Source: Methanoculleus sp. (GTDB taxonomy: Archaea; Halobacteriota; Methanomicrobia; Methanomicrobiales; Methanoculleaceae). Taken from it: 64,000 nucleotides of DNA. The DNA is taken from positions 62,001-126,000 of the forward strand of contig NZ_JASEFJ010000003.1 in the NCBI RefSeq assembly GCF_030019085.1, given 5' to 3'. Both the position numbers and the translations under genes were made by a program. Positions 1 through 64,000 of the stretch are shown here, one piece after another (the stretch's first letter is position 1; every line of letters starts with the position of its first letter). A model generated the notes under the pieces. It made no database searches, was not told the DNA's origin, and saw nothing but the letters and a program-made list of their open reading frames with translations.

Positions 1-188
1 GGGGGAACACCATGGTCGTGATCGAGCATAACCTGGATGTCATAAAGTCGGCCGACTACATCATCGACCTGGGGCCAGAAGGCGGGGACGCAGGCGGCGA
101 GGTCATAGCGACGGGAACCCCCGAAGAGGTCGCGGAAGTTGAGGGGAGCCACACCGGAGCGTTCTTGAAAAAGATCCTGAAACCATGA
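1..188 (+). CDS. uvrA: UvrA, excinuclease ABC subunit A (3' end only)
   Basis: The open frame starts before the window and ends at TGA 186-188. The visible ~60 residues contain [20 protein letters not shown] and [14 protein letters not shown], the H-loop and C-terminal signature of the second ATPase of UvrA. UvrA is the DNA-damage sensor that loads UvrB in nucleotide excision repair. uvrC and uvrB follow on the same strand after a 174-bp gap, so the repair genes are clustered, although the gap suggests uvrC may have its own promoter. Only the end is present, so nothing can be said about the zinc modules. Confidence 0.93.
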
Positions 189-362
189 GAGATAAAGCAC
201 CGGCTGCGATTCAGTTGCAACACCCCCTCCGAGACACATGTCTACAAAGACTTTATCGGTTCCACCTCCTGTATTCACATATGCGCGTGCTGCCGTCAAC
301 GACGGCGTTGACTAGGATCCCCCTCTCTCCGAAAGAGTATTAGAAAATACCACACCTGAACC

Positions 363-1913
363 ATGATCGACCCTGCAACCCTTCCAACCGAACCTGGCTG
401 CTACCTATTCTCTGACGAGGAGGGAACGGTCATCTACGTGGGTAAGGCCAGGAACCTCCGGAAGCGCGTCTCAAGTTACTTCTCCCGGCACGACCTTGAC
501 CCGAAGACAGCACGCCTGGTAGACGCCATCGCCGGGATCGACTTCATCGTCACCGACACCGAGGTCGAGGCATTCATCCTGGAGAACACCCTGATAAAGA
601 AACACCAGCCGAAGTACAACATCGACCTGAAAGATTCGAAGACCTATGCCTACATCCACATCACCGACGAACCGTTCCCACGGATCCATGTCGCCCGTGG
701 ACCCGACGGAAAAGGCCGTTACTACGGGCCGTTTGTTTCGGCAAAAGAACGTGATGATCTTCTCAAGCTTTTAAAATCGCTATTCGGGCTCCGCTCATGC
801 CGACGCCTACCCCGGCGAGCGTGCCTGCGTGCGCACATGGGATCATGCAGCGCCCCCTGTATCGGGAGGATCGGCGAGGAGGAGTATCAGCAGAGCGTCC
901 GGAGGGCCGAGGCAGTCCTCAAAGGTGATATCGGCGGGCTCATCAGGACACTCAGGGAGGAGATGTCGGCACAAGCGGAACGCCTCGATTACGAACGGGC
1001 GATGGATCTCCGGGACCAGATTGCTGCCCTCGAGCGGTTGCGCGAGCGTCAACATGTTGACCGGCAGAAGACCTACAACGAGGATATCATCAACTATGTC
1101 AGAAACGATGGAACCGTTTATTTGATGCTCTTCAACGTTGACCGTGGAACACTTGCCGGGAAACACCAGTACACCTTCGATGAGACTGAAGGCTTCCTCG
1201 AGGAGTTCCTGGCCCGCTACTACGCTGACAATGAACCCCCGGAGGAGGTGATCCTCCCCGAACCAGTAGATGATGCGGTCGCCACTTACCTCTCACACCT
1301 CAGGGGAGGTAAGGTCCGTCTTGTGGTGCCGCAACGGGGCGAGAAGAAAAACCTGCTCGACCTTGTCAGGAAGAACGTGGAGATCACGTTCTTTGGCGAC
1401 CGGATCAAACTCGAGGAACTCAAACGCCATCTCCACCTCCCGACCCTCCCGATCGCGATCGAGTGTTTCGATATCTCCCACCTATCAGGAACGGCGATGG
1501 TTGGCTCGATGGTCAGGTTCCACTGCGGGAAACCCGACCGGCGCAACTACCGCCGGTTCCGGATCAGGACGGTCGAGGGTATCGACGACTTCGCGGCGAT
1601 CGCGGAGGTCGTGCGCCGGCGCTACAGCCGGCTGAAGAGGGAGGGCGGGGAACTCCCCGATCTGATCCTGATCGACGGCGGAAAAGGGCAACTAGCAGCA
1701 GCAACTGCCGTGCTCCGGGAACTCGGGTTCGATATACCCATCGCGGCCATCGCCAAGCGCGAGGAAGAAGTCTTCATACCGGGTTTCTCCCACCCCCTGT
1801 CGCTTGACCGTCACGAGAAGGCATCACTCTTCGTCCAGGAGATCCGCGACGAAGCGCACCGGTTTGCGATCACCTACCACAGAAACCTGCGGAAGAAGAT
1901 GGTGGTACCATGA
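363..1913 (+). CDS. uvrC: UvrC, excinuclease ABC subunit C (short form lacking HhH domain)
   Basis: This 516-residue protein is the nuclease that makes the two incisions in nucleotide excision repair. An N-terminal GIY-YIG domain (about residues 10-90, with [14 protein letters not shown]) makes the 3' cut. A UVR motif near residue 205 ([17 protein letters not shown]) contacts UvrB. The RNase H-like 5' nuclease domain follows ([34 protein letters not shown]). The protein stops just after that last motif, so the C-terminal tandem helix-hairpin-helix domain of the ~610-residue bacterial enzymes is missing. The gene overlaps uvrB by 4 bp (ATGA), indicating translational coupling. Confidence 0.96.
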
Positions 1914-3853
1914 CCGTGTTTCAACTCACAGCGGACTTCAAACCCACCGGCTCCCAGCCCGACGCCATCCGGAAACTCACCGCCGGTATCGAGAGCGGTG
2001 AGCGGTTCCAGACGCTGCTTGGGGTGACGGGATCAGGTAAGACCTTCACAATAGCAAACGTGATCCAGAACGTCCAGAAACCAACGCTGGTTCTCGCCCA
2101 CAACAAGACGCTTGCAGCCCAGCTCTACAACGAGTTCAGGTCGTTCTTCCCGGAGAACAGGGTGGAGTACTTTGTCTCATACTACGATTACTACCAGCCA
2201 GAGTCCTACATCCCGAAACGCGACCTCTACATTGAGAAAGACGCCCAGATCAATCCAAGGATCGAGCAGATGCGACTTGCCACCACCGCCTCTGTCCTCT
2301 CCCGCCCTGATACCATCGTGGTCGCCTCGGTCTCATGTATCTACGGTCTTGGGAACCCCGAGAACTTCCGGGGTCTGGGGTTCGAGTTGAAGGTCGGCGA
2401 CCGGATGAGACGTGACGATATCCTACGGCGACTCGTGGAGATCCAGTTCGAGAGGAACGATATCGAACTTGCTCCCGGTCGATTCCGGGCACGCGGCGAC
2501 ACAATCGACCTGATCCCGGGCTACTTCAGCAACATCGTACGGATCGAACTCTTCGGGGATGAGATCGACCGGATCAGCGAGATCGATAAGACTTCCGGAG
2601 AGAGGGTCGGGACGATGGACTACTTCTTCGTCTTCCCAGCCCGCCACTTTGTTGTCCCGGAGGAGACAAAAGAGCGGGCGATCGCCTCGATCGAGGAGGA
2701 ACTCGAGGAATGGCTCCCGAACCTGGGGATGTTCGAGGCGCACCGGTTGCGCCAGCGGACGCTCTACGATATCGAGATGATCCGGGAGACCGGGACGTGC
2801 AAGGGGATCGAGAACTACTCACGCCACTTTGACGGGAGGAAACCCGGGGAGAAGCCCTACTGTTTACTGGACTACTTCCCGGACGATTTTCTGATGGTGA
2901 TCGACGAGAGTCACCAGACCCTCCCGCAGGTTCGGGGGATGTACCACGGCGACTACTCGAGGAAGAAGGCACTTGTGGAATACGGGTTCCGTCTTCCATC
3001 GGCGTTTGACAACAGACCGTTGAAGTTCAACGAGTTTACAGATTACATGCGAACGGTTATCTTCGTCTCGGCAACCCCGGGAGACTACGAGCTTAAACGC
3101 TCAAACGTTGTTGAGCAGATCATCCGGCCGACGGGGCTCGTTGATCCAGCGGTGGAGGTCAGGCCGATCGAAGGGCAGATCCCGGACGTTATGGCAGAGA
3201 TCAGGGCCACCATCGAGCGCGGCGACCGGGTGCTGTTGACGACGCTCACGAAAAGGCTTGCTGAAGAACTCTCGGACTACCTGGCCGATCAGGGTATAAA
3301 GACCCGTTACCTCCATTCAGAGATCGATACCCTTGAGCGGACGGAGATCATACGGCAACTACGCCTTGGGAAGTACGATGTGCTGGTCGGGATAAACCTG
3401 CTGCGTGAGGGACTCGATATCCCCGAGGTTGGACTGGTCGGCATCCTGGACGCCGACAAGGAGGGTTTCCTGCGCGACGCCCGGAGCCTGATCCAGACGA
3501 TCGGCCGGGCTGCCAGGAACGCGAACGCAAAGGTCGTGCTCTACGCCGACACCATGACCGACTCGATCAGGAGAGCTCTGGCGGAGACAGAGCGGCGGCG
3601 GGCGATGCAACTTGATTACAACGCGCGGCACGGGATCACACCGCAGACCATCAAGAAACCGATCCGCGAAAAAGAGGTCGATATCAAGGATATAAGGCAC
3701 GTCCCGAAGGCCGAGATCCCGAACCTGGTCATAGAACTCGAGGCCGAGATGCGGGAGGCGGCGGAACGCCTGGAGTTCGAGCGCGCGATTGCCATCCGGG
3801 ACATCATCCGGAGACTGCAGGGAGAAGGGACGGTAAAGAAGGCCAGGTGTTGA
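1910..3853 (+). CDS. uvrB: UvrB, excinuclease ABC subunit B
   Basis: A full-length 647-residue UvrB, the DNA helicase-like core of nucleotide excision repair that verifies damage and recruits UvrC. Walker A is GVTGSGKT (about residues 40-47) and the Walker B-like motif is MVIDESH (about 330). The beta-hairpin region reads [12 protein letters not shown]. Helicase motifs V/VI read [17 protein letters not shown] and QTIGRAARN. The C-terminal UVR motif ([19 protein letters not shown]) is the partner of the one in UvrC. Its start overlaps the uvrC stop. Bacterial-type Uvr proteins are known in methanogens and usually attributed to ancient transfer. Confidence 0.97.
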
Positions 3854-4254
3854 GAGAGCAGAGGGGGTGCCATTACTACGAGCAGGTTCACAAGAACACC
3901 TACAGACGTCCCTCGATGCGTTCAAGTGCGGGGAAAAAGACGTTTTGTAGTATTATCCTGTCATTGAGCGATAACCAGCGGCGTGACACGAGTCGGGCAA
4001 AGGCTCGGGTGAACAGGCTCTTCGCCAGGACAAGCTATCATCTCTCAGGGAGGTTCCGTGGTGAACCCCACGAAATCCATGTCGTGGTGGAACGGTTCCC
4101 CGGTGCTGATAGTTCAGAGAGATACTATAAGAATCCTTTTTACGCCGTACCTGACCCTGGAGGAATTGCCTCGAAGGGAGATTGAAGGGTATCACCCTCC
4201 TAATCCGGGCCTGCCACGTAACTTGAGCCCGAAATAATAAAAAATCGGAAAATA
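3854..4254. other. Gap between uvrB and tRNA-Arg; hairpin-prone, no convincing gene
   Basis: Open frames here have no recognisable family features and overlap antisense to each other, so none is called. Short complementary stretches occur, for example CCACGA/TCGTGG around 4062-4087 and the palindrome GGAACGGTTCC just after. They could mean a small structured RNA or may be chance. The last ~20 bases are an A-run that reads as a T-run terminator for the tRNA gene on the minus strand. Confidence 0.3.
4232..4254 (-). terminator. T-rich terminator of tRNA-Arg
   Basis: Read on the minus strand, directly after the tRNA 3' end, the sequence is ATTTTCCGATTTTTTATTA, with a run of six T. Archaeal RNA polymerase stops at such T-runs without needing a hairpin. 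Confidence 0.55.
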
Positions 4255-4326
4255 CGCCCCGGCCGGGATTTGAACCCGGGTCAAAAGCTCCGCAGGCTTC
4301 TAGGATATCCACTACCCTACCGGGAC
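4255..4326 (-). tRNA. tRNA-Arg (anticodon GCG)
   Basis: A 72-nt cloverleaf on the minus strand. The acceptor stem GTCCCGG pairs with CCGGGGC and the discriminator is G. The anticodon stem GAAGC/GCTTT encloses the loop CTGCGGA, giving anticodon GCG, which reads CGC arginine codons. The T-arm contains GGTTCAAATCC. No intron is present and CCA is not encoded. CGC is a common Arg codon in this GC-rich window. Confidence 0.95.
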
Positions 4327-4367
4327 ACGAGAACGAATCCGTTTACCCTAACAACTAGCGTTGTCCT

Positions 4368-4378
4368 GGTTAAAAAGG
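4368..4378 (-). promoter_or_regulatory. TATA box of tRNA-Arg
   Basis: On the minus strand the sequence CCTTTTTAACC lies about 42-52 bp upstream of the mature tRNA 5' end. That spacing fits a TATA box with a short 5' leader removed by RNase P. Confidence 0.4.
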
Positions 4379-4459
4379 ATTGCTCACAGGGTTATGGGGA
4401 GAGCCAGTGTGGATACACAGGTCACCAGGAATGCTGCTGTGTATCCTTGATCCATACGA

Positions 4460-5098
4460 CTACACGCCACCGACGCGCACCAGGATCTCCACTGTAACCT
4501 CGTTTCCAGAGAACTGGATCAGGTAATCCCCGTACCTGCCAATAAAGATCCTTTTGTGGGTGTCAACGCTGAAGCCCTTCCCGAACCCTTCCTCCGCCAC
4601 GATCTTACCTGTCGCGCTGTCCCGGACGGTCACCATGAACCAGGCGTTCTCACTCGGGTATCTCTGTGTGACGACAATGTCATCTTTATCGCCATAATCA
4701 CTGGTGGTATGTTTTTCGCGTGTGATCATCTTTGGTTCCACGTCGAACTCAATGATAAGCGGCGGTCTGGTCAGGTTGAATGAGTAGGCCTCTGTAGTCT
4801 GCTCAAACTTCGTCTTTTTATGATAGATGGTCACGTAAGGGTCTGTCGTCGGCAGGGCCTCAGGCAACCTGCTGAGCGTTGGCGCCGCAAGATCGTTCGG
4901 TGTCGGCGTAGGATAGGGGGTGGCGGGCGTCAGGTAGCCGGGGTTGTAACCCTGTCCGTTACCAGGTTCTTCCGTCGGAGGAATCGAACCCGACCACCCT
5001 GTATTTCCACCTGGCGGCAACTCCGCACACCCGGCAGAGGCAAGGATGATGACCAGCAGAACCGCAGCTGCCATAAAAGGTATATGGCCTACCATCAT
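4460..5098 (-). CDS. Secreted lipoprotein of unknown function
   Basis: A 212-residue protein starting with a hydrophobic signal peptide (HIPFMAAAVLLVIILASAGC). The lipobox ends at Cys24, so it is probably a membrane-anchored lipoprotein facing the outside. A Pro/Thr/Gly-rich linker of about 50 residues follows, containing TPATPYPTPTPNDLAAP, typical of glycosylated stalks in methanogen surface proteins. The C-terminal ~120 residues look like a beta-rich extracellular domain (FNLTRPPLIIEFDVEP, WFMVTVRDSATGKIVAEEG). I do not recognise the family. It diverges from the membrane glycosyltransferase at 5243. Confidence 0.8.
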   Translation of the reverse strand: MMVGHIPFMAAAVLLVIILASAGCAELPPGGNTGWSGSIPPTEEPGNGQGYNPGYLTPATPYPTPTPNDLAAPTLSRLPEALPTTDPYVTIYHKKTKFEQTTEAYSFNLTRPPLIIEFDVEPKMITREKHTTSDYGDKDDIVVTQRYPSENAWFMVTVRDSATGKIVAEEGFGKGFSVDTHKRIFIGRYGDYLIQFSGNEVTVEILVRVGGV

Positions 5099-5120
5099 CG
5101 TAGAGGGGTTGCGCAGCAGG

Positions 5121-5214
5121 GTATATATGTCTTTATCAATCCTCTCGCGGTTATGAGAGTGCCTCGCTCAACCCACTACTCCATATGATAAACGCAACCA
5201 GTAACGTATATCTG
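5121..5214. promoter_or_regulatory. Divergent promoter pair for the lipoprotein and the GT39-like gene
   Basis: GTATATATGT at 5121-5130 is an AT box about 28 bp from the lipoprotein ATG on the minus strand. CGTATATCTG at 5205-5214 lies about 30-38 bp before the ATG at 5243 on the plus strand. Both distances fit nearly leaderless transcripts, which agrees with the absence of clear ribosome binding sites at both starts. Confidence 0.45.
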
Positions 5215-5242
5215 CGCCTGGCGTCAATTTTTGTTGATAAAG

Positions 5243-6778
5243 ATGAGCAAAAAGCAGGGGAAGAAAGGAAAGAAAACCGTAAGCCCGGCACAGAGGGGAC
5301 AGGACGATTTAGGCGACCTTGATACCGGGATCGCCTCACCTGTACCCTCAGACGTCTCTTTGCTCGAGAGGGTCGTGAAGACAATCAGGACATCCAGGTA
5401 TATCCAGATCCTCCTCGGACTGACGTTTGTCGGGTTTATACTCAGGTTCTACAACCTTGGTGGGAACTCACTCTGGCTCGACGAAGCCACAACCCTCACG
5501 TTTGCCCGGCAATCGCTTGGTGGGATCTGGGCAAGCGTCGCTGCGGGAGAGTTCAACCCACCGCTCTTTTACTGGCTGGAGCACGGGATGATTTTCTTCG
5601 GGGAGAGCGAGTTCGTGCTCAGGTTTCTCCCTGCGCTCCTTGGTGTCCTTACGATCCCCGCTATCTACCTCATTGGGAAAGAGTTCCGCGATAAAAACGT
5701 CGGGCTCCTTGCAGCAGCGCTCCTCACGTTCTCACCCTTCCACATTTTCTACTCACAGGAAGCCCGGGCCTACGCCCCGATGCTCTTCTTCTTCTCGCTT
5801 GCGCTGCTCTTCTATATAAAAGCATACCGATCAAATGAGACCCGTTCCTGGGTTTTATTCGGGATCTTTTCAGCGATTGCCTTCTGGACACACTTTTACG
5901 CGTTTGTCCCAGTCGCAGTCCTTGTCCTGCACGCGCTGATCACCCAGGTTGGGGAGATCCATAAAGATCTGGGGACCGCACGAAATATAGCACTCTCGAT
6001 CGTTGTGTTCATCGTAATTACCCTTCCTCTGCTCATCGTTACGGCCGAACTGTTCCTCGTGAGGACATCATCAGCCCCAACCTACGGCATCCAGGGCGTC
6101 AACGTCATCTATCAGACGCTGCTCCAGATATCTGGATTCAACGACCTGATCATGGTGCTATTCATCATCCTCTTCTTGATCGGTGTCATCTCAACATGGC
6201 GCGAGGATAGAAATGGATCGCTCCTCCTCGTTTTCATGATGATCCTCCCGCTGGCAGCAAGCCTCCTCCTCTCCTCAAGGATGCCGATGATCCCACGTTA
6301 CCTCATCTACCTCCTGCCAGTTTACTTCGTAGGCATAGCATCATCGTATCCAGCGCTCTACGCTATCGTCCGGGATAAAAGAGCAATATACCTTGCGATC
6401 ACAGCGGTGTTCCTGATCAGCACGCCATTCCTTGCGACATACTACACGACGCCGCAGAAGAACGACTGGCGAGGGTTCTCTGAGGAACTCGCGGGTATGA
6501 CGGTAGATGGCGATCTCATTGTAGTGTTGCCCCCCTATATGTCGCAGCCGCTCGACTACTACTACAGCAACACCACCGATGGGACGATCGAAGTTGGGGC
6601 GAATACAGGGGAGGACCTCGATGCGATCCTGGAACAATACCCCGGCCGGCGTGTGTTTTATGTGGTAACCGCTGATATCCTCGCTGTCGACCCAACGGGA
6701 GACGCTCTGGTCTGGCTTGATAAGAATGCCGAGTTTGTCGGGCAGCGTATGGGGATCTACCTCTTCAGATCGACCTAG
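5243..6778 (+). CDS. GT39-like membrane glycosyltransferase (PMT_2 family)
   Basis: About 511 residues: a basic, lysine-rich cytoplasmic N-terminus (KKQGKKGKK) of ~50 residues, then about 10-12 hydrophobic helices. The first external loop has SLWLDEATTLTF, the acidic motif of the dolichyl-phosphate-mannose mannosyltransferase/ArnT fold that uses lipid-linked sugars at the outer face of the membrane. RAYAPMLFFFSLALLFY and FWTHFYAFVPVAVLVL are further family-like segments. The likely role is transfer of a sugar from a polyprenyl phosphate to a glycan or protein. ATG 5243 is preferred over the TTG codons upstream. The next gene, a GT2-GtrA protein 14 bp downstream, could make the lipid-linked donor, so the two probably act together. 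Confidence 0.85.
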   Translation: MSKKQGKKGKKTVSPAQRGQDDLGDLDTGIASPVPSDVSLLERVVKTIRTSRYIQILLGLTFVGFILRFYNLGGNSLWLDEATTLTFARQSLGGIWASVAAGEFNPPLFYWLEHGMIFFGESEFVLRFLPALLGVLTIPAIYLIGKEFRDKNVGLLAAALLTFSPFHIFYSQEARAYAPMLFFFSLALLFYIKAYRSNETRSWVLFGIFSAIAFWTHFYAFVPVAVLVLHALITQVGEIHKDLGTARNIALSIVVFIVITLPLLIVTAELFLVRTSSAPTYGIQGVNVIYQTLLQISGFNDLIMVLFIILFLIGVISTWREDRNGSLLLVFMMILPLAASLLLSSRMPMIPRYLIYLLPVYFVGIASSYPALYAIVRDKRAIYLAITAVFLISTPFLATYYTTPQKNDWRGFSEELAGMTVDGDLIVVLPPYMSQPLDYYYSNTTDGTIEVGANTGEDLDAILEQYPGRRVFYVVTADILAVDPTGDALVWLDKNAEFVGQRMGIYLFRST

Positions 6779-6792
6779 CGAGATCAATTACC

Positions 6793-7908
6793 ATGACCGA
6801 ACGCTACGACCTCTCGGTGATCATCCCAACCTTTAACGAGGAGGAGAATATCGCCGCTATCATCGATGCGGTAAACGATGTCTGTTCAAAGAGCGGGATC
6901 CAGGCTGAGATCCTGGTTGTGGACGACAACTCAGATGACCGCACGATCCCGATCGTACAGGAGATCACCGGGCAGTGCGAGAACGTGCGCCTGATCGTCC
7001 GGATGAAAGACCATGGCCTTTCCCAGTCGGTTGTAGATGGGTTCCGGGCAGCGCGATCGGATATCTTCCTGATCATCGACGCTGACTTCTCCCACCCGCC
7101 AGAACTTATCCCCCGGTTTTACGAGGCTATACGTGATGGTGCGGATATAGCCATCGGGAGCAGGTACATGAAAGGGGGGGATATCGAGGAGTGGCCACTC
7201 AAGCGACGGATTCTATCTCTGGGAGCCACGGCGTTTGGACGTATTCTATTTCCTGAGGTTACCGACCCCGTGAGCGGGTTCTTTGCCGTACGCCGAGAGG
7301 TCGTGGACGGCGCTCCTCTCGCACCAAAGGGCTACAAGATCCTGATGGAGGTCCTCGGCAAGGGCCGGTGGCGCTCATTTGTCGAGATTCCGTTTGTCTT
7401 CAGGGACCGCGCAGAAGGGGAAAGCAAACTGCGACTGGAGACTATGCTTGATTACATCCGGCAGTGCTGTGGCATCCTCTGGTTCGCGGTCACACACCGC
7501 ATCGGTCCGGTCTGGACGGAGTGGACAAAGGTTGTTAGATTCGGGATTGTTGGACTCTCGGGCATCTTTGTCAACATGGGCCTCCTTTACGTGCTGACGG
7601 AGGTTGCTGGCATCTATTACCTCGTCTCAGCAGCTATCGCGATCGAGACCTCGATCGTGAACAACTTCGTATGGAACGATCTCTGGACATTTAAATCAGA
7701 AGGGAAACTCAGGCTCAGGCGTAGACTCCACCGGTTTGTGTCGTTCCAGGCGGTCTCAATGGGTGGGCTCGCCATCAATATGCTGATACTCTACCTCCTT
7801 GTAGAGGTAGGAGGGATTTACTATCTCATCGCGAACCTTGCAGGGATCTTTGCAGCGTTTGCTTGGAACTTTATGATCAACCGACACTTCACATGGAAGA
7901 GCATATGA
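6793..7908 (+). CDS. Polyprenyl-phosphate glycosyltransferase with C-terminal GtrA domain
   Basis: 371 residues in two parts. Residues 1-240 are a GT2 domain of the dolichol-phosphate mannose synthase type (SVIIPTFNEEENI, VVDDNSDD, IIDADFSHPPELIP with the DxD motif). Residues ~245-371 are a GtrA domain with four membrane helices (VRFGIVGLSGIFVNMGLLYV, NNFVWNDLWTFKSEG, WNFMINRHFTWKS). Such fusions are known in archaea. They make a lipid-phosphate sugar on the inner face, and the GtrA part may help it cross the membrane. The gene is closely spaced after the GT39-like gene, which would be the consumer of the product. Confidence 0.9.
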   Translation: MTERYDLSVIIPTFNEEENIAAIIDAVNDVCSKSGIQAEILVVDDNSDDRTIPIVQEITGQCENVRLIVRMKDHGLSQSVVDGFRAARSDIFLIIDADFSHPPELIPRFYEAIRDGADIAIGSRYMKGGDIEEWPLKRRILSLGATAFGRILFPEVTDPVSGFFAVRREVVDGAPLAPKGYKILMEVLGKGRWRSFVEIPFVFRDRAEGESKLRLETMLDYIRQCCGILWFAVTHRIGPVWTEWTKVVRFGIVGLSGIFVNMGLLYVLTEVAGIYYLVSAAIAIETSIVNNFVWNDLWTFKSEGKLRLRRRLHRFVSFQAVSMGGLAINMLILYLLVEVGGIYYLIANLAGIFAAFAWNFMINRHFTWKSI

Positions 7909-7989
7909 TGGGGCTGGCCGTTCAACCCCTGTGCACCACCGACTTCGCACGCAAGCCACAGGCATAACATCGCGACCAACTTACCCCCA

Positions 7990-9072
7990 TCACACAAATT
8001 TCTCCTGGAGATACCCGACGATTCTATCGCCTGATCTACCATCGCCAAATGGGTTCTCCCAGTTCCTCGGCCTGAGAACCATCGCCCTGGCGGCGGAGAG
8101 TATAGCCTCAGGATCCGTCCCTGCAAGTATGTTCCCTCCTGCAACGACCGTTTCGGGACGCTCTGTGTTCTTCCTCATTGTCACACAAGGTGTCCGGAGG
8201 ATGCAACATTCCTCCTGGACGCCTCCTGAGTCGGTCAGGACAAGTTGTGCTGAGGCTTCAAGAAGGAGGAAATCGAAATACCCGAGAGGCTCGATGAGAT
8301 GGAGATTATCTGGAACCAGCAGGTTAAACCGCTCAATCATCTTTCTTGCGCGGGGGTGAATCGGATAGAGAACCGGGACGCCAAACTCGTTGCCTACGAG
8401 TTCAATACCTTTCAGTATACCGGCAAGGTTCTCCCGCCTGTCTACGTTCTCCTGGCGGTGTGCGGTGACAAGGATGTAGCCACCCTTCTCAATGCCGAGC
8501 CTTGCAAAGATAGTCTCATCCCCTGCAGCGAGAGAGAGGTTCTGAAGAACAGCGTCGACGACGGTATTGCCGGTTACGAATATTGCTGGGTCAGGCCGTC
8601 CTTCTTTTCTCAGGTTGCAGGCAGCCGTTTCTGTCGGTGCAAAAAGAAAATCGCTCAAGTGATCGGCAACTACCCGGTTGATCTCCTCTGGCATCGAACG
8701 ATCATAACTCCTCAATCCAGCCTCAACATGACCCAGAGGGACACCAATTTTTGCGGCTACCAGAGCCCCGGCAAGCACTGTGTTCGTATCACCCTGGACC
8801 AGCACGACGTCGTGGTGATCCTCAAGCAGAATCCGCTCAAGACCGGTCAGCATGCGCGCAGTCTGTGTAGCATGTGTTCCGGAACCAACCTCAAGGTTGT
8901 ATGCAGCGTCTGGAAGTTTGAGTTCGAAAAAGAAGATCCGGTCCATCTCGTATGAGTAATGCTGGCCGGTGTGAATTATTGAGAAATCAACGGATCGTAC
9001 AAGACATGAACGTATCACCGGAGACATCTTGACTATCTCAGGGCGCGTGCCGAGAATGATCGCAATCCTCAT
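7990..9072 (-). CDS. wecB: UDP-N-acetylglucosamine 2-epimerase (first copy)
   Basis: A 360-residue GT-B-fold epimerase that converts UDP-GlcNAc to UDP-ManNAc, a precursor for surface glycans. Family motifs are GTRPEIVKMSPVI at the N-terminus, VLVQGDTNTVLAGAL, GHVEAGLRSYDRSMPEEINR, VTAHRQENVDRREN and LTDSGGVQEECCILRTPCVTMR. The ATG at 9072 follows a TTG in the same frame; ATG is chosen. The gene converges with the GT2-GtrA gene and diverges from the GT2 gene at 9155. A second, clearly different copy lies at 30154-31239 beside wecC, so this one may serve another glycan. Confidence 0.93.
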   Translation of the reverse strand: MRIAIILGTRPEIVKMSPVIRSCLVRSVDFSIIHTGQHYSYEMDRIFFFELKLPDAAYNLEVGSGTHATQTARMLTGLERILLEDHHDVVLVQGDTNTVLAGALVAAKIGVPLGHVEAGLRSYDRSMPEEINRVVADHLSDFLFAPTETAACNLRKEGRPDPAIFVTGNTVVDAVLQNLSLAAGDETIFARLGIEKGGYILVTAHRQENVDRRENLAGILKGIELVGNEFGVPVLYPIHPRARKMIERFNLLVPDNLHLIEPLGYFDFLLLEASAQLVLTDSGGVQEECCILRTPCVTMRKNTERPETVVAGGNILAGTDPEAILSAARAMVLRPRNWENPFGDGRSGDRIVGYLQEKFV

Positions 9073-9154
9073 CAATATTTGTGGAACGAAGATGGATTAA
9101 AACAGATCGATGATATACTCTCCGGTGAAATATGGTAGGCTAAGAGTAACGGTT

Positions 9155-9892
9155 ATGCAGGTCTCGATAGTAGTCCCCCTATATAACGAAGAAGATAATG
9201 TCGACAACTATGAACTCGAACTTTTCCCAATTGTCGACGAGATTGCAGAGAGATACAATATATCCATCGACTTTATTTTCGTTGATGATGGCAGTAAAGA
9301 CCGGACCCTTGAAAAGATCAATTCGATCGCGGCGAATCGCCAGAACGTGATGGTGCTTTGTCACGAAAAGAACAGGGGGATGGGTGCAGCGCTTAAGACA
9401 GGATTCGCATACACCGCCGCCGACCTTATCATAACCATGGACGCCGATCTCACCTTCCGACCGGAAGATATACCGGCCCTCCTCGATGCATACTTTCGTG
9501 AACAGCCAGAATGCGTAGCCGGCTCACCATATCTCCAGAGTGGACTCATGGAGGAGGTAGCACCAATGCGCCTTTTTTTAAGCAAAAGTGTCAATTTCAT
9601 GTATCGTATGTTGCTGCGCCAGCCCATCACCTGCGTAAGCCCGATCTTTCGACTGTATAGGGCAGAGACACTGAAAAAACTGGACCTGGAGAGTGAAAAC
9701 TTCGAGATCAACGCTGAAATTATCTCAAAGTACCTCATCTCCGGCTACCGCGTGATAGAAGTCCCCGTTGAACTTCATAAACGACGGTATGGCGAATCAA
9801 AGATCAACATTCGCAGAGAGGTTCTCAACAACCTGAAGATTATGAGAAAGATCGTCCGGACGAAGTACTTTCACCGGCAATGGCGCTCGTAA
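9155..9892 (+). CDS. GT2 family glycosyltransferase (dolichol-phosphate sugar synthase-like)
   Basis: 245 residues from the ATG at 9155, which places VSIVVPLYNEEDNVD at the N-terminus as usual for the family; the longer frame from 9110 adds unrelated residues. Donor-binding motifs are FVDDGSKDRT and MDADLTFRPEDIPALLDAY (DxD). ELHKRRYGESKINIRREV near the C-terminus matches the HxRRxGxSK-type motif of DPM1-like enzymes. No membrane helix follows, so it is probably a peripheral cytoplasmic-face enzyme that charges a polyprenyl phosphate. Base composition is richer in A/T than the housekeeping genes, as in the next gene. The methyltransferase follows 10 bp downstream. Confidence 0.88.
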   Translation: MQVSIVVPLYNEEDNVDNYELELFPIVDEIAERYNISIDFIFVDDGSKDRTLEKINSIAANRQNVMVLCHEKNRGMGAALKTGFAYTAADLIITMDADLTFRPEDIPALLDAYFREQPECVAGSPYLQSGLMEEVAPMRLFLSKSVNFMYRMLLRQPITCVSPIFRLYRAETLKKLDLESENFEINAEIISKYLISGYRVIEVPVELHKRRYGESKINIRREVLNNLKIMRKIVRTKYFHRQWRS

Positions 9893-9902
9893 CAGGAAGC
9901 AT

Positions 9903-10610
9903 ATGACTGAAATAGAACAGGGCGCGGAACTCTGGGACAAGATCTGGAGCAAAAACCAGATCACAAGCGACTATAGTATCAGGTACCTCGATTTTATGAG
10001 AGATATTGAGCGGAGTCTCCCGGCAGGTTCAACGGTCTGTGAAGCAGGATGCGGCACAGGACAGACACTCCTGATCTTCTCCCCCCGACACAGGACCATC
10101 GGACTTGATATCTCTGCAAACGCCCTCAGTATCGCAAAACATAACTGCGATACCCCACTACAGGGTGATATCTTCCAGATCCCTATCCGGAGCGAGACCT
10201 GCGACCTGGTATACAACTCTGGCGTGATCGAGCACTTTCCCTACCCCGCAAACGTTAGAGCGCTATCAGAGATGGCAAGAATCACCCGAAGGGGTGGACA
10301 GATAATCGTGATAGTCCCAAACACCCTCTGTCTCTGGTACAAACTCGGAAAAGAGGTTGCTTATCGGGTTAACAGGTTTGAATTTGGATATGAGGAGGAT
10401 TACTCCCCAGGACGACTTAGACGAACGTTTGGAGAGGCGGAAATAAAGGTCAAACGGTGTTTTGGACTTCAGGCAACACCGGTTCTTGCAACGAACGAGA
10501 AAGAGTTCATTCCGCTTCCAATCCGAAGGAAATTCGCAAAGATCGAGAGGTTCCTACCATTCAAGGAGTATTACAGCTATGCGGTGGGCATCGTGGGTTG
10601 CAAAGAGTAA
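9903..10610 (+). CDS. Class I SAM-dependent methyltransferase
   Basis: 235 residues. Motif I is VCEAGCGTGQTLL (about residues 43-55), followed by TIGLDISANALSIAK, GDIFQIP, and DLVYNSGVIEHFP, which fits motif IV of the Methyltransf_11 type. The protein is soluble. It lies directly after a GT2 gene inside a glycan cluster, so a sugar or glycan-lipid substrate is likely, but the sequence does not show which. Confidence 0.85.
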   Translation: MTEIEQGAELWDKIWSKNQITSDYSIRYLDFMRDIERSLPAGSTVCEAGCGTGQTLLIFSPRHRTIGLDISANALSIAKHNCDTPLQGDIFQIPIRSETCDLVYNSGVIEHFPYPANVRALSEMARITRRGGQIIVIVPNTLCLWYKLGKEVAYRVNRFEFGYEEDYSPGRLRRTFGEAEIKVKRCFGLQATPVLATNEKEFIPLPIRRKFAKIERFLPFKEYYSYAVGIVGCKE

Positions 10611-10650
10611 GAGGTGATGAGCCCTGCTCACGGCATGGCCGGATGAGCAC

Positions 10651-11649
10651 TCAGATGTCGCTCTGCGTTTCTGTTGCTTCTTCTTTGAGCATCTCTAGCG
10701 GGACGGGATAGAGGAACCAGAAGAGCAATCCTACAAGGGCGATAAACCAGTAACTGAAGACCAGGTACAGGATTGAAAAGGCAACGACCGTCTCTGGAGC
10801 GATTCCGATAATTCCAAATAGATAGAGCAGCGTGGCGTCCCTTGTTCCAATGCCTGAGATGCTGATCGGAAGTAGATCCACAACGCTGATAATCGGGATC
10901 ACAAGGAACATGTAGTATCCTACATCGATGCCAATGGACATTCCAAGTAGAACTGCATAGACCACCGCCAGTAGCCAAGATGAGATCCCTGCCACAAGAC
11001 ATCTTATCACCTTACCGGGAGAAGCCAGAAATTGTTCAAGCCCGGAATAGAAGTCGTTGAAGTAGCCTGAAACCTGGTTACGATAACGTGTCGGGACAAA
11101 GACACTGAAGAATGGCCTGAGGATTTTTTCCATGTAATTTTTGCGAGAGATCGTATATATCCCGAAGATTATAGCCCCTGCGAGAACCAGCAACAGACCG
11201 CCGGATAGGATCTCCACGCCTCTGATGATAGAGAAGGCGATCATAGCGATGATCCCGAATGCAAAGAGGAGAACCAGATCGATTATCCTGTCGATAACAA
11301 CGGTTGAGAGAGCCATCCCTGTGGTGCAGGACTCATTTCGAGCATACAGGAACCTGGCGGCATCACCTACCTTTGCCGGCGTCAGGGTGGAGAGAGAGAA
11401 ACCAACTAAAAAACCAATGACACTTTGCCACAGAGAGAAACCCGAACGAATGGAATCTACGATGATTTTCCACTTTTTTGCTTTAATGACAACGATCAAC
11501 CCATTGACCAGTAGAGCTGCGATCAGGTAACAATAATTGACAGATAGCAGAGCGGTGAGGATCGCCCGGGTATCGAGGTTGACAAGGATCACCACGAAAA
11601 CAGCAATGCCGATGATACCTATAAGTCGTATTGGCCGTTTTGAAGGCAT
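10651..11649 (-). CDS. Membrane protein of the LPG synthase/UPF0104 (AglD C-terminal) family
   Basis: A 332-residue polytopic protein with about eight hydrophobic helices. Characteristic segments are SVNYCYLIAALLVNGLIVVIKAKKWK near the N-terminus, GFSLSTLTPAKVGDAARFLYA, STVVIDRIIDLVLLFAFGII, and VVDLLPISISGIGTRDATLLYLFG. The last two match conserved blocks of the lysylphosphatidylglycerol synthase membrane family, which also forms the C-terminal part of the haloarchaeal glycosyltransferase AglD. Here the domain stands alone, close to a GT2 gene on the other strand, so a role in lipid-linked sugar handling is inferred. It is not a proven LPG synthase. Confidence 0.82.
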   Translation of the reverse strand: MPSKRPIRLIGIIGIAVFVVILVNLDTRAILTALLSVNYCYLIAALLVNGLIVVIKAKKWKIIVDSIRSGFSLWQSVIGFLVGFSLSTLTPAKVGDAARFLYARNESCTTGMALSTVVIDRIIDLVLLFAFGIIAMIAFSIIRGVEILSGGLLLVLAGAIIFGIYTISRKNYMEKILRPFFSVFVPTRYRNQVSGYFNDFYSGLEQFLASPGKVIRCLVAGISSWLLAVVYAVLLGMSIGIDVGYYMFLVIPIISVVDLLPISISGIGTRDATLLYLFGIIGIAPETVVAFSILYLVFSYWFIALVGLLFWFLYPVPLEMLKEEATETQSDI

Positions 11650-11948
11650 TTAAAAGAATTGTTGCTTTTGGAAATGATTAAAGATGTCGATCTGTCGCGC
11701 AAATGCGCAGAAGATAAAGTTAGATCCGATTTTTGAAGGGAGGGGAGATTATTTTAGCCGATGGGTAATTTTAGACCCCCCTGCAGGTTGACAAAGACTG
11801 GTGCTACCGTCATGGCAGGAGATGTGGCGCATCCAGCAACTCCTGGGAGGGAGATAAATTCTGTCTCTCTCCCTTCGGTAGGGGGTGGCCAATGCCCTGC
11901 CTGATGCAAAGAGACATTCTCTTATAGTGCATAAACAAACATTAACTC
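11650..11948. other. Divergent intergenic region, no gene seen
   Basis: About 300 bp between two divergent membrane-protein genes. An inverted repeat, GGGAGGGAGA/TCTCTCTCCC, lies near 11846-11875. CTCTTATAGTGCATAAAC just before the ATG at 11949 could be promoter sequence. No coding signal is visible. Confidence 0.3.
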
Positions 11949-13274
11949 ATGAGGAAAGGGAAGAAACGCTCTGCTCCGTCCTGCTCCGTTTGCGGACTGA
12001 CAATACCCAATATCGAACGTTCTGATCTGATCCGCAATCTCTTCCTTCTTGGGTGCGTCTCAATCTTCACAAAATTGATGGTTCTTTTCCTTACGACCTC
12101 GGTGTTTCATTCGTTCGTTGATCTGTTTGACATCTCGGTATATTTTGGCTACGCAATGAACGTGTTGAATGGTCAGATGCCTTACATTGACTTTTCCGTT
12201 GAATACCCGTTCATGTTTCTGATCCCGGTTCTGATACCGCTCATTCCTGCCATGATTGCCAATGACGCCAACGTATATGTGGCAGGGTTTCAGGTGCTCA
12301 TGGCCTTCTTTGACATTCTCACACTTTTCCTCGTGTACTTAATTGGACTGCGCATCTTCGACAGTAAACGCGCTTTCAGAGCCGCACTCCTCTATGCAAC
12401 GGCTTTTGCGGCGTCATACTTCATCCTGACAAAGTATGACTCTTTCCCCACGTTCCTGCTGGTTCTCGGCACGTTCGCTGCAGTTTATGGCATGCCGGCA
12501 AGGAGTTACATCTCAACGATCCTTGGTTTCTTCACAAAGGTGTTCCCTGCCATTGCAATACCGTATCTTGTACCGTTCAATGCCAGCAGAACATCACTAA
12601 AAACAGAAATCACTACAGTGCTGAAGGTAGTCGCTGTCTGCGGCGCAATCTTCCTGATCCCCATGATCCTTCTTGTTCAGGACTGGTATAGACCGTTCCT
12701 CTTTGCCACTGGAACGGGTGTTGGGGTATATGCCAATACCGTGACGTATACACTTTATAATCTCATCAATGTGGTTCTGCACATACCAATTTCAGAGGGG
12801 GTAATCTCACTTGTAATGTATATTCTCATGATAGGGATAATCCTCCTGCTGATCCTCGTATCATGGGTCAAAGGTGTTGAGAATCCACGAAGACTGCTCG
12901 TTCTCATCGCCGTCACACTATTTATGGTGATCTTCTGCACAAAATTCCATAGTCCACAATATCTCGTCTGGCTGACACCATTTTACGCCCTGCTGCTGAT
13001 CGATTCGCTCAGGAACATTCTTATGTTCTACCTGTTACAGGCCGTAGTTTACATCGAGTTCCCGATTGCCTGGGGAGTCCTTTACGTAAACAGGGGTTAC
13101 GTTAATGAAATAGGGACAGTCGGCTGGTACGGTTCGCTCGCGTTCTTTATAGTCCATGCTGCAGTATATCTGGCATCGATCCTTCTTATCTTAAAGTCAG
13201 ATCCAACCCTCTATGATGACACCAGATCTGCAGTCAGACAGGTAATATCAAGGATCAGGGGGATTACAAGATAG
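11949..13274 (+). CDS. Polytopic membrane protein, probable GT87/DUF2029-like glycosyltransferase
   Basis: 441 residues with about ten hydrophobic helices. The first external loop carries DISVYFGYAMNVLNGQMPY followed by IDFSVEYP, an acidic loop and Tyr-Pro arrangement seen in GT-C transferases of the DUF2029/GT87 mannosyltransferase group. KFHSPQYLVWLTPFYALLLI is another block typical of that group. An oddity is the short cytoplasmic head with CSVCG, a possible half zinc site. The gene is noticeably A/T-rich relative to the window. Family assignment is by motif and topology only; the sugar and acceptor are unknown. Confidence 0.7.
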   Translation: MRKGKKRSAPSCSVCGLTIPNIERSDLIRNLFLLGCVSIFTKLMVLFLTTSVFHSFVDLFDISVYFGYAMNVLNGQMPYIDFSVEYPFMFLIPVLIPLIPAMIANDANVYVAGFQVLMAFFDILTLFLVYLIGLRIFDSKRAFRAALLYATAFAASYFILTKYDSFPTFLLVLGTFAAVYGMPARSYISTILGFFTKVFPAIAIPYLVPFNASRTSLKTEITTVLKVVAVCGAIFLIPMILLVQDWYRPFLFATGTGVGVYANTVTYTLYNLINVVLHIPISEGVISLVMYILMIGIILLLILVSWVKGVENPRRLLVLIAVTLFMVIFCTKFHSPQYLVWLTPFYALLLIDSLRNILMFYLLQAVVYIEFPIAWGVLYVNRGYVNEIGTVGWYGSLAFFIVHAAVYLASILLILKSDPTLYDDTRSAVRQVISRIRGITR

Positions 13275-13479
13275 TCCAAAACAGGGTGAAGAAACGATCA
13301 ACAGATGGCAGGTCGTGTTTGAGTGATCACCCAAAAGAATGAGGCAGTGTTACTGAAATGTATCGGAAGATCCATTTATGGCAATCATATACTCGCCAGA
13401 ATGACGCACATTCAGTGTGCGCTCCCCCTGGCAGTCCCCACTCTGACCACCAATAACCACCTGCACCGCTGTCAACCCC

Positions 13480-14646
13480 TCACCACGAGTATGCCCGGAT
13501 GACCCCACGGTAGATATCCACCGCTCGCCCAAGTTGTTCTATGGACACTCGCTCGTCCACCGCATGCAGGGTCGGGATCTCCCCCGGGCCGTACTCCACG
13601 ACATCAAACCCCTCATCCCTGAGGTACTTAGCGTCGCTTGCAGCCCACTGGAGGAACGGCGCCACCGTCCCATAAACTCTTTCCACCTCGGCGCAGACCG
13701 TCCTGACAACCCTGGCGTCGGGGGGCGTAAACGTAGGTTCCGCCACGTCTACCTCGCGTATCACGGCATCGGGAGCATGGTCGGCTATACCGCGCCGGAG
13801 GTCATCGAGAGGGCATCCCCACGGCACGCGGATATCGAGGTCCATCCGGCACTGCTCCGCCACGATGTTTGCTTTCTCACCCCCCTCGATCCTCCCGGGG
13901 TTGAACATCACCCGTGTCAGCACGCTATCCCCTCCCTCGATTCCGAAGATCTCGCGAAAGAGGCGGGCTGACTGCCCGACAAGCGGCTGCAGGTCTTCAT
14001 CGACCGGAAACTGATGGGCGTGAACTTCCCGCATGTAGGCAAGTAGATCGAACGCTGCCATAACGGCACTCTTCCCGACAAGAGGGTAAAGAGAACTGTG
14101 ACCGGGTGTGCCACGAAACGAGATATCAAGCCGGTAGAGGCCTTTCTGACCGACCGCCGGGCTGGTATGTGGTGTCGGTTCTGCGATCAGACATTCACGG
14201 GGCTTGAGCAGACCCTGCGCAAGCAGCGACCGGATACCGTGCTCGCCGCCGGTCTCCTCATCGCAGACAAAGGCAAACTGGACCTTTGGCTCCAGCCCGC
14301 TCTCGATAAGATCCCGGCAGGCGACGAGGAGTGCGGCACATCCCCCCTTCATATCAGTGGCGCCCCTCCCCCAGACATAGCCACCGGCGTTCGTGCCACT
14401 GAAAGGATCGTAGATCCACTCATCCGGGATGGCCGGAACCACATCTACGTGACCGCAGAGGAGGAGTTCTGGATCGGGTTCAGTAGTGACCAGGTTGTCG
14501 CGACCATCAGGGTTGGAGACAATGCGACTCTTCACTCCGAGCGAATCAAGGAAATCCCCAATAAATGCGACGATCTCGGTTGTGTTCCCCGGCGGGTTCT
14601 CGCTCCGGATGCGGATCAGCGATGAGGCGAGTTGGGCGACATCCAT
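13480..14646 (-). CDS. dapE: M20 family deacylase, probable succinyl-diaminopimelate desuccinylase or ArgE-like
   Basis: A 388-residue zinc amidohydrolase of the ArgE/DapE/ACY1 family. Metal ligands are visible in order: His in LLLCGHVDVVPA, Asp in GRGATDMKGGCAALL, the EE pair in FVCDEETGGEHG, AEPT, and the terminal His in IPTLHAVDERVS. The dimerisation domain spans about 170-290 (GTPGHSSLYPLVGKSA). The start at 14646 has GGGGAG 7 bp upstream. dapA, dapB and asd lie 7 kb away, which favours the lysine pathway, but no dapD or dapC is visible and many methanogens use the DapL bypass. ArgE or another N-acyl hydrolase is therefore possible. Confidence 0.78.
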   Translation of the reverse strand: MDVAQLASSLIRIRSENPPGNTTEIVAFIGDFLDSLGVKSRIVSNPDGRDNLVTTEPDPELLLCGHVDVVPAIPDEWIYDPFSGTNAGGYVWGRGATDMKGGCAALLVACRDLIESGLEPKVQFAFVCDEETGGEHGIRSLLAQGLLKPRECLIAEPTPHTSPAVGQKGLYRLDISFRGTPGHSSLYPLVGKSAVMAAFDLLAYMREVHAHQFPVDEDLQPLVGQSARLFREIFGIEGGDSVLTRVMFNPGRIEGGEKANIVAEQCRMDLDIRVPWGCPLDDLRRGIADHAPDAVIREVDVAEPTFTPPDARVVRTVCAEVERVYGTVAPFLQWAASDAKYLRDEGFDVVEYGPGEIPTLHAVDERVSIEQLGRAVDIYRGVIRAYSW

Positions 14647-14658
14647 GCAGTGCTCCCC

Positions 14659-15168
14659 TTACACTGACCTGGCTGCCGCATATTCGTCGAAGAGCCTCGC
14701 CAGCGACGAGTTCTTATAGAGCTGTTTGATAAACGCCGGTTCGAAGAATTCGTCGATAAACATCGAGAGATACTCAGCCTGAATCGGCCCTCTCTCATCG
14801 GGGTTAAGCACGATCCGGAAGCTCCTGTACTGGGCAGGATCATCCGTATCATAGATGCCTGTCCAGAGCATCGGGAGCTCTTCGTAGATCTCGGGATGCT
14901 CGGCCTTAAGCCAGTTGATGAAACCCGGGAAATGTACCCGGTCACCGACCCTCTCCTGGTCCAGACGCCACCGCATGTATTCCATGCTCATGATGTTCCT
15001 TGGCGACATCGGGTTGTAAGCGAGAATTGTTGCAGTGAAGTCGATGTGAGCGAGGGCATCGGTAAAATAGAAGTACAGAACCGGATGAAAATCGCTGGGG
15101 CTCTCCAGGATCAACGATTTGTTGTAGAGTCTCTGCGTTACGCGGGCATACTCGTTCATTTCCAGCAT
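14659..15168 (-). CDS. Conserved-looking hypothetical protein
   Basis: A 169-residue soluble, acidic protein. The start at 15168 has GGAG 5 bp upstream; the longer frame extending to 15405 overlaps the moaA 3' end antisense-fashion and is rejected. The sequence is rich in aromatic and charged residues (LYFYFTDALAHIDF, RNIMSMEYMRWRLDQERVG). There is no signal peptide, membrane helix or metal motif, and I do not recognise the family. The M20 deacylase starts 12 bp downstream, so the two are probably cotranscribed. Confidence 0.7.
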   Translation of the reverse strand: MLEMNEYARVTQRLYNKSLILESPSDFHPVLYFYFTDALAHIDFTATILAYNPMSPRNIMSMEYMRWRLDQERVGDRVHFPGFINWLKAEHPEIYEELPMLWTGIYDTDDPAQYRSFRIVLNPDERGPIQAEYLSMFIDEFFEPAFIKQLYKNSSLARLFDEYAAARSV

Positions 15169-15280
15169 ACGTTCTCCTGTTGGCGAGCGTGGTTCAAATA
15201 ATATTCCTTTGATGCAGCAAAGAGCAGGGTGGATTAAGGGCAACGACGCCACGCATCTGCCTGGACATGGTATATCGCAC

Positions 15281-16156
15281 CTACGTGAAATATGGCCTGC
15301 GGCGACTGACCGCTTCACGAAAGGCATCTTCAAGTTCCTTGCCGTGCTTGCCCCGAATATCGACCAGGTTATCCGTCCGGAGGAGGCAGGGCTTGAGGTT
15401 GCCATCAGAGGTCACCCGCAGCCTGTTACAGAAGGCGCAGAACTCTGTGTTATGGAGGGGCCTGACCACCTCGACCTCGGCGCCGTCGAGACAGTATTTC
15501 TTCCGGTGGTGCATCCTCCTGGTGACGACCCGTGTTGCCCGCTCGTTTAACTCCTGTTCGATGCTGTCGACATCCCCGTGGAACCTGCACTCGTTGAACT
15601 CCATCAGTTCAATAACCTGCAGGACCAGATCATGTTTTCCGCGGACAAACGCCATAAAGTCGTCTAACTCATCCTCGTTGATCCCGTCAAGCAGGACCAT
15701 GTTGATCTTGACCGGGGTCAGCCCAACATGGATCGCCGCATAGATCCCTTCCAGGGCGTCGTTCAGGCAATCCTTCCCCGTGATCTGACGGTAGCGGTCG
15801 GGCCGGAGCGTATCCAGACTGACGTTCACCCGTGCAAGCCCGGCCTCCTTGAGATCCGCGGCCTTTGAAGCAAGCAGCGTCCCATTAGTTGTCAGGGATG
15901 ACTCGATATCCGGCGGCACCGAACGGATGATATCGACAAGATCCTGGCGCAGGAGAGGTTCTCCCCCGGTGAACTTGACACTCCTGATGCCGAACTGCGC
16001 ACCAACCTTCATCAGTTCAGCAATCTCGTCTGCGCTCATCTGCTCCTTCGGGTTTACCTCGCCTTCGGCATGGCAGTAGATGCACCGCAGATTACACCGC
16101 GATGTAAGGCTGATCCGGAGGTTGGTCACGGTTCGGTTATAAGGGTCTTTCAGCAT
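15281..16156 (-). CDS. moaA: MoaA, GTP 3',8-cyclase (molybdenum/tungsten cofactor synthesis)
   Basis: A 291-residue radical SAM enzyme catalysing the first step of molybdopterin formation. The N-terminal cluster motif is SLTSRCNLRCIYCHAEGE (Cx3Cx2C). GGEPLLRQDLVDII and VSLDTLRPDRYRQITG follow. The C-terminal second [4Fe-4S] site is FCAFCNRLRVTSDGNLKPCL, which binds GTP in MoaA. The ATG at 16156 fits a normal MoaA N-terminus (MLKDPYNRTVTNLRISLT). The gene overlaps the end of rlmE by 20 bp, which suggests coupling. Methanogens need the cofactor for formylmethanofuran and formate dehydrogenases. Confidence 0.93.
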   Translation of the reverse strand: MLKDPYNRTVTNLRISLTSRCNLRCIYCHAEGEVNPKEQMSADEIAELMKVGAQFGIRSVKFTGGEPLLRQDLVDIIRSVPPDIESSLTTNGTLLASKAADLKEAGLARVNVSLDTLRPDRYRQITGKDCLNDALEGIYAAIHVGLTPVKINMVLLDGINEDELDDFMAFVRGKHDLVLQVIELMEFNECRFHGDVDSIEQELNERATRVVTRRMHHRKKYCLDGAEVEVVRPLHNTEFCAFCNRLRVTSDGNLKPCLLRTDNLVDIRGKHGKELEDAFREAVSRRRPYFT

Positions 16157-16748
16157 CGTCGCATGTTCCTTTGAAGTTCTTTGCAATGATATAGGTCTCA
16201 GCACTCCCCTTCCGTGATGCTTTCGTCCTGTAACTCCTTACGGAATAGAAATGCTTCCTGACTTTGGCCACCAGATCTCCGAATAGTTCTCCCTGGAACG
16301 ACTTCAAAACCAGATTTCCACCGGGCTTCAAGATTGTGCAGGCGAACGCAAGTGCATCTTCACCAAGCCCAACCGCACGCGCCTGATCATAACTCTTCTG
16401 GCCAGAGAGTTTTGGCGATGCGTCAGAGACCACAACATTGACCATTCCACCTGATTCTTGCCGGATACGCTCCTGAACAAGAGGATCGGTGAAGTCGCCG
16501 ACGATGGTGATGACACCCTCCATGGGTGCGATGGGGTTTAGATCAACGCCTATTATCCTGCCGTCGGTCAGATCGCGAAGCACCTGCAACCAGCTTCCAG
16601 GCGCCGCCCCCAGGTCAACAACGTTATCATCGACCCTGATAACACCATTGCGCTGCTGGATCTCCAGCAGTTTGTAGGCGGCCCGAGCCCTGTAGCCTGA
16701 CTGCATAGCCTTGCGATAGACGCTGTCCTTCGTCCACTGTGAACCCAT
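16137..16748 (-). CDS. rlmE: RlmE (RrmJ/FtsJ), 23S rRNA 2'-O-methyltransferase
   Basis: 203 residues. The N-terminal basic part (KAMQSGYRARAAYKLLEIQ) with its conserved Lys/Arg is typical of FtsJ. The SAM motif is VVDLGAAPGSWLQVL, the catalytic Asp is in VVVSDASPKLSG, and the later catalytic Lys is in LVLKSFQGE. The enzyme methylates the A-loop uridine of large-subunit rRNA. It is 5' to moaA in a two-gene arrangement on the minus strand. Length matches archaeal RlmE without a TRAM extension. Confidence 0.93.
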   Translation of the reverse strand: MGSQWTKDSVYRKAMQSGYRARAAYKLLEIQQRNGVIRVDDNVVDLGAAPGSWLQVLRDLTDGRIIGVDLNPIAPMEGVITIVGDFTDPLVQERIRQESGGMVNVVVSDASPKLSGQKSYDQARAVGLGEDALAFACTILKPGGNLVLKSFQGELFGDLVAKVRKHFYSVRSYRTKASRKGSAETYIIAKNFKGTCDDAERPL

Positions 16749-17344
16749 TGATAGACCCCCACCTGATTACGACGGTCGGTTGATTGCACCGTGTGCATCA
16801 TCAAGGAGATTATGTATAATGTTTGGTGCAGTTAACTATGAATGATGCGGTAATAGAATTACGGAGTGTGGAGCCCATCGAATACAATGCCCCCTGGGTT
16901 GATAAACCCCTCCCCCGGGGGGGTTTGTGGAACATGTCTCGCCTCAGACCGCCCTTTTATCTATCCCTCTTCTTATCTGCGACTCTCCATAGAGACCGGG
17001 GGTGTGAGGAGGCTTGTGATCTTCAATATTTACTGTAACTTTGCCATGAAATCCCGTTTTGCACCCCCGATGTGGCTTCCAACCACCAATCGCCACTCAC
17101 TGCCACCCAGGAGGAGGGGTTGGCCGGCGAAATGTTTGCCAGGGGCGAGTTGATGTTTCTCGCGAATACTGCCGGGAAAAAGTGGCGGATTTGTTGATCA
17201 GAATCGCTGGATCACGGGCCAGGTATCGGATCACGAAAGTCTCGCTGACGCCCATGTCCTGGGCCCCACACAGATTTTGATCGTAAAGGACTATTATGAG
17301 TAAAGGAGACTATATACTCTCAACGAGTGTTGTAAGGGGTCATA
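16749..17344. other. Divergent intergenic region upstream of pcn, no gene seen
   Basis: About 600 bp between divergent rlmE and pcn. Short frames exist (for example from 16823) but have no family features or good starts. CCCCTCCCCCGGGGGGG near 16909-16925 is a strong GC palindrome that could terminate or pause transcription. The pcn promoter lies at the right edge. Confidence 0.35.
17309..17340 (+). promoter_or_regulatory. Promoter and ribosome binding site of pcn
   Basis: GACTATATACTC at 17309-17320 is a good archaeal TATA box, 34 bp from the ATG at 17345. AAGGGGT at 17334-17340 is a possible ribosome binding site on the resulting very short leader. Confidence 0.5.
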
Positions 17345-18088
17345 ATGTTAAAGGCAACGATTGATGCAGAAATATTCCGGGAGTCTATCGACGCTATCGC
17401 CGCGCTGGTGACAGAGTGCCGGTTGCACACGGAAGAAGACAGGATCTGGACGCGCTCCGTCGATACCGCAAACGTGGCCATGATCTCCATGGAACTCCAG
17501 AGCACCGCATTCGCATCGTTCTCAGCGACAGGCGGGGAACTTGGCCTGGATGTCGCGAAGTTGAAGAACATCCTGGCGATGGTTGGTAAGGGCGATGCGC
17601 TGACCCTCCAATCGCGTGACGACGATAGGAAACTGGAACTTATCTTCGGCGGTTACCGATACTCTCTCACACTTCTGGATATCAACACCCTCCGGAAAGA
17701 CCCAAACTCTCCGGCGGTCGAACTCCCGGGGAGGGTCGTGATCCCTGGAGAGACGCTCAACAATGCCATCAAGGCCGCAAGCGTCATCTCCGACAAGATC
17801 GCGCTCGGGATCGACCCCGAATCCATGACCTTCTACATGGAAGCCGAGGGGGACACCGACCACATCAAACTTGCGCTCAGCGAGGATGAGTTAATCGCCT
17901 TAAACCCGGTCAGATCCCGCTCCCTCTTCTCGATCGATTATTTAAAGGATATGGGCAGGGTTATGGCGCGCGCAGAGGAGGTCGAGATCCACCTGGGCAT
18001 CAATCACCCCGTCCGGTTTGTCTTTGAGATCGCGGACGGTAGCGGCCGTGTCGAGTACCTCCTTGCCCCCAGGGTCGAGGCCGATTGA
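17345..18088 (+). CDS. pcn: DNA polymerase sliding clamp (PCNA)
   Basis: A 247-residue archaeal PCNA, the trimeric ring that tethers replicative polymerase, FEN1 and ligase to DNA. It begins MLKATIDAEIFRESIDAIAA. SVDTANVAMISMEL lies in domain 1 and LGLDVAKLKNIL is the conserved turn before the interdomain loop. The end reads FEIADGSGRVEYLLAPRVE, the usual C-terminal strand of archaeal and eukaryotic clamps. It is followed by priL overlapping by one base, so clamp and primase subunit are made from one message. Confidence 0.96.
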   Translation: MLKATIDAEIFRESIDAIAALVTECRLHTEEDRIWTRSVDTANVAMISMELQSTAFASFSATGGELGLDVAKLKNILAMVGKGDALTLQSRDDDRKLELIFGGYRYSLTLLDINTLRKDPNSPAVELPGRVVIPGETLNNAIKAASVISDKIALGIDPESMTFYMEAEGDTDHIKLALSEDELIALNPVRSRSLFSIDYLKDMGRVMARAEEVEIHLGINHPVRFVFEIADGSGRVEYLLAPRVEAD

Positions 18089-19092
18089 TGGATATTCTAC
18101 TCGATCGAAAAGAACTAACCAAATATCCATTTTTAAAAGAATCACAGCAGTTGGCCCGGCAGCACGTTGAATCACTTGAGGCGTTCCTCGCAAGCAGTGC
18201 GGGTGCTGTGGCACTTGAAAGAGCGAAGGAACGGATCATCACTGCGCTAAGGTTCGGGCGAGAGTTTCAGGATGACGCCGCACGGAGCCTCAGCCCGGAA
18301 CTCGAGATCGCAAGTTATGCCCTTGCCCGTATAATTGTCTCGTGCATAGGCGACCGATCGCTTATCGACCGCCTTGCACGCTACGAAGCTGACCGGTCAT
18401 CATTCTTCCTGGCATCCGAAGAAGCGGAGGTGCGTCGTTTCGTTGCCCTGCGGCTACAGATCGACCCCGACGCCAGAAGCATGCCGGTCACCGACTACGT
18501 GGGACTGACCGCCCGTCTGCGGGATAAGCGCTGGAGGCTCGTCAACAGGGATGTCCAACGGGGGTTTGTAGGTATAGAGCCTGGCGAGATCGACGAACTG
18601 ATCAGGGAACGGATCCGGGCGATCGTCGCCGATAACCTCCCGCTCAGGATACCTGCCGGGATATGCGAAACCCTGGCGGCGGTGGCTGGCGAGATCACCG
18701 CACTCCAACAGCAACAGATACTCGAAGAGTTCGGGGAGATCCAGGAGGAGGCGTTTCCGCCATGCATTGGCACTCTCCTCCAGGCGCTCACAGCAGGAAC
18801 TAACCTGACGCACATGGGACGGTTTGCCATTACATCGTTCCTCCACACTATCGGTATGAACATAGCCCAGATAGCGGAAATTTTCGCGCAGGCACCCGAC
18901 TTTGACCCGGATATGACCATGTACCAGGTAGAGCACATCTCCGGCCGTGGCGGTACCGAGTACACCCCGCCATCCTGCGCCACGATGCGCACCTTCGGCC
19001 TTTGTGTCAACCGGGATAAGGACTGCGAGCGGGTCAGCCACCCCTTAAGTTACTACCGACTCAAGAAGAGTGGTGCAAAAAAACAGTTTTAA
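18088..19092 (+). CDS. priL: DNA primase large subunit PriL
   Basis: A 334-residue iron-sulfur subunit of archaeal primase that partners PriS. Four cysteines expected to hold the [4Fe-4S] cluster are visible: one in FPPCIGTLLQAL (about residue 229), then PSCATM, FGLC and KDCERVSHPLSYY near the C-terminus. The N-terminal half is helical and charged, as in the family. The start is taken as the ATG at 18088, within TGATG at the pcn stop. priS is not in the window. Confidence 0.93.
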   Translation: MDILLDRKELTKYPFLKESQQLARQHVESLEAFLASSAGAVALERAKERIITALRFGREFQDDAARSLSPELEIASYALARIIVSCIGDRSLIDRLARYEADRSSFFLASEEAEVRRFVALRLQIDPDARSMPVTDYVGLTARLRDKRWRLVNRDVQRGFVGIEPGEIDELIRERIRAIVADNLPLRIPAGICETLAAVAGEITALQQQQILEEFGEIQEEAFPPCIGTLLQALTAGTNLTHMGRFAITSFLHTIGMNIAQIAEIFAQAPDFDPDMTMYQVEHISGRGGTEYTPPSCATMRTFGLCVNRDKDCERVSHPLSYYRLKKSGAKKQF

Positions 19093-19148
19093 CATGCGGG
19101 GGTGAAGGGGGTGGAGCAGGAAGCACCGCCCGCGAGGCGCGGCGTTGT

Positions 19149-19331
19149 TCACACGATCATTCGGTCGATCAGGTAACCTGCTATACCGAGTGAACTTATG
19201 AAGACCACCAGCGCAGCAACGTAGGCAAGCCCCTCCATCCCCGCCATAAGATCGGGTAGCATTACCAGCAGCAGGACAAAGATCACAAAGCACACCAATG
19301 CCGCCAGCACTTCAAGAACCCGTATATTCAT
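19149..19331 (-). CDS. Small two-helix membrane protein
   Basis: 60 residues from the ATG at 19331: a short head (NIRVLEV), a first hydrophobic helix (ALVCFVIFVLLLVMLPDL), a loop with Gly, and a second helix (VAALVVFISSLGIAGYLI) ending in basic DRMIV. The longer frame to 19421 overlaps the promoter side of the HD gene and has poor coding character. The family is unknown. It diverges from the HD gene. Confidence 0.6.
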   Translation of the reverse strand: MNIRVLEVLAALVCFVIFVLLLVMLPDLMAGMEGLAYVAALVVFISSLGIAGYLIDRMIV

Positions 19332-19423
19332 GTATTGATGTGGAACAGATGCATGTATATCTCTATCCCTGCGGCTGGATGCGACCCACATCCTTATCCA
19401 GGGCGACCGACAACTTCTCACGC

Positions 19424-19972
19424 ATGGAGAGAGAGGAGGCCATTGACCTGCTTCAGCGCTACGTGACGTCGCAGTCGCACATCGTGCACAGTCACGCCAC
19501 AGCGGCCATCATGAAGAAGGTCGCGGGGTACCTCGGTGAAGATGCGGATACGTGGGAGATCATCGGTCTCCTGCATGACATCGACTACGATCTTGTTGGT
19601 GGGAAGATGGACCGCCATGGTATCGAAGGTCACCGGATCCTGATCGAGAACGGCGTCCCGGAGGACATAGCGGAGATTGTAAGGCGCCACAACCACATAC
19701 TCACATCAGGTTACGAGCGCCCTGTCGAGGTTGCGCTCCAGGCTGCTGATAGTGTTTCGGGCCTCATCATTGCCTGCGCCCTTGTAAAGGGCGGGGCGAT
19801 CGACGATGTCACACCGAGAACCGTTAAGAAGAAGTTCAAAGAAAAGTCTTTTGCCGCCGGTTGCGAGCGCGAACGGATCCTGCTGATCGAGTCGCTCATA
19901 GACATTGAGACCTTCTATCTCCTAGCGATCGAGGGGCTCAAGGAGGCGCGTGCGGATCTCGGGCTTGCATGA
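19424..19972 (+). CDS. HD domain protein (predicted metal-dependent phosphohydrolase)
   Basis: 182 residues from the ATG at 19424. Metal ligands of the HD superfamily are visible: His in HIVHSHATAAIMKKV, the doublet in GLLHDIDYDLVGG, and the later HRHGIEGHRIL / RRHNHIL histidines, with Asp in ALQAADSVSGLI. It resembles small archaeal HD proteins often described as HDIG-type, whose substrate is unknown. It begins the plus-strand run that leads into ThiN, rps17e and dapA. Confidence 0.82.
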   Translation: MEREEAIDLLQRYVTSQSHIVHSHATAAIMKKVAGYLGEDADTWEIIGLLHDIDYDLVGGKMDRHGIEGHRILIENGVPEDIAEIVRRHNHILTSGYERPVEVALQAADSVSGLIIACALVKGGAIDDVTPRTVKKKFKEKSFAAGCERERILLIESLIDIETFYLLAIEGLKEARADLGLA

Positions 19973-20009
19973 ATGCAGTCGAGGTAAGATTCATACAGGT
20001 GATCTCGAT

Positions 20010-20561
20010 ATGACACAGGAAGATCGCGAAAGGATCATCGGGGTGCTGAGGGAATCTGTACAGTTGCTCGTCGAGCATATGGACGCGCGACTCATCCCCG
20101 AGGTTGGGATGAATATAGTCTACGCCCTGCCAGATGCGCGGAGCAGAGAGGATGTGGCAGGTGTTATGGGACGAATCGTCAGGCTTGGTGACCATGTTCA
20201 CCCCGTCGGGGAGATCGCGTTCGGCGCAAGCGACCATATGGCAAGGGTTGTCCTGACTGCCATGCGCTTCGATCCGAGTATACGTAGCGCGACAAACATC
20301 CGTTTCTCGGAGGATATTCTTTCCATACTCGATACACTTCTCTTAGAGGTCTGCTCTTTTGAGCGGGGGAAGGAACCACCTGGCGTTCAGACGATGGACT
20401 GGGGTGTAGCCTCCTGCTGCAGGGAGGGTGTACCTGATGTCATATATGACCGCGGGGCCGTCGGGAAAGAGCCAATGATCAGGCTACTAGGAGAGGATCC
20501 GGTCGCGGTAGCACAAAATATTCTTAAACTGTCGAATCGCATAAAATATGCACAATTATAA
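20010..20561 (+). CDS. thiN: Stand-alone ThiN-type thiamine-phosphate synthase domain
   Basis: 183 residues. The body matches the ThiN domain: PEVGMNIVYALPDARSREDV, a GRIVRL turn, GEIAFGASDHMARVVLTAMR, SATNIRFSEDIL, and the C-terminal RGAVGKEPMIRLLGEDP. ThiN joins the pyrimidine and thiazole halves of thiamine in archaea. It usually sits behind ThiD or behind a DNA-binding domain (ThiR). Here there is neither, only ~35 N-terminal residues (EDRERIIGVLRESVQLLVEH) that form helices. The start at 20010 is preceded by AGGTGAT. A catalytic enzyme and an orphan regulator-like domain both remain possible. rps17e follows 12 bp downstream. Confidence 0.8.
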   Translation: MTQEDRERIIGVLRESVQLLVEHMDARLIPEVGMNIVYALPDARSREDVAGVMGRIVRLGDHVHPVGEIAFGASDHMARVVLTAMRFDPSIRSATNIRFSEDILSILDTLLLEVCSFERGKEPPGVQTMDWGVASCCREGVPDVIYDRGAVGKEPMIRLLGEDPVAVAQNILKLSNRIKYAQL

Positions 20562-20573
20562 AGGGAGATCCAT

Positions 20574-20762
20574 ATGGGTATAAAACCGTCATATATCAAG
20601 AACCTCGGCGAAGAACTCCTCGTCAAGCACCAGGGAAGGTTCAGCAAGGATTTTGAAGAGAATAAGCAGGCTGTAGCAGGGGTTGCCGTGATCGAGAGCA
20701 AGAGGGTCAGGAACCAGGTTGCCGGGTACATCACACGAAAAATAAATAGAAGGAAGCGGTAA
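20574..20762 (+). CDS. rps17e: 30S ribosomal protein S17e
   Basis: 62 residues, the full length of archaeal S17e, with the conserved opening GIKPSYIKNLGEELL, FSKDFEENKQAV and the basic end GYITRKINRRKR. It is found only in archaea and eukaryotes. GGGAGAT precedes the ATG. dapA follows 9 bp later, so a ribosomal gene and a lysine gene share an operon here. Confidence 0.95.
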   Translation: MGIKPSYIKNLGEELLVKHQGRFSKDFEENKQAVAGVAVIESKRVRNQVAGYITRKINRRKR

Positions 20763-20771
20763 ATCTCACAC

Positions 20772-21650
20772 ATGTTTGAGGGAGTCCTTCCGGCAATCAT
20801 AACCCCATTTTTCCGTGACTCAAATATGAGTCTCGATCTTGAGGGGCTTGAGTCCAACATAGAGTCGCTTCTGCAACGTGGCGTCCACGGCATAGTGCCC
20901 TGTGGTTCAACCGGCGAGTCAGCAACACTCACGTTCGAGGAGCACGAGACTGTTATCGCAAAGACGGTTGAGGTTGTTGACGGCAGGGTGCCCGTGCTTG
21001 CGGGAACAGGATCTAACAGCACGGCTGAGGCCATACGCCTGACCAGGTCAGCAAATGACGTCGGCGCAGATGGCGCGCTTATAATCAGCCCCTATTACAA
21101 CAAGCCAAACCGTTCAGGGCTGATCAAGCATTTCACAAAACTCGCTGACATCGATCTACCGGTCGTCATGTACAACGTTCCGGGCCGGACAGCGCAGAAC
21201 CTTCAACCAGACCTTGTAGCAGAGCTTGCAGAACATCCAAACATCGTCGGGATCAAAGAGGCAAGTGGGGATATCACCCAGATCTCCCGCATCATCGAAG
21301 AGACACAGGACGATGACTTCAGTGTTCTCTCAGGAGATGATGCAATGACCCTCCCAATCCTTGCCCTTGGAGGTGCAGGTGTGATATCAGTCGTCGCGAA
21401 CGTTGAACCCGGGCTGATGGTGGAGATGTACGAGTCGTTCAGCGCCGGTGACCTTGCCCGCGCGCAGGACCTGCACTACAACCTCTCACCACTCATGCGC
21501 GCAATGTTCATCGACACAAACCCAATCCCGGTAAAAAAGGCTGTGGAACTCCTCGGGATGGCTGGAGGACCCCTTCGACTACCACTGGATGACCTGGATG
21601 CGCCCAGGACGGAACTCCTGAAGGGGGTGCTTGCAGCCTATGGTCATTAA
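20772..21650 (+). CDS. dapA: DapA, 4-hydroxy-tetrahydrodipicolinate synthase
   Basis: A 292-residue TIM-barrel enzyme that condenses pyruvate and aspartate semialdehyde, the entry to the diaminopimelate/lysine branch. Visible features are GSTGESATLTFEEH, ISPYYNKPNRSGLIKHF, catalytic Tyr in VVMYNVPGRTAQNL, and the Schiff-base Lys in IVGIKEASGDITQI. The C-terminus carries NPIPVKKAVELLG. The gene overlaps dapB by 11 bp. Some archaeal homologues are aldolases, but the direct link to dapB and asd supports DapA. Confidence 0.96.
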   Translation: MFEGVLPAIITPFFRDSNMSLDLEGLESNIESLLQRGVHGIVPCGSTGESATLTFEEHETVIAKTVEVVDGRVPVLAGTGSNSTAEAIRLTRSANDVGADGALIISPYYNKPNRSGLIKHFTKLADIDLPVVMYNVPGRTAQNLQPDLVAELAEHPNIVGIKEASGDITQISRIIEETQDDDFSVLSGDDAMTLPILALGGAGVISVVANVEPGLMVEMYESFSAGDLARAQDLHYNLSPLMRAMFIDTNPIPVKKAVELLGMAGGPLRLPLDDLDAPRTELLKGVLAAYGH

Positions 21651-22401
21651 GGTGGCTATATCCGGCGCACTCGGGCGCATGGGCGGCACTGTCGGTCGGA
21701 TAGTCAACGAGGCCCAAGACCTCGCTCTGGTCGGCGGGATAGATGTCAAGAAGGGAAACCTTTTCGGGACAGAGGTTGTCCCGGCAACGGAGATTGATGC
21801 GTTCCTCAAGGAGAAGAAGCCCGACGTTCTCATCGACTTCTCCGTTGCGGCTGCTGCGGTTGAGAACATCAAAGCGGCAGCAAGAAACAATGTGGCACTG
21901 GTAGTTGGGACGACAGGTTTCTCGCCCGTCCAGCGGAAGGAGATCGAGAGCGCCGTCGAAGGAAGCGTCCCGGCGGTGATATCGAGCAACTTCTCGGTCG
22001 GTGTCAACATCTTCTGGAAACTTGTGGGGGAAGCCGCCCGACAGCTGGGTGATTACGATATCGAGGTCACGGAGGCACATCACCGCTACAAGAAGGACGC
22101 ACCGAGTGGTACAGCCAAGACTATCCTCGAGATCCTGGACCACGAACTCGGGGAACGCGAGAAGGTCTACGGTCGCGTCGGTGCAACCGAGCGAAAAGAT
22201 GAGATCGGCGTTCATGTGATCCGTGGCGGGGATATAGTCGGCGACCATTCCGTTCTCTTCGCAGGCAACTTTGAGTGTATCGAAGTCTCACACAGGGCAT
22301 ACGATCGTGCGGTATTCGCACAGGGCGCCCTCCGAGCAGCACGCTGGATCGTCGGCAGGGAACCGCGCATCTACACCATGCAGGATGTCCTTGGGTTGTG
22401 A
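21640..22401 (+). CDS. dapB: DapB, 4-hydroxy-tetrahydrodipicolinate reductase
   Basis: 253 residues. The NAD(P)-binding start is VIKVAISGALGRMGGTVG. VGTTGFSPVQRKEIE, SNFSVGVNIFWKL and the catalytic segment EAHHRYKKDAPSGTA are standard DapB motifs, and FIEGNF-type residues appear as FAGNFECIEVSHRA. The start is placed at the ATG 21640 inside the dapA 3' end. It reduces the DapA product toward diaminopimelate. Confidence 0.96.
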   Translation: MVIKVAISGALGRMGGTVGRIVNEAQDLALVGGIDVKKGNLFGTEVVPATEIDAFLKEKKPDVLIDFSVAAAAVENIKAAARNNVALVVGTTGFSPVQRKEIESAVEGSVPAVISSNFSVGVNIFWKLVGEAARQLGDYDIEVTEAHHRYKKDAPSGTAKTILEILDHELGEREKVYGRVGATERKDEIGVHVIRGGDIVGDHSVLFAGNFECIEVSHRAYDRAVFAQGALRAARWIVGREPRIYTMQDVLGL

Positions 22402-22463
22402 CTGGTGAGTGAAGTTTATTTTGGGTGGCATCGTAAAAATTAAGTACATTTGGAGGAACAAAA

Positions 22464-22637
22464 TTGCCAGCAGTAGTTGATACCGAGAAGTGCACCGCCT
22501 GTGAGACCTGTGTGGATGTCTGTCCTTCTGCTGCCATAACCATGGTAGACGGGAAGGCAAAAGTCGATCCGGATCTCTGTGTTGAGTGTGAGACCTGCAT
22601 CGACGAGTGTCCGTCCGAAGCGATCTCCATGGAATAA
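22464..22637 (+). CDS. Small 2[4Fe-4S] ferredoxin (TTG start)
   Basis: A 57-residue protein starting at TTG 22464, with GGAGG 7 bp upstream deciding the start. Two complete cluster motifs are visible: CTACETCVDVCP and CVECETCIDECP, each CxxCxxCxxxCP, separated by a short linker. It is a low-potential electron carrier of the clostridial type used widely in methanogens. Its place between dapB and asd may only reflect cotranscription. Confidence 0.93.
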   Translation: MPAVVDTEKCTACETCVDVCPSAAITMVDGKAKVDPDLCVECETCIDECPSEAISME

Positions 22638-22682
22638 AAACCAACTCTTTTAATACCACCTGCACAAGAGATACTCCTATCC

Positions 22683-23699
22683 ATGATTAATGTAGGAGTG
22701 CTTGGTGCCACAGGGGCAGTAGGACAGCGTTTCGTTCAGTTGCTGGCGGATCATCCCTGGTTTAACCTTCAGACCCTTACAGCATCCGAACGGAGTGCGG
22801 GAAAACCTTATGGCAAGGTGGTCAACTGGAGGCTTGATGCGCCGTACCCGGATAAAGTCAGCGATATCATCGTCACTCCAACAACCGTCGAGAGCCTGAA
22901 AGACTGTGATCTTGTCTTCTCAGCGCTGCCGCCAGAGGTGGCGACACAGCTCGAGACCGAGATCGCCGACGCCGGTATCGCTGTCTGCAGCAATGCCAGA
23001 TCACATCGAATGGATCCCGATGTCCCACTGGTGATACCGGAGGTCAACCCGGACCATCTTGGGCTGATCGATCTTCAGCGCGATCGGGGGCGTGATGGAT
23101 TTATTGTGACCAATCCGAACTGCTCGACGATTATCCTTGTGCTGGCTCTTGCACCCCTGAGGGCGTTCGAGTTTCATGATGTGCGTGTGGCGACCATGCA
23201 GGCTATCTCGGGAGCCGGGTTTGCCGGCATCCCTGCCATGGAGATCTATGACAACGTTGTCCCATACATCGGTTCTGAAGAGGAGAAGATGGAAACCGAG
23301 ACGTTGAAGATCATGGGTACGTTCGATGGCGCCGAGGTCAAACCGGCTCCTTTCAGGGTGAGTGCCAGTTGCCACAGGGTTCCTGTGATCGATGGCCACA
23401 CGATGGCTGTCTGGGTCGACATCAATGAACCTGTTGCTGAGGTGAAGAAAGCCTATGCAACATTCAAGCCACCCTTTAGTGACCTGCCGCTACAGCCAGC
23501 AAAGACGATCGAACTTCTCGATCAGCCTGACCGTCCACAACCACGACTTGATCGCAACCGTGGGCGAGGTATGACAGTCTCCGTTGGTAGGGTTCGCGAA
23601 GGGTTGCGTTTTGTGGCGCACGGCCACAACACCATCCGTGGGGCTGCAGGCGCATCCGTCCTCAACGCAGAGTTGATACATTCAAGGAATTACCTTTGA
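22683..23699 (+). CDS. asd: Aspartate-semialdehyde dehydrogenase
   Basis: A 338-residue archaeal/fungal-type ASADH that makes aspartate semialdehyde for lysine, threonine and methionine. The nucleotide-binding start is [18 protein letters not shown]. The active-site Cys lies in [13 protein letters not shown]. The substrate-binding and catalytic His regions appear as [19 protein letters not shown] and [19 protein letters not shown]. It supplies DapA encoded just upstream. Confidence 0.96.
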
Positions 23700-23712
23700 T
23701 GAGGTGTGCTCA

Positions 23713-23988
23713 ATGATAAAAGACAACACAGTATTCGTTGGAAACAAACCGGTCATGAACTACGTGCTTGCTGTGGTCACCCAGTTCAACAATGGTGCGG
23801 AAGAAGTTGCTATTAAGGCTCGCGGAAAGGCTATATCACGCGCCGTCGATACAGCGGAGATTGCGCTCAACCGGTTCCTTGCAAACGTGGTCAAGAAAGA
23901 GATCCTTACATCGACCGAGATGATCGACACCGATACCGGCAAGACAAATGTCTCCAGCATCGAGATAATCCTCGCTCAGCAGAAGTGA
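23713..23988 (+). CDS. albA: Alba, archaeal chromatin protein
   Basis: 91 residues from the ATG at 23713, with GAGGTG 6 bp upstream; a GTG at 23704 is a weaker alternative. The Alba fold is evident: [19 protein letters not shown], then [20 protein letters not shown], whose lysine/arginine region is the acetylatable DNA/RNA-binding site, then a beta hairpin with SSIEIILAQ at the end. It coats DNA and RNA in archaea. A T8 run follows the stop. Confidence 0.95.
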
Positions 23989-23996
23989 GTCCCGGA

Positions 23997-24010
23997 AACA
24001 TTTTTTTTGC
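23997..24010 (+). terminator. T-run terminator after albA
   Basis: ACATTTTTTTTGC, eight consecutive T a few bases after the albA stop, probably ends the rps17e-dapA-dapB-fdx-asd-albA run. Confidence 0.55.
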
Positions 24011-24459
24011 ACGCCATCGACGTATGGTATGCAGACTGAGGTTAGATCCGTCGGGAACCTGGTTGTGGTTGAGAAGGTGAACAAGTAACATCCCTGATTC
24101 TTGCGGGCTTGGGCCAGCATGCCCATCTGCCAATGTTTCACCGTGAACCAGGTCAGGCTAACAGACCTGTGGTGGCGGATCATGAGAGAATCGCCAGAGT
24201 TTGAGGAATTACCCCAAAGTTTCATTCTCTCTTTGGGGTGGGCAAGGATCGAACCAGGCTCTTTCCGGGGCACTTGATATCGGTTGGATCCATCCGGAAA
24301 GCTGAAACCGCATAAATACACAGCAGCAGGACCTGGAGAAATCACTGCTGGCTGAGGATTCTCTGCCATCAGCCCCGCTGGCCGTCGATCTGGGATAGGG
24401 GTGCCCTGGCAGGCTTCGACCATAAAGGATTTAAGAAACACCATATAGACAACTATACA
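24011..24459. other. Non-coding stretch with strong hairpins, possible structured RNA
   Basis: About 450 bp without a credible gene. Two compact inverted repeats stand out: CAGGTC...GACCTG (9-base loop) near 24139-24159, and CCCCAAAG at 24212-24219 with CTTTGGGG at 24231-24238 (11-base loop, perfect stem). An AT-rich block TAAGAAACACCATATAGACAAC before 24460 may be the promoter of the next gene. Whether an RNA is made from here cannot be decided from sequence alone. Confidence 0.35.
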
Positions 24460-24903
24460 ATGAAGTATGTGGCCGTAGGCGTAGTCTTGATGCTGGTGCT
24501 TGCCCTCATCACCCCCTCGATGGCAGCAGACGAGGGACGCTACAGTTACATAACGGTTCAAGACATCACCATTCGGCTGGAGAAGGCAGATGCCGTTGTT
24601 AGCATGAACTACACGGTAGATAATAGTATCGGCTTTCTTGTCCTCCTACTTGGGAAGTCTGACCTGGAACAGAAGGTCCTTAACATACTGAACTTTGACA
24701 GTGTGAGCGTTCAGTATCTAGGTCTTGATCATGCGGAGATCCGCGTGAATGGCGTATCAAATGATTACGGAGATGGGACATACTGGTTCCCGGAGCACAG
24801 TTTTGGAGTGGTCGTGCCCTCTCTTACCATCATAACACCGCAGAGCGTCAGGCAGTATGAAAACATCAGCGAGATTCCTGGCGGATTTGGCTATTTTGCG
24901 TAA
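24460..24903 (+). CDS. Secreted protein of unknown function
   Basis: 147 residues with a clear signal peptide (VAVGVVLMLVLALITPSMAA, cleavage near residue 23). The mature part is beta-rich and has no cysteine (YITVQDITIRLEKADAVVSM, HAEIRVNGVSNDYGDG, GVVVPSLTIITPQSV), with several N-x-S/T sites. It resembles small exported proteins of methanogens, but I do not recognise a named family. It stands alone between two non-coding stretches. Confidence 0.75.
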   Translation: MKYVAVGVVLMLVLALITPSMAADEGRYSYITVQDITIRLEKADAVVSMNYTVDNSIGFLVLLLGKSDLEQKVLNILNFDSVSVQYLGLDHAEIRVNGVSNDYGDGTYWFPEHSFGVVVPSLTIITPQSVRQYENISEIPGGFGYFA

Positions 24904-25178
24904 GTTCCACGGATCGATCAGATATCAAGTGCTTATACTACTTTATACCGCATTCCACTGAGTTATCATCAGGGTGACGGCAAAACTCAACCCTTTACCA
25001 TACCACACCCACCATACCGGGAGATTGAGGCATGATGGCCCAGATCTCAGTAAGGCAGGTATCGATCGGTTCAGGCCCTGAACCCCCCTCTAGAATCAAA
25101 CCGGCCTCTATCTCCTTCTCATATCCTGTCTTTGAGGTTTTATCGTGCCGTAAATCCCGGACAAATGAGCAAGTAACT
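24904..25178. other. Non-coding stretch before repeat copy A
   Basis: About 275 bp with no credible gene. It ends where the long repeat begins at 25179 and has no counterpart at the other copy. Confidence 0.3.
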
Positions 25179-25983
25179 CCCTCCAGAACTACCTGGATCT
25201 TCAGCCTTAGTTGCCGTTAGATCCGCACTTCAAGGCTCAAAGATCGCTCTCCTTGTAAAATTACACTCGCTCTGTGGCCTGATATTAGATACTGATAGGT
25301 TAAAGCCAGAAACACGGGGAGAGACTCGGGAGAAGACCCATGCGTGGCCTTCCAGGGTGGTGGGGGTAGTCAGTGAATACTTTCCCGGTGACACGTCAAG
25401 ACAGGGGAAGGGGACGTGTCCCGTCCCCTCTCCCCGTCAGCCCCTCCCCAAAAGGGCGATACTCCATGGATACAGTGTAAGGGTGGGCCTCTCCAGCATC
25501 TGGGTGAAACCCTCCCTGGCACGGCCTTTCCTGCTATCGCCGTTCACTGCCCGCCCCCCCCCCCGAAGGGGTGGCGGTCAGCGAAGGTGGTTCGACCTGA
25601 GATGTAGGAGACAGGGGCGATTCTCCATCGATAAACTGCCCTGGAAGTTCTCCTGTGTCAACACAACCCCATCGCCGAGATCCTGTTTCTGCCCCCGCCC
25701 CACAGGGGGGTGGAGAAAGAGATCCTTCGCTTTATGTGGAGTTACTGAACCGTGGTGTTCCGGGAGCAGAATATCTGTCGCAATGCCCGGGTAGCTGAGG
25801 GTAGGGTTTCGCAAAGTGAGTTTAAACAGCCTATTTACGAGAATTGTGCTATTATTTCTGAATAATTGTAAAAATACCGCTGTTGTGAATGTACTTCTAG
25901 TAGGGGGTGACCATTACACCTGCCCTTAACCAGAAGACGAAGACTCAGAAGGTGGCTGATTGGTGAAATCTGGAGGTGGCTAA
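25179..25983. repeat. Long dispersed mosaic repeat, copy A
   Basis: About 805 bp that aligns in blocks with 33109-33829. Shared blocks include the left edge (from CCCTCCAGAACTACCTGGAT), CGTTAGATCCGCACTT, GGCTCAAAGATCGCTC, a GC-rich middle with GAGGTGGAGAAAG-like text, TTACTGAACCGTGG, GGAGCAGAATATCTGTCGC and a right block from AGTGAGTTTAAACAGCCTAT at about 25817. Within this copy a shorter unit (GGGGCGAT.CTCCAT.GATA) occurs twice, near 25454 and 25616, so it is a mosaic with internal duplication. No long frame is kept between copies. The region 25984-26032 before the flippase gene adds nothing recognisable. Confidence 0.85.
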
Positions 25984-26032
25984 TTGATTTTATCAGATCC
26001 CTTCAAGCAGCGTGGCAGAGCAGAGGGTCGTT

Positions 26033-27493
26033 CTATTTGCTTTGGCCTCGGAGCACCCCGGGCCAGGGGATGCCAAGACCCTCTGCCAGGTCCTTCAGTT
26101 CATCATGGATGCCCCGGTCAAGTTTGAGAATAACCACCATATATACCAGCCCACCGAGTGCGATCGCGCCCAGAAGAACGAGGACGTTCGTGAGCGGGAT
26201 GATATATGAAAAGACTGCAACAGCAGCGCTCATGGCAAGTGCGGCAAGGACGATGTTTACGACAGGCCCGGACTCCACCCTCACTTGAATACACCGTGAG
26301 AGTTTACGGCTGGCAAGAGTCGCGTTCAGCACCATTGTTATGAGCGTCGCCATCGCAGCCCCCATGATGCCGTATAACGGGATGAGGACCAGGTTCAGGA
26401 GAATGTTTGCGCCGACGGCGATAGCAGTCACCCGGAACGAATCCTGTGGTCGGTTGAGAGCGTTCAGACACATCGTCTGGAGAAACATAAAGACATGGGC
26501 TATCTGAACCGGCAGGAGTATGGCAAGAGTTCCTGCCCCGAGCGAGAACGCTGCCCCGTAGAAGAAGTAAAGGAGTCGTTCACCGAGGATCCAGCCCCCA
26601 AAAACCACCGGTACCGCGAGCAGGAGCGAGTAGGTGAACCCTCTGCCGAGGGCATGTTCCACCAAAGAGAGTTCACCATGTTTCCCCCAGTAACTGATCT
26701 TCGGAAAAAGGGTGGTATGGAGCGCAAGCGTGACAAACGTTGCGATCGAGGTTAACTGGAGAGCCACACGGTATATCCCTACATCGACATCGGTCAGGAA
26801 GTAACCTACCATGATCGTATCCGCATACGAGAAGACAAGGTAGCCGCTCGAACTGAGGAACGTCCAGACAGAGAAGGAGAAGAGGCTGCGGAGGTGTGGG
26901 AGGCCAAAGGGCGCCAGGGAGAGGTCCAGGAACCGGAAGGTGAATAGCCCACACGCAATAAGCCCGGCAACAAACCCGCCGGCGAGACCTGCAATCCCGT
27001 AACCGAGGATGACCGCAGCGACCTGGACGATTATCCTGACCAGGGTGTCGATCAGGTTACCGATCTGGTTGATGCCGACCTTCCCCCGCCCGTACACGCC
27101 GTTTGAGGCGATGTTACTGAAGACGCTGACGACCAGCGCGACAAGAAGCCAGGGAAATGCCCCAGATACACTGAGATCGACAAGGATCGGGCGCAACAGA
27201 AGGAGGAGACCCACCGAAGCGAAGAGGAGCATCGCTCGGAGGAACACAAACGCGGTGAAGTAAGCGTTCTGGTCCACGCCCTCACTGATCCGTTTGACCG
27301 CGGCACCCCCGAACCCTCCGTCCCCGATCAGGTTGAAGACACTGTAGTAAGCGACGAACAAGAAGTAAGCGCCAAGGATAGCGGGGCCCACAGTATGGGC
27401 GAAGAACATCGTGGAGAGGAACCCGATCGCGGTCAGCCCGAGTGTCGAGCCAAGACTGATCACGCTCTGGCGCCTCACGGGGTCGATGCGCAT
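26033..27493 (-). CDS. Wzx-like polysaccharide flippase (MOP superfamily)
   Basis: About 486 residues from the ATG at 27493, with 12-14 predicted hydrophobic helices throughout, from SLGSTLGLTAIGFLSTMFFA to VLVLLGAIALGGLVYMVVIL. Family-like features are GAAVKRISEG after helix 2, RVALQLTSIATFVTLALHTTLFP in the middle, and an amphipathic, charged C-terminal tail. Starts at 27553 and 27604 are possible but add a basic non-membrane head. It probably flips lipid-linked oligosaccharides. It diverges from the Gfo/Idh-wecC-wecB genes, which would feed the same pathway. Confidence 0.87.
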   Translation of the reverse strand: MRIDPVRRQSVISLGSTLGLTAIGFLSTMFFAHTVGPAILGAYFLFVAYYSVFNLIGDGGFGGAAVKRISEGVDQNAYFTAFVFLRAMLLFASVGLLLLLRPILVDLSVSGAFPWLLVALVVSVFSNIASNGVYGRGKVGINQIGNLIDTLVRIIVQVAAVILGYGIAGLAGGFVAGLIACGLFTFRFLDLSLAPFGLPHLRSLFSFSVWTFLSSSGYLVFSYADTIMVGYFLTDVDVGIYRVALQLTSIATFVTLALHTTLFPKISYWGKHGELSLVEHALGRGFTYSLLLAVPVVFGGWILGERLLYFFYGAAFSLGAGTLAILLPVQIAHVFMFLQTMCLNALNRPQDSFRVTAIAVGANILLNLVLIPLYGIMGAAMATLITMVLNATLASRKLSRCIQVRVESGPVVNIVLAALAMSAAVAVFSYIIPLTNVLVLLGAIALGGLVYMVVILKLDRGIHDELKDLAEGLGIPWPGVLRGQSK

Positions 27494-27791
27494 GACGCGA
27501 CCAACATAACCGGAGGAGCGAAACACAAGACGGGTTTGGGCGTAAAAAACCATATCTCTTTTGAACCGAACCTGCGCAGAGGGGGTGCGAATCTGCCGGT
27601 TCATGGTAATGTTTTACCCCCTGCACCCCCGCCCTCCGGGGATGCGCTGGGAGTCCGTTGTGATACGCCGCCCCCATCCCGTTCAGGGTGTCCGGGGGCC
27701 CATCATTCATACCGGGACAACACAAACGGTATAGTAATACCTTACGACGCTCAAACACTGAGCGCAAACTCATGCTACTGGCGGTGAGATA

Positions 27792-28706
27792 TTGGATGCG
27801 GGGGTAATCGGTGTTGGAATGATGGGCAGGAACCATGCCCGTGTATACTCAGAACTGAAAGCGGTGGACTCGCTCTACCTCTATGATCTCAACGAGAAGG
27901 CTGCAGGTGACCTTGCCGGGGTATTCGGGGCAACCGTCTCGACTGGTGTTGAAGACCTGCTCGCAAATGTGGACGCTGTGAGCATCTGCGTCCCGACACC
28001 ATTCCATTTCTCTGTTGCAAAGCAGGCGATCGATGCCAGAGTGCCGTTCCTGATCGAGAAGCCCATCTGCGCGACGGCAGAAGAGAGCCGCCATCTTGTC
28101 AGGATTATACCTGAAGATCTTGTCGTCGGTGTCGGGCACATCGAAAGGTTCAACCCCATCGTCCCTGAGATCAAGAAGATTGTCCGTGACCCGCTTTATG
28201 TCGAGATGAAACGACATAATCCTGCCTCCTCCCGCGTGAGCGGGTCGTCAGTGGTTGAAGACCTGATGATCCACGATATTGATATTATGCGAAACGTCCT
28301 CCTCCCGGATGGGTTATATCGGCTTGCCGGGAGCGGTAACCAGGACGTATGCAGCGCCCTCTTCTCTTTTAATGAAACCCCCGTCTACCTCTCCGCGAGC
28401 AGGAAGTCCTCAAAGAAGATCCGGATGATCTACATCGAGGAGGAGGAGTTCACCATCGAGGGCGATTTCATGGCCCAGGAGATCTACATCCACCGCAAAC
28501 CCGGACAGTATGCCGTCGAGGACGAGCGCTATGTCCAGGAGAACATCATAGAGAAGGTGCTTGTGAACAAACAGGAACCCTTGAAACTCGAACTCTCAAC
28601 ATTCCTTGAGTGCGTTGCCAGGGGACGTGATTTCCCGGTCACCCCACGGCAGGCGCTGATAAACATGGAGATCTGCGAAGAGATCAGCCAATGCTTTTCG
28701 GTATAA
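27792..28706 (+). CDS. Gfo/Idh/MocA family oxidoreductase
   Basis: 304 residues from a TTG at 27792, preceded by GGTGAG. The Rossmann motif is AGVIGVGMMGRNHARVY. The conserved EKP signature occurs as PFLIEKPICATAEESRHL, and HIERFNPIVPEI leads into the C-terminal beta-sheet domain with the His-containing MIHDIDIM. The position just before wecC and wecB suggests oxidation or isomerisation of a UDP-amino sugar, such as a WbpB-like 3-dehydrogenase. The exact substrate cannot be read from the sequence. Confidence 0.87.
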   Translation: MDAGVIGVGMMGRNHARVYSELKAVDSLYLYDLNEKAAGDLAGVFGATVSTGVEDLLANVDAVSICVPTPFHFSVAKQAIDARVPFLIEKPICATAEESRHLVRIIPEDLVVGVGHIERFNPIVPEIKKIVRDPLYVEMKRHNPASSRVSGSSVVEDLMIHDIDIMRNVLLPDGLYRLAGSGNQDVCSALFSFNETPVYLSASRKSSKKIRMIYIEEEEFTIEGDFMAQEIYIHRKPGQYAVEDERYVQENIIEKVLVNKQEPLKLELSTFLECVARGRDFPVTPRQALINMEICEEISQCFSV

Positions 28707-28719
28707 GGATGGTTTTTGT

Positions 28720-30150
28720 ATGAGCAGGTTAGAGTCAATCATCAATGCCCGTGGACCTATCAGAAAGGTAGGTGTGGTCGGCATGGGGTATGTCGGCATC
28801 CCGGCCGCAGTGCTCTTTGCCGACACGCCAGAGTTTGAGTTTGTCTATGGGTTTCAGCGCGATTCGCCGTCTTCCGGCTACAAGATCGCCATGCTCAACC
28901 GTGGCGAATCCCCGCTTCGCGGCGAGGAACCAGAGCTTGAAGAACTGCTCTCGAAGGTTCTCGATGCGGGTAAGTTCCGGTGCACATCAGACTTCTCCCG
29001 GATAGTTGAGTGCGATGCGGTGACCCTCGCAATCCAGACCCCCTTCAAGAACCCGAAGGACCTGATCCCCGACTTTTCCGCTCTGATAGAAGGGCTCAGG
29101 CAGGTGGGAAAGCACCTTACAAAAGGAGTGCTTGTGGTGCTTGAGTCGACCGTCACTCCCGGCACAACCGCAGGGATGGCCCGCGAGATCCTGGAGGAGG
29201 AGTCAGGCATGATCGCCGGCGAGGATTTTGCGCTTGCTCATGCCCCGGAACGGGTGATGGTCGGACGGTTGATCAGGAACATCCGCGAACACGACCGGAT
29301 TGTCGGTGGGATAAACGAGGTGAGCACAGCGCGGGCGACTGAACTCTACCGACCTGTCCTTACGACCGGCAGGATAATCCCTATGACCGCAACCGCGGCC
29401 GAGGTTACTAAGACCGCCGAGAACGCCTTCCGCGATCTTCAGATCGCCGCCGTGAACCAGCTTGCCCTCCACTGTGAGGCGATGGGCGTCAACGTCTACG
29501 ACGTTCGGAGGGGGATCGACTCGCTCAAGGGCGAGGGGATCACACGTGCGATCCTCTGGCCGGGTGCGGGTGTTGGCGGTCACTGCCTGACAAAAGATAC
29601 CTGGCACCTTGAGCGGGGCGCTGTCATCCTCGGCGGCGACCTGTGGTATCCGCACGGGGCGGAGTCGATCTTTGGTGTCGCCCGCAGGATAAACGAGTTC
29701 ATGCCCCGCCACATGGTGCACCTGACAGTCGAGGGGCTCAAACGCGCCGGTAAGTCGGCGGATGGCGCGAACGTGGCGCTTCTTGGCTGGGCGTTCATCC
29801 AGAACTCCGATGATACACGAAACACCCCTGCAGAGCCATACCTTGAGGCGATGAAAGAGGCGGGTGCGAACGTCCGCGTTCACGACCCATATGTGGATGA
29901 ATATCCGGGGATCGAGGTCTCACACGACCTTGATGCAACCCTCGCTGGTGCGGATGTGATCACAATCTTCACCGGTCATCGGCAGTATTTCTCTCTTGAA
30001 CCTGCACGAACAAAAGAACTCTCTGGCAGCGAGCATCCGGTGATCGTGGACGGCAGGAACGTTATCGACCCGGACACGTTTATCGAGGCGGGGTTCATCT
30101 ACAAGGGCATCGGCCGGGGCGACAAGAACAGTCATCCGATCCGGCGGTAG
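28720..30150 (+). CDS. wecC: UDP-N-acetyl-D-mannosaminuronate dehydrogenase (WecC-like)
   Basis: A 476-residue UDP-sugar dehydrogenase that oxidises C6 of UDP-ManNAc twice to the uronic acid. The NAD motif is VGVVGMGYVGIPAAVLFA. LESTVTPGTTAGMAREILEE follows, and the catalytic Cys is in GAGVGGHCLTKDTWHL with Lys and Asp nearby. AEVTKTAENAFRDLQIAAVN is the central helix. The C-terminal domain begins at LLGWAFIQNSDDTRNTPAEP. wecB starts 4 bp after the stop, so the pair converts UDP-GlcNAc to UDP-ManNAcA, a sugar found in archaeal N-glycans. Confidence 0.9.
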   Translation: MSRLESIINARGPIRKVGVVGMGYVGIPAAVLFADTPEFEFVYGFQRDSPSSGYKIAMLNRGESPLRGEEPELEELLSKVLDAGKFRCTSDFSRIVECDAVTLAIQTPFKNPKDLIPDFSALIEGLRQVGKHLTKGVLVVLESTVTPGTTAGMAREILEEESGMIAGEDFALAHAPERVMVGRLIRNIREHDRIVGGINEVSTARATELYRPVLTTGRIIPMTATAAEVTKTAENAFRDLQIAAVNQLALHCEAMGVNVYDVRRGIDSLKGEGITRAILWPGAGVGGHCLTKDTWHLERGAVILGGDLWYPHGAESIFGVARRINEFMPRHMVHLTVEGLKRAGKSADGANVALLGWAFIQNSDDTRNTPAEPYLEAMKEAGANVRVHDPYVDEYPGIEVSHDLDATLAGADVITIFTGHRQYFSLEPARTKELSGSEHPVIVDGRNVIDPDTFIEAGFIYKGIGRGDKNSHPIRR

Positions 30151-30153
30151 TAC

Positions 30154-31239
30154 ATGAAGATTGCATCGATCGTCGGCGCAAGGCCGCAGTTCATCAAGTG
30201 TGCACCGGTCTCCAGGGAGATCCGGAAGGACTACCAGGAGGTCCTCATCCATACGGGGCAACACTATGACCACGGGATGTCGGAGATCTTCTTTGAGGAA
30301 CTCGGCATCCCGAAACCCGACTACAACCTGGGGATTGGATCGGGGACGCACGGCCACCAGACCGGGGCGATGCTCGCAGCGATCGAGGACGTCCTGGAGA
30401 GAGAGGGGCCGGATGCGGTTATTGTCTACGGTGACACCAACTCTACCCTGGCGGGAGCGCTTGCGGCGGCAAAACTTCACATACCGGTGGCGCACGTGGA
30501 GGCCGGACTCAGGAGTTTTGACCGCCGGATGCCAGAGGAAGTGAACCGGGTGCTCACCGACCACTGCTCGGAGATCCTGTTCTGTCCAACAAAGACCGCG
30601 GTATCTAACCTTGCGGCCGAGGGGATCAGGAAGGGTGTATTTCTGGTGGGAGACGTCATGGTCGATGCCATGAACTACAACCGCGGGGTCGCGGAAGAAC
30701 GTTCCAGGATCCTGGAGAACGTGGGGGTCGAACCGGGGGACTATCTGGTGGTCACCGTCCACCGGCCATCAAACACCGACAGAAGGGATAGTATGGCCGC
30801 CATACTCGGTGCGCTGGGGGATGTCGAGAGACCTGTTGTCTTCCCGGTCCACCCCCGGACACGGAAGTTCCTGGATGAATACGGTCTCCTCGCGAAGATA
30901 CCCGCGAACGTCATTCTGACCGAACCGCTCGGTTACCTTGATATGATCAGGCTGATGGCCCATGCGGAGAAGATCCTGACCGACTCCGGCGGCATCCAGA
31001 AGGAGGCCTACCTGCTCGGCGTACCCTGCATCACCCTCCGGGAGAATACCGAATGGGTTGAGACGGTCGAGAGCGGATGGAACGTGCTTGTCGGTGCCGA
31101 ACGGGATCGGGTTTTGGATGCTGTTTTGCATTTCTCACCGACGGTGCGACAGAAAAACCTCTTTGGCGAGGGGAATGCCAGCCTTCTGATCAGGAAGTTT
31201 CTCGGCAGGTACCTGGACACCAACCAGCGCCGGTTGTGA
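30154..31239 (+). CDS. wecB: UDP-N-acetylglucosamine 2-epimerase (second copy)
   Basis: 361 residues with the same architecture as the copy at 7990-9072 but clearly diverged. Motifs: IVGARPQFIKCAPVSREI, VIVYGDTNSTLAGALAAAK, HVEAGLRSFDRRMPEEVNR, VTVHRPSNTDRRDS and LTDSGGIQKEAYLLGVPCIT. Being 4 bp behind wecC, this is the copy most likely dedicated to UDP-ManNAcA. A candidate decayed right end of a TnpB element begins right after its stop. Confidence 0.95.
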   Translation: MKIASIVGARPQFIKCAPVSREIRKDYQEVLIHTGQHYDHGMSEIFFEELGIPKPDYNLGIGSGTHGHQTGAMLAAIEDVLEREGPDAVIVYGDTNSTLAGALAAAKLHIPVAHVEAGLRSFDRRMPEEVNRVLTDHCSEILFCPTKTAVSNLAAEGIRKGVFLVGDVMVDAMNYNRGVAEERSRILENVGVEPGDYLVVTVHRPSNTDRRDSMAAILGALGDVERPVVFPVHPRTRKFLDEYGLLAKIPANVILTEPLGYLDMIRLMAHAEKILTDSGGIQKEAYLLGVPCITLRENTEWVETVESGWNVLVGAERDRVLDAVLHFSPTVRQKNLFGEGNASLLIRKFLGRYLDTNQRRL

Positions 31240-31725
31240 GTGGTAAGTTACTGCTCCCCTCTCGTCGGGGTATCCCGGGATACTACCCCTGGGATTGCAG
31301 CCCAAATCCCATAATATTGATCGCCGCGTATCTCTGTCCCGATCCATAGATAACCCACGGTGCGGGCAGGAGTGGACACGGTTAGAGAGCGTATTGGCGA
31401 CGATCATGTCACATCTGGAAACACTGCCATGATGTATTCCCTGGGTTCACGAGGATCAGACGAGAACCAGCCTCTTTTGCTCTGGTCTCTGCGATCGTGA
31501 TGAACAGATTCCAGGCGACATCGACAATGTTTTTTGCCAGATGATGGTTTTTATGCATGTTTTTGATCTTCAGATCCTCAAACACGATCGTGCCGAACCG
31601 ATCCACCAACTGCCGGGAGATCTGATGAGCAAAATCGAACTTACGGCTCGCGATCCGTTCGTGGACGCGTGCGACAACCTCTCTGGCTTTCTTACGTTCA
31701 GGAGTTTGCCGATCTTCCTTCTTTT
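31240..31725 (-). pseudogene. tnpB: Fragment of IS200/IS605-family TnpB (OrfB)
   Basis: The minus-strand frame 31409-31725 keeps the centre of TnpB: VVARVHERIASRKFDFAHQ, the Glu-bearing IVFEDLKIKNM of the RuvC site, AKNIVDVAWNLF, and SRLILVNPGNTSWQC before the zinc ribbon. About 200 N-terminal residues and the CxxC ribbon with the last catalytic Asp are gone. On its 5' side it runs straight into the 73-bp repeat at 31726-31798. On the 3' side, next to wecB, the minus strand has CCCCGACGAGGGG followed by AGCAGTAACTTAC, which may be a degenerate right end. It is not functional as a nuclease. Confidence 0.75.
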
Positions 31726-31798
31726 CTTTCGTATGAAAATGACCCCCGATTTTCATCCGGTGTGCCTGTAGCTCTAACGGGCATCATGTAGTTTTTTG
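31726..31798. repeat. 73-bp palindromic repeat, copy 1
   Basis: Matches 47928-48000 at 67 of 73 positions by eye. It contains ATGAAAAT and ATTTTCAT separated by GACCCCCG, a perfect 8-bp stem here. Hairpins of this kind mark the ends of IS200/IS605 elements, and this copy directly abuts the TnpB fragment, so it may be that element's end. Confidence 0.8.
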
Positions 31799-32200
31799 TC
31801 TGGAAGAGAGCACGAATGTTACTCCAGGGTGTATAGTTGACCATCTGGAGAACTTTAAATTACACATCCTTAACAGCGGGATTCTGATCCTTCAGCGTGA
31901 CGATCCGCGCCTGTGTTCCCCGCATCGTCGGAGTGGGGCATTTATCCCGCGCAGTGTGACACTCTTCAAGGGGTTTCCTACAGAGCCACACACGGGTATC
32001 GAGTGCGGTATTCAACCGCCCCTCTGTGATTGCATCAGGATAAGGACGATACGTGTAGGAAGCGATCATCCAATTCTCTTCTCTTGAGAATCGACATACT
32101 ATTTGAGGGCATCAAGAACCCCTCCACCTGTGGGGGGGACTTCCAGATCCGCCCTCTTCACCCCCGTGAGTTAAAAAAGCAGATTGCAGGAGCGGAAAAT
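31799..32200. other. Gap, no gene seen
   Basis: About 400 bp between the TnpB remnant and the FKBP gene. Open frames are short and unlike any family I know. A G-run (CACCTGTGGGGGGGAC) near 32125-32140 is the only marked local feature. Confidence 0.3.
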
Positions 32201-32938
32201 TTAATCCTCCGACTCCCTGGCCTCGTCAGCCTCAGCGGTCCCGATCTCTTCCGTCTCCTGTTGTGATTCAGTCGAGGGCTGGCGAGTAAACGTCTCCTTC
32301 ATGACGACTTCGTTGACCTCAGGGTAGTATTCGAAGATCTGGCTGATCAGACTTCCCCGCCACATCATCCAGCGCCGATCATAGATGATATCCTGAGGCA
32401 GCGCGAGCTCGACCGTTCCATCGGTGATCCTGACATTGATATCGCTCCGGCGGGCGAAGATCTTGATGAGACCCCTGATCTGCTCCAGCTGATCGTCGAC
32501 CTTCTCGAGGATGCTGTAGGTGTAGTGCACGCTCTTTCCTGCGAAGGGGTGGTTAAAGTCGACGACCGCGCGCCTCCCTATGACGTTGGTGACAATACCC
32601 TCGCGGCCTTCGATGCTGACCCGCATCCCGGGTTCGGGCTTCTCGCGGAACTGCGTGATCGGGAAAGAGGCCACCTCGCTCTCGTCGTGCTCTCCGAACG
32701 CCTTCTCGGGCGGGATCTCAACCTCTCCTTCCGTGCCAACCTCCTTTCCGATCAGTTCCTCTTCAAGACCGCTAAGGATGTGGTGGCTTCCAAGGCGGAT
32801 GGTTATCGGGCCGTATTCCGCCATTTGATTGTAGATACCCTCTTCCTTTGCAATCTCCTCATCTGTGGTATCAAAAACGTCCCCACCGATACGGCCGGTG
32901 TAGCTGATCCTGACAAAATCTCCTTCCTGAAGTGCCAT
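32201..32938 (-). CDS. FKBP-type peptidyl-prolyl isomerase, archaeal long form
   Basis: 245 residues from the ATG at 32938; the longer frame to 33034 starts in a low-quality region. The FKBP domain (LQEGDFVRISYTGRIGGDVF, GSHHILSGLEEELIGKEVG) is interrupted by the SlyD-like insert-in-flap (FPITQFREKPEPGMRVSIEG). DFNHPFAGKSVHYTYSILE closes the domain. A C-terminal domain of ~90 residues follows (GLIKIFARRSDINVRITDG), as in methanogen FKBP26-type chaperone isomerases, ending in an acidic tail (ETEEIGTAEADEARESED). It assists folding in the cytoplasm. Confidence 0.92.
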   Translation of the reverse strand: MALQEGDFVRISYTGRIGGDVFDTTDEEIAKEEGIYNQMAEYGPITIRLGSHHILSGLEEELIGKEVGTEGEVEIPPEKAFGEHDESEVASFPITQFREKPEPGMRVSIEGREGIVTNVIGRRAVVDFNHPFAGKSVHYTYSILEKVDDQLEQIRGLIKIFARRSDINVRITDGTVELALPQDIIYDRRWMMWRGSLISQIFEYYPEVNEVVMKETFTRQPSTESQQETEEIGTAEADEARESED

Positions 32939-33108
32939 TTTCCATTCACCATGGTTAGTTAGTGCACAGCAATCTCCTGTACGGCGTTTGCGCACAGGTT
33001 CACCGAGCACCTCTATCAAGTTGTTCCATTTCATTAGGATGGAATGGTATATATACTGTCTACCAGCCTGCCCGTGGTCATAAGCACCCGGAATAACAGG
33101 ATCTAGCC

Positions 33109-33829
33109 CCCTCCAGAACTACCTGGATCTTCAGCCTATTTTGCCGTTAGATCCGCACTTAAAGGCTCAAAGATCGCTCCCCTTGCAAAAGTAAACTCGC
33201 TCTGAGGCCTGATACCAGATCCTGGTAGTTTAAAACCAGAAACACGAGAGAGGCGCTGGAGAAGACACATGCACGGCCATCCCTGCTATCGCCACGCACT
33301 GCCCGCCCCTCGGAAGGGGGCGGGAGGAGGCGCGGAACGCGCCGGGAGGTGTGGGTGATCTGCATGCCGGAAAAGAGTGCCCGGTAACAAGTCAAGACAT
33401 GGGAAAGAGGCGTTCCGCCCCACCGTCAGCCCCTCCCCACGGGGGCGATTCTCCATTGATACAGTGTCCCGGTGTGCATCCAGAGTATCACGGCGAGACC
33501 ATCCATGGCACGGCCTTCCCTGGCAATCACCCCGTAATCCCCTCACCCCCGAGGAGGTGGAGAAAGCGAACCTTTGCTTATGTGAAGTTACTGAACCGTG
33601 GGGCTCCGGGAGCAGAATATCTGTCGCGATGCTCAGGCAGGTGAGGCTAAGGTCTCGCAAAGTGAGTTTAAACAGCCTATTTACGAGGATTGTGCTATTA
33701 TTTCTGAACAATTGTAAAAATACCGCTATTGTGGATGTACTTCTGGTAGGGGGACCATTACAACTGGCGTTAACCAGAATACGGAGACTCAAAAAGTGGC
33801 TGAATAGTGAGATCTGGAGGAGGCTAAAC
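33109..33829. repeat. Long dispersed mosaic repeat, copy B
   Basis: About 720 bp, the second copy of the repeat at 25179-25983. Both outer blocks are well kept (left ~130 bp and right ~180 bp), while the middle is rearranged: a CTGCTATCGCC...GCCCGCCCCT block lies early here but late in copy A. Differences in the right block are mostly single substitutions plus a 2-bp indel after GTAGGGGG. A 179-codon plus-strand frame crosses this copy (from 33377), but it is not kept in copy A. Confidence 0.85.
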
Positions 33830-34281
33830 AGTATGAAATCGTTCTTAGAACCACCGGCCAGCAGGGTGAGGATGGGTGTGGAGATAGCACCGTGGAAACC
33901 ATTCATGGTGATGTGAGAAGCCAGATGAACCCGGCAAGGCGATTTGTTTTGTAGCAGTGTACCGTGGGAGAAGGTAATTCCCCATTCCTCTCGCTGCATG
34001 GTTCCAGTGACCGGGTTATCCATCGTATGGTGGAAGAACCCCGCCCCCAGGCCCGCCGGCGCGTCCCCCCTTCCGCCCTTTCCGCCAGGGGCAAATGGAG
34101 TTCTTGCTTTTAAGGAGTCTTTCATCCTGAATCGGAGAGAGACGCTCCCATTTCTCGCATTGGACGGCCTGGAGAATTGTCCGGCCATTCAGGGTGCGCC
34201 TTCGCCAGGGTTCAATCGCCAGGAACACCCCATCGGCAGGGGTTTATCACCGATCCAGATAGACGATCTGATGCGAGAGTT
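33830..34281. other. Gap between repeat B and the CYTH gene
   Basis: About 450 bp with no credible gene. GGGTTTATCACC near 34241-34252 lies about 30-40 bp before the ATG of the CYTH gene and could be its TATA box. A GC-rich run (CCCGCCCCCAGGCCCGCCGG) lies near 34043. Confidence 0.35.
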
Positions 34282-34809
34282 ATGCTCGAGGTGGAGGCAA
34301 AGTTTGCGGTCAGGGATCTTGATACAATCAGATCCAGGCTGGAAGCGATGGGAGTGCGGAAGGGCAGGAGACAAAAGGAACTGGACGTCTACTACAACGC
34401 CCCACACCGCGATTTTGGTGAGACGGACGAGGCGTTGCGGGTCAGGTATGATGATACCGGGATCACACTCACCTACAAAGGCCCGAAAATCCATGTAGGC
34501 AGCGCAAAGGCCAGGGAAGAACAGAACCTGGGTGTGAGCTCCGGGGAGACCCTTGAGGCGATACTCACCAGCCTGGGGTTCCGACGTGCTGCCACGGTCT
34601 CCAAGGTGCGCGAGTTCTATGAGGCAGCAGGTGTGACCATAACACTCGACGCCGTCGAGGGACTCGGGACATTCATCGAGATCGAGATCCTGACCGGAGA
34701 CGATAGAGATGACGCCGCCACAAGGATTGGCGCGATTGCAAAAGAACTGGGTGTAGAGGGTCCACCGATCTACACCTCATATCTTGAGATGTTGTTGTTC
34801 AAACAGTGA
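34282..34809 (+). CDS. cyaB: CYTH domain protein (class IV adenylate cyclase/thiamine triphosphatase-like)
   Basis: 175 residues from the ATG at 34282. It opens with the diagnostic ExExK motif (LEVEAKFAVRD), followed by LDVYYNAPHRDF, ALRVRYDDTGITLTYKGPK with paired basic residues, and FIEIEILTG, the acidic strand closing the triphosphate tunnel. CYTH proteins bind triphosphates with divalent metal. In archaea the CyaB branch has unknown physiological substrate, so cyclase activity is not claimed. The 3' end overlaps the convergent phosphoesterase by 11 bp. Confidence 0.85.
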   Translation: MLEVEAKFAVRDLDTIRSRLEAMGVRKGRRQKELDVYYNAPHRDFGETDEALRVRYDDTGITLTYKGPKIHVGSAKAREEQNLGVSSGETLEAILTSLGFRRAATVSKVREFYEAAGVTITLDAVEGLGTFIEIEILTGDDRDDAATRIGAIAKELGVEGPPIYTSYLEMLLFKQ

Positions 34810-35440
34810 TCAGATCAATACGGATCTCTTTCGGTTCATCCCCGAAATGGATGAGAGCACCGAATCCATCCGATGCAGGCCCGGGGTTGACGATTCTGAC
34901 GCCGTCTACCTCGGTGACGCCCCGTGCTTCATGGATATGGGCGCAGCAAACCAGGTCGAAACCGGCCATGTGCTTTCTTATGCTCTGGCTCCCGACGTGA
35001 TTCGCGCCGACGACGTCCAGTGTCTTGTAAGGCGGGGCATGACTTATCAGGACGTTGTGAACGTTCCGCTCCATGTACCTGACGATCCTGCCGAGTTCTT
35101 TATCGATCTCTTCTTCCGTCAGTTCAAACGGTGTGTCAAATGGAGTCTTGTTCGAGCCCCCAAGCCCGGCGAATGTTACCTTGCCAAGGGAGATCCAAGA
35201 GTTATGCAGACAGACCGCATCCGAACGCTCGAGCACGTCGACGATCTCGCGGGGATCGCAGTTGCCTGGTATTGCAAAACATGGCACCTCGAAGGAGGAG
35301 ACTACTGACTCTACAGGTTCAAGTGGACCGAAATTGGTTATGTCACCAGCGATTATGACCGCATCGTAGTCGTAGCCGAGAAAAGCGTCTACTTTTCCGT
35401 AGTTTCCGTGCAGATCTGCTAGGAGGAGCACATCCATCAT
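34799..35440 (-). CDS. Metallophosphoesterase (calcineurin-like)
   Basis: 213 residues with all metal-binding blocks of the family: LLLADLHGNYGK (DxH), VIIAGDITNFG (GD), FAIPGNCDP (GN), VLISHAPPY and CAHIHEARG (HxH). The protein is short, like archaeal YfcE/MJ0936-type phosphodiesterases acting on small phosphate esters. It lies 3 bp downstream of the radical SAM gene, so the two form an operon. Confidence 0.9.
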   Translation of the reverse strand: MMDVLLLADLHGNYGKVDAFLGYDYDAVIIAGDITNFGPLEPVESVVSSFEVPCFAIPGNCDPREIVDVLERSDAVCLHNSWISLGKVTFAGLGGSNKTPFDTPFELTEEEIDKELGRIVRYMERNVHNVLISHAPPYKTLDVVGANHVGSQSIRKHMAGFDLVCCAHIHEARGVTEVDGVRIVNPGPASDGFGALIHFGDEPKEIRIDLITV

Positions 35441-35443
35441 GCT

Positions 35444-36556
35444 CTATAGATGAGGGGTGTGTCTAAAAAACCTTATCTCATGATCCATCCACGAGCCGGT
35501 TATTCTGCCGTTGAGCGCCAGTTTTCCAAGGACGTTCTCGGTCTCCGGAAGGAGCGAACGGGGGCTGGCTTTTGAGAGCGGTGTCCCCGGGAGTGGCATG
35601 AAGTAGTGGATATGTGCCCTCCCCACCCGCGTGACCTCCCTCACCAGGTCGAGCGTTGCGCGCTGGTCATCATCGCTCTCAAATGGCAGCCCGAGGATAA
35701 AATCGACGACCGGAACGAGCCCGTATTCATAACAGAGGTCGACAGCACAAAGGACGTCCTGGACCGTATGCCCCCGGTGCAGACGGCGTAACACCGCATC
35801 GCTCCCCGACTGCGCCCCAAAGTGCAGACGGGTGTTGGCGCAGTGGTCGGTCACAAGTTCCAGGAACTGTTCTGAGACGCACTCCGGGCGCACCTCGCCC
35901 GGGAAGGTGCCGAAGAAGACCCGTCGCCCATCCAGTCTCTTGAGGAGGCGCTCTACCCTGTCAGGTCGCAGATGGACGCCATCAGAGCCGTAGGCGAAGG
36001 CGTTCGGGGTGACGAACCTGACATCCAGGTAGCGCGAGGCGTGGAGGACGATCTCGTCAATGGACCTGTGGCGCATACATCGCCCAAACAGGCGCGGCGT
36101 CTGGCAGTAATCACAGGAGAAGGGGCATCCCCGCGTGATCTCGACAAAACCCTTGATCTGCGAGAAGGGCGGGTAACCGTCCAGGAGAACGGTGTGGTGG
36201 GCAGGGGTGTAGCCAGTAGCGGTAGCAACACCGGGCGGCGGGTCACGCCCCTCCTCGATAGCGGCAAGAAGCGCCGGGAGGGTGTACTCGCCCTCCCCGA
36301 CGACAACGTAATCGGCGTATTCAGCCACCTCACGGTAGCAGGCAGAGGCATGAGGGCCGCCTACGATCGTTATGCAGTCTGTGCCGGCGATCTCGTCACG
36401 ATAGACGCATTCGTTTATAGAGTTCAGGCTGTAGATGGTGACATCCGGTCGAGGGCCGTCCGTCACCTCGATCTCGTAACCGTGCACCTCGCACGCAGCA
36501 GCAAGTGCGGCAAAGGTGTTCTTTGCCTGAGGGATGTATCGCCAGTATACCCTCAT
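35444..36556 (-). CDS. B12-binding/radical SAM protein, MJ_1487 family
   Basis: 370 residues. The N-terminal ~130 residues form a cobalamin-binding-like Rossmann domain (DVTIYSLNSINE, TIVGGPHASACYREVAEYAD). They lack the DxHxxG cobalamin ligand loop, as is usual for this group. The radical SAM core begins at EITRGCPFSCDYCQTPRLFG (Cx3Cx2C). HFGAQSGSDAVLRRLHRGHT and PVVDFILGLPFESDD are later SAM-binding blocks. The family is conserved in methanogens with unknown function. It precedes the phosphoesterase. Confidence 0.85.
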   Translation of the reverse strand: MRVYWRYIPQAKNTFAALAAACEVHGYEIEVTDGPRPDVTIYSLNSINECVYRDEIAGTDCITIVGGPHASACYREVAEYADYVVVGEGEYTLPALLAAIEEGRDPPPGVATATGYTPAHHTVLLDGYPPFSQIKGFVEITRGCPFSCDYCQTPRLFGRCMRHRSIDEIVLHASRYLDVRFVTPNAFAYGSDGVHLRPDRVERLLKRLDGRRVFFGTFPGEVRPECVSEQFLELVTDHCANTRLHFGAQSGSDAVLRRLHRGHTVQDVLCAVDLCYEYGLVPVVDFILGLPFESDDDQRATLDLVREVTRVGRAHIHYFMPLPGTPLSKASPRSLLPETENVLGKLALNGRITGSWMDHEIRFFRHTPHL

Positions 36557-36594
36557 GTCACGGGTTTTGCGGGCGTGCCTGATGCTTAAAGCGT

Positions 36595-37014
36595 TCAGAT
36601 TGATTTCTCCCAGCCCTGGCCCATATCGACGATTGGACGGACCTCAGTGACCTCAAATGTCAGCGTGGCGTGCATCATCTTCGCCGCATCTTCGCCAAGT
36701 GCCGCAGCAACCTCTCTCTTGTATGCTTCCAGCTTCTCGCCTGAGGTCGCGTAGTCCTTCAGTTTCATGTAGACACGGATACCCTTCCAGTCCATGAGCG
36801 TCTTCCCCTGCTCAAGGATTGTATAGACGGCATAGGGGTTCTCCTGCAGGTACTCGAGTGTGCGGTTCTTTCCTAGCCCCATGACAATGGTCTTCTCATC
36901 GACCATCCTCGGTGACCCAAAGACAGCCGCGTTTACCTTACCCTCTCTGTTTGCGGTGCTCAGTATGCCAACTCTTGGCTGTTTGTTGAAGTAGTCCATA
37001 AGTCTGGATGACAT
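36595..37014 (-). CDS. FMN-binding pyridoxamine 5'-phosphate oxidase-like protein
   Basis: 139 residues forming a split-barrel flavoprotein: VGILSTANREGKVNAAVFGS, TIVMGLGKNRTLEYLQENPY and YAVYTILEQGKTLMDWKGIRVY. GGAGGAG 7 bp before the ATG supports the start. These small proteins are common in methanogens, and the substrate is usually unknown. True PdxH activity is unlikely because of the short length. Confidence 0.85.
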   Translation of the reverse strand: MSSRLMDYFNKQPRVGILSTANREGKVNAAVFGSPRMVDEKTIVMGLGKNRTLEYLQENPYAVYTILEQGKTLMDWKGIRVYMKLKDYATSGEKLEAYKREVAAALGEDAAKMMHATLTFEVTEVRPIVDMGQGWEKSI

Positions 37015-37122
37015 GATTCTCTCCTCCTATCGATCCGGAAATTGTCATTTCTGACTAAAAGGGTTATGGGTAAGTGCAATTCCAGCACAAAAATAAGCGT
37101 TTCCAGCCCCGACCGCCAGATT

Positions 37123-37938
37123 TCAGTAGCCTGTGGCGTAGTAGTAACCATCTTCTCTGTGGATGTGTACCGGGACGCGGAAAAGTTCACCGATATTCCT
37201 CTCTGTCAGCACTGTAGGCTTTTCGCCGTCCATCGCGATCGCGCCATCCCGCATCAGAACCACCCGCGCGATCTCCGGGATTATATCATGAAGGTTGTGC
37301 GTCACCAGGATGATTCCTGTCCCCGATCCGGCAATCTTTCTAAGGGTTTTTCGGAGGGTGTGGAGCGCGTGCAGGTCGAGACTGTTTGTGGGTTCATCGA
37401 GGACCAGGGTGCCTGGGTCGTGGACGAGCGCTCTCCCGATCAGAAGTCTGCGGGCCTCACCCGACGAGACCTCTGTCATCGGGCGGTCGGCGAGGTGGGC
37501 GACACCCAGGAACTCCAGGATCTCGTCGACCTTCTCCTCCATCGCCGGGGTCACCTCATGGGAGAACAGCCCGATGCTCGAGAAGAAACCCGAGAGCAGA
37601 ACCTCCCGTCCCGATATTCCGCGGGTGAAGATGTACTGGAGGTCGCCGGAGACAACGCCGAGGCGGGATCGCAGGTCAAAGGCGTCCCACGTATCCTGCC
37701 CACAGAACCGGAACGTCACCTCCGGGCCGGGAGCGGAAGGGTAGTATTCCCGGGTGATCGCCTTGATGAGCGACGATTTCCCGGCACCATTCGGTCCAAG
37801 AATGGCAATATGTTCCCCCTCCTGGATCGTGAGTGAGACCGAGTCGAGGAGAACTCTCCCATCCCGGACGATACTGAGGTTTTGAAACTCGACAAACGGG
37901 TCTGGAGAACGCTGATCTTCAGCCGTCATCTCAGCCAC
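37123..37938 (-). CDS. ABC transporter ATP-binding protein without a visible permease
   Basis: 271 residues. Walker A is ILGPNGAGKSSLIKAI, the signature is VSSGEARRLLIGRALVHDPG, Walker B is TLVLDEPTNSLD, and the switch His is in IILVTHNLHDIIPE. The pattern is like YlmA/ModF-type single ATPases. No membrane component lies next to it; its neighbours are a flavoprotein gene and a divergent DUF169 gene, so the partner is unknown. Confidence 0.88.
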   Translation of the reverse strand: MAEMTAEDQRSPDPFVEFQNLSIVRDGRVLLDSVSLTIQEGEHIAILGPNGAGKSSLIKAITREYYPSAPGPEVTFRFCGQDTWDAFDLRSRLGVVSGDLQYIFTRGISGREVLLSGFFSSIGLFSHEVTPAMEEKVDEILEFLGVAHLADRPMTEVSSGEARRLLIGRALVHDPGTLVLDEPTNSLDLHALHTLRKTLRKIAGSGTGIILVTHNLHDIIPEIARVVLMRDGAIAMDGEKPTVLTERNIGELFRVPVHIHREDGYYYATGY

Positions 37939-38239
37939 TCCGTCGCGTGGGTGTTATGGTAGGGGATTCCATCAGGCGTCGCCGCTCTGTACATTTGGCA
38001 GTTCTCTTCAAAAGGTATGCTTCTTGTCAACGGCAATGTGGGGCGGTCGGTCACGAAAGACGTTCAACGGCCGGGAGGCGGGGGTCATCGAGGGATCTTC
38101 ACCGGGGGCTATTTGATTGCCCCATGCATAATACCGGGAAAGAGGGGGGAGATAAGGTCTTGATCGTTGATCTCATGGCCTCTACACACCCATGGTACAG
38201 ATCATAAAATTAATCCGCCCTGCCCCGAAACAGAGCCCT

Positions 38240-39010
38240 ATGGACACAGAACTGCGCGACACCTACATCCGGCTTCACGAGACCTACTTCCCGGGAGCCG
38301 AACTCCCGATCGCCTTTGAGGTCGGGGGAGTTACGGAGGGTTTGGAAAGGATTCCTGCCCCGAAAGGCTGGAGGTGCTTTGTCTGCGACGTTGCCAGGGT
38401 GCGGAAGGGCCAGAGCCTCGTCTTCTCTGAAGAATCGATTGGCTGTCGTGGTGGGAGGTTTTACCTCGGTTACGACGCCGAAAGGGCTCCAGACTTCCGC
38501 TACTTCCTATCCTACGGCAAACCAGGCATCGTTGAGGGGGAACGATACCGGCAGACACCCGAACTTGTCGACGAACTCGACCGGAAGACCGTCCGAATAC
38601 CGACAAAAGGTAAAGAGATCGTCTTCAAGCGCTGGGACAACCTGACCGCTGCAGACAATCCTGATGCCGTGGTCTTCTTCACCAGGCCCGAAGTGATCTC
38701 CGGGCTCTTTACACTTGCAAACTTCGATCGGCCAGACCCCTGCGGGGTTATCTGCCCGTTCGGCGCCGGGTGCAGCTCGGTCTTTCACTACCCCTGGCTT
38801 GAGCAGCAGAACGATGACCCAAAAGCCGTTCTCGGGCTGTTTGACCCCTCGGCACGGCCCTGCGTGCCGGTGGATGTCCTGACGATGGCATTCCCAATGA
38901 AGAAGTTTGAGAGGGTCATCGGGTTCATGGAGGAGAGTTTCCTGATCACGGGCACCTGGGAGAAAGTCGTGAAGAAGATCGCACGGAGCAATGCGTTGCA
39001 TTCACCCTGA
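38240..39010 (+). CDS. DUF169 family protein
   Basis: 256 residues from the ATG at 38240. The frame opens at 38192, but ATAAAATTA at 38206-38214 looks like a promoter box inside that extension. Family blocks: LPIAFEVGG, WRCFVCDVARVRKGQSL, CRGGRFYLGYD, ICPFGAGCSSVFHYPW and TMAFPMKKFERVIGFMEESF. Several conserved Cys (in CFVC, CRGG and CPFGAGC) suggest a metal or cluster site. DUF169 proteins are frequent in methanogens, and their role is unknown. Confidence 0.85.
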   Translation: MDTELRDTYIRLHETYFPGAELPIAFEVGGVTEGLERIPAPKGWRCFVCDVARVRKGQSLVFSEESIGCRGGRFYLGYDAERAPDFRYFLSYGKPGIVEGERYRQTPELVDELDRKTVRIPTKGKEIVFKRWDNLTAADNPDAVVFFTRPEVISGLFTLANFDRPDPCGVICPFGAGCSSVFHYPWLEQQNDDPKAVLGLFDPSARPCVPVDVLTMAFPMKKFERVIGFMEESFLITGTWEKVVKKIARSNALHSP

Positions 39011-39358
39011 AAAGGGGTAAAAGGGCGAGTAACATGCAATCTTCGGAACCAAGACGATGCTGTTGATGTAGTTTGGCCCTGCTCTGCCAGGGGAGCGGTA
39101 TTCCTCAACCAGATAGGGCCAGAGCCAGTAGTTGTAACCCTGTTCATCGATTGCCGCTCTCGGTGGGCGGTCATGGGATCGTTTGAATTAGGGAAGGTCG
39201 GAGTGCCTGCCAGGTTGTAACACACCCCATAACTCGGCCATGCCGGCGATCTCTTCCTCCAGCAGGGATGCTCCCACTCCGGCATTGGAATGTGAGGGAT
39301 CACCTCTGGCGGCCACGAGAGCCAGTAAGAACAGCAGGTGACCGCCGCTACCCGCCGC
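39011..39358. other. Gap, possible remnant of a decayed minus-strand gene
   Basis: About 350 bp without an intact gene. On the minus strand a short frame reads GYNYWLWPYLVEEYRSPG and NYINSIVLVPKIACYSPFY before a stop close to 39010. This is unusually protein-like for a gap and could be the tail of a lost coding sequence. I do not recognise it. Confidence 0.25.
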
Positions 39359-40207
39359 TCAGGTCACGTTTGCTTCGGCCATCTTCTCCTTATAAGACTC
39401 AAGGATCTGGGTGACGAAACGCTGGTGCTCCTCGAGCGCCTGCTCGTCATTGGGTGATGTCTCTATCCCGACAGCGTAGAGCAGGATTAGAGCGTTGTCC
39501 AGGTCAAGCGCAGCGGGGTCGTCGACGAGATCTTTCGGGAGACGTATGGCGAGATACTCGTTGTCCTCATCTTTGAAGACGTGTTCGGGGTTTGTAACCA
39601 CCATTGAGTCAGCGAGACCGGCCGCACGCTCACGGAGGATCAGGAGTGCGCGCTCCAGCACGCCGGGGTACGGTTTGATCGCTTTGAGCAGGTCAAGTGC
39701 TTTTGTACAGTTATCAATCGCGGACTCATAGAGTCCGAACTTAAACCTCAACAACGCCTGTGCAACAAGGTGCCCTGTCTCCTCGTCGATCGGAGCAAAG
39801 AGAGGCTCGATCCGCATGATATACTCATTCAACATCTGTTTCATGGTCTTCTTCTCCACTTTTTTGACCCCAAACAACTTCTCCACCCGGACGGCAAGAA
39901 GACTGATCGTCGCCGCAAAGAGCACCTGGACGATCATCATCGATCCGATATCGTTAGGGACGAGAAAGATGAGGACGGCGTAGAGTGGTGTGAAGAGCGA
40001 GACGAGATCTCGCCGTGGTCTCGTGTAAGCCTGATAACAGAGGATGCAGGAGGCGATCACGCAACCGGCGATCCCCACCCAGAAACTATAGGAGAGACCG
40101 GCAACCGTCCTCAGCAGCAGACCGACCAGTATACCCCCAAACGATACCGCGGGAACCGCCATCCAGAGACGGGACGCGGGTCCGGGTGTTGTTGTTTTTG
40201 TGGTCAT
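39359..40207 (-). CDS. Membrane protein with four N-terminal helices and a helical cytoplasmic domain
   Basis: 282 residues. Four hydrophobic segments fall within the first ~115 residues (VSFGGILVGLLLRTVAGL, WVGIAGCVIASCILCYQ, LVSLFTPLYAVLIFLV, SMMIVQVLFAATISLLAV). A soluble region of ~165 residues follows, rich in helices and TPR-like in spacing (LLRFKFGLYESAIDNCTKAL). The family is unknown. It follows the coiled-coil gene by 77 bp on the same strand and may be its membrane partner. Confidence 0.75.
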   Translation of the reverse strand: MTTKTTTPGPASRLWMAVPAVSFGGILVGLLLRTVAGLSYSFWVGIAGCVIASCILCYQAYTRPRRDLVSLFTPLYAVLIFLVPNDIGSMMIVQVLFAATISLLAVRVEKLFGVKKVEKKTMKQMLNEYIMRIEPLFAPIDEETGHLVAQALLRFKFGLYESAIDNCTKALDLLKAIKPYPGVLERALLILRERAAGLADSMVVTNPEHVFKDEDNEYLAIRLPKDLVDDPAALDLDNALILLYAVGIETSPNDEQALEEHQRFVTQILESYKEKMAEANVT

Positions 40208-40285
40208 CGACTCTTCTCACAGGTCATTTCGCCGCCAGAGATAAACATGGTTTCTATTCTCGACCGGGGGACCACACCCTCCCGG

Positions 40286-41542
40286 TCAGGATTGAGGCGG
40301 CGTGAGGTCAGGGATCGTGACACTCACCCCTGTGCCGGCGAGACTGTTCAGACCTGACCGCAGGTTCTCGCACTCCTGCGCATACTCGGCCCGCAGCCCC
40401 TCCAGACGGTTCTCCGCCCGCGCCTTCGCCGCGACAGCAGCCTCGCGCCTCCGTTGCAGGTCAGGGAGCGCCGCACTGAGACGCTCCTCCTCAACCACGA
40501 CCGTTAACGCCGCCAGGGCCGCCTCCTGCACTTTCTGCTCCTTTTCAAGGGCACGTTTGCGCGAAACAGCGTCCCTAAACGCGGCGGACAGCGTCTCCGG
40601 GTCGGAGAAGAGACGGATCTCCTCCTGGTTCTTGAGAGCGAGGTCGCCCCGCCGGACCATGTCGAGGACCGACGGCATCGCCGCCTCGATCGCATCCTCA
40701 TCCTCAACCGCTATCGAGATCGCCGCAACAGCGGCACGGTCTCCGCTCCTCTCTGCCACCTTCCCGGCCTTCCGGAGGACGTGGAGAGCAGTGACCCGGA
40801 GCGACCCGATCTCTCTTTCAACCCCCGCCTCCGCAGCCTTGATCTCGCGGATCGTCTCCTCAATCTCTCTCTTCCGGGCCTGGTCGGGGTGGTCTTTCAG
40901 GGTGGCAAGTCCCTCTTCCGCCTTCCGGATCGAGGTCTCCAGTTCTTCAATCGCCGTGGAATGATCCCGGACATGGGCGCTTACGGCAGCATACTCATCC
41001 CGTATCCGGAGAACAGCCTCATACGACCCGCGCACCACCTCCACCTGCTCCCGGCGTTCACGCGCCCGCCCGATCGCCTCTGTCATAGTGTTGACCTCGC
41101 GTCCCAGGTCGCGCACAGCATCTCTAACCTCCTTGACCTCGTCGGGGTAAGCGGATGAGAGGTACTTCCCCTGTCCTTTCATCGCCTTGAGCACACCTTT
41201 CAGGATCTCAGCAGCCGTCGCATAGAAGGCCTCCGGGTCGCCGGATGGCTCACGGGAGAGGAACTGGGACATCGACCTTGTGAACGCAGGGAGTGTCTTT
41301 CGCGATATATCCCTGAGCCGGGGGTGAGCGTCCTCATCGGTCTCCGCCGTCTCCATCCGGGCGACCGCCTCCCGCAGGGTGACCAGCGTGGTGGAGATGG
41401 CGTCCTGTGACGATGCCGTCGCAGCGGCAAGGTCGCGGGCGATCTCCTCCTCGCGGGAATCCAGCCAGGACGAAAGACCGTCAAACGAGAGTTCCAGGTG
41501 CTCCTCCGCCGGTCGAAATAGGTCGCGCAGTTGTTTGAACAT
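40286..41542 (-). CDS. Long coiled-coil protein of unknown function
   Basis: 418 residues, almost entirely charged heptad-like helix from about 130 to 390 (for example AIEELETSIRKAEEGLATLK, RKREIEETIREIKAAEAGVE, RRREAAVAAKARAENRLEGL). The N-terminal ~120 residues are helical too. There is no signal peptide, membrane helix or nucleotide motif. Similarity to SMC or PspA arms would be only through the coiled coil. It lies between nadM and the membrane protein, so a membrane-associated scaffold is one reading. Confidence 0.75.
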   Translation of the reverse strand: MFKQLRDLFRPAEEHLELSFDGLSSWLDSREEEIARDLAAATASSQDAISTTLVTLREAVARMETAETDEDAHPRLRDISRKTLPAFTRSMSQFLSREPSGDPEAFYATAAEILKGVLKAMKGQGKYLSSAYPDEVKEVRDAVRDLGREVNTMTEAIGRARERREQVEVVRGSYEAVLRIRDEYAAVSAHVRDHSTAIEELETSIRKAEEGLATLKDHPDQARKREIEETIREIKAAEAGVEREIGSLRVTALHVLRKAGKVAERSGDRAAVAAISIAVEDEDAIEAAMPSVLDMVRRGDLALKNQEEIRLFSDPETLSAAFRDAVSRKRALEKEQKVQEAALAALTVVVEEERLSAALPDLQRRREAAVAAKARAENRLEGLRAEYAQECENLRSGLNSLAGTGVSVTIPDLTPPQS

Positions 41543-41584
41543 GCCTTTCTCAGACTATGATCCCGGTCACCATCATTCTTTTCT

Positions 41585-42861
<1,277 letters not shown>

Positions 42862-42909
42862 AATTCGATAACAAAAATAGGGGGTGGAGGTATAATATTA
42901 CTTCATATC

Positions 42910-43242
42910 ATGTCCTACCTTGCCTACATCGCAGGGTTCGGCGTTGCCGCCACCGCTTTCCTCTGGCTGCGCGACCTGCGGATATTTTATCGCACAGGCC
43001 TTCCTGGATACCGGAAGGCGGCGTATCACGGGGTTCCATACACGGCGCTTGCGCTCCTCGGGGCGTTCATCACGATGTATGCAGAATCGTGGGACCTTCT
43101 CGGTCTTGCGCTGATCCTGCTTGCCCTCTACCTCCAGGACAGGGTTGAGCGGGAGAACATATGGCATGGCAAAAGTGCCATCGAGCGGTTCTTTGGCAGA
43201 GCGGAACGCAGAAATGTTAAGAGTTCGCAGAAGAGACCATAA
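42910..43242 (+). CDS. Small membrane protein
   Basis: 110 residues from the ATG at 42910. Helix 1 is LAYIAGFGVAATAFLWL, followed by a basic loop (RDLRIFYRTGLPGYRKAAYH). Two more hydrophobic segments follow (VPYTALALLGAFITMYA and LLGLALILLALYL), then a basic tail. The family is unknown but the protein looks conserved in character. The upstream extension of the frame lies antisense over larB and is rejected. hisS follows 16 bp later. Confidence 0.75.
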   Translation: MSYLAYIAGFGVAATAFLWLRDLRIFYRTGLPGYRKAAYHGVPYTALALLGAFITMYAESWDLLGLALILLALYLQDRVERENIWHGKSAIERFFGRAERRNVKSSQKRP

Positions 43243-43258
43243 GCGGAGAGAATGCTGA

Positions 43259-44491
43259 ATGCTTCAGAAACCACGGGGTACACGGGACTTTTTACCCGAA
43301 GAGATGGAACAGCGACGGTCGATCGAGCAGCGGATGCGGGAGGTGGCCCGACGGTGGGGATACCGGGAGGTCTGTACCCCTGATTTTGAGCACCTTGAAC
43401 TATTCACGATGAAGTCCGGCGAAGGGATCATCCAGGAGATGTATGTCTTTGAGGACAAGAGCGGCAGGAAGATGACACTCCGGCCCGAGGTCACCGCGGC
43501 GGTGCTGCGGATGTACGTCAACGAGGGCAGGGTAATTCCAAAACCTATCCGCTGGTGTTACTTTGCCGACTGTTTCCGCTACGAGCGCCCCCAGAAAGGC
43601 CGATACAGACAGTTCTGGCAGTTCGGCGTCGAGTTGATCGGCGCGGACACCGCGCTTGCCGACGCCGAGGTGATCATGCTTGCAGACGACATGCTCCGGT
43701 CGACAGGGGTCACGTTCGACCTCCATGTCGGGCACCTCGCACCGATGAAGCACATCCTCTCCGGTCTCGATCCCGGTGACCAGGGGCTGATCATGGCCTG
43801 TCTCGATAAGCACGACCTGGAGGGTCTCGAGGCGGTGCTCGCTGCCCGGGGTCTCAGCCACCTTGCCGAACCGCTTGCCGCCCTCTCTGGTTGCCGCAGC
43901 GTGGACGAGGTCTTTGAGGTCACCGGGGACGTTCCTGAACGCACCAGGATCGAGGAGACGTTTGGGATACTGGACTCCCAGGGGGTCTCATACAGACCGG
44001 ACTTCGGGATCGCCCGCGGGCTTGACTACTATACCGGAACAGTCTTTGAGGGTTTTGCAAGGAACCTGGGCGCGGAGAACCAGATCCTTGGCGGCGGCGC
44101 CTACAGGCTTGCCCACCTCTTCGGCGGCGAAGACGTCGCCTCATGTGGTTTTGCGATAGGGTTCGACCGTGTTATGGTCTCGCTCGGTGAGGTTGAACTC
44201 CCCCACGAGTCCGTCGTCGGAGTTGTCTGCACGCCTGAGGCCCGCACCCGGGCGCTTCAGGTCGCCCGCGCCTTCCGGGAGGCCGGGATCAGGGCCGAGG
44301 TCGACCTGATGCAGAGAGGTCTCTCCGCCCAGGTCGCTCATGCCGCAAAGACCGCGGAGTTTGTCGTGATCGTCGGTAAACGCGAGGTTGAGGCCGGCAC
44401 GGTGACCCTGAAGAACCTCAGCACCGGGGAGCAGAAGGAGATGGGACTCGAGGACGCCATCGCCGGGGTAGCAGGGCATGGTCATCGCTGA
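43259..44491 (+). CDS. hisS: Histidyl-tRNA synthetase
   Basis: A 410-residue class II synthetase. Motif 1 region is GTRDFLPEEMEQRR. Motif 2 appears in RYERPQKGRYRQFWQFGVEL. The His-A signature is RGLDYYTGTVFEGF. Motif 3 is SCGFAIGFDRVM. The C-terminal anticodon-binding domain (VGVVCTPEARTRALQVARAF) is present. The gene overlaps the topoisomerase VI operon by 14 bp. Confidence 0.96.
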   Translation: MLQKPRGTRDFLPEEMEQRRSIEQRMREVARRWGYREVCTPDFEHLELFTMKSGEGIIQEMYVFEDKSGRKMTLRPEVTAAVLRMYVNEGRVIPKPIRWCYFADCFRYERPQKGRYRQFWQFGVELIGADTALADAEVIMLADDMLRSTGVTFDLHVGHLAPMKHILSGLDPGDQGLIMACLDKHDLEGLEAVLAARGLSHLAEPLAALSGCRSVDEVFEVTGDVPERTRIEETFGILDSQGVSYRPDFGIARGLDYYTGTVFEGFARNLGAENQILGGGAYRLAHLFGGEDVASCGFAIGFDRVMVSLGEVELPHESVVGVVCTPEARTRALQVARAFREAGIRAEVDLMQRGLSAQVAHAAKTAEFVVIVGKREVEAGTVTLKNLSTGEQKEMGLEDAIAGVAGHGHR

Positions 44492-46280
44492 GGACCTGGC
44501 AAGAGAGCAACGGAGCATAAGCGTTGCGGAGTTCTTCGAGAAGAACAAACACCTGCTGGGTTTTGACTCCCCCACACGCGGGATCGTCACAACCGTCAAG
44601 GAGGCGGTAGACAACGCCCTTGACGCCTGCGAGGAGGCAGAAGTCCTCCCGGACATCTTTGTCGGGGTAAGAAGGGTTGAAAACGAGGTCTACCGTATAA
44701 TCGTCGAGGACAACGGCCCTGGCATCGTCCCGGAGAACGTACCTCCGGTCTTTGGAAAACTCCTCTACGGTTCCCGGTTCCACCAGATCCGGCAGAGTCG
44801 GGGGCAGCAGGGTATCGGGATATCGGCGGCAGTGCTGTATGCGCAGCTCACAACCGGCACACCGGCCCGGATCACCTCGAGGACGGGTGTAAACAGACCC
44901 GCCCACCGGTTCGAGATTATGATCCGGACGGAGACCAACGAACCGGAGGTGATCAGCCACGAAGAGATCGAGTGGGACCGGACACACGGGACAAGGATCG
45001 AGATCCAGTTCAGGAGCACGCTTACCGCCAAGAAACGGTTGCTTGACTACCTCAGGTTGACAGCGATCGTCAACCCGCATGCAAGGATCACCGCGGATAT
45101 CGATGGTGAGATCACAGTCTTTGAGCGGGCAAGCAACGACGTCCCGCCGTGCCCAAAACCGATCCTCCCCCACCCGCACGGGATCGAATTCGGTGCGCTG
45201 AAAAGGCTTGCGGCCGCGAGCACCGAAACAGTCGAGGAGTTCCTGATCGGCAGTTTCTCACGTGTTGGAAAGAAGACCGCGGAGGAGATGATCAACCTCG
45301 CCGGGCTCAAACCCTCCCGGAAGGTAAACAAACTCGACTCAAACGAACTCAAGCGTCTCCTGGAGGCGATGCAGGCCGTGAGGGTTCCGGCCCCGCCGGC
45401 ACAGCAGTGCCTCTCACCCATCGGGGAAGACCTGATCTGCAGGGGACTTGAGAAGGAGATCCAGCTTGACTTCATCAAGGCCCGGACGCGGCCGAGCGCG
45501 GTCTACGGTGGGCACTCGTTCATAGTCGAGGCGGCGATAGGCTACGGAGGCAAGATCCCGCCGGAAGGAAACGCCATGATCCTCCGGTTTGCAAACCGCG
45601 TTCCCCTCCTATATCAGCAGGGCGCCTGCGCCATCACGGACTGTGTCTCGCAGGTGAACTGGAAGAACTACGGGCTCGCACAGCAGGGTCTCCCGATGGG
45701 GCCGGTGCTGATCATGGTTCATGTGGCCTCCACAAACGTCCCCTTCACGAGCGAGAGCAAGGACGCGATCGCGTCCATCCCGGAGATCGAACGTGAGATA
45801 ATCCTTGTCCTCCAGGAACTCGGCCGCGAGGTCAAGCGATATCTTGCCCGGCGGGAGAAGAAGAAACAGCAGGACGACCGTGCCCGGGCGATATGCTCGA
45901 TCATCCCGGAGATAGCAGCAAAGGTAAGCGAGATCGTTGAACTCCCGCCGGTGGACACCACCCCGATTGAGGGAAAGATCATGCGAAAAGTCGTTGCAAA
46001 GAAACGGACGGTCGATGGGAAGGTCTCTATCGAGGTGAACAACTACACCGGAAAGGAGGTGGACCTCGTAATCTACAACCTCTCCAGCGATAAGGCGGAG
46101 GACGCGGTGCCCCTACCGGATTTTGTTGAGAGCATCGACGGTGAATACACCAGGGTCTGGAGGTGCACCCTCGGTGCAGGCGAGGCCTGGCGCGCCATCT
46201 ACACCGGGACGGGGGAGGGGACGCTTGATCTGCGAGGGGTTGATGACGGGATGAAAGTGGTGGTGGATCTCGATGTCTAG
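44478..46280 (+). CDS. top6B: DNA topoisomerase VI subunit B
   Basis: A 600-residue ATPase subunit of the archaeal type IIB topoisomerase. The Bergerat ATP site is intact: N-box [17 protein letters not shown]1 [14 protein letters not shown]2 [20 protein letters not shown]. The helix-2-turn-helix domain lies around 230-310 ([14 protein letters not shown]). The transducer has the switch Lys region in [19 protein letters not shown]-terminal Ig-like domain ends the protein. Its stop overlaps the top6A start by 8 bp. Confidence 0.97.
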
Positions 46281-47361
46281 GGAAGAGATGGACGCACGTG
46301 CGAAGGAGCGGCTTATCGGTATCGCCCGCGACTGGTATGAACAGATGAAGGACGGCGTTGTGCCATATATCCGGTTGCCGACGCGGACGAAGCGGAATAT
46401 TGAGTACGATGATGATAGCGAGGTCTGGAAGTACGGTGACCTGGAGAGCACACGCTCAGCGACAACGGAGAAGAGTGCCATCCATCTCCTGAAGATGGCA
46501 TACGTAATCGGGTTCCTGAAACAGCAACTCGTGGAGAACCGGTCGTCAACCCTGAGAGAACTCTATTACATCTCCGAAGGCTGGAAAAAGGCGAAGTTTG
46601 CCGCCCAGGACGAGAGCAACCTCCTGATCGAGGACCTGGAGATCATCACAGAGATGCAGCGGGAGGCTTTTCACCTCCGTCCGGAGGAGGATGGGGCCTC
46701 TATATTCGGGCCGCTCCGGATCCGGGAGACCACCCGCAGGGGGGTGAAGGAGATCCATTGTCAGGAGGATGTCGGGGAGGCTGGATACCCCATCCCGAAC
46801 AACGTCGACAACCTTGAGTTCATCGATCACGATGCGAAGTTTGTCATCGCAATAGAGACCGGTGGTATGTATGCCCGCTTGATGGAGAACGGGTTTGACG
46901 AGGACTATGGGGCGATCCTTGTCCACCTCAAGGGCCAACCGGCGCGCTCGACGCGAAGGGTGCTGCGGCGACTCAACGACTCGCTCGGTCTACCGGTGGT
47001 GGTCTTCACCGACGGCGATCCGTGGTCATACCGGATATATGCAAGCGTTGCCTACGGTTCGATCAAGAGCGCCCACATCTCGGAACTCCTGGCGACACCT
47101 CAGGCGCAGTTTGTCGGGGTGCAGCCATCGGATATCTCGGACTACAACCTCCCCGCCGACAGGCTCACAGAGCAGGATATCAATGCCCTGAAAGCGGAAC
47201 TCACCGATCCGAGGTTTGCGACCGATTACTGGCATAACCAGATCAACCTGCAGCTCAATATGAAGCTGAAGTCGGAACAGCAGGCGTTTGCAAGCAGGGG
47301 GCTTGACTTTGTGACGAAGGATTACCTGCCGACAAGGTTGTCGGAGATGGGGGTTATCTGA
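46273..47361 (+). CDS. top6A: DNA topoisomerase VI subunit A
   Basis: A 362-residue Spo11-like cleavage subunit. The 5Y-CAP catalytic tyrosine lies in [18 protein letters not shown] (about residues 95-112). The Toprim acidic residues are in [18 protein letters not shown] and [14 protein letters not shown]. The end [10 protein letters not shown] is normal for the family. It is made with Top6B from a single operon. The complex relaxes and decatenates DNA by double-strand passage. Confidence 0.97.
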
Positions 47362-47469
47362 GGGAGTGGCCCTGATCCCCGCCCTCAGTCAGGGAGGAAC
47401 GCTCTCAACGCCCTCACCTTGTTCCGGATCGATGCTCGTTCAAAGCCTAAGAAATAACTGATCTCATCT

Positions 47470-47958
47470 TCAAGGAAAAAAGGCACCTTTTCCCGTCCGG
47501 ATCAGGTTCTCATCCTGACAGGCTGCATACACGATTGCCGCACTCCAGAGAACCGCGTCACCCCGCGAGAGTGGTGCGGCCGGATGCTCGAAGAGGTCCT
47601 TGAGGATCTTCCGGCAACGCTCAAGGACGGTATCGTCATTAAACCGTTTGCAGAAGTCCTCGCACCGGATAAAGATCATGGTGGTACGCAGACCTTCTAT
47701 GTCCAGTTCAGACGCTCCGGTATCAAGCAGAACGGAGAATTCTTGCTGGACTTCTTCGTTCTCAACGTCCAACCCGACCATCTCGGCGAACTCTCTCATC
47801 GCGAAATTGAAGAACGCGTTTATGTCGTTCGTGTTGACGCCTGCTTTCTCCGCTTTCTTCAGGATGTACTTGAAGTAAGCCAGACCCTTCTCCGGGCTCG
47901 TGGTTTCTTTCTGAAAGTGGGGTTCCGCTTTCGTATGAAAATGACCCCCGATTTGCAT
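47470..47958 (-). pseudogene. Downstream half of the broken pRiA4b-like gene (DUF6398-like)
   Basis: The first residues (MQIGGHFHTK) come from the 73-bp repeat, so this is not a native N-terminus. After it the text is protein-like: KGLAYFKYILKKAEKAGVN, INAFFNFAMREFAEMVG, FIRCEDFCKRFN and PLSRGDAVLWSAAIVYAAC. The last pair resembles DUF6398, a helical domain often found with pRiA4b ORF-3-like proteins. It lies on the same strand and in a different frame from the gene upstream. The simplest reading is one gene split by insertion of the repeat. Confidence 0.65.
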
Positions 47959-49091
47959 CCGGTATGCCTGTAGCCCTGACGGGCATCATGTGGTTTCTTG
48001 AGAGCAGCGATGAGTTCAGAAGCGTTTGTGAGGTGGCCGGATGCTTCCATGTGTGTGAGGAAACGGCAGAGGATCGGGACGGCTTTATTCGGCCAGTCTT
48101 TTGGGTAGATCGGGTTCTGCGACATATGCTCTACCAGGCACTCCTGCACAGATGGGGCATCCCATGCATCGATCTTCAATCTGCGGTTAAGAAGCATTAA
48201 AGTGCAGAAGGTTATGACGGTATTCCCGGCCATCGCGCCGGCCTCTTCTCCGTCTTTTGCCTTCTCCGCCTCGACAAACGCGTCGATATCGAGTCCGATA
48301 TCCTGGATGATGGTATATTTTGCGGCCTCCACCGTTTGTTCGTCATCGAACGCGGTCAGGTTCGGGATCTCGGTCGGTTCTTCAGGAACGATCTCATCCG
48401 CGCTCCATCCGGGTGGATACCATTGAAGTGCGGTGGTGGCGTCCTCGATATAGCCACAGATGCCGTTTCGCGGAGAGTTGGAGATGATCTCCACACAAAA
48501 GGGATCGTGATCGATCGTAGAGAGGCATTCACGGCAGTAATAGTGCGGGTTCTCCCCGTAGGTATTGCACAGCGCAAAAGCGGCCTCGCCGCCACAGTGG
48601 TTGCACGGGATAGGTGGCCGGTTGTTCCGTGCGATCAGGCAGAGCGGACCTTTCGGTGGGGCGATGGGTGTCTCTCCGATCACCTTCAATTCCAGCGAGG
48701 TGGTGGAACCGAAGTCGTAGTCATAGGTGAATGTGCTGCCCGGCGAGACGATATCCGAAAGGGGGACTTCCATGGCGCCTGTGGAACACATATCATCGTC
48801 TGAGTCGTACAAGACATCTTCGATCTCGAAGGAACTGAGATGCCCGCAACACTCCACCCAAACGTCGCGGATCAACCGGTCTAGATCTCCAAGCCGGGCG
48901 TCGTGTCGTGCGAGAACTACCAGCCAGTATTTATTTTTGCGGAGTCCCTCTATCATGATTAGGAGCGAGGGCTTCTCTTCGGTGGGCCAGCCCGACGCCT
49001 GAAGGCATTCTGTGGCGTGTTTAAGCGCCTTTCGTTTCGTCAGGGGAGCCCTGCAGACGAGGCAGGTAGCGGTTGAGACCTTTGGTGTCAT
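47859..49091 (-). CDS. pRiA4b ORF-3-like zinc-finger protein, C-terminus replaced by a repeat
   Basis: A 410-residue frame. It begins with a C2-type head (TCLVCRAPLTKRKALKHATE). The pRiA4b ORF-3-like domain follows at about 45-150 (LGDLDRLIRDVWVECCGHLS, TFTYDYDFGSTTSLELKVIG). A second Cys cluster, IPCNHCGGEAAFALCNTYGE with YYCRECLS, comes next, then a helical region to about residue 365. From KKPHDARQGYRHTG onward the residues are encoded by the 73-bp repeat and then by an out-of-frame tail rich in Arg. The native protein therefore probably continued into the frame at 47470-47927. Confidence 0.7.
   Translation of the reverse strand: MTPKVSTATCLVCRAPLTKRKALKHATECLQASGWPTEEKPSLLIMIEGLRKNKYWLVVLARHDARLGDLDRLIRDVWVECCGHLSSFEIEDVLYDSDDDMCSTGAMEVPLSDIVSPGSTFTYDYDFGSTTSLELKVIGETPIAPPKGPLCLIARNNRPPIPCNHCGGEAAFALCNTYGENPHYYCRECLSTIDHDPFCVEIISNSPRNGICGYIEDATTALQWYPPGWSADEIVPEEPTEIPNLTAFDDEQTVEAAKYTIIQDIGLDIDAFVEAEKAKDGEEAGAMAGNTVITFCTLMLLNRRLKIDAWDAPSVQECLVEHMSQNPIYPKDWPNKAVPILCRFLTHMEASGHLTNASELIAALKKPHDARQGYRHTGCKSGVIFIRKRNPTFRKKPRARRRVWLTSSTS
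47928..48000. repeat. 73-bp palindromic repeat, copy 2 (inserted in a gene)
   Basis: Matches 31726-31798 at 67 of 73 positions. The stem ATGAAAAT/ATTTGCAT has one mismatch here. It lies exactly at the junction of the two halves of the pRiA4b-like gene. Its length of 73 bp, not a multiple of three, accounts for the frame change. Confidence 0.8.
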
Positions 49092-49411
49092 TCACCACAG
49101 AGGTATGATTGTAATGGGATAATGAATGATCGTGGTCTGCTGCCCTCTCCGGGAACGCGATCAGGGCGCTCCTCCGCATGCCCGGACTATGGGGCATGTC
49201 ACCATATCGTGTGGGTCCAGGTGCATGGGAGTGATCACTACCTCACGCAGAAGTGCGCGAAGACGAAGCGGTCCACAACGGATCTTCCGCGCGTCTGCAT
49301 GACCGCTCCGGGGGCCCCGGTAACTACCCCTTATGGGTGGGGCCCTTTCGTCAGGATTACTTTCGCCCCGCACGGCACACCTTAATGCCTGACCGGGGCG
49401 ATAGCAAATCC
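49092..49411. other. Gap, no gene seen
   Basis: About 320 bp between the divergent pRiA4b-like gene and the small gene at 49412. GATTGTAATGGGATAATGAATG next to 49091 may hold promoter elements. Overlapping short frames are Pro/Arg-rich and not credible. Confidence 0.3.
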
Positions 49412-49723
49412 ATGCTACGAACCAGGATTGTGATCGACAGGGTCCGGAAAGATGGACTTGTTTTCGCCTCTGACTACTCGGACTGCGACCATTCGATGGA
49501 GGGCTTCAAGAAAGTCATGTTCCGGGCGAAGGGGGTGGCTCCCCTCAAAACCGGGGCGGCGTACTCGCTTGAGTACGAGACGGAGGATATCCTCAAACCC
49601 TTCGCGCAGAAAAGCCGGAGCGGGAAGACAACCTACAGTTATCCCCAGAGGTTCTACCACCGGATAACAAACGTCACTCTTGTATCAACCGATCCCGACC
49701 CGGAACTCCTGCTGGACCTCTGA
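49412..49723 (+). CDS. Small hypothetical protein
   Basis: About 103 residues from the ATG at 49412 (an ATG at 49385 is an alternative). It is mixed charged and beta-prone: TRIVIDRVRKDGLVFASDYS, EGFKKVMFRAKGVAPL, AAYSLEYETEDILKPF and HRITNVTLVSTDPDPELLLDL. There is no signal or motif, and I do not recognise the family. Confidence 0.6.
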   Translation: MLRTRIVIDRVRKDGLVFASDYSDCDHSMEGFKKVMFRAKGVAPLKTGAAYSLEYETEDILKPFAQKSRSGKTTYSYPQRFYHRITNVTLVSTDPDPELLLDL

Positions 49724-50140
49724 CCTCCCAAAAAAATCGTATCCTCGCGTACGGTCTATCGGAACGACGCAGCATCCCGAATCCGGAGGAGTGGTGCTGC
49801 GAGCGGCCGGCAACCCTGTAGCGGCCCGGCAGCTTACACACCGGTTCCAGAAAAGCGTCACAGTTCTTCCAGCCATTCTGCGGTCGGGACAATGTGGACG
49901 GCCCGCCCGTCGATGGTCGTCTCCGCCGATTCCGACGCAGTGACGATCGTTCCTTCGTCAAGGCCGCGCATCTCCCGCTGCCTCGTGGCGTCGTCCTGCA
50001 GGGACTGCATCACCTGGACGGCCTGGACAATCGTCCGGCCTGACCTGACCTGACCTGGAAGTCGCACTCGTAGCGGTCCCGGTTAGGAGGAGATACACGG
50101 ACTTCGCGAAGGATGGCGTAACTATCCCACGGGCGTCAAG
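49724..50140. other. Gap with a doubtful minus-strand small ORF
   Basis: About 415 bp. On the minus strand 49858-50067 a 69-codon frame ends in GLDEGTIVTASESAETTIDG and RAVHIVPTAEWLEEL, which reads like the tail of a real protein, but the start is poor and no family is recognised. A triple direct repeat CCTGA CCTGA CCTGA lies near 50039-50053. Confidence 0.3.
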
Positions 50141-50437
50141 GCTGGTATGAAAACCAATCTATGGGTATATGGAGAGCGCCCGCCCGAAGAGGCGGCTATA
50201 ACCAATACGGGCCGGCCATAGCCGGTTTTCATGCCTCATCTATGAGCTGAAGGCTCATAGCACGCTTCGCGCGAGAGCATGAGAGGTGATGGGAGGCCAC
50301 GTGAAATATTAGATGAAATGGCCCACTAGAAGTGAACACGATACGTGCAGATGTGGATCAGCGCCGCTTGAACCTGTGGACCTGTTGGGGGTGATTACCC
50401 AAAGCCCTGTCCGTGAGGGCGGGGTAGTTCACAGCAT
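50141..50437 (+). mobile_element. Orphan IS200/IS605 (TnpB-type) right end with omega-RNA-like structure
   Basis: The 3' boundary has CCCTGTCC at 50405-50412 pairing over eight positions with GGGCGGGG at 50417-50424 across a GTGA tetraloop, followed by TAGTTCAC. This hairpin plus TAGTT ending is typical of right ends of TnpB elements, from which the guide (omega/re) RNA is transcribed. Upstream lie a 12-bp stem (GGTATGAAAACC 50144-50155 with GGTTTTCATGCC 50224-50235), an inner CTATGG/CCATAG stem, and a perfect hairpin CTATGAGC/GCTCATAG at 50240-50260. No tnpB is adjacent. The boundary overlaps the hxlR stop codon. Confidence 0.6.
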
Positions 50438-50788
50438 GCAATCGTGGCAGTCCTGTGCACCGCATGCCAGATTCTCTATCTTCCATCTCAGCGCCCAGCG
50501 TTTGATCTCTTTTATCACCTCCACAATATCAACCCCACTCTCGGTGAGGGTGTAGTCGCTCCTCCCGGGGACAGAGGTGGCATCTATCCTCTTTTCGATG
50601 AGACCCTCCTCCTCGAGTTCCTTCAACCGGGCTGAGAGGACTTTTGCCGTGATTCCCGGGAGTCGTTCCTTTATCTCGGTGAACCGCCGGGTGTAGCCCT
50701 CCCCCTTGTAGAGTTCGAGGATGATCAGGAGCATCCACTTCTTTCCAAGGTATTTGAGGGTCTGGTTGACCGTGCAACCGCTCTGCAT
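50429..50788 (-). CDS. HxlR-family winged-helix transcriptional regulator
   Basis: 119 residues. The HxlR fold is clear: VNQTLKYLGKKWMLLIILEL, TRRFTEIKERLPGITAKVLS, ARLKELEEEGLIEKRI and the wing RSDYTLTESGVDIVEVIKEI. A Cys-rich tail (CGAQDCHDC) and an N-terminal Cys could sense redox state or metal. It diverges from hcp, with a palindromic operator between them, so it probably controls hcp and itself. The stop codon falls in the right end of the IS605-type remnant, so the native tail may have been a little different. Confidence 0.9.
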   Translation of the reverse strand: MQSGCTVNQTLKYLGKKWMLLIILELYKGEGYTRRFTEIKERLPGITAKVLSARLKELEEEGLIEKRIDATSVPGRSDYTLTESGVDIVEVIKEIKRWALRWKIENLACGAQDCHDCML

Positions 50789-50810
50789 GGTATAGTATGA
50801 GAAACCTTCT

Positions 50811-50841
50811 CCTACTTATATAGTATCAAAAAGATACTATA
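50811..50841. promoter_or_regulatory. Palindromic operator and promoter between hxlR and hcp
   Basis: TATAGTATC (50819-50827) and GATACTATA (50833-50841) form a perfect 9-bp inverted repeat around AAAAA. A further half-site-like TATAGTATG lies at 50791-50799 next to the hxlR start. CTTATATAG at 50815-50823 can serve as the TATA box for hcp, whose ATG is at 50854. Binding of HxlR here would block TATA access. Confidence 0.65.
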
Positions 50842-50853
50842 GAGTGAGCATGA

Positions 50854-52471
50854 ATGTTCTGCAACCAGTGTGAAGAGACTTCAAAAGGCGTTGGCTGCAC
50901 CGTGCGCGGTGTATGCGGAAAAGATGATGATACCGCGGGGCTCCAGGATGTCCTGATCTACCTTCTCAAGGGACTCTCGGTCAGGAACCTGGCGGCGATG
51001 GAGAGGGGTGGCGGGAACCCGGAGGCAGGGAGGTTTATCGCAGAACACCTCTTTGTCACCCTCACAAACGTGAACTTCGACCAGGAGCGCCTCAAGCATA
51101 TGATCCAGCAGGCGGCCAGGCTCCGTGACGCCCTCCCACCCGCCGGGAAGAGTGAACCCGATGCATGCACCTGGGCACCATCAGGCCCGGAAGCGGTTAC
51201 GGCAAAGGCACAGGAGATTGTTGCCGCGCGTGAGAGCGTGGATCAGGATCTCAAGTCGCTCCGCGACCTCCTTCACCTATGGCCTCAAAGGGGTTGGTGC
51301 CTACTCATACCATGCCGCGGCCCTCGGGCATGAGGATGAGGAGGTCATGCGGTTTCTTCAGGAAGGGCTTGCCGCCACACTGAAAGACCTCAGCGTCGAC
51401 GAGATGGTCGGCTACGTCCTGAAATGTGGCAAGATCGGCGTGAAGGTTCTCGCCCTGCTTGATGCGGCAAACACTGACGCCTACGGGACGCCGGCGATAA
51501 CGACGGTCAGCACAGCGGCGGGCAACCGTCCGGGAATACTTGTCACCGGCCACGACCTCAAAGACCTCTTTGACCTTCTCGAGCAGACCAGAGAGACCGG
51601 CGTTGACGTCTACACCCACGGCGAGATGCTCCCGGCGCACGCCTACCCGGAGATCGCGAAGTATGACCACCTGGTCGGGAACTACGGTGGCTCCTGGCCG
51701 TTCCAGCGCGGTGATTTTGAGCGGTTCAACGGCCCGATCCTGGTCACAACGAACTGTCTCGTTACACCGAGGGACTCATACCGCGACCGGATCTACACAA
51801 CCGGGCCTGTGGGGTATCCGGGGCTGAAGCATATCGACGCCAAGCCTGATGGTAAGAAAGACTTCTCGGCGCTGATCGAGCACGCAAAACGCTGTAAACC
51901 CCCGGAGGATATCTCCCGCGGCGACCTTGTGACGGGCTGCGCCCACACCCCTGTACTCGCAATCGCGGATAAGGTGATCGATGCGGTGAAGTCCGGTGCC
52001 ATCCGGCGGTTTGTTGTGATGGCAGGCTGCGATGGTCGGCACCCTGAGCGAAACTACTACACATGGTTTGCGGAGGCACTTCCGGAGGATACGGTCATCC
52101 TTACGGCAGGCTGTGCGAAGTACCGCTATAACAGCCTGGGTCTTGGTGATATCGGCGGGATACCGCGTGTCCTGGACGCCGGGCAGTGCAATGACTGCTA
52201 CTCACTGGTGGTGATCGCCCAGGCGCTTGCGGAGGCCTTCGGGGTCGGGATAAACGAACTCCCGGTCTCATACAACATCGCCTGGTACGAGCAGAAGGCT
52301 GTGCTCGTCCTCCTGAGCCTTCTATCGCTCGGTGTGCGGGATATCACCCTTGGTCCCCGCCTGCCTGGCTTCGTCTCACCAGGCATCCTTAAAGTGCTCG
52401 TGGAGAACTTCGGGATCCGGGGTATCTCGACGTTCAAGGAGGATCTCGCACGGATGGTGCCGGAGAACTGA
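50854..52471 (+). pseudogene. hcp: Hybrid cluster protein (hydroxylamine reductase), frameshifted
   Basis: The N-terminal part in one frame has the cluster motif MFCNQCEETSKGVGCTVRGV then C (Cx2Cx8Cx5C). After SLRDLL the frame is lost: CTCCTTCACCTATGG around 51268-51282 needs one base fewer (CTCCTCACC) to continue as [18 protein letters not shown]. The rest, to 52471, is a normal Hcp body ([80 protein letters not shown]), including the hybrid-cluster Cys and Glu region. Restored, it would be ~539 residues. Hcp handles NO or hydroxylamine stress. This may be a recent inactivation or a sequencing error. Confidence 0.88.
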
Positions 52472-52490
52472 ATTCTCCTTTTTTGGAAGG
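52472..52490 (+). terminator. T-run terminator after hcp
   Basis: TTCTCCTTTTTTGG directly after the hcp stop gives a run of six T, a usual archaeal stop signal. Confidence 0.4.
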
Positions 52491-52655
52491 AGCGCGGTTC
52501 CACGGGCTCTGAGGGGAGCCTCCTTTCAATTTGAGGATGCAGATCCGGTGCATGCTGATTCTGGTGTGGATCTCTATGCCCCTCAAGCCTGGCAACAACT
52601 TCCATTACTCACAAGCGGGGCCTGGGAGGGATAAGAAAACCCATAACTGGGTAGA

Positions 52656-52955
52656 TTGAGGAAAAGATACAGGAGAGGGACCAGGGGATGGGATCGAAGA
52701 CGGGCCTACGAAAGCCTGAAGCACAACCCGAAGAATGTGCGGTTCGACGACCTCCGCCGTGCAGCGGAGACATTCGGTTTCTTTTTAAGGGGTGGAAAAG
52801 GCAGTCACAGGGTTTATGTGCGGCAGGGCATCACGGAGATACTGAACTTCCAGAACGTGGGTAGGAAGGCAAAGCCCTATTAGCCCTATCAGGTTCGCCA
52901 ACTGCTTAAAGTTATTGAGAGTTATAACCTCTTGGAGGATGACGTTGCCGCATAA
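52656..52955 (+). pseudogene. hicA: HicA-type mRNA interferase toxin with an internal TAG
   Basis: The frame gives KHNPKNVRFDDLRRAAETFG, FFLRGGKGSHRVYVRQG and FQNVGRKAKPY, the HicA double-stranded RNA-binding fold with the catalytic His in GSH. TAG follows at 52881-52883. The same frame then continues PYQVRQLLKVIESYNLLEDD to TAA at 52953, exactly the missing HicA C-terminus. The stop sits in a short duplication, CCCTAT-TAG-CCCTAT, so a 9-bp insertion created it. The start is weak (TTG 52656). The toxin is probably truncated and may be inactive. Confidence 0.78.
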
Positions 52956-53187
52956 ATACGCAATCGAGATCATCTACAGCGATGAGGATGAGGGGTTCAT
53001 CGCCGTGGTCCCGGAACTTCCGGGGTGCTCTGCCTTCGGCGTGACCGAGGAGGAGGCGCTCCGGGATGTGAAGGTTGCCGTCTCCCTCTGGCTTGAGGCC
53101 GCCCGGGAGGAGGGGAGTGTTATCCCGGAACCTGCCGGCAGGAGCGGCTCCGGGATATCTTGCCGGGAAAAAGGCACCGCGTCATGA
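52939..53187 (+). CDS. hicB: HicB-type antitoxin
   Basis: About 82 residues. The HicB partial RNase H fold is evident: HKYAIEIIYSDEDEGFIAVV, PELPGCSAFGVTEEEALRDV and LWLEAAREEGSVIPEP. The start is ATG 52939 or, with better spacing from GGAGG (52934-52938), TTG 52945. It overlaps the end of hicA, the usual toxin-first order. It lacks a C-terminal DNA-binding domain. Confidence 0.88.
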   Translation: MTLPHKYAIEIIYSDEDEGFIAVVPELPGCSAFGVTEEEALRDVKVAVSLWLEAAREEGSVIPEPAGRSGSGISCREKGTAS

Positions 53188-53402
53188 CCGTGAGCAGCCC
53201 CATATAATACGCAGGCGATCTCCAGAAATCAGGTGATTGCAGGGCCAGCGCACGGTATTTCAACCTTCGGTAGGGGCGCTATACGATACCTGCTTCTGCC
53301 AGGGGAAGGGTTAATGAAGTGGGAGGGAGCAATCCTCGTTGCTGGCAGATCAGATTACGCGTGAAAATGAACCCTTGTGGAGGCCAGGAGGTGGAAAGAG
53401 AG

Positions 53403-53824
53403 ATGGGTGATATCGAGAGAGAGCGGATTATCGGCCAGCTCCGCCGATGCCTCGCCGACAAGGAGGATGTATTGCTCGGGTACCTCTATGGCTCTTTTCT
53501 CTGCCGTGATGAGTTCCATGATATCGATGTAGGGTTGCTCTCGTCTCGGGGGAGAGAGAGCCATATGAACTCTACAAGTATGCCATGGGTATCGCATCCG
53601 ACCTCGAGCGGTGTATTACGCCGCGGTATGAGATCGATCTCCGCATTCTGAATGATGCTCCAGTTGAGTTTCAGTATGAGGTGGTGAAGACCGGGCGCCT
53701 CCTTGTCGCCCGGGACGAGGACACGCGCGTCGCTTTCGAGGCTGGTGTGATAACGAAGTTCCTTGATCTGAAATACCTCTACGACAGGATTGACAGGGCT
53801 CTCCTTGCGAGGGTGGGAGAATGA
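53403..53824 (+). pseudogene. MNT-type nucleotidyltransferase (MntA/HepT-system antitoxin), frameshifted
   Basis: The start at 53403 has GGAGGTGG upstream. The first frame has the nucleotidyltransferase motif GYLYGSFLCRDEFHDIDVGL (GSx9DxD). After LSSRG the frame breaks inside GGGGG at 53548-53552. Removing one G restores EREPYELYKYAMGIASDLER and the downstream frame ending KYLYDRIDRALLARVGE at 53824. MNT proteins usually pair with a HEPN toxin. Only a 29-codon frame (53821-53910) follows, so the toxin is missing or eroded. Confidence 0.8.
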
Positions 53825-53921
53825 GGCTCTTCTATCATATGCGGGAGCTAAGTGCTGGAAGATGTAATCCGGATCTGAACCTTCCTCTGCAAAGGACCTT
53901 TGGGAGGTGATCGTAACCGGG

Positions 53922-54614
53922 TCAGGGGGTAGGAGATCGGGATGAGCGTAGCCTCCCACGCAGGTAGTCGCGGAGTTCGTGGAGATCCTCCACGATAACC
54001 TCCACCCCCGGGCGGCCGGCAAACCGGTTCGTATCGCCGGGTCGGACGCGGGCCACAAACCGCACCCCGGTCTCGCAGGCTGCTTGCCAGTCGTTCGGGG
54101 CGTCGCCGACGAAGAGCGCCTCGCCGGGCGACGCTCCGGTCTCGTCAAGGATCTCACGGATGCAATCTGCCTTTCTCTTCGGCGAGCCGTATATCCGCCT
54201 GAAGTATCCTGTGAGCCCTCTGCGGCGGGCGATCTCCTGCATCTCGGGCTCGGGGGTTGCGGAGACGACGTAGAGCGGGAGCACGCGGGAGCAGTCCCGC
54301 AGGAATTCCTCTGCCCCGGGGACATAGGGGACGGTGAGCATTGCATCAAAGATCAGCCCGGCGTATTCGGCTGCGAGTCGCTCCTCCTGCTCGGGGGTGA
54401 GGGGCTCGCGGAGGATGTTTGCGTAGATGTAGCGGAACTTGTCGTAGCGGGACATGCCGCCGTTATCGAGGTGAAATGCGATGATCTCGTCGAGGTGCTC
54501 GGGGGGTGCAAAGGAGAAGACCTTCCTGAACGCCGCGGTCTTCATGGGGATGGACTCGACGATGACGCCGTCGAAGTCGAGGATGAGGGTGGTGAGGTGG
54601 TCAGCGCGATCCAT
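53922..54614 (-). CDS. HAD-superfamily hydrolase
   Basis: 230 residues with all four HAD motifs: LILDFDGVIVES (motif I, nucleophile Asp), LYVVSATPEPEM (motif II), SPKRKADCIREIL (motif III) and ALFVGDAPNDWQAA (motif IV). The cap is helical and C1-type, as in phosphoglycolate phosphatase-like enzymes. It is the last gene of the glycan operon and overlaps the upstream GT2 gene by 14 bp, so a sugar-phosphate substrate is likely. Confidence 0.88.
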   Translation of the reverse strand: MDRADHLTTLILDFDGVIVESIPMKTAAFRKVFSFAPPEHLDEIIAFHLDNGGMSRYDKFRYIYANILREPLTPEQEERLAAEYAGLIFDAMLTVPYVPGAEEFLRDCSRVLPLYVVSATPEPEMQEIARRRGLTGYFRRIYGSPKRKADCIREILDETGASPGEALFVGDAPNDWQAACETGVRFVARVRPGDTNRFAGRPGVEVIVEDLHELRDYLRGRLRSSRSPTP

Positions 54615-55683
54615 TGTTGTTACATGTATTTCCAGACAGGATTGAGATAATTTTCAGTTCATACCCACGGTCAAATTTGCTCCTCTCGCCCTTAAGTATC
54701 GTATCGATGATGGCTAAGGTCGACTCCAGGAAGAGAACCGCTTTAATAATGGCCTTTTTGAATCGATTTTGTGATGTGTAGTTCTCCAGGTAGTAAAGTT
54801 CGCTCTTGATCGACCAGTATCTTGCCCAGCTCTTCAAGTTCAGGTTCTTTATGCAGGATTCACCCTTGTGAATGACCTCGGCATCTGGACGTAACAGCGA
54901 CTTCCAGCCACGACTGGCAAGTTTACATCCGATGATAAACTCCTCCCAGTAAAGGAAGGTACTCTCATCAAAGAGACCGACCTCAGTAATGGCCTGACTC
55001 CTGAAGAGAATGCATGAACCTGCCAGAACGCCGAACTCAGCTGGTCGATCGAAAGGATAGTCGTAGTTGAAGTGTCGCTTCCAGATCTGGTTCTCCTTCA
55101 TCAACCGCTGACCGATAAACGTGTAGACAAATATAAAATCAAGAAATCCCGGCAAATTCCTTGTACACGCCCTCTGCACCTCGCCATTTGTGGACCTGAG
55201 CATCGGACTCACGGCCCCGATACGGCCATCTTTACTCATAGTATCGAGGAGTTTGTTGAGCATCTCTGTGTCTTCAATGATCACATCGTTGTTCAGGACG
55301 AGGATATAATCGGATTTGAGGGCGTTCAGGGCAAATCGAATACCGATGTTGTTACCCCGAGCATAACCATAATTCTCATGGTTTTTAATCAGGATCATCC
55401 TCCGCCCCGGATCCACTCCATAGTAAGACGAAAGATCCAATCCGATCTGGTTTGTCACGTCTTCGAAGACCTCAAATAGATAGATTGGATTATTCCCAGA
55501 CCTGCCCGCCCCCTCGCAATAGCGTCGGATATTCTCGATCGAACTGTCGCTCGAGTTGTTATCGACTACTATTATATCGTAGTTGGAGGCGGATAACCGG
55601 TGAATGGATTCAATGCATTGAATCGTATCCGGCCATCCGTTCCAATTCAAAACCACGATTGCAACGCGAGGCATTATGCTCAT
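54601..55683 (-). CDS. GT2 family glycosyltransferase (rhamnosyltransferase-like)
   Basis: 360 residues. GT2 features: PRVAIVVLNWNGWPDTIQCI, IIVVDNNSSDSSIENI, YILVLNNDVIIEDTEML (DxD-like), VSPMLRSTNGEVQRACTRN and EVGLFDESTFLYWEEFIIGC with the ED/DE acceptor motif. The C-terminal ~90 residues are basic and lack a clear membrane helix. With rml genes upstream, a dTDP-deoxyhexose donor is plausible. The gene is A/T-rich compared with rfbB and rfbD. Confidence 0.87.
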   Translation of the reverse strand: MSIMPRVAIVVLNWNGWPDTIQCIESIHRLSASNYDIIVVDNNSSDSSIENIRRYCEGAGRSGNNPIYLFEVFEDVTNQIGLDLSSYYGVDPGRRMILIKNHENYGYARGNNIGIRFALNALKSDYILVLNNDVIIEDTEMLNKLLDTMSKDGRIGAVSPMLRSTNGEVQRACTRNLPGFLDFIFVYTFIGQRLMKENQIWKRHFNYDYPFDRPAEFGVLAGSCILFRSQAITEVGLFDESTFLYWEEFIIGCKLASRGWKSLLRPDAEVIHKGESCIKNLNLKSWARYWSIKSELYYLENYTSQNRFKKAIIKAVLFLESTLAIIDTILKGERSKFDRGYELKIISILSGNTCNNNGSR

Positions 55684-55808
55684 TGATATCGATTATACCT
55701 CTCATTATAGATTTGGATCTGCTGGCAGGTCAATGCGCAGCAAAAGTTTTCGGGAGGTACGTAGGTTTTGGTAGACACTCGATGTTAAAAACGCGATACA
55801 ACTGCGTA

Positions 55809-56570
55809 TCAGGGTAACGCTGCACTGTTCCCCCTGATAGCCCTGACAAGATACTGGACAGTCAGGAACGATGCACCGGGCAGGAATTTACCCAGTGAGT
55901 TATTCATGCGCCTGTCAAGATTGCCGAGGTACCCGCTCCCAAATCCGGATTGTATCGATACGATGTCCAAACCAGCCTGGTTAAACAGGTTATGTATCTC
56001 TCTTCGCGTGAAAAAGCGAAGGTGTGAACGATCCAGTATCCCACCATCGGCATACTCAAACTTGTCGTGCAACACCAGATCCAACAGCACCCGGTAGTTC
56101 TTAACATTGGGTATACTGGCAACTACATATCCTGTCTCCTTTAGATAGGGGGCGTATCGTTTCAGAACGGTTGCAGGGTTCACAAGGTGCTCCAGAACAT
56201 CAGCAAAGATAATGTAATCAAAATAATCCTCTTCGAACGTTGGTTCAATCTCTTCTACGTCCCCGATCAGAACAGCATCAAGCCTGTTAAAATTATCCTG
56301 TAAGGTCTCTTCGTTTATCTCTATCCCCACGATCTCTCCAGCTTTCTGTAGTTCCCGCAGTTTGATCAGTGTGTTTCCCGTCCCGCACCCCACTTCGAGA
56401 ATTCTGTGTTCGCCCTTCGGGATTAAAGAGATGATATCCCAGCGTACATAGGAGAAATAACCCTCTCCCTTATCCACATATAACTCTTTTTTAGACAAGA
56501 ATCTCACCTGGTGATGTTGTTCCGAACAAATCCTGAGAAGGCCTGGATCAGCTGGTCCTACCTTCCTCAA
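55809..56570 (-). CDS. Class I SAM-dependent methyltransferase
   Basis: 253 residues. Motif I is HRILEVGCGTGNTLIKL, followed by IVGIEINEETLQDN and YFDYIIFADVLEHLVNPATV (motif IV). The C-terminal part (DRSHLRFFTRREIHNLFNQA) is characteristic of methyltransferases in surface-glycan loci. Its start overlaps the rfbA stop by 4 bp. The substrate is probably a sugar of this glycan. A 125-bp gap separates it from the downstream GT2 gene. Confidence 0.86.
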   Translation of the reverse strand: MRKVGPADPGLLRICSEQHHQVRFLSKKELYVDKGEGYFSYVRWDIISLIPKGEHRILEVGCGTGNTLIKLRELQKAGEIVGIEINEETLQDNFNRLDAVLIGDVEEIEPTFEEDYFDYIIFADVLEHLVNPATVLKRYAPYLKETGYVVASIPNVKNYRVLLDLVLHDKFEYADGGILDRSHLRFFTRREIHNLFNQAGLDIVSIQSGFGSGYLGNLDRRMNNSLGKFLPGASFLTVQYLVRAIRGNSAALP

Positions 56571-57334
56571 ATGTCTCGCAGGGGGTCGACTCCTGACTCA
56601 GGACCAGGTACTCCGGCAGTACCCTGACAGATACCATATCTCTGAACCAGCACGCTCGCCCGCAGTAGACTCTCAAACGTACCGGCATCGCTCCAGAACC
56701 CCTCCAGCACCGAGAACTCCATCGCCCTCCGCCGGATGTAGGCGTTATTCACGTCCGTGATCTCGAGTTCACCCCGCCCGGACGGCTTGAGGGTCTTAAT
56801 GATCTCAAACACCCCGGCGTCGTAGATGTAGAGCCCGGTCACCGCCAGGTTCGATCTTGGAACCTTCGGCTTCTCCTCGATCCCGAGCACCCTGCTCCCT
56901 TTCACCTCGGCTACACCGAAGCGCTGGGCATCGGGGACCTCTTTCAAGAAGATCTTTGCCCCCGACTCAAATGACTCAACATCCTTCCTGACATTGTCCT
57001 GGAAGATGTTGTCACCAAGAATCACCGTGACGTTCTCCGCCCCGGCCCAATCCGCCGCAAGTCCGAGCGCCTCGGCGATCCCGCCGGCGCCCTCCTGGAT
57101 CTCGTAGGCAAACCGGACACCAAACTCCTTTCCCGAGCCCAGAAGTTCAAGGAAGTGACCAACATGCCCACGCCCCGAGACTATCATGATATCCTTGATC
57201 CCGGCGGAGATGAGCGTATTGAGGGGGTAATAGATCATCGGCCTGTCATAGACCGGGAGCAGGTGTTTGTTCGTTACCTTCGTTAATGGGTAGAGGCGGG
57301 AGCCGGTCCCGCCTGCAAGTATGATGCCTTTCAT
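56567..57334 (-). CDS. rfbA: Glucose-1-phosphate thymidylyltransferase (RmlA)
   Basis: A 255-residue nucleotidyltransferase starting with KGIILAGGTGSRLYPLTKVT. LPVYDRPMIYYPLNTLI, ILGDNIFQDN and FWSDAGTFESLL are the dTTP- and sugar-binding blocks. It is about 35 residues shorter than the bacterial enzyme, lacking the C-terminal helices, as is common in archaea. It makes dTDP-glucose for RfbB. It overlaps rfbD by 4 bp. Confidence 0.94.
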   Translation of the reverse strand: MKGIILAGGTGSRLYPLTKVTNKHLLPVYDRPMIYYPLNTLISAGIKDIMIVSGRGHVGHFLELLGSGKEFGVRFAYEIQEGAGGIAEALGLAADWAGAENVTVILGDNIFQDNVRKDVESFESGAKIFLKEVPDAQRFGVAEVKGSRVLGIEEKPKVPRSNLAVTGLYIYDAGVFEIIKTLKPSGRGELEITDVNNAYIRRRAMEFSVLEGFWSDAGTFESLLRASVLVQRYGICQGTAGVPGPESGVDPLRDI

Positions 57335-58131
57335 GGGACGTTCACCGTAGTATTCAGGTATTCTTCCAGCGCTTCTTTCCAGTGGCGCAGGGGGCTCGTC
57401 TTTGTGTTCACGAGCACCGAGTAGGCTGGGCGCTTCGCTTTCCGCGGAAACTCGGCGCTCGTGCAGGGGATCACGTTCGGGGCAAATGCCCTGGCAAACT
57501 CATACCAGGAACAGACGCCTTCGTTTGTCAGATGATAGATCCCGGGCGGATAACTGGCGATCTCTGCCGTCTTACGTGCGAGGTCCACCGTGTAGGTGGG
57601 TTTACCCACCTGGTCGGTCACCACCCGAACGGTCTCGTTCGTCCGCGAGAGGTGCCGGATCGTATCGACAAAGTTCTTTCCGTGCCGCCCAAAGAGCCAG
57701 GAAGTCCGGATGATAAGGTAGTCATCCGTGTTCTTTGCGATATTCTGCTCGCCGCGGAGCTTCGAGGCGCCGTAGACGTTGATGGGATTCGGCTCGTCGG
57801 ACTCGACGTACTCCGTCGTTGAGCCGTCAAAGACGTAATCGGTGCTGTAGTGGACGAGCCGGGCGCCAACCTCACGACATGCAGCGGCGATGTAGCCCGG
57901 CGCCTCGCCGTTGACGGCAAAAGCCGTGCCGGGGTTGTCCTCGCAGCCGTCAACATCGGTGTATGCGGCGGCGTTGATGACGAGATCTGGTTTTGCTGCA
58001 AGGATGTAGGCACGCACAGCAGCCTCATCGGTGATCTCGAGGTCCTGGTGACCGCAGAGCCTGGCGCCGGGAAAGACAGCAGCAAGGTCGTGTCCGAGCA
58101 TCCCACGGGCACCGAGGATCAGGACGTTCAT
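57331..58131 (-). CDS. rfbD: dTDP-4-dehydrorhamnose reductase (RmlD)
   Basis: A 266-residue short-chain dehydrogenase. The start is set at ATG 58131 (AAGAGAG upstream), giving NVLILGARGMLGHDLAAVF at the N-terminus; the ATG at 58161 adds ten residues. VINAAAYTDVDGCEDNP, STDYVFDG, YGASKLRGEQ (YxxxK) and RTSWLFGRHGKNFVDTI are RmlD blocks. It reduces the 4-keto sugar to dTDP-L-rhamnose or a related 6-deoxyhexose. Confidence 0.94.
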   Translation of the reverse strand: MNVLILGARGMLGHDLAAVFPGARLCGHQDLEITDEAAVRAYILAAKPDLVINAAAYTDVDGCEDNPGTAFAVNGEAPGYIAAACREVGARLVHYSTDYVFDGSTTEYVESDEPNPINVYGASKLRGEQNIAKNTDDYLIIRTSWLFGRHGKNFVDTIRHLSRTNETVRVVTDQVGKPTYTVDLARKTAEIASYPPGIYHLTNEGVCSWYEFARAFAPNVIPCTSAEFPRKAKRPAYSVLVNTKTSPLRHWKEALEEYLNTTVNVP

Positions 58132-58157
58132 CTCTCTTTTCCAGGTATTGAGCGCAC

Positions 58158-59084
58158 TCATTCTATCCTCCTCATCCAGAAACTACCTGGCCGAACATAT
58201 TCGCGGTCGTATGTCCTGAACGCTTTCTCCAGGAGTTCGGGGTGGTTCCTGTGCATATAGTGGCCAGCCCAAACCACTTTGAACGCAAAGTTGTAGGTCA
58301 GAAATGCCTGTAGGAGATATTGTTCCGTCCAGAAGAGGTGTTCCTGACAGATCCATTTTCTGGGGTATTCACACGGCAAAAAGATGTCATGAATGTGGAT
58401 CAGCACACCCCTGTTCAATCTCGGCAGGATCTCATTATACTCATACTGAACATCACTACCTACCTTGAGGACGTGGCTTGAATCGATAAACAGGATATCG
58501 TTCTCTCCCAATTTCTCAAAGGTTGACAGCGGAACGTTCTGTACAGGCTCTTTAATCAGATTCGACAAATTAGGGGAGCCATCCTGTAATACTTTATTCG
58601 GATAGGGTTCAATGGCAGTAAATTCACAGGTATAATCCGGATCCTGTTCCTTGTTTTTCTGGATTGCTAACGCCGATAGGTATGTAGAGTTCCCGGATCC
58701 AATTTCAATAATCCGGTTGGGTTTAAAATGCCGGATGATACAGTATAAGATCTCGCCATCAACACTCTCGAAACCTCCATTATTCACATAGTAGTCATAC
58801 GGTCTGCCGGTTTTGCTGGTTGGAAACTGATCATATTCGTGTTTATACGCATCAGCAAACTGAGAGAGCAATGTTATCTGGGATTGCCCATCCAGATCTA
58901 TACCAACCAGTGCTGACGGTGTTTCCCATAGTCGGTCGGGCAGACTCCGAAGATTTGGTATTGGCTGATAGAAATGATCTGGCACAACATGGATTCCTAA
59001 TCGCTCCCACAGCCCGAATGACTTACTCAGAACATAGCGGATAAACCGTTGATAGTATCTGGTTAATTCGGAAATGAAGATCAC
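58158..59084 (-). CDS. Class I SAM-dependent methyltransferase, glycan-locus type
   Basis: 308 residues. The SAM motif is RIIEIGSGNSTYLSALAIQ, followed by FTAIEPYPNKVLQDG, ENDILFIDSSHVLKVGSDVQ and RGVLIHIHDIFLPCEYPRKW. This is the layout of Methyltransf_24-like enzymes seen in O-antigen and cell-wall loci. A ~100-residue N-terminal extension has no recognisable domain. It sits between rfbB and rfbD and is more A/T-rich than both, which suggests a later-acquired gene. Confidence 0.8.
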   Translation of the reverse strand: MIFISELTRYYQRFIRYVLSKSFGLWERLGIHVVPDHFYQPIPNLRSLPDRLWETPSALVGIDLDGQSQITLLSQFADAYKHEYDQFPTSKTGRPYDYYVNNGGFESVDGEILYCIIRHFKPNRIIEIGSGNSTYLSALAIQKNKEQDPDYTCEFTAIEPYPNKVLQDGSPNLSNLIKEPVQNVPLSTFEKLGENDILFIDSSHVLKVGSDVQYEYNEILPRLNRGVLIHIHDIFLPCEYPRKWICQEHLFWTEQYLLQAFLTYNFAFKVVWAGHYMHRNHPELLEKAFRTYDREYVRPGSFWMRRIE

Positions 59085-59095
59085 CCACGTAGTTT

Positions 59096-60079
59096 TTATC
59101 TATTGATCAGCGGCCGCCACCACCAGTCGTTCTCCACGTACCACGCAACCGTCGCCGCGAGGGCATCATCGAAACGATACGCCGGCCTCCAGCCGAGTTT
59201 ACGGAGTTTCCAGAAGTCAAGAGAGTAGCGGAAGTCGTGGCCTTTCCGGTCAGGGACATACTCGATCATCGACTCGTCTTTCCCGAGGAGTTCGAGGATC
59301 TTTTGAGTGATCTCGAGGTTCGTCTTCTCGGCACCGCCGCCGATGTTGTAGATCTCCCCCGGTTCACCGTGCTGGAGGATGAAGTCGATGGCACGGCAGT
59401 GGTCGATGACGTAGAGCCAGTCACGAACGTTTCTGCCGGTGCCGTAGACCGGGACTTTCTTGCCCTCGAGTAAGTTGGTCGTAAAGAATGGGATCAACTT
59501 TTCAGGGAACTGATAGGGGCCATAGTTGTTGGTGCAGCGGGTGACAATAACCGGGAGACCGTGAGTGATGAAGAACGACCGAGCAAGGAGGTCGGATGCG
59601 GCCTTGCTCGATGAGTAGGGGCTTGATGGGTTCAGGTTGTCGGTCTCGACGAACGAGCCCTCGCGAGTGCTCCCGTAGACCTCGTCAGTTGAGATGTGGA
59701 TGAACCGCCGGACGCCGTGTTTGCGCGCACAGTCGAGCAGGGTGAATGTCCCGAGGACGTTTGTCCGGACAAAAGCAGAACCATCCGAGATCGAGCGGTC
59801 AACGTGGCTCTCTGCGGCGAAGTGGACGACGGTATCGATTGGGTGGTCGCGGAAGACGGCAGCCACCGTCTCCGGCTCGCAGATATCACCCCTGACAAAG
59901 GTGTAGTTCGGGTTATCGGCAACATCCCGGAGATTCTCCAGGTTTCCAGCGTAGGTCAGGGCGTCAAGGTTGACGATCCTTGTGTCGGGGTGCTCCGTGA
60001 GCATGTGGCGGATGAAGTTGCTGCCGATGAAACCCGCGCCGCCAGTGACGAGCATCACCATTTCCCATCGCCCCTTCAT
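59096..60079 (-). CDS. rfbB: dTDP-glucose 4,6-dehydratase (RmlB)
   Basis: A 327-residue extended short-chain dehydrogenase. It has LVTGGAGFIGSNFIRHML, VVHFAAESHVDRSISD, HISTDEVYGS, the catalytic YSSSKAASDLLARSF (YxxxK) and RCTNNYGPYQFPEKLIP. RKGHDFRYSLDFWKLRKLGW closes the substrate site. The ATG at 60079 overlaps the rfbC-like stop (ATGA). Internal ATG codons at 60061 and 60055 are alternatives closer to the Rossmann start. Confidence 0.95.
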   Translation of the reverse strand: MKGRWEMVMLVTGGAGFIGSNFIRHMLTEHPDTRIVNLDALTYAGNLENLRDVADNPNYTFVRGDICEPETVAAVFRDHPIDTVVHFAAESHVDRSISDGSAFVRTNVLGTFTLLDCARKHGVRRFIHISTDEVYGSTREGSFVETDNLNPSSPYSSSKAASDLLARSFFITHGLPVIVTRCTNNYGPYQFPEKLIPFFTTNLLEGKKVPVYGTGRNVRDWLYVIDHCRAIDFILQHGEPGEIYNIGGGAEKTNLEITQKILELLGKDESMIEYVPDRKGHDFRYSLDFWKLRKLGWRPAYRFDDALAATVAWYVENDWWWRPLINR

Positions 60080-60552
60080 CCGTGTTTCAGTCCCGGGGCA
60101 AGCCCCCAGTCGTAGGGGATCTCGGGGGTGTCCGGGGGCAACCGGAACTCGTCTGGCTCCTTGTAGTTGTAGGGTAGGGTCGGGATGCTCACGAAGAACG
60201 CCGTCTCTGTGCCGATGGCCTTGAACCCGTGGTAGACTCCGGGAGGGACCCTGATCAGGATCGGGTTCTTTTCGCCGACGAAGAACTCCATGAGGGCCTT
60301 ATGGGTTGGGGAGTCCTCGCGGGCATCGTAGATCGCGACTTTCATCATCCCGTGAACACAGGTGAAGTTGTCGGTCTGTTTCTTGTGGTAGTGCCAGGCC
60401 TTGACGACGCCAGGGTAGGCGGTCGTGCAGTAGACCTGGCCGAACCGCTCAAAGATCTCGTCGTCGCAGCGGAGGATCTCCATCAGCCAGCCGCGCTCGT
60501 CGGGGATGATCTTGAGGTTCTTGATTCTGACACCATCGATCTGATCTTTCAT
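60076..60552 (-). CDS. rfbC: RmlC-like dTDP-4-dehydrorhamnose 3,5-epimerase family cupin
   Basis: 158 residues. The family frame is visible: IIPDERGWLMEILRCDD at the N-terminus, a central cupin strand, and IRVPPGVYHGFKAIGTETAF. The usual RGLHYQ catalytic-His motif is replaced by KAWHYHKKQTDN, so the His is kept but the surroundings differ. Archaeal members often have this form. Place and size fit RmlC, but another sugar-modifying cupin cannot be excluded. It is the first gene of the minus-strand operon that runs to 53922. Confidence 0.82.
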   Translation of the reverse strand: MKDQIDGVRIKNLKIIPDERGWLMEILRCDDEIFERFGQVYCTTAYPGVVKAWHYHKKQTDNFTCVHGMMKVAIYDAREDSPTHKALMEFFVGEKNPILIRVPPGVYHGFKAIGTETAFFVSIPTLPYNYKEPDEFRLPPDTPEIPYDWGLAPGLKHG

Positions 60553-60689
60553 GTTGTCACCGCACCGGGTTTCTTCGGGAGATTATGTCAGGAGGAGTTA
60601 CTCTCTTGGGGGCAGAGTCTGCTACCTGGTAGAGATTGTTTCTTGACCCACTATATATGAGGTTTTTGATGAAACCCTATACCAGGTCA

Positions 60690-60843
60690 CAAAAGTTTTA
60701 TCTTGCGGTAGCGAAGGGGAAATACCCCGACCAACAGATGCGAGGATGAAAGCGGAACCGTCCTAACCTCCAAGATAAGCACGTCTTGAGGAGCGCAGAC
60801 ATTCGCAGGAAGCCCTGCGCAAGCGAGGGGTAGTTTTACCACG
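60690..60843 (+). mobile_element. Orphan IS200/IS605-type right end (second)
   Basis: The 3' boundary reads GAAGCCCTGCGCAAGCGAGG then GGTAGTTTTACC (60809-60840). Stem CCCT-GC/GC-AGGG has a one-base bulge and closes on a GCAA tetraloop, with the same AAGCCC...GGGGTAGTT ending as at 50401-50432. The 110 bp before it (TTTTATCTTGCGGTAGCG, GGGGAAATACCCC) are hairpin-rich, as expected for an omega-RNA scaffold. No tnpB reading frame precedes it. The sequence just after its end belongs to a different, decayed tnpB. Confidence 0.55.
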
Positions 60844-60980
60844 ATCGCAAAGAGCAAGGCGAAAGATGCTGGGAAACCCATAAAACGGATCTAAGCAGTG
60901 TTCCAAAGATGGTATGATCAACTGATCGGGTTTATCCCTGTCCCTATTGTGGTTTGATGATTGACCGTGATCAGAACGTG

Positions 60981-61008
60981 CCTAAACAGCGCACCTATGA
61001 TCACTAGG
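60981..61008. repeat. Left terminal inverted repeat of the IS1634-like element
   Basis: 28 bp. Outer CCTAAACAG and inner TGATCACTAGG are identical to the right repeat in inverted orientation, and the centre is diverged. Confidence 0.88.
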
Positions 61009-62692
61009 TTTCTCGAACATTCGTTCCGAAGATGCCCCTCATCCCGATTCTCTCCAGAACTGCCTGCGTCTTCTTCTGAAGCCCCGTATACCAGATCTCC
61101 CGTTCAGTATCTTTCTGGAGATCCACTCTATGGACCCGACCAAGTTTCTTCAGCAATTCCTCAGCACTCATCTCCTTCTTCCCTTCAGTCTCCAGCATCA
61201 CCCGTAACGCCGTCTTCAACCGGAGCGCAAGCGTGCAGACAAAGATAACCCCCAGAACCCTGGACTCGCGCCGGTGTCGTATCGGTGCAACCTCCTCAAA
61301 CGTCTTGAGATCCCGGAACACCTTCTCGACGTAATCCTTCTCAAAGTAGATCCGAACAACATCGGCCGCAGAGAGAGATGGATCCGAGGCATACAGCAGA
61401 TACTTGCCATCCAGCCGTTCAGCCTCGACTCTGGCCACATCGTTCACTTCCCAGACAAGAGATACACCCTTCTCACCGTCATCCACAGAGATCCGGAAGA
61501 ATTTCCGGTATGCTTTCGGCACGATCCGGTCAACCTTCTCGATGACAGTATCCCGGCCAAGTCTGCTACAGGTTTTCTGAAGTTCAGCCAGTTCCTGCTG
61601 GATCTTGAAGATAATACCGTTTCGAGCCTCCATCTCCCGAAACCGTCGTTCAGCATTCAGGTAGACCACAACCGACCCCTTCCTCCCGAACAGCGGGGTA
61701 TCGACCTTCTGCGCGTAGATATGCATACACTGGGTCGGGACCAGATGATACGGGTCCACCGGAGGTTCTGTTACAGAGAGAAGATCTCGAACCTCCTTTG
61801 TTCGTTTAGCAACACCACAGATGAGTTTCCAGCCCTCATCCTCGACACACCCGATCTCGGCGTTGCTGGTGTAGCCCCGGTCCCAGACGATCGTTCCCGG
61901 GGCAGTCATCAGGTCGTTCAACCGGATCATCAGATCCGGGACAGTGGTGATCGAGTGGAAACTCCCAGGATGAACAAAGTGTGAGATGGGGTAGGAATCA
62001 AAGAACGAAGTCATCACCGAGAGATTTAGCTGGTTTAGGTGTGTCTCATGGGTCTCACTTCCAGGCTCTATCAGAGGACACTCTGTGCCGTAAGTTGGAA
62101 TTGGGGTGAGATCAAAGGCGATGGTTTCCGGGTTCTGGACAGGGAGAGGATGGAGTTGACGCCAGCGCTGGTATAGTTCCACCTCGATCGTCGGGATGTG
62201 GCTCTGGATCCGTCCTGTTTTATGGGATTGAGAACAGATGGCGTCAAGCGAACGAAGATAGGCGTCTTTTGTGAAGTCAGTTGGTTCCATTCCAAGGATG
62301 TCCGGGAGGACGGTTGAGCGCACCCATGCATCCAGTTGGGTTGCACTCTCAGGGTCAAGAATACGGTTGATCGCCCAGCTCAGCAGATACTTGCCGGGGG
62401 AAGGTCCTTCGATGTCCTCCAGACCCATGACGTAACGGTCAATTGTGTTGATGATGTTGAGCGACTCTGCAATCTGCCAGAGGAGCATGACATCTCCTGC
62501 TACCAGGCTCTGAAGTGGGTAAATGCGTTCGGGGTGCATCCGCTTGGTCTTGGGTTTTGGAACCTTCTCCTGGTCGCTCTCGACGCCGAGATACTGGATC
62601 ATTTTCTGTTTTGGTCGACCGTCTTCCCATATGCTGGTAACCTCATAGAGGTAGACCTGGTTTCCACGCTTGATTCGCCGGATCCAACTCAT
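61004..62692 (-). CDS. IS1634-family DDE transposase
   Basis: 562 residues. The N-terminus (SWIRRIKRGNQVYLYEVTSI) and GRPKQKMIQYLG are typical of the family. A DDE layout is visible, with Asp in TIAFDLTPIPTYG, Asp in GTIVWDRGYTSNAEIG, and Glu near the C-terminus in YVEKVFRDLKTFEEVAPIRH. VFVCTLALRLK-like residues (VIFVCTLALRLKTALRV) follow, as in IS4-superfamily enzymes. There is no frameshift, so it is probably active or recently so. Confidence 0.93.
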   Translation of the reverse strand: MSWIRRIKRGNQVYLYEVTSIWEDGRPKQKMIQYLGVESDQEKVPKPKTKRMHPERIYPLQSLVAGDVMLLWQIAESLNIINTIDRYVMGLEDIEGPSPGKYLLSWAINRILDPESATQLDAWVRSTVLPDILGMEPTDFTKDAYLRSLDAICSQSHKTGRIQSHIPTIEVELYQRWRQLHPLPVQNPETIAFDLTPIPTYGTECPLIEPGSETHETHLNQLNLSVMTSFFDSYPISHFVHPGSFHSITTVPDLMIRLNDLMTAPGTIVWDRGYTSNAEIGCVEDEGWKLICGVAKRTKEVRDLLSVTEPPVDPYHLVPTQCMHIYAQKVDTPLFGRKGSVVVYLNAERRFREMEARNGIIFKIQQELAELQKTCSRLGRDTVIEKVDRIVPKAYRKFFRISVDDGEKGVSLVWEVNDVARVEAERLDGKYLLYASDPSLSAADVVRIYFEKDYVEKVFRDLKTFEEVAPIRHRRESRVLGVIFVCTLALRLKTALRVMLETEGKKEMSAEELLKKLGRVHRVDLQKDTEREIWYTGLQKKTQAVLERIGMRGIFGTNVRET

Positions 62693-62796
62693 AGTGATCA
62701 GTTGATCACTATGTGAGATAAAAGTGTCGGTTTGATTCTAAACGGCAATCAAGAATAGGAAGCAGGAGTGACGAGATCGTAAAATGGCGGACGGGA

Positions 62797-62824
62797 CCTA
62801 GTGATCAAAATAAGTCTGTTTAGG
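62797..62824. repeat. Right terminal inverted repeat of the IS1634-like element
   Basis: 28 bp, the inverted partner of 60981-61008, directly followed by the target duplication AACGTG. Confidence 0.88.
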
Positions 62825-62906
62825 AACGTGGCAATCAACATTATGAGATTGGGGCTGTAAACTCTGGGATGAATTACCTTGAATGCCCCGATGAGAGGAT
62901 GGAGCG

Positions 62907-64000
62907 ATGAAGCACAATCTCCTGATTATCACGCCAGATTACCCCGATTCGACAGACACGTACATCGGCGGCATCTTCATAAAGGATTTTGTCGATACGG
63001 TGAAAGATTCTTTTCACGAGATCGTTGTTGTGGCACCCGTCCTCTTTTCCGGCAGGGTCATGCCAAACGACCGATACTGCACCGACTATAACTACGATAA
63101 CGTCTCAGTGTTCTACCCTCGCTGCCTCTTTATTCCACGGAGCCTTCATATCCCCGGGATCACGAACCGATTGAAGTTATCCTTTGATACAAGACCCTAT
63201 ATAGTAAAACGCCTGGTTAAGAAGCTTGGAAAAAGGTTTGACCTCATCCATGCCAACTTTACGTGGCCGTCGGCCTACATCGGCGTAATACTTAAGGAAG
63301 AGTTGAAGATCCCGCTCATAACAACAGTCCATGAAGACCCGGCCTGGCTTTCTGAGGAGAACGCTATGGCCCACCCCCTGATCCAGAAAGCCTGGGTAAA
63401 CTCTGACGCGATACTGAGACCAAACTCCCTCGATATACCGGTGTTGAAGAACTATAACAAGAAGGTCTTCCGGGTCTCAAACGGGTTTGCAAAAATCTTC
63501 CGACCGATGGGAAGTATGGGCTGCAGGGCAACCCTTGGATTGCCGGCAGACCGGCGCATCCTTCTCTCAGTCGGGAACCTGGAGGTCATCAAAGGCCACC
63601 GTTATCTCATCTCGGCAATGCGGAATGTTGTTTCAGAGCATCCTGACCTGCTCTGTGTCATCATTGGCGGCGGACCACAACGAGGAGCGCTGGAGAAACA
63701 GATCGCCAGAGATGGTATGGCGGAACACGTGATGCTGGTGGGAAATAGACCCCGTAACGAGATCCCGCTCTGGATGAATGCCTGCGACCTGTTTGTCCTC
63801 CCCAGTTTGAACGAGAGTTTCGGGATTGTTCAGATTGAGGCCATGGCCTGCGGAAAACCTATCGTCGCAACAAACACCCCTGGAAGCAGGGAGATCATAG
63901 CCTCAGAGAAATACGGTTTACTCTGCCAACCGGGAAACCCAGAAGATCTTGCGGATAAGATCCTTGTCGGTTTGGAGAAAGATTGGAACCAGCAGGAGAT
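62907..64000 (+). CDS. GT4 family glycosyltransferase (3' end outside window)
   Basis: At least 364 residues, open at the window edge. ATG 62907 has GGAG just upstream. N-terminal GT-B features are NLLIITPDYPDSTDTYIGGI and FDLIHANFTWPSAYIGVIL. The donor domain begins near RRILLSVGNLEVIKGHRYLI and includes LCVIIGGGPQRGALEK, LFVLPSLNESFGIVQIEAMA (the E-x7-E motif region) and GKPIVATNTPGSREI. The retaining mechanism and nucleotide-sugar donor are typical of GT4. It probably begins the next glycan segment, on the far side of the mobile region. Confidence 0.92.
   Translation, partial: MKHNLLIITPDYPDSTDTYIGGIFIKDFVDTVKDSFHEIVVVAPVLFSGRVMPNDRYCTDYNYDNVSVFYPRCLFIPRSLHIPGITNRLKLSFDTRPYIVKRLVKKLGKRFDLIHANFTWPSAYIGVILKEELKIPLITTVHEDPAWLSEENAMAHPLIQKAWVNSDAILRPNSLDIPVLKNYNKKVFRVSNGFAKIFRPMGSMGCRATLGLPADRRILLSVGNLEVIKGHRYLISAMRNVVSEHPDLLCVIIGGGPQRGALEKQIARDGMAEHVMLVGNRPRNEIPLWMNACDLFVLPSLNESFGIVQIEAMACGKPIVATNTPGSREIIASEKYGLLCQPGNPEDLADKILVGLEKDWNQQE

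Follow-up and report, generated by a model that had tools for sequence, protein, structure and literature searches.

Two related elements in intergenic DNA

Two copies of a long repeat were aligned in the window, the 64-kb stretch of Methanoculleus DNA analysed here, and the alignment bears out the sequence-only reading in that the outer blocks are conserved and the GC-rich middles variable. Borders that are abrupt across the aligned copies of the family correct the limits to 25174-25982 (copy A, 809 bp) and 33104-33826 (copy B, 723 bp). Both copies are intergenic and run on the plus strand, as do the parts described below. Each is interpreted as a whole non-autonomous element, in which two insertion sequence (IS) ends enclose a repeat that we call M, itself made of a left arm, a right arm and GC-rich hairpin modules of two kinds, a and b.

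Copy A begins with the left IS end (25174-25307, with its terminal inverted repeat (TIR) at 25174-25187 and an inner inverted motif at 25259-25268), which matches the family consensus at 92% over 25179-25307. The left arm of M follows (25305-25349, lacking 43 bp relative to the long form), and then come module b (25399-25478), module a (25518-25598) and the right arm (25709-25820). A segment of 53 bp, J (25821-25873), separates M from the right IS end (25874-25982, inner inverted motif 25887-25896, TIR 25969-25982), which contains a relic of a transposase C-terminus. Shorter units had been described as duplicated inside copy A; a partial second module b is indeed present at 25611-25644, but a repeat search detected no ungapped family with a length of at least 14 bp.

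Copy B has the same parts. Its left IS end (33104-33237, inner motif 33189-33198) carries a perfect TIR, TAGCCCCCTCCAGA, at 33104-33117 and is 96% identical to the consensus. Inside it are the left arm of M (33236-33278), module a (33271-33357), module b (33395-33472), the right arm (33556-33666), segment J (33667-33719) and the right IS end with the transposase relic (33720-33826, inner motif 33733-33742, TIR 33813-33826). The element is bounded by a target duplication, AACAGGATC on the left (33095-33103) and AACAGTATG on the right (33827-33835), in which seven of nine bases match. Segment J is conserved across the family and resembles neither the IS nor M. Between the two copies, on the minus strand at 31135-31756, a by-eye reading of translations recognises a frameshifted fragment of a tnpB-like (IS200/IS605) gene. 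As read from the sequence, a TATA-like stretch, GGTATATATAC (region 33046-33103), precedes a minus-strand ORF (32201-33034); copy B is situated upstream of it at a distance of a few dozen bases and may affect the promoter of that ORF.

The family in its own genome

Searching the genome to which the window belongs (1.91 Mb in 59 contigs) by blastn with the repeat gave 73 pieces, and profile searches of the loci examined resolved 21 left ends, 16 distinct right ends and nine two-ended copies, numbers that exclude a chance likeness of two copies. One-ended copies account for about half of the family ends. The two-ended copies span 281-965 bp, and seven of the nine exceed 700 bp. Sharp boundaries are found throughout, with abrupt borders in the alignments of 20 left ends and of 16 own-genome right ends; the left end starts TAGCCCCCTCCAGAACTACCTGGATCTTCAGCC... 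and the right end finishes ...GTGGCTGAATGGTGAAATCTGGAGGAGGCTA. Two one-ended copies (L060 and L062) have lost the right IS end, with a break that falls nearly exactly where M meets segment J.

The family has a 14-bp TIR, TAGCCYCCTCCAGA, for which the left end of the consensus and the reverse-complemented right end share 13 of their 14 outermost bases. Within the window this 14-mer occurs, allowing up to two mismatches, at four sites only, which are the four ends of copies A and B, so the earlier statement that there were no obvious terminal inverted repeats does not hold. An inner motif, AAGTACACTC, lies in mirrored orientation at depths of 86 and 85 nt in the consensus ends and is also present in ends of the autonomous type. 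Target duplications are of 9 bp. Among the nine two-ended copies they are exact in two (TCTGTTTTA and TCCTGTATT) and match at seven of nine positions in four more, copy B included, while the flanks of copy A show no recognisable duplication. When left and right flanks were permuted, 1 in 20,000 permutations was as good as the observed set. TA was considered at first as a 2-bp target duplication, but the 9-bp duplication outside it fits better. Nine joined flanks, searched in relatives for a precise empty site, returned only gene matches and no continuous empty site, as intergenic DNA is too diverged between the species.

The partner insertion sequence

Neither the ORF list nor a Pfam scan, which covered two ORFs and the frame relic, revealed a transposase gene or domain inside the element. 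The earlier reading saw no transposase; one is encoded elsewhere in the same genome, next to a left end of the same kind. The right block is the relic of the last ~30 codons of such a gene, ...VLLVGVTITPGVNQKTKTQKVAEW*, and matches the transposase C-terminus, with a frame broken by frameshifts in both copies. It had been suggested that third-position differences in this block might be a trace of coding, and this trace is the transposase relic; the statement that no gene explains the repeat does not hold. The C-terminal relic protein has relatives in other Methanoculleus and in further families of the same order. In genome G031 a full homologue (397 aa) carries the DDE_Tnp_1 domain (PF01609, E 1.3e-18).

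Near the end of own-genome contig C33 (locus L147), the left end of the family stands before a transposase ORF that opens with MKSPLIIDPEDKKW and whose N-terminus is 51% identical to the G031 homologue over 101 residues. The same left end precedes the transposase gene in L192 as it does in L147, and it does so in Candidatus Methanoculleus thermohydrogenotrophicum (G020). Contig C7 (L148) finishes with the matching right IS end. A scan of the genome contigs that used the transposase alignment turned up a single relative. No intact autonomous copy is assembled in one piece in the own genome, as the contigs break within the IS; breaks at C33 and C7 are expected since the IS is repeated. The autonomous-type right end on C7 (G000, L148:2602-2708, at the contig end) lies within a tnpB gene, just upstream of the SVGIDVGLDSF motif, and this locus is one mobile element inside another. 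The G031 homologue scores far below every cut-off of the NCBIfam IS5, IS1182, IS4 and ISNCY models, and by these models the partner IS is assigned to no named family.

Repeat M across Methanoculleus

The left arm of M reads ATGTGTATCATCTGCGTTGTTGGCGG... and the right arm ...CTTCGCTTTATGTGGAGTTACTGAACCG...GGTCTCGCAAAGTGAG; between them lie the two kinds of GC-rich hairpin module in varying number. In the own genome the M arms almost always adjoin at least one IS end, and in other Methanoculleus genomes, namely G006, G014, G002, G050, G019 and G043, they occur without IS ends. Module matches number at least 50 in each of five Methanoculleus genomes (for example, 56 in G002 and 54 in G019), and at least 91 matches to the module pair are found in G023. 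The latter genome also has tandem arrays of GC-rich hairpin units of 266-274 bp (L096:2906-3895 and L105:1961-3038) with no IS ends nearby. With copy A as query, the 16 genomes that represent other genera of the order gave no match, the repeat was unmatched in plasmid and phage collections, and Pfam yielded no match for the ORFs tested in the middle. At one locus of G006 (L191:3480-3870), M lies between copies of an 18-bp direct repeat, CGCAACGAAGAGTTAGCG, and is also bordered by inverted repeats TTATCCACA / TGTGGATAA, an arrangement that may reflect mobility of M itself. The papers searched contain no description of a Methanoculleus hairpin repeat family and nothing linking Methanoculleus with miniature inverted repeats, and the genus is absent from a survey of REPs in archaea.

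Covariation, one of the checks proposed earlier, was found in module a, which keeps its pairing through compensatory change. Paired bases occupy 92.8% of its cells, and both sides have changed in 38 cells against 11.0 in shuffles, a value reached by none of 500 shuffles; slid controls are far lower. The shuffles preserve column make-up and ignore relatedness, so this is strong support for covariation rather than proof of it. Stem variants of module a include GGCCGC-GGA-GCGGCC, GGCGCG-GAA-CGCGCC and GGCGCT-GAA-AGCGCC. Module b also has several stem variants, and its stems contain G-T and A-C mismatches in equal number (20 each), which means that no RNA strand is favoured. Above the gathering threshold, Rfam recognises only a tRNA in the window, and its matches to the G023 array are all sub-threshold.

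Comparison with known systems

Non-autonomous IS derivatives are common, in archaea as elsewhere (PMC3852290, PMC10969869). Like these and like MITEs, the family lacks a transposase, shares its ends with a resident IS, has TIRs and target duplications, and is multicopy. It differs from typical MITEs, which are AT-rich and under 500 bp, a typical value rather than a strict criterion (PMC10969869), in being mostly 720-965 bp long and in having a GC-rich interior that is a captured foreign repeat. The partner resembles the IS4/IS5 superfamily in its PF01609 transposase, TIRs and 9-bp target duplication, although the transposase falls below all of the NCBIfam cut-offs named above.

The inner modules are similar to REP/BIME sequences, being GC-rich multicopy hairpins with conserved pairing that are often clustered, but they are ~80-90 bp long, sit in units of ~270 bp and are restricted to the genus among the genomes searched. 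G002 and G019 are rich in modules and have no Y1 (RAYT-type) transposase, and on this ground M does not qualify as a REP with RAYT; G000 and G023 have three Y1 matches each, an assignment to the Y1 class that does not imply the RAYT type.

Mobile insertion cassettes consist of IS ends around cargo other than a transposase. The present family is comparable in that its IS ends carry a passenger in the place of the transposase, but here the passenger is a non-coding repeat and not a gene.

Origin of the family

Copies A and B are very probably old copies of a non-autonomous, MITE-like though unusually long derivative of the resident IS, with M captured as its middle and with copying carried out by the IS transposase in trans. 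The observations behind this reading are the shared ends, the TIRs, the mirrored inner motif, the target duplications, a partner with the same ends and a transposase, and M without IS ends in other genomes. Of the possibilities raised earlier it corresponds to the non-autonomous mobile element, which is now backed by TIRs, target duplications of 9 bp and a resident partner IS. In an ancestor of this Methanoculleus, the transposase gene between the IS ends would have been exchanged for the hairpin-rich, genus-wide repeat M. Of the IS ends, the composite would have retained ~135 bp on the left and 108 bp on the right, stretches that hold the TIRs and the inner inverted motif, probably a transposase binding place. 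The IS transposase, acting in trans, would then have copied it into intergenic sites, making the 9-bp target duplications, and later loss, gain or exchange of GC-rich modules would have followed. Identity to the consensus is nearly the same for the left end (92.0%), left arm (90.6%), right arm (92.1%), segment J (92.5%) and right end (92.4%), and since the IS ends have diverged as far as the M arms, there was probably a single capture, after which the composite was amplified. The inner modules are at 84-87% identity to the consensus, and their variation in number and order explains why the middles look shuffled. The mobility proposed is past copying, read from the sequences of the copies.

Another reading makes M itself a mobile element, inserted with an 8-bp duplication at AGTTTAAA into a short IS-derived MITE, of which the 281-bp copy L086 would be the unfilled form. 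We consider this unlikely. AGTTTAAA does flank the middle on either side, and it occurs a single time in L086, in which the left end joins the right end directly; M occurs without IS ends in other species; and the right end of M, TCGCAAAGTGAG, mirrors CTCACTTTGCGA, found to the left of M in G006. However, L086 is equally well explained as a deletion between two AGTTTAAA repeats, M within the family has no left terminal motif of its own, and the IS left end of L147 extends past TTAAAACCG as far as the transposase gene, placing the left junction beyond AGTTTAAA.

The abundance of modules in five Methanoculleus genomes, the covarying hairpins of module a and the stem variants of module b would also suit genes for structured non-coding RNAs, or regulatory repeats rich in hairpins, with incidental IS-like ends. 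This seems very improbable given that no Rfam family reaches threshold, that the mismatches of module b give no sign of an RNA strand, that the modules vary in number, and that the family is bounded by IS ends and their target duplications. The remaining suggestion, a decayed protein-coding gene family, drew on the right-block frame with its third-position differences and is scarcely credible: no conserved intact ORF was seen across the copies, no Pfam family matches the ORFs tested in the middle, and the frame itself, with its frameshifts in A and B, belongs to the end of the IS transposase, an origin that excludes a separate gene family.

Significance

Under the derivation from the resident IS, the mobile-element part is of a known kind, and the novelty lies in the capture and in the hairpin repeat that spans the genus. 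The family is new as far as the sources searched show; it is longer and more GC-rich than typical and has a structured repeat in place of a transposase. A bolder proposal, which we regard as rather doubtful, is that M is a selected, genus-specific structured repeat with its own means of multiplication that escaped into the IS by displacing the transposase. If so, its role would be in chromosome organisation, at mRNA 3' ends or as non-coding RNA, and an IS would now be spreading a host repeat. The analysis accounts for several contig breaks in the present assembly, and it turns a mosaic repeat into a readable history of IS ends, a captured repeat of the host genus and copying by the IS transposase, bringing to light a large hairpin-repeat family in Methanoculleus.
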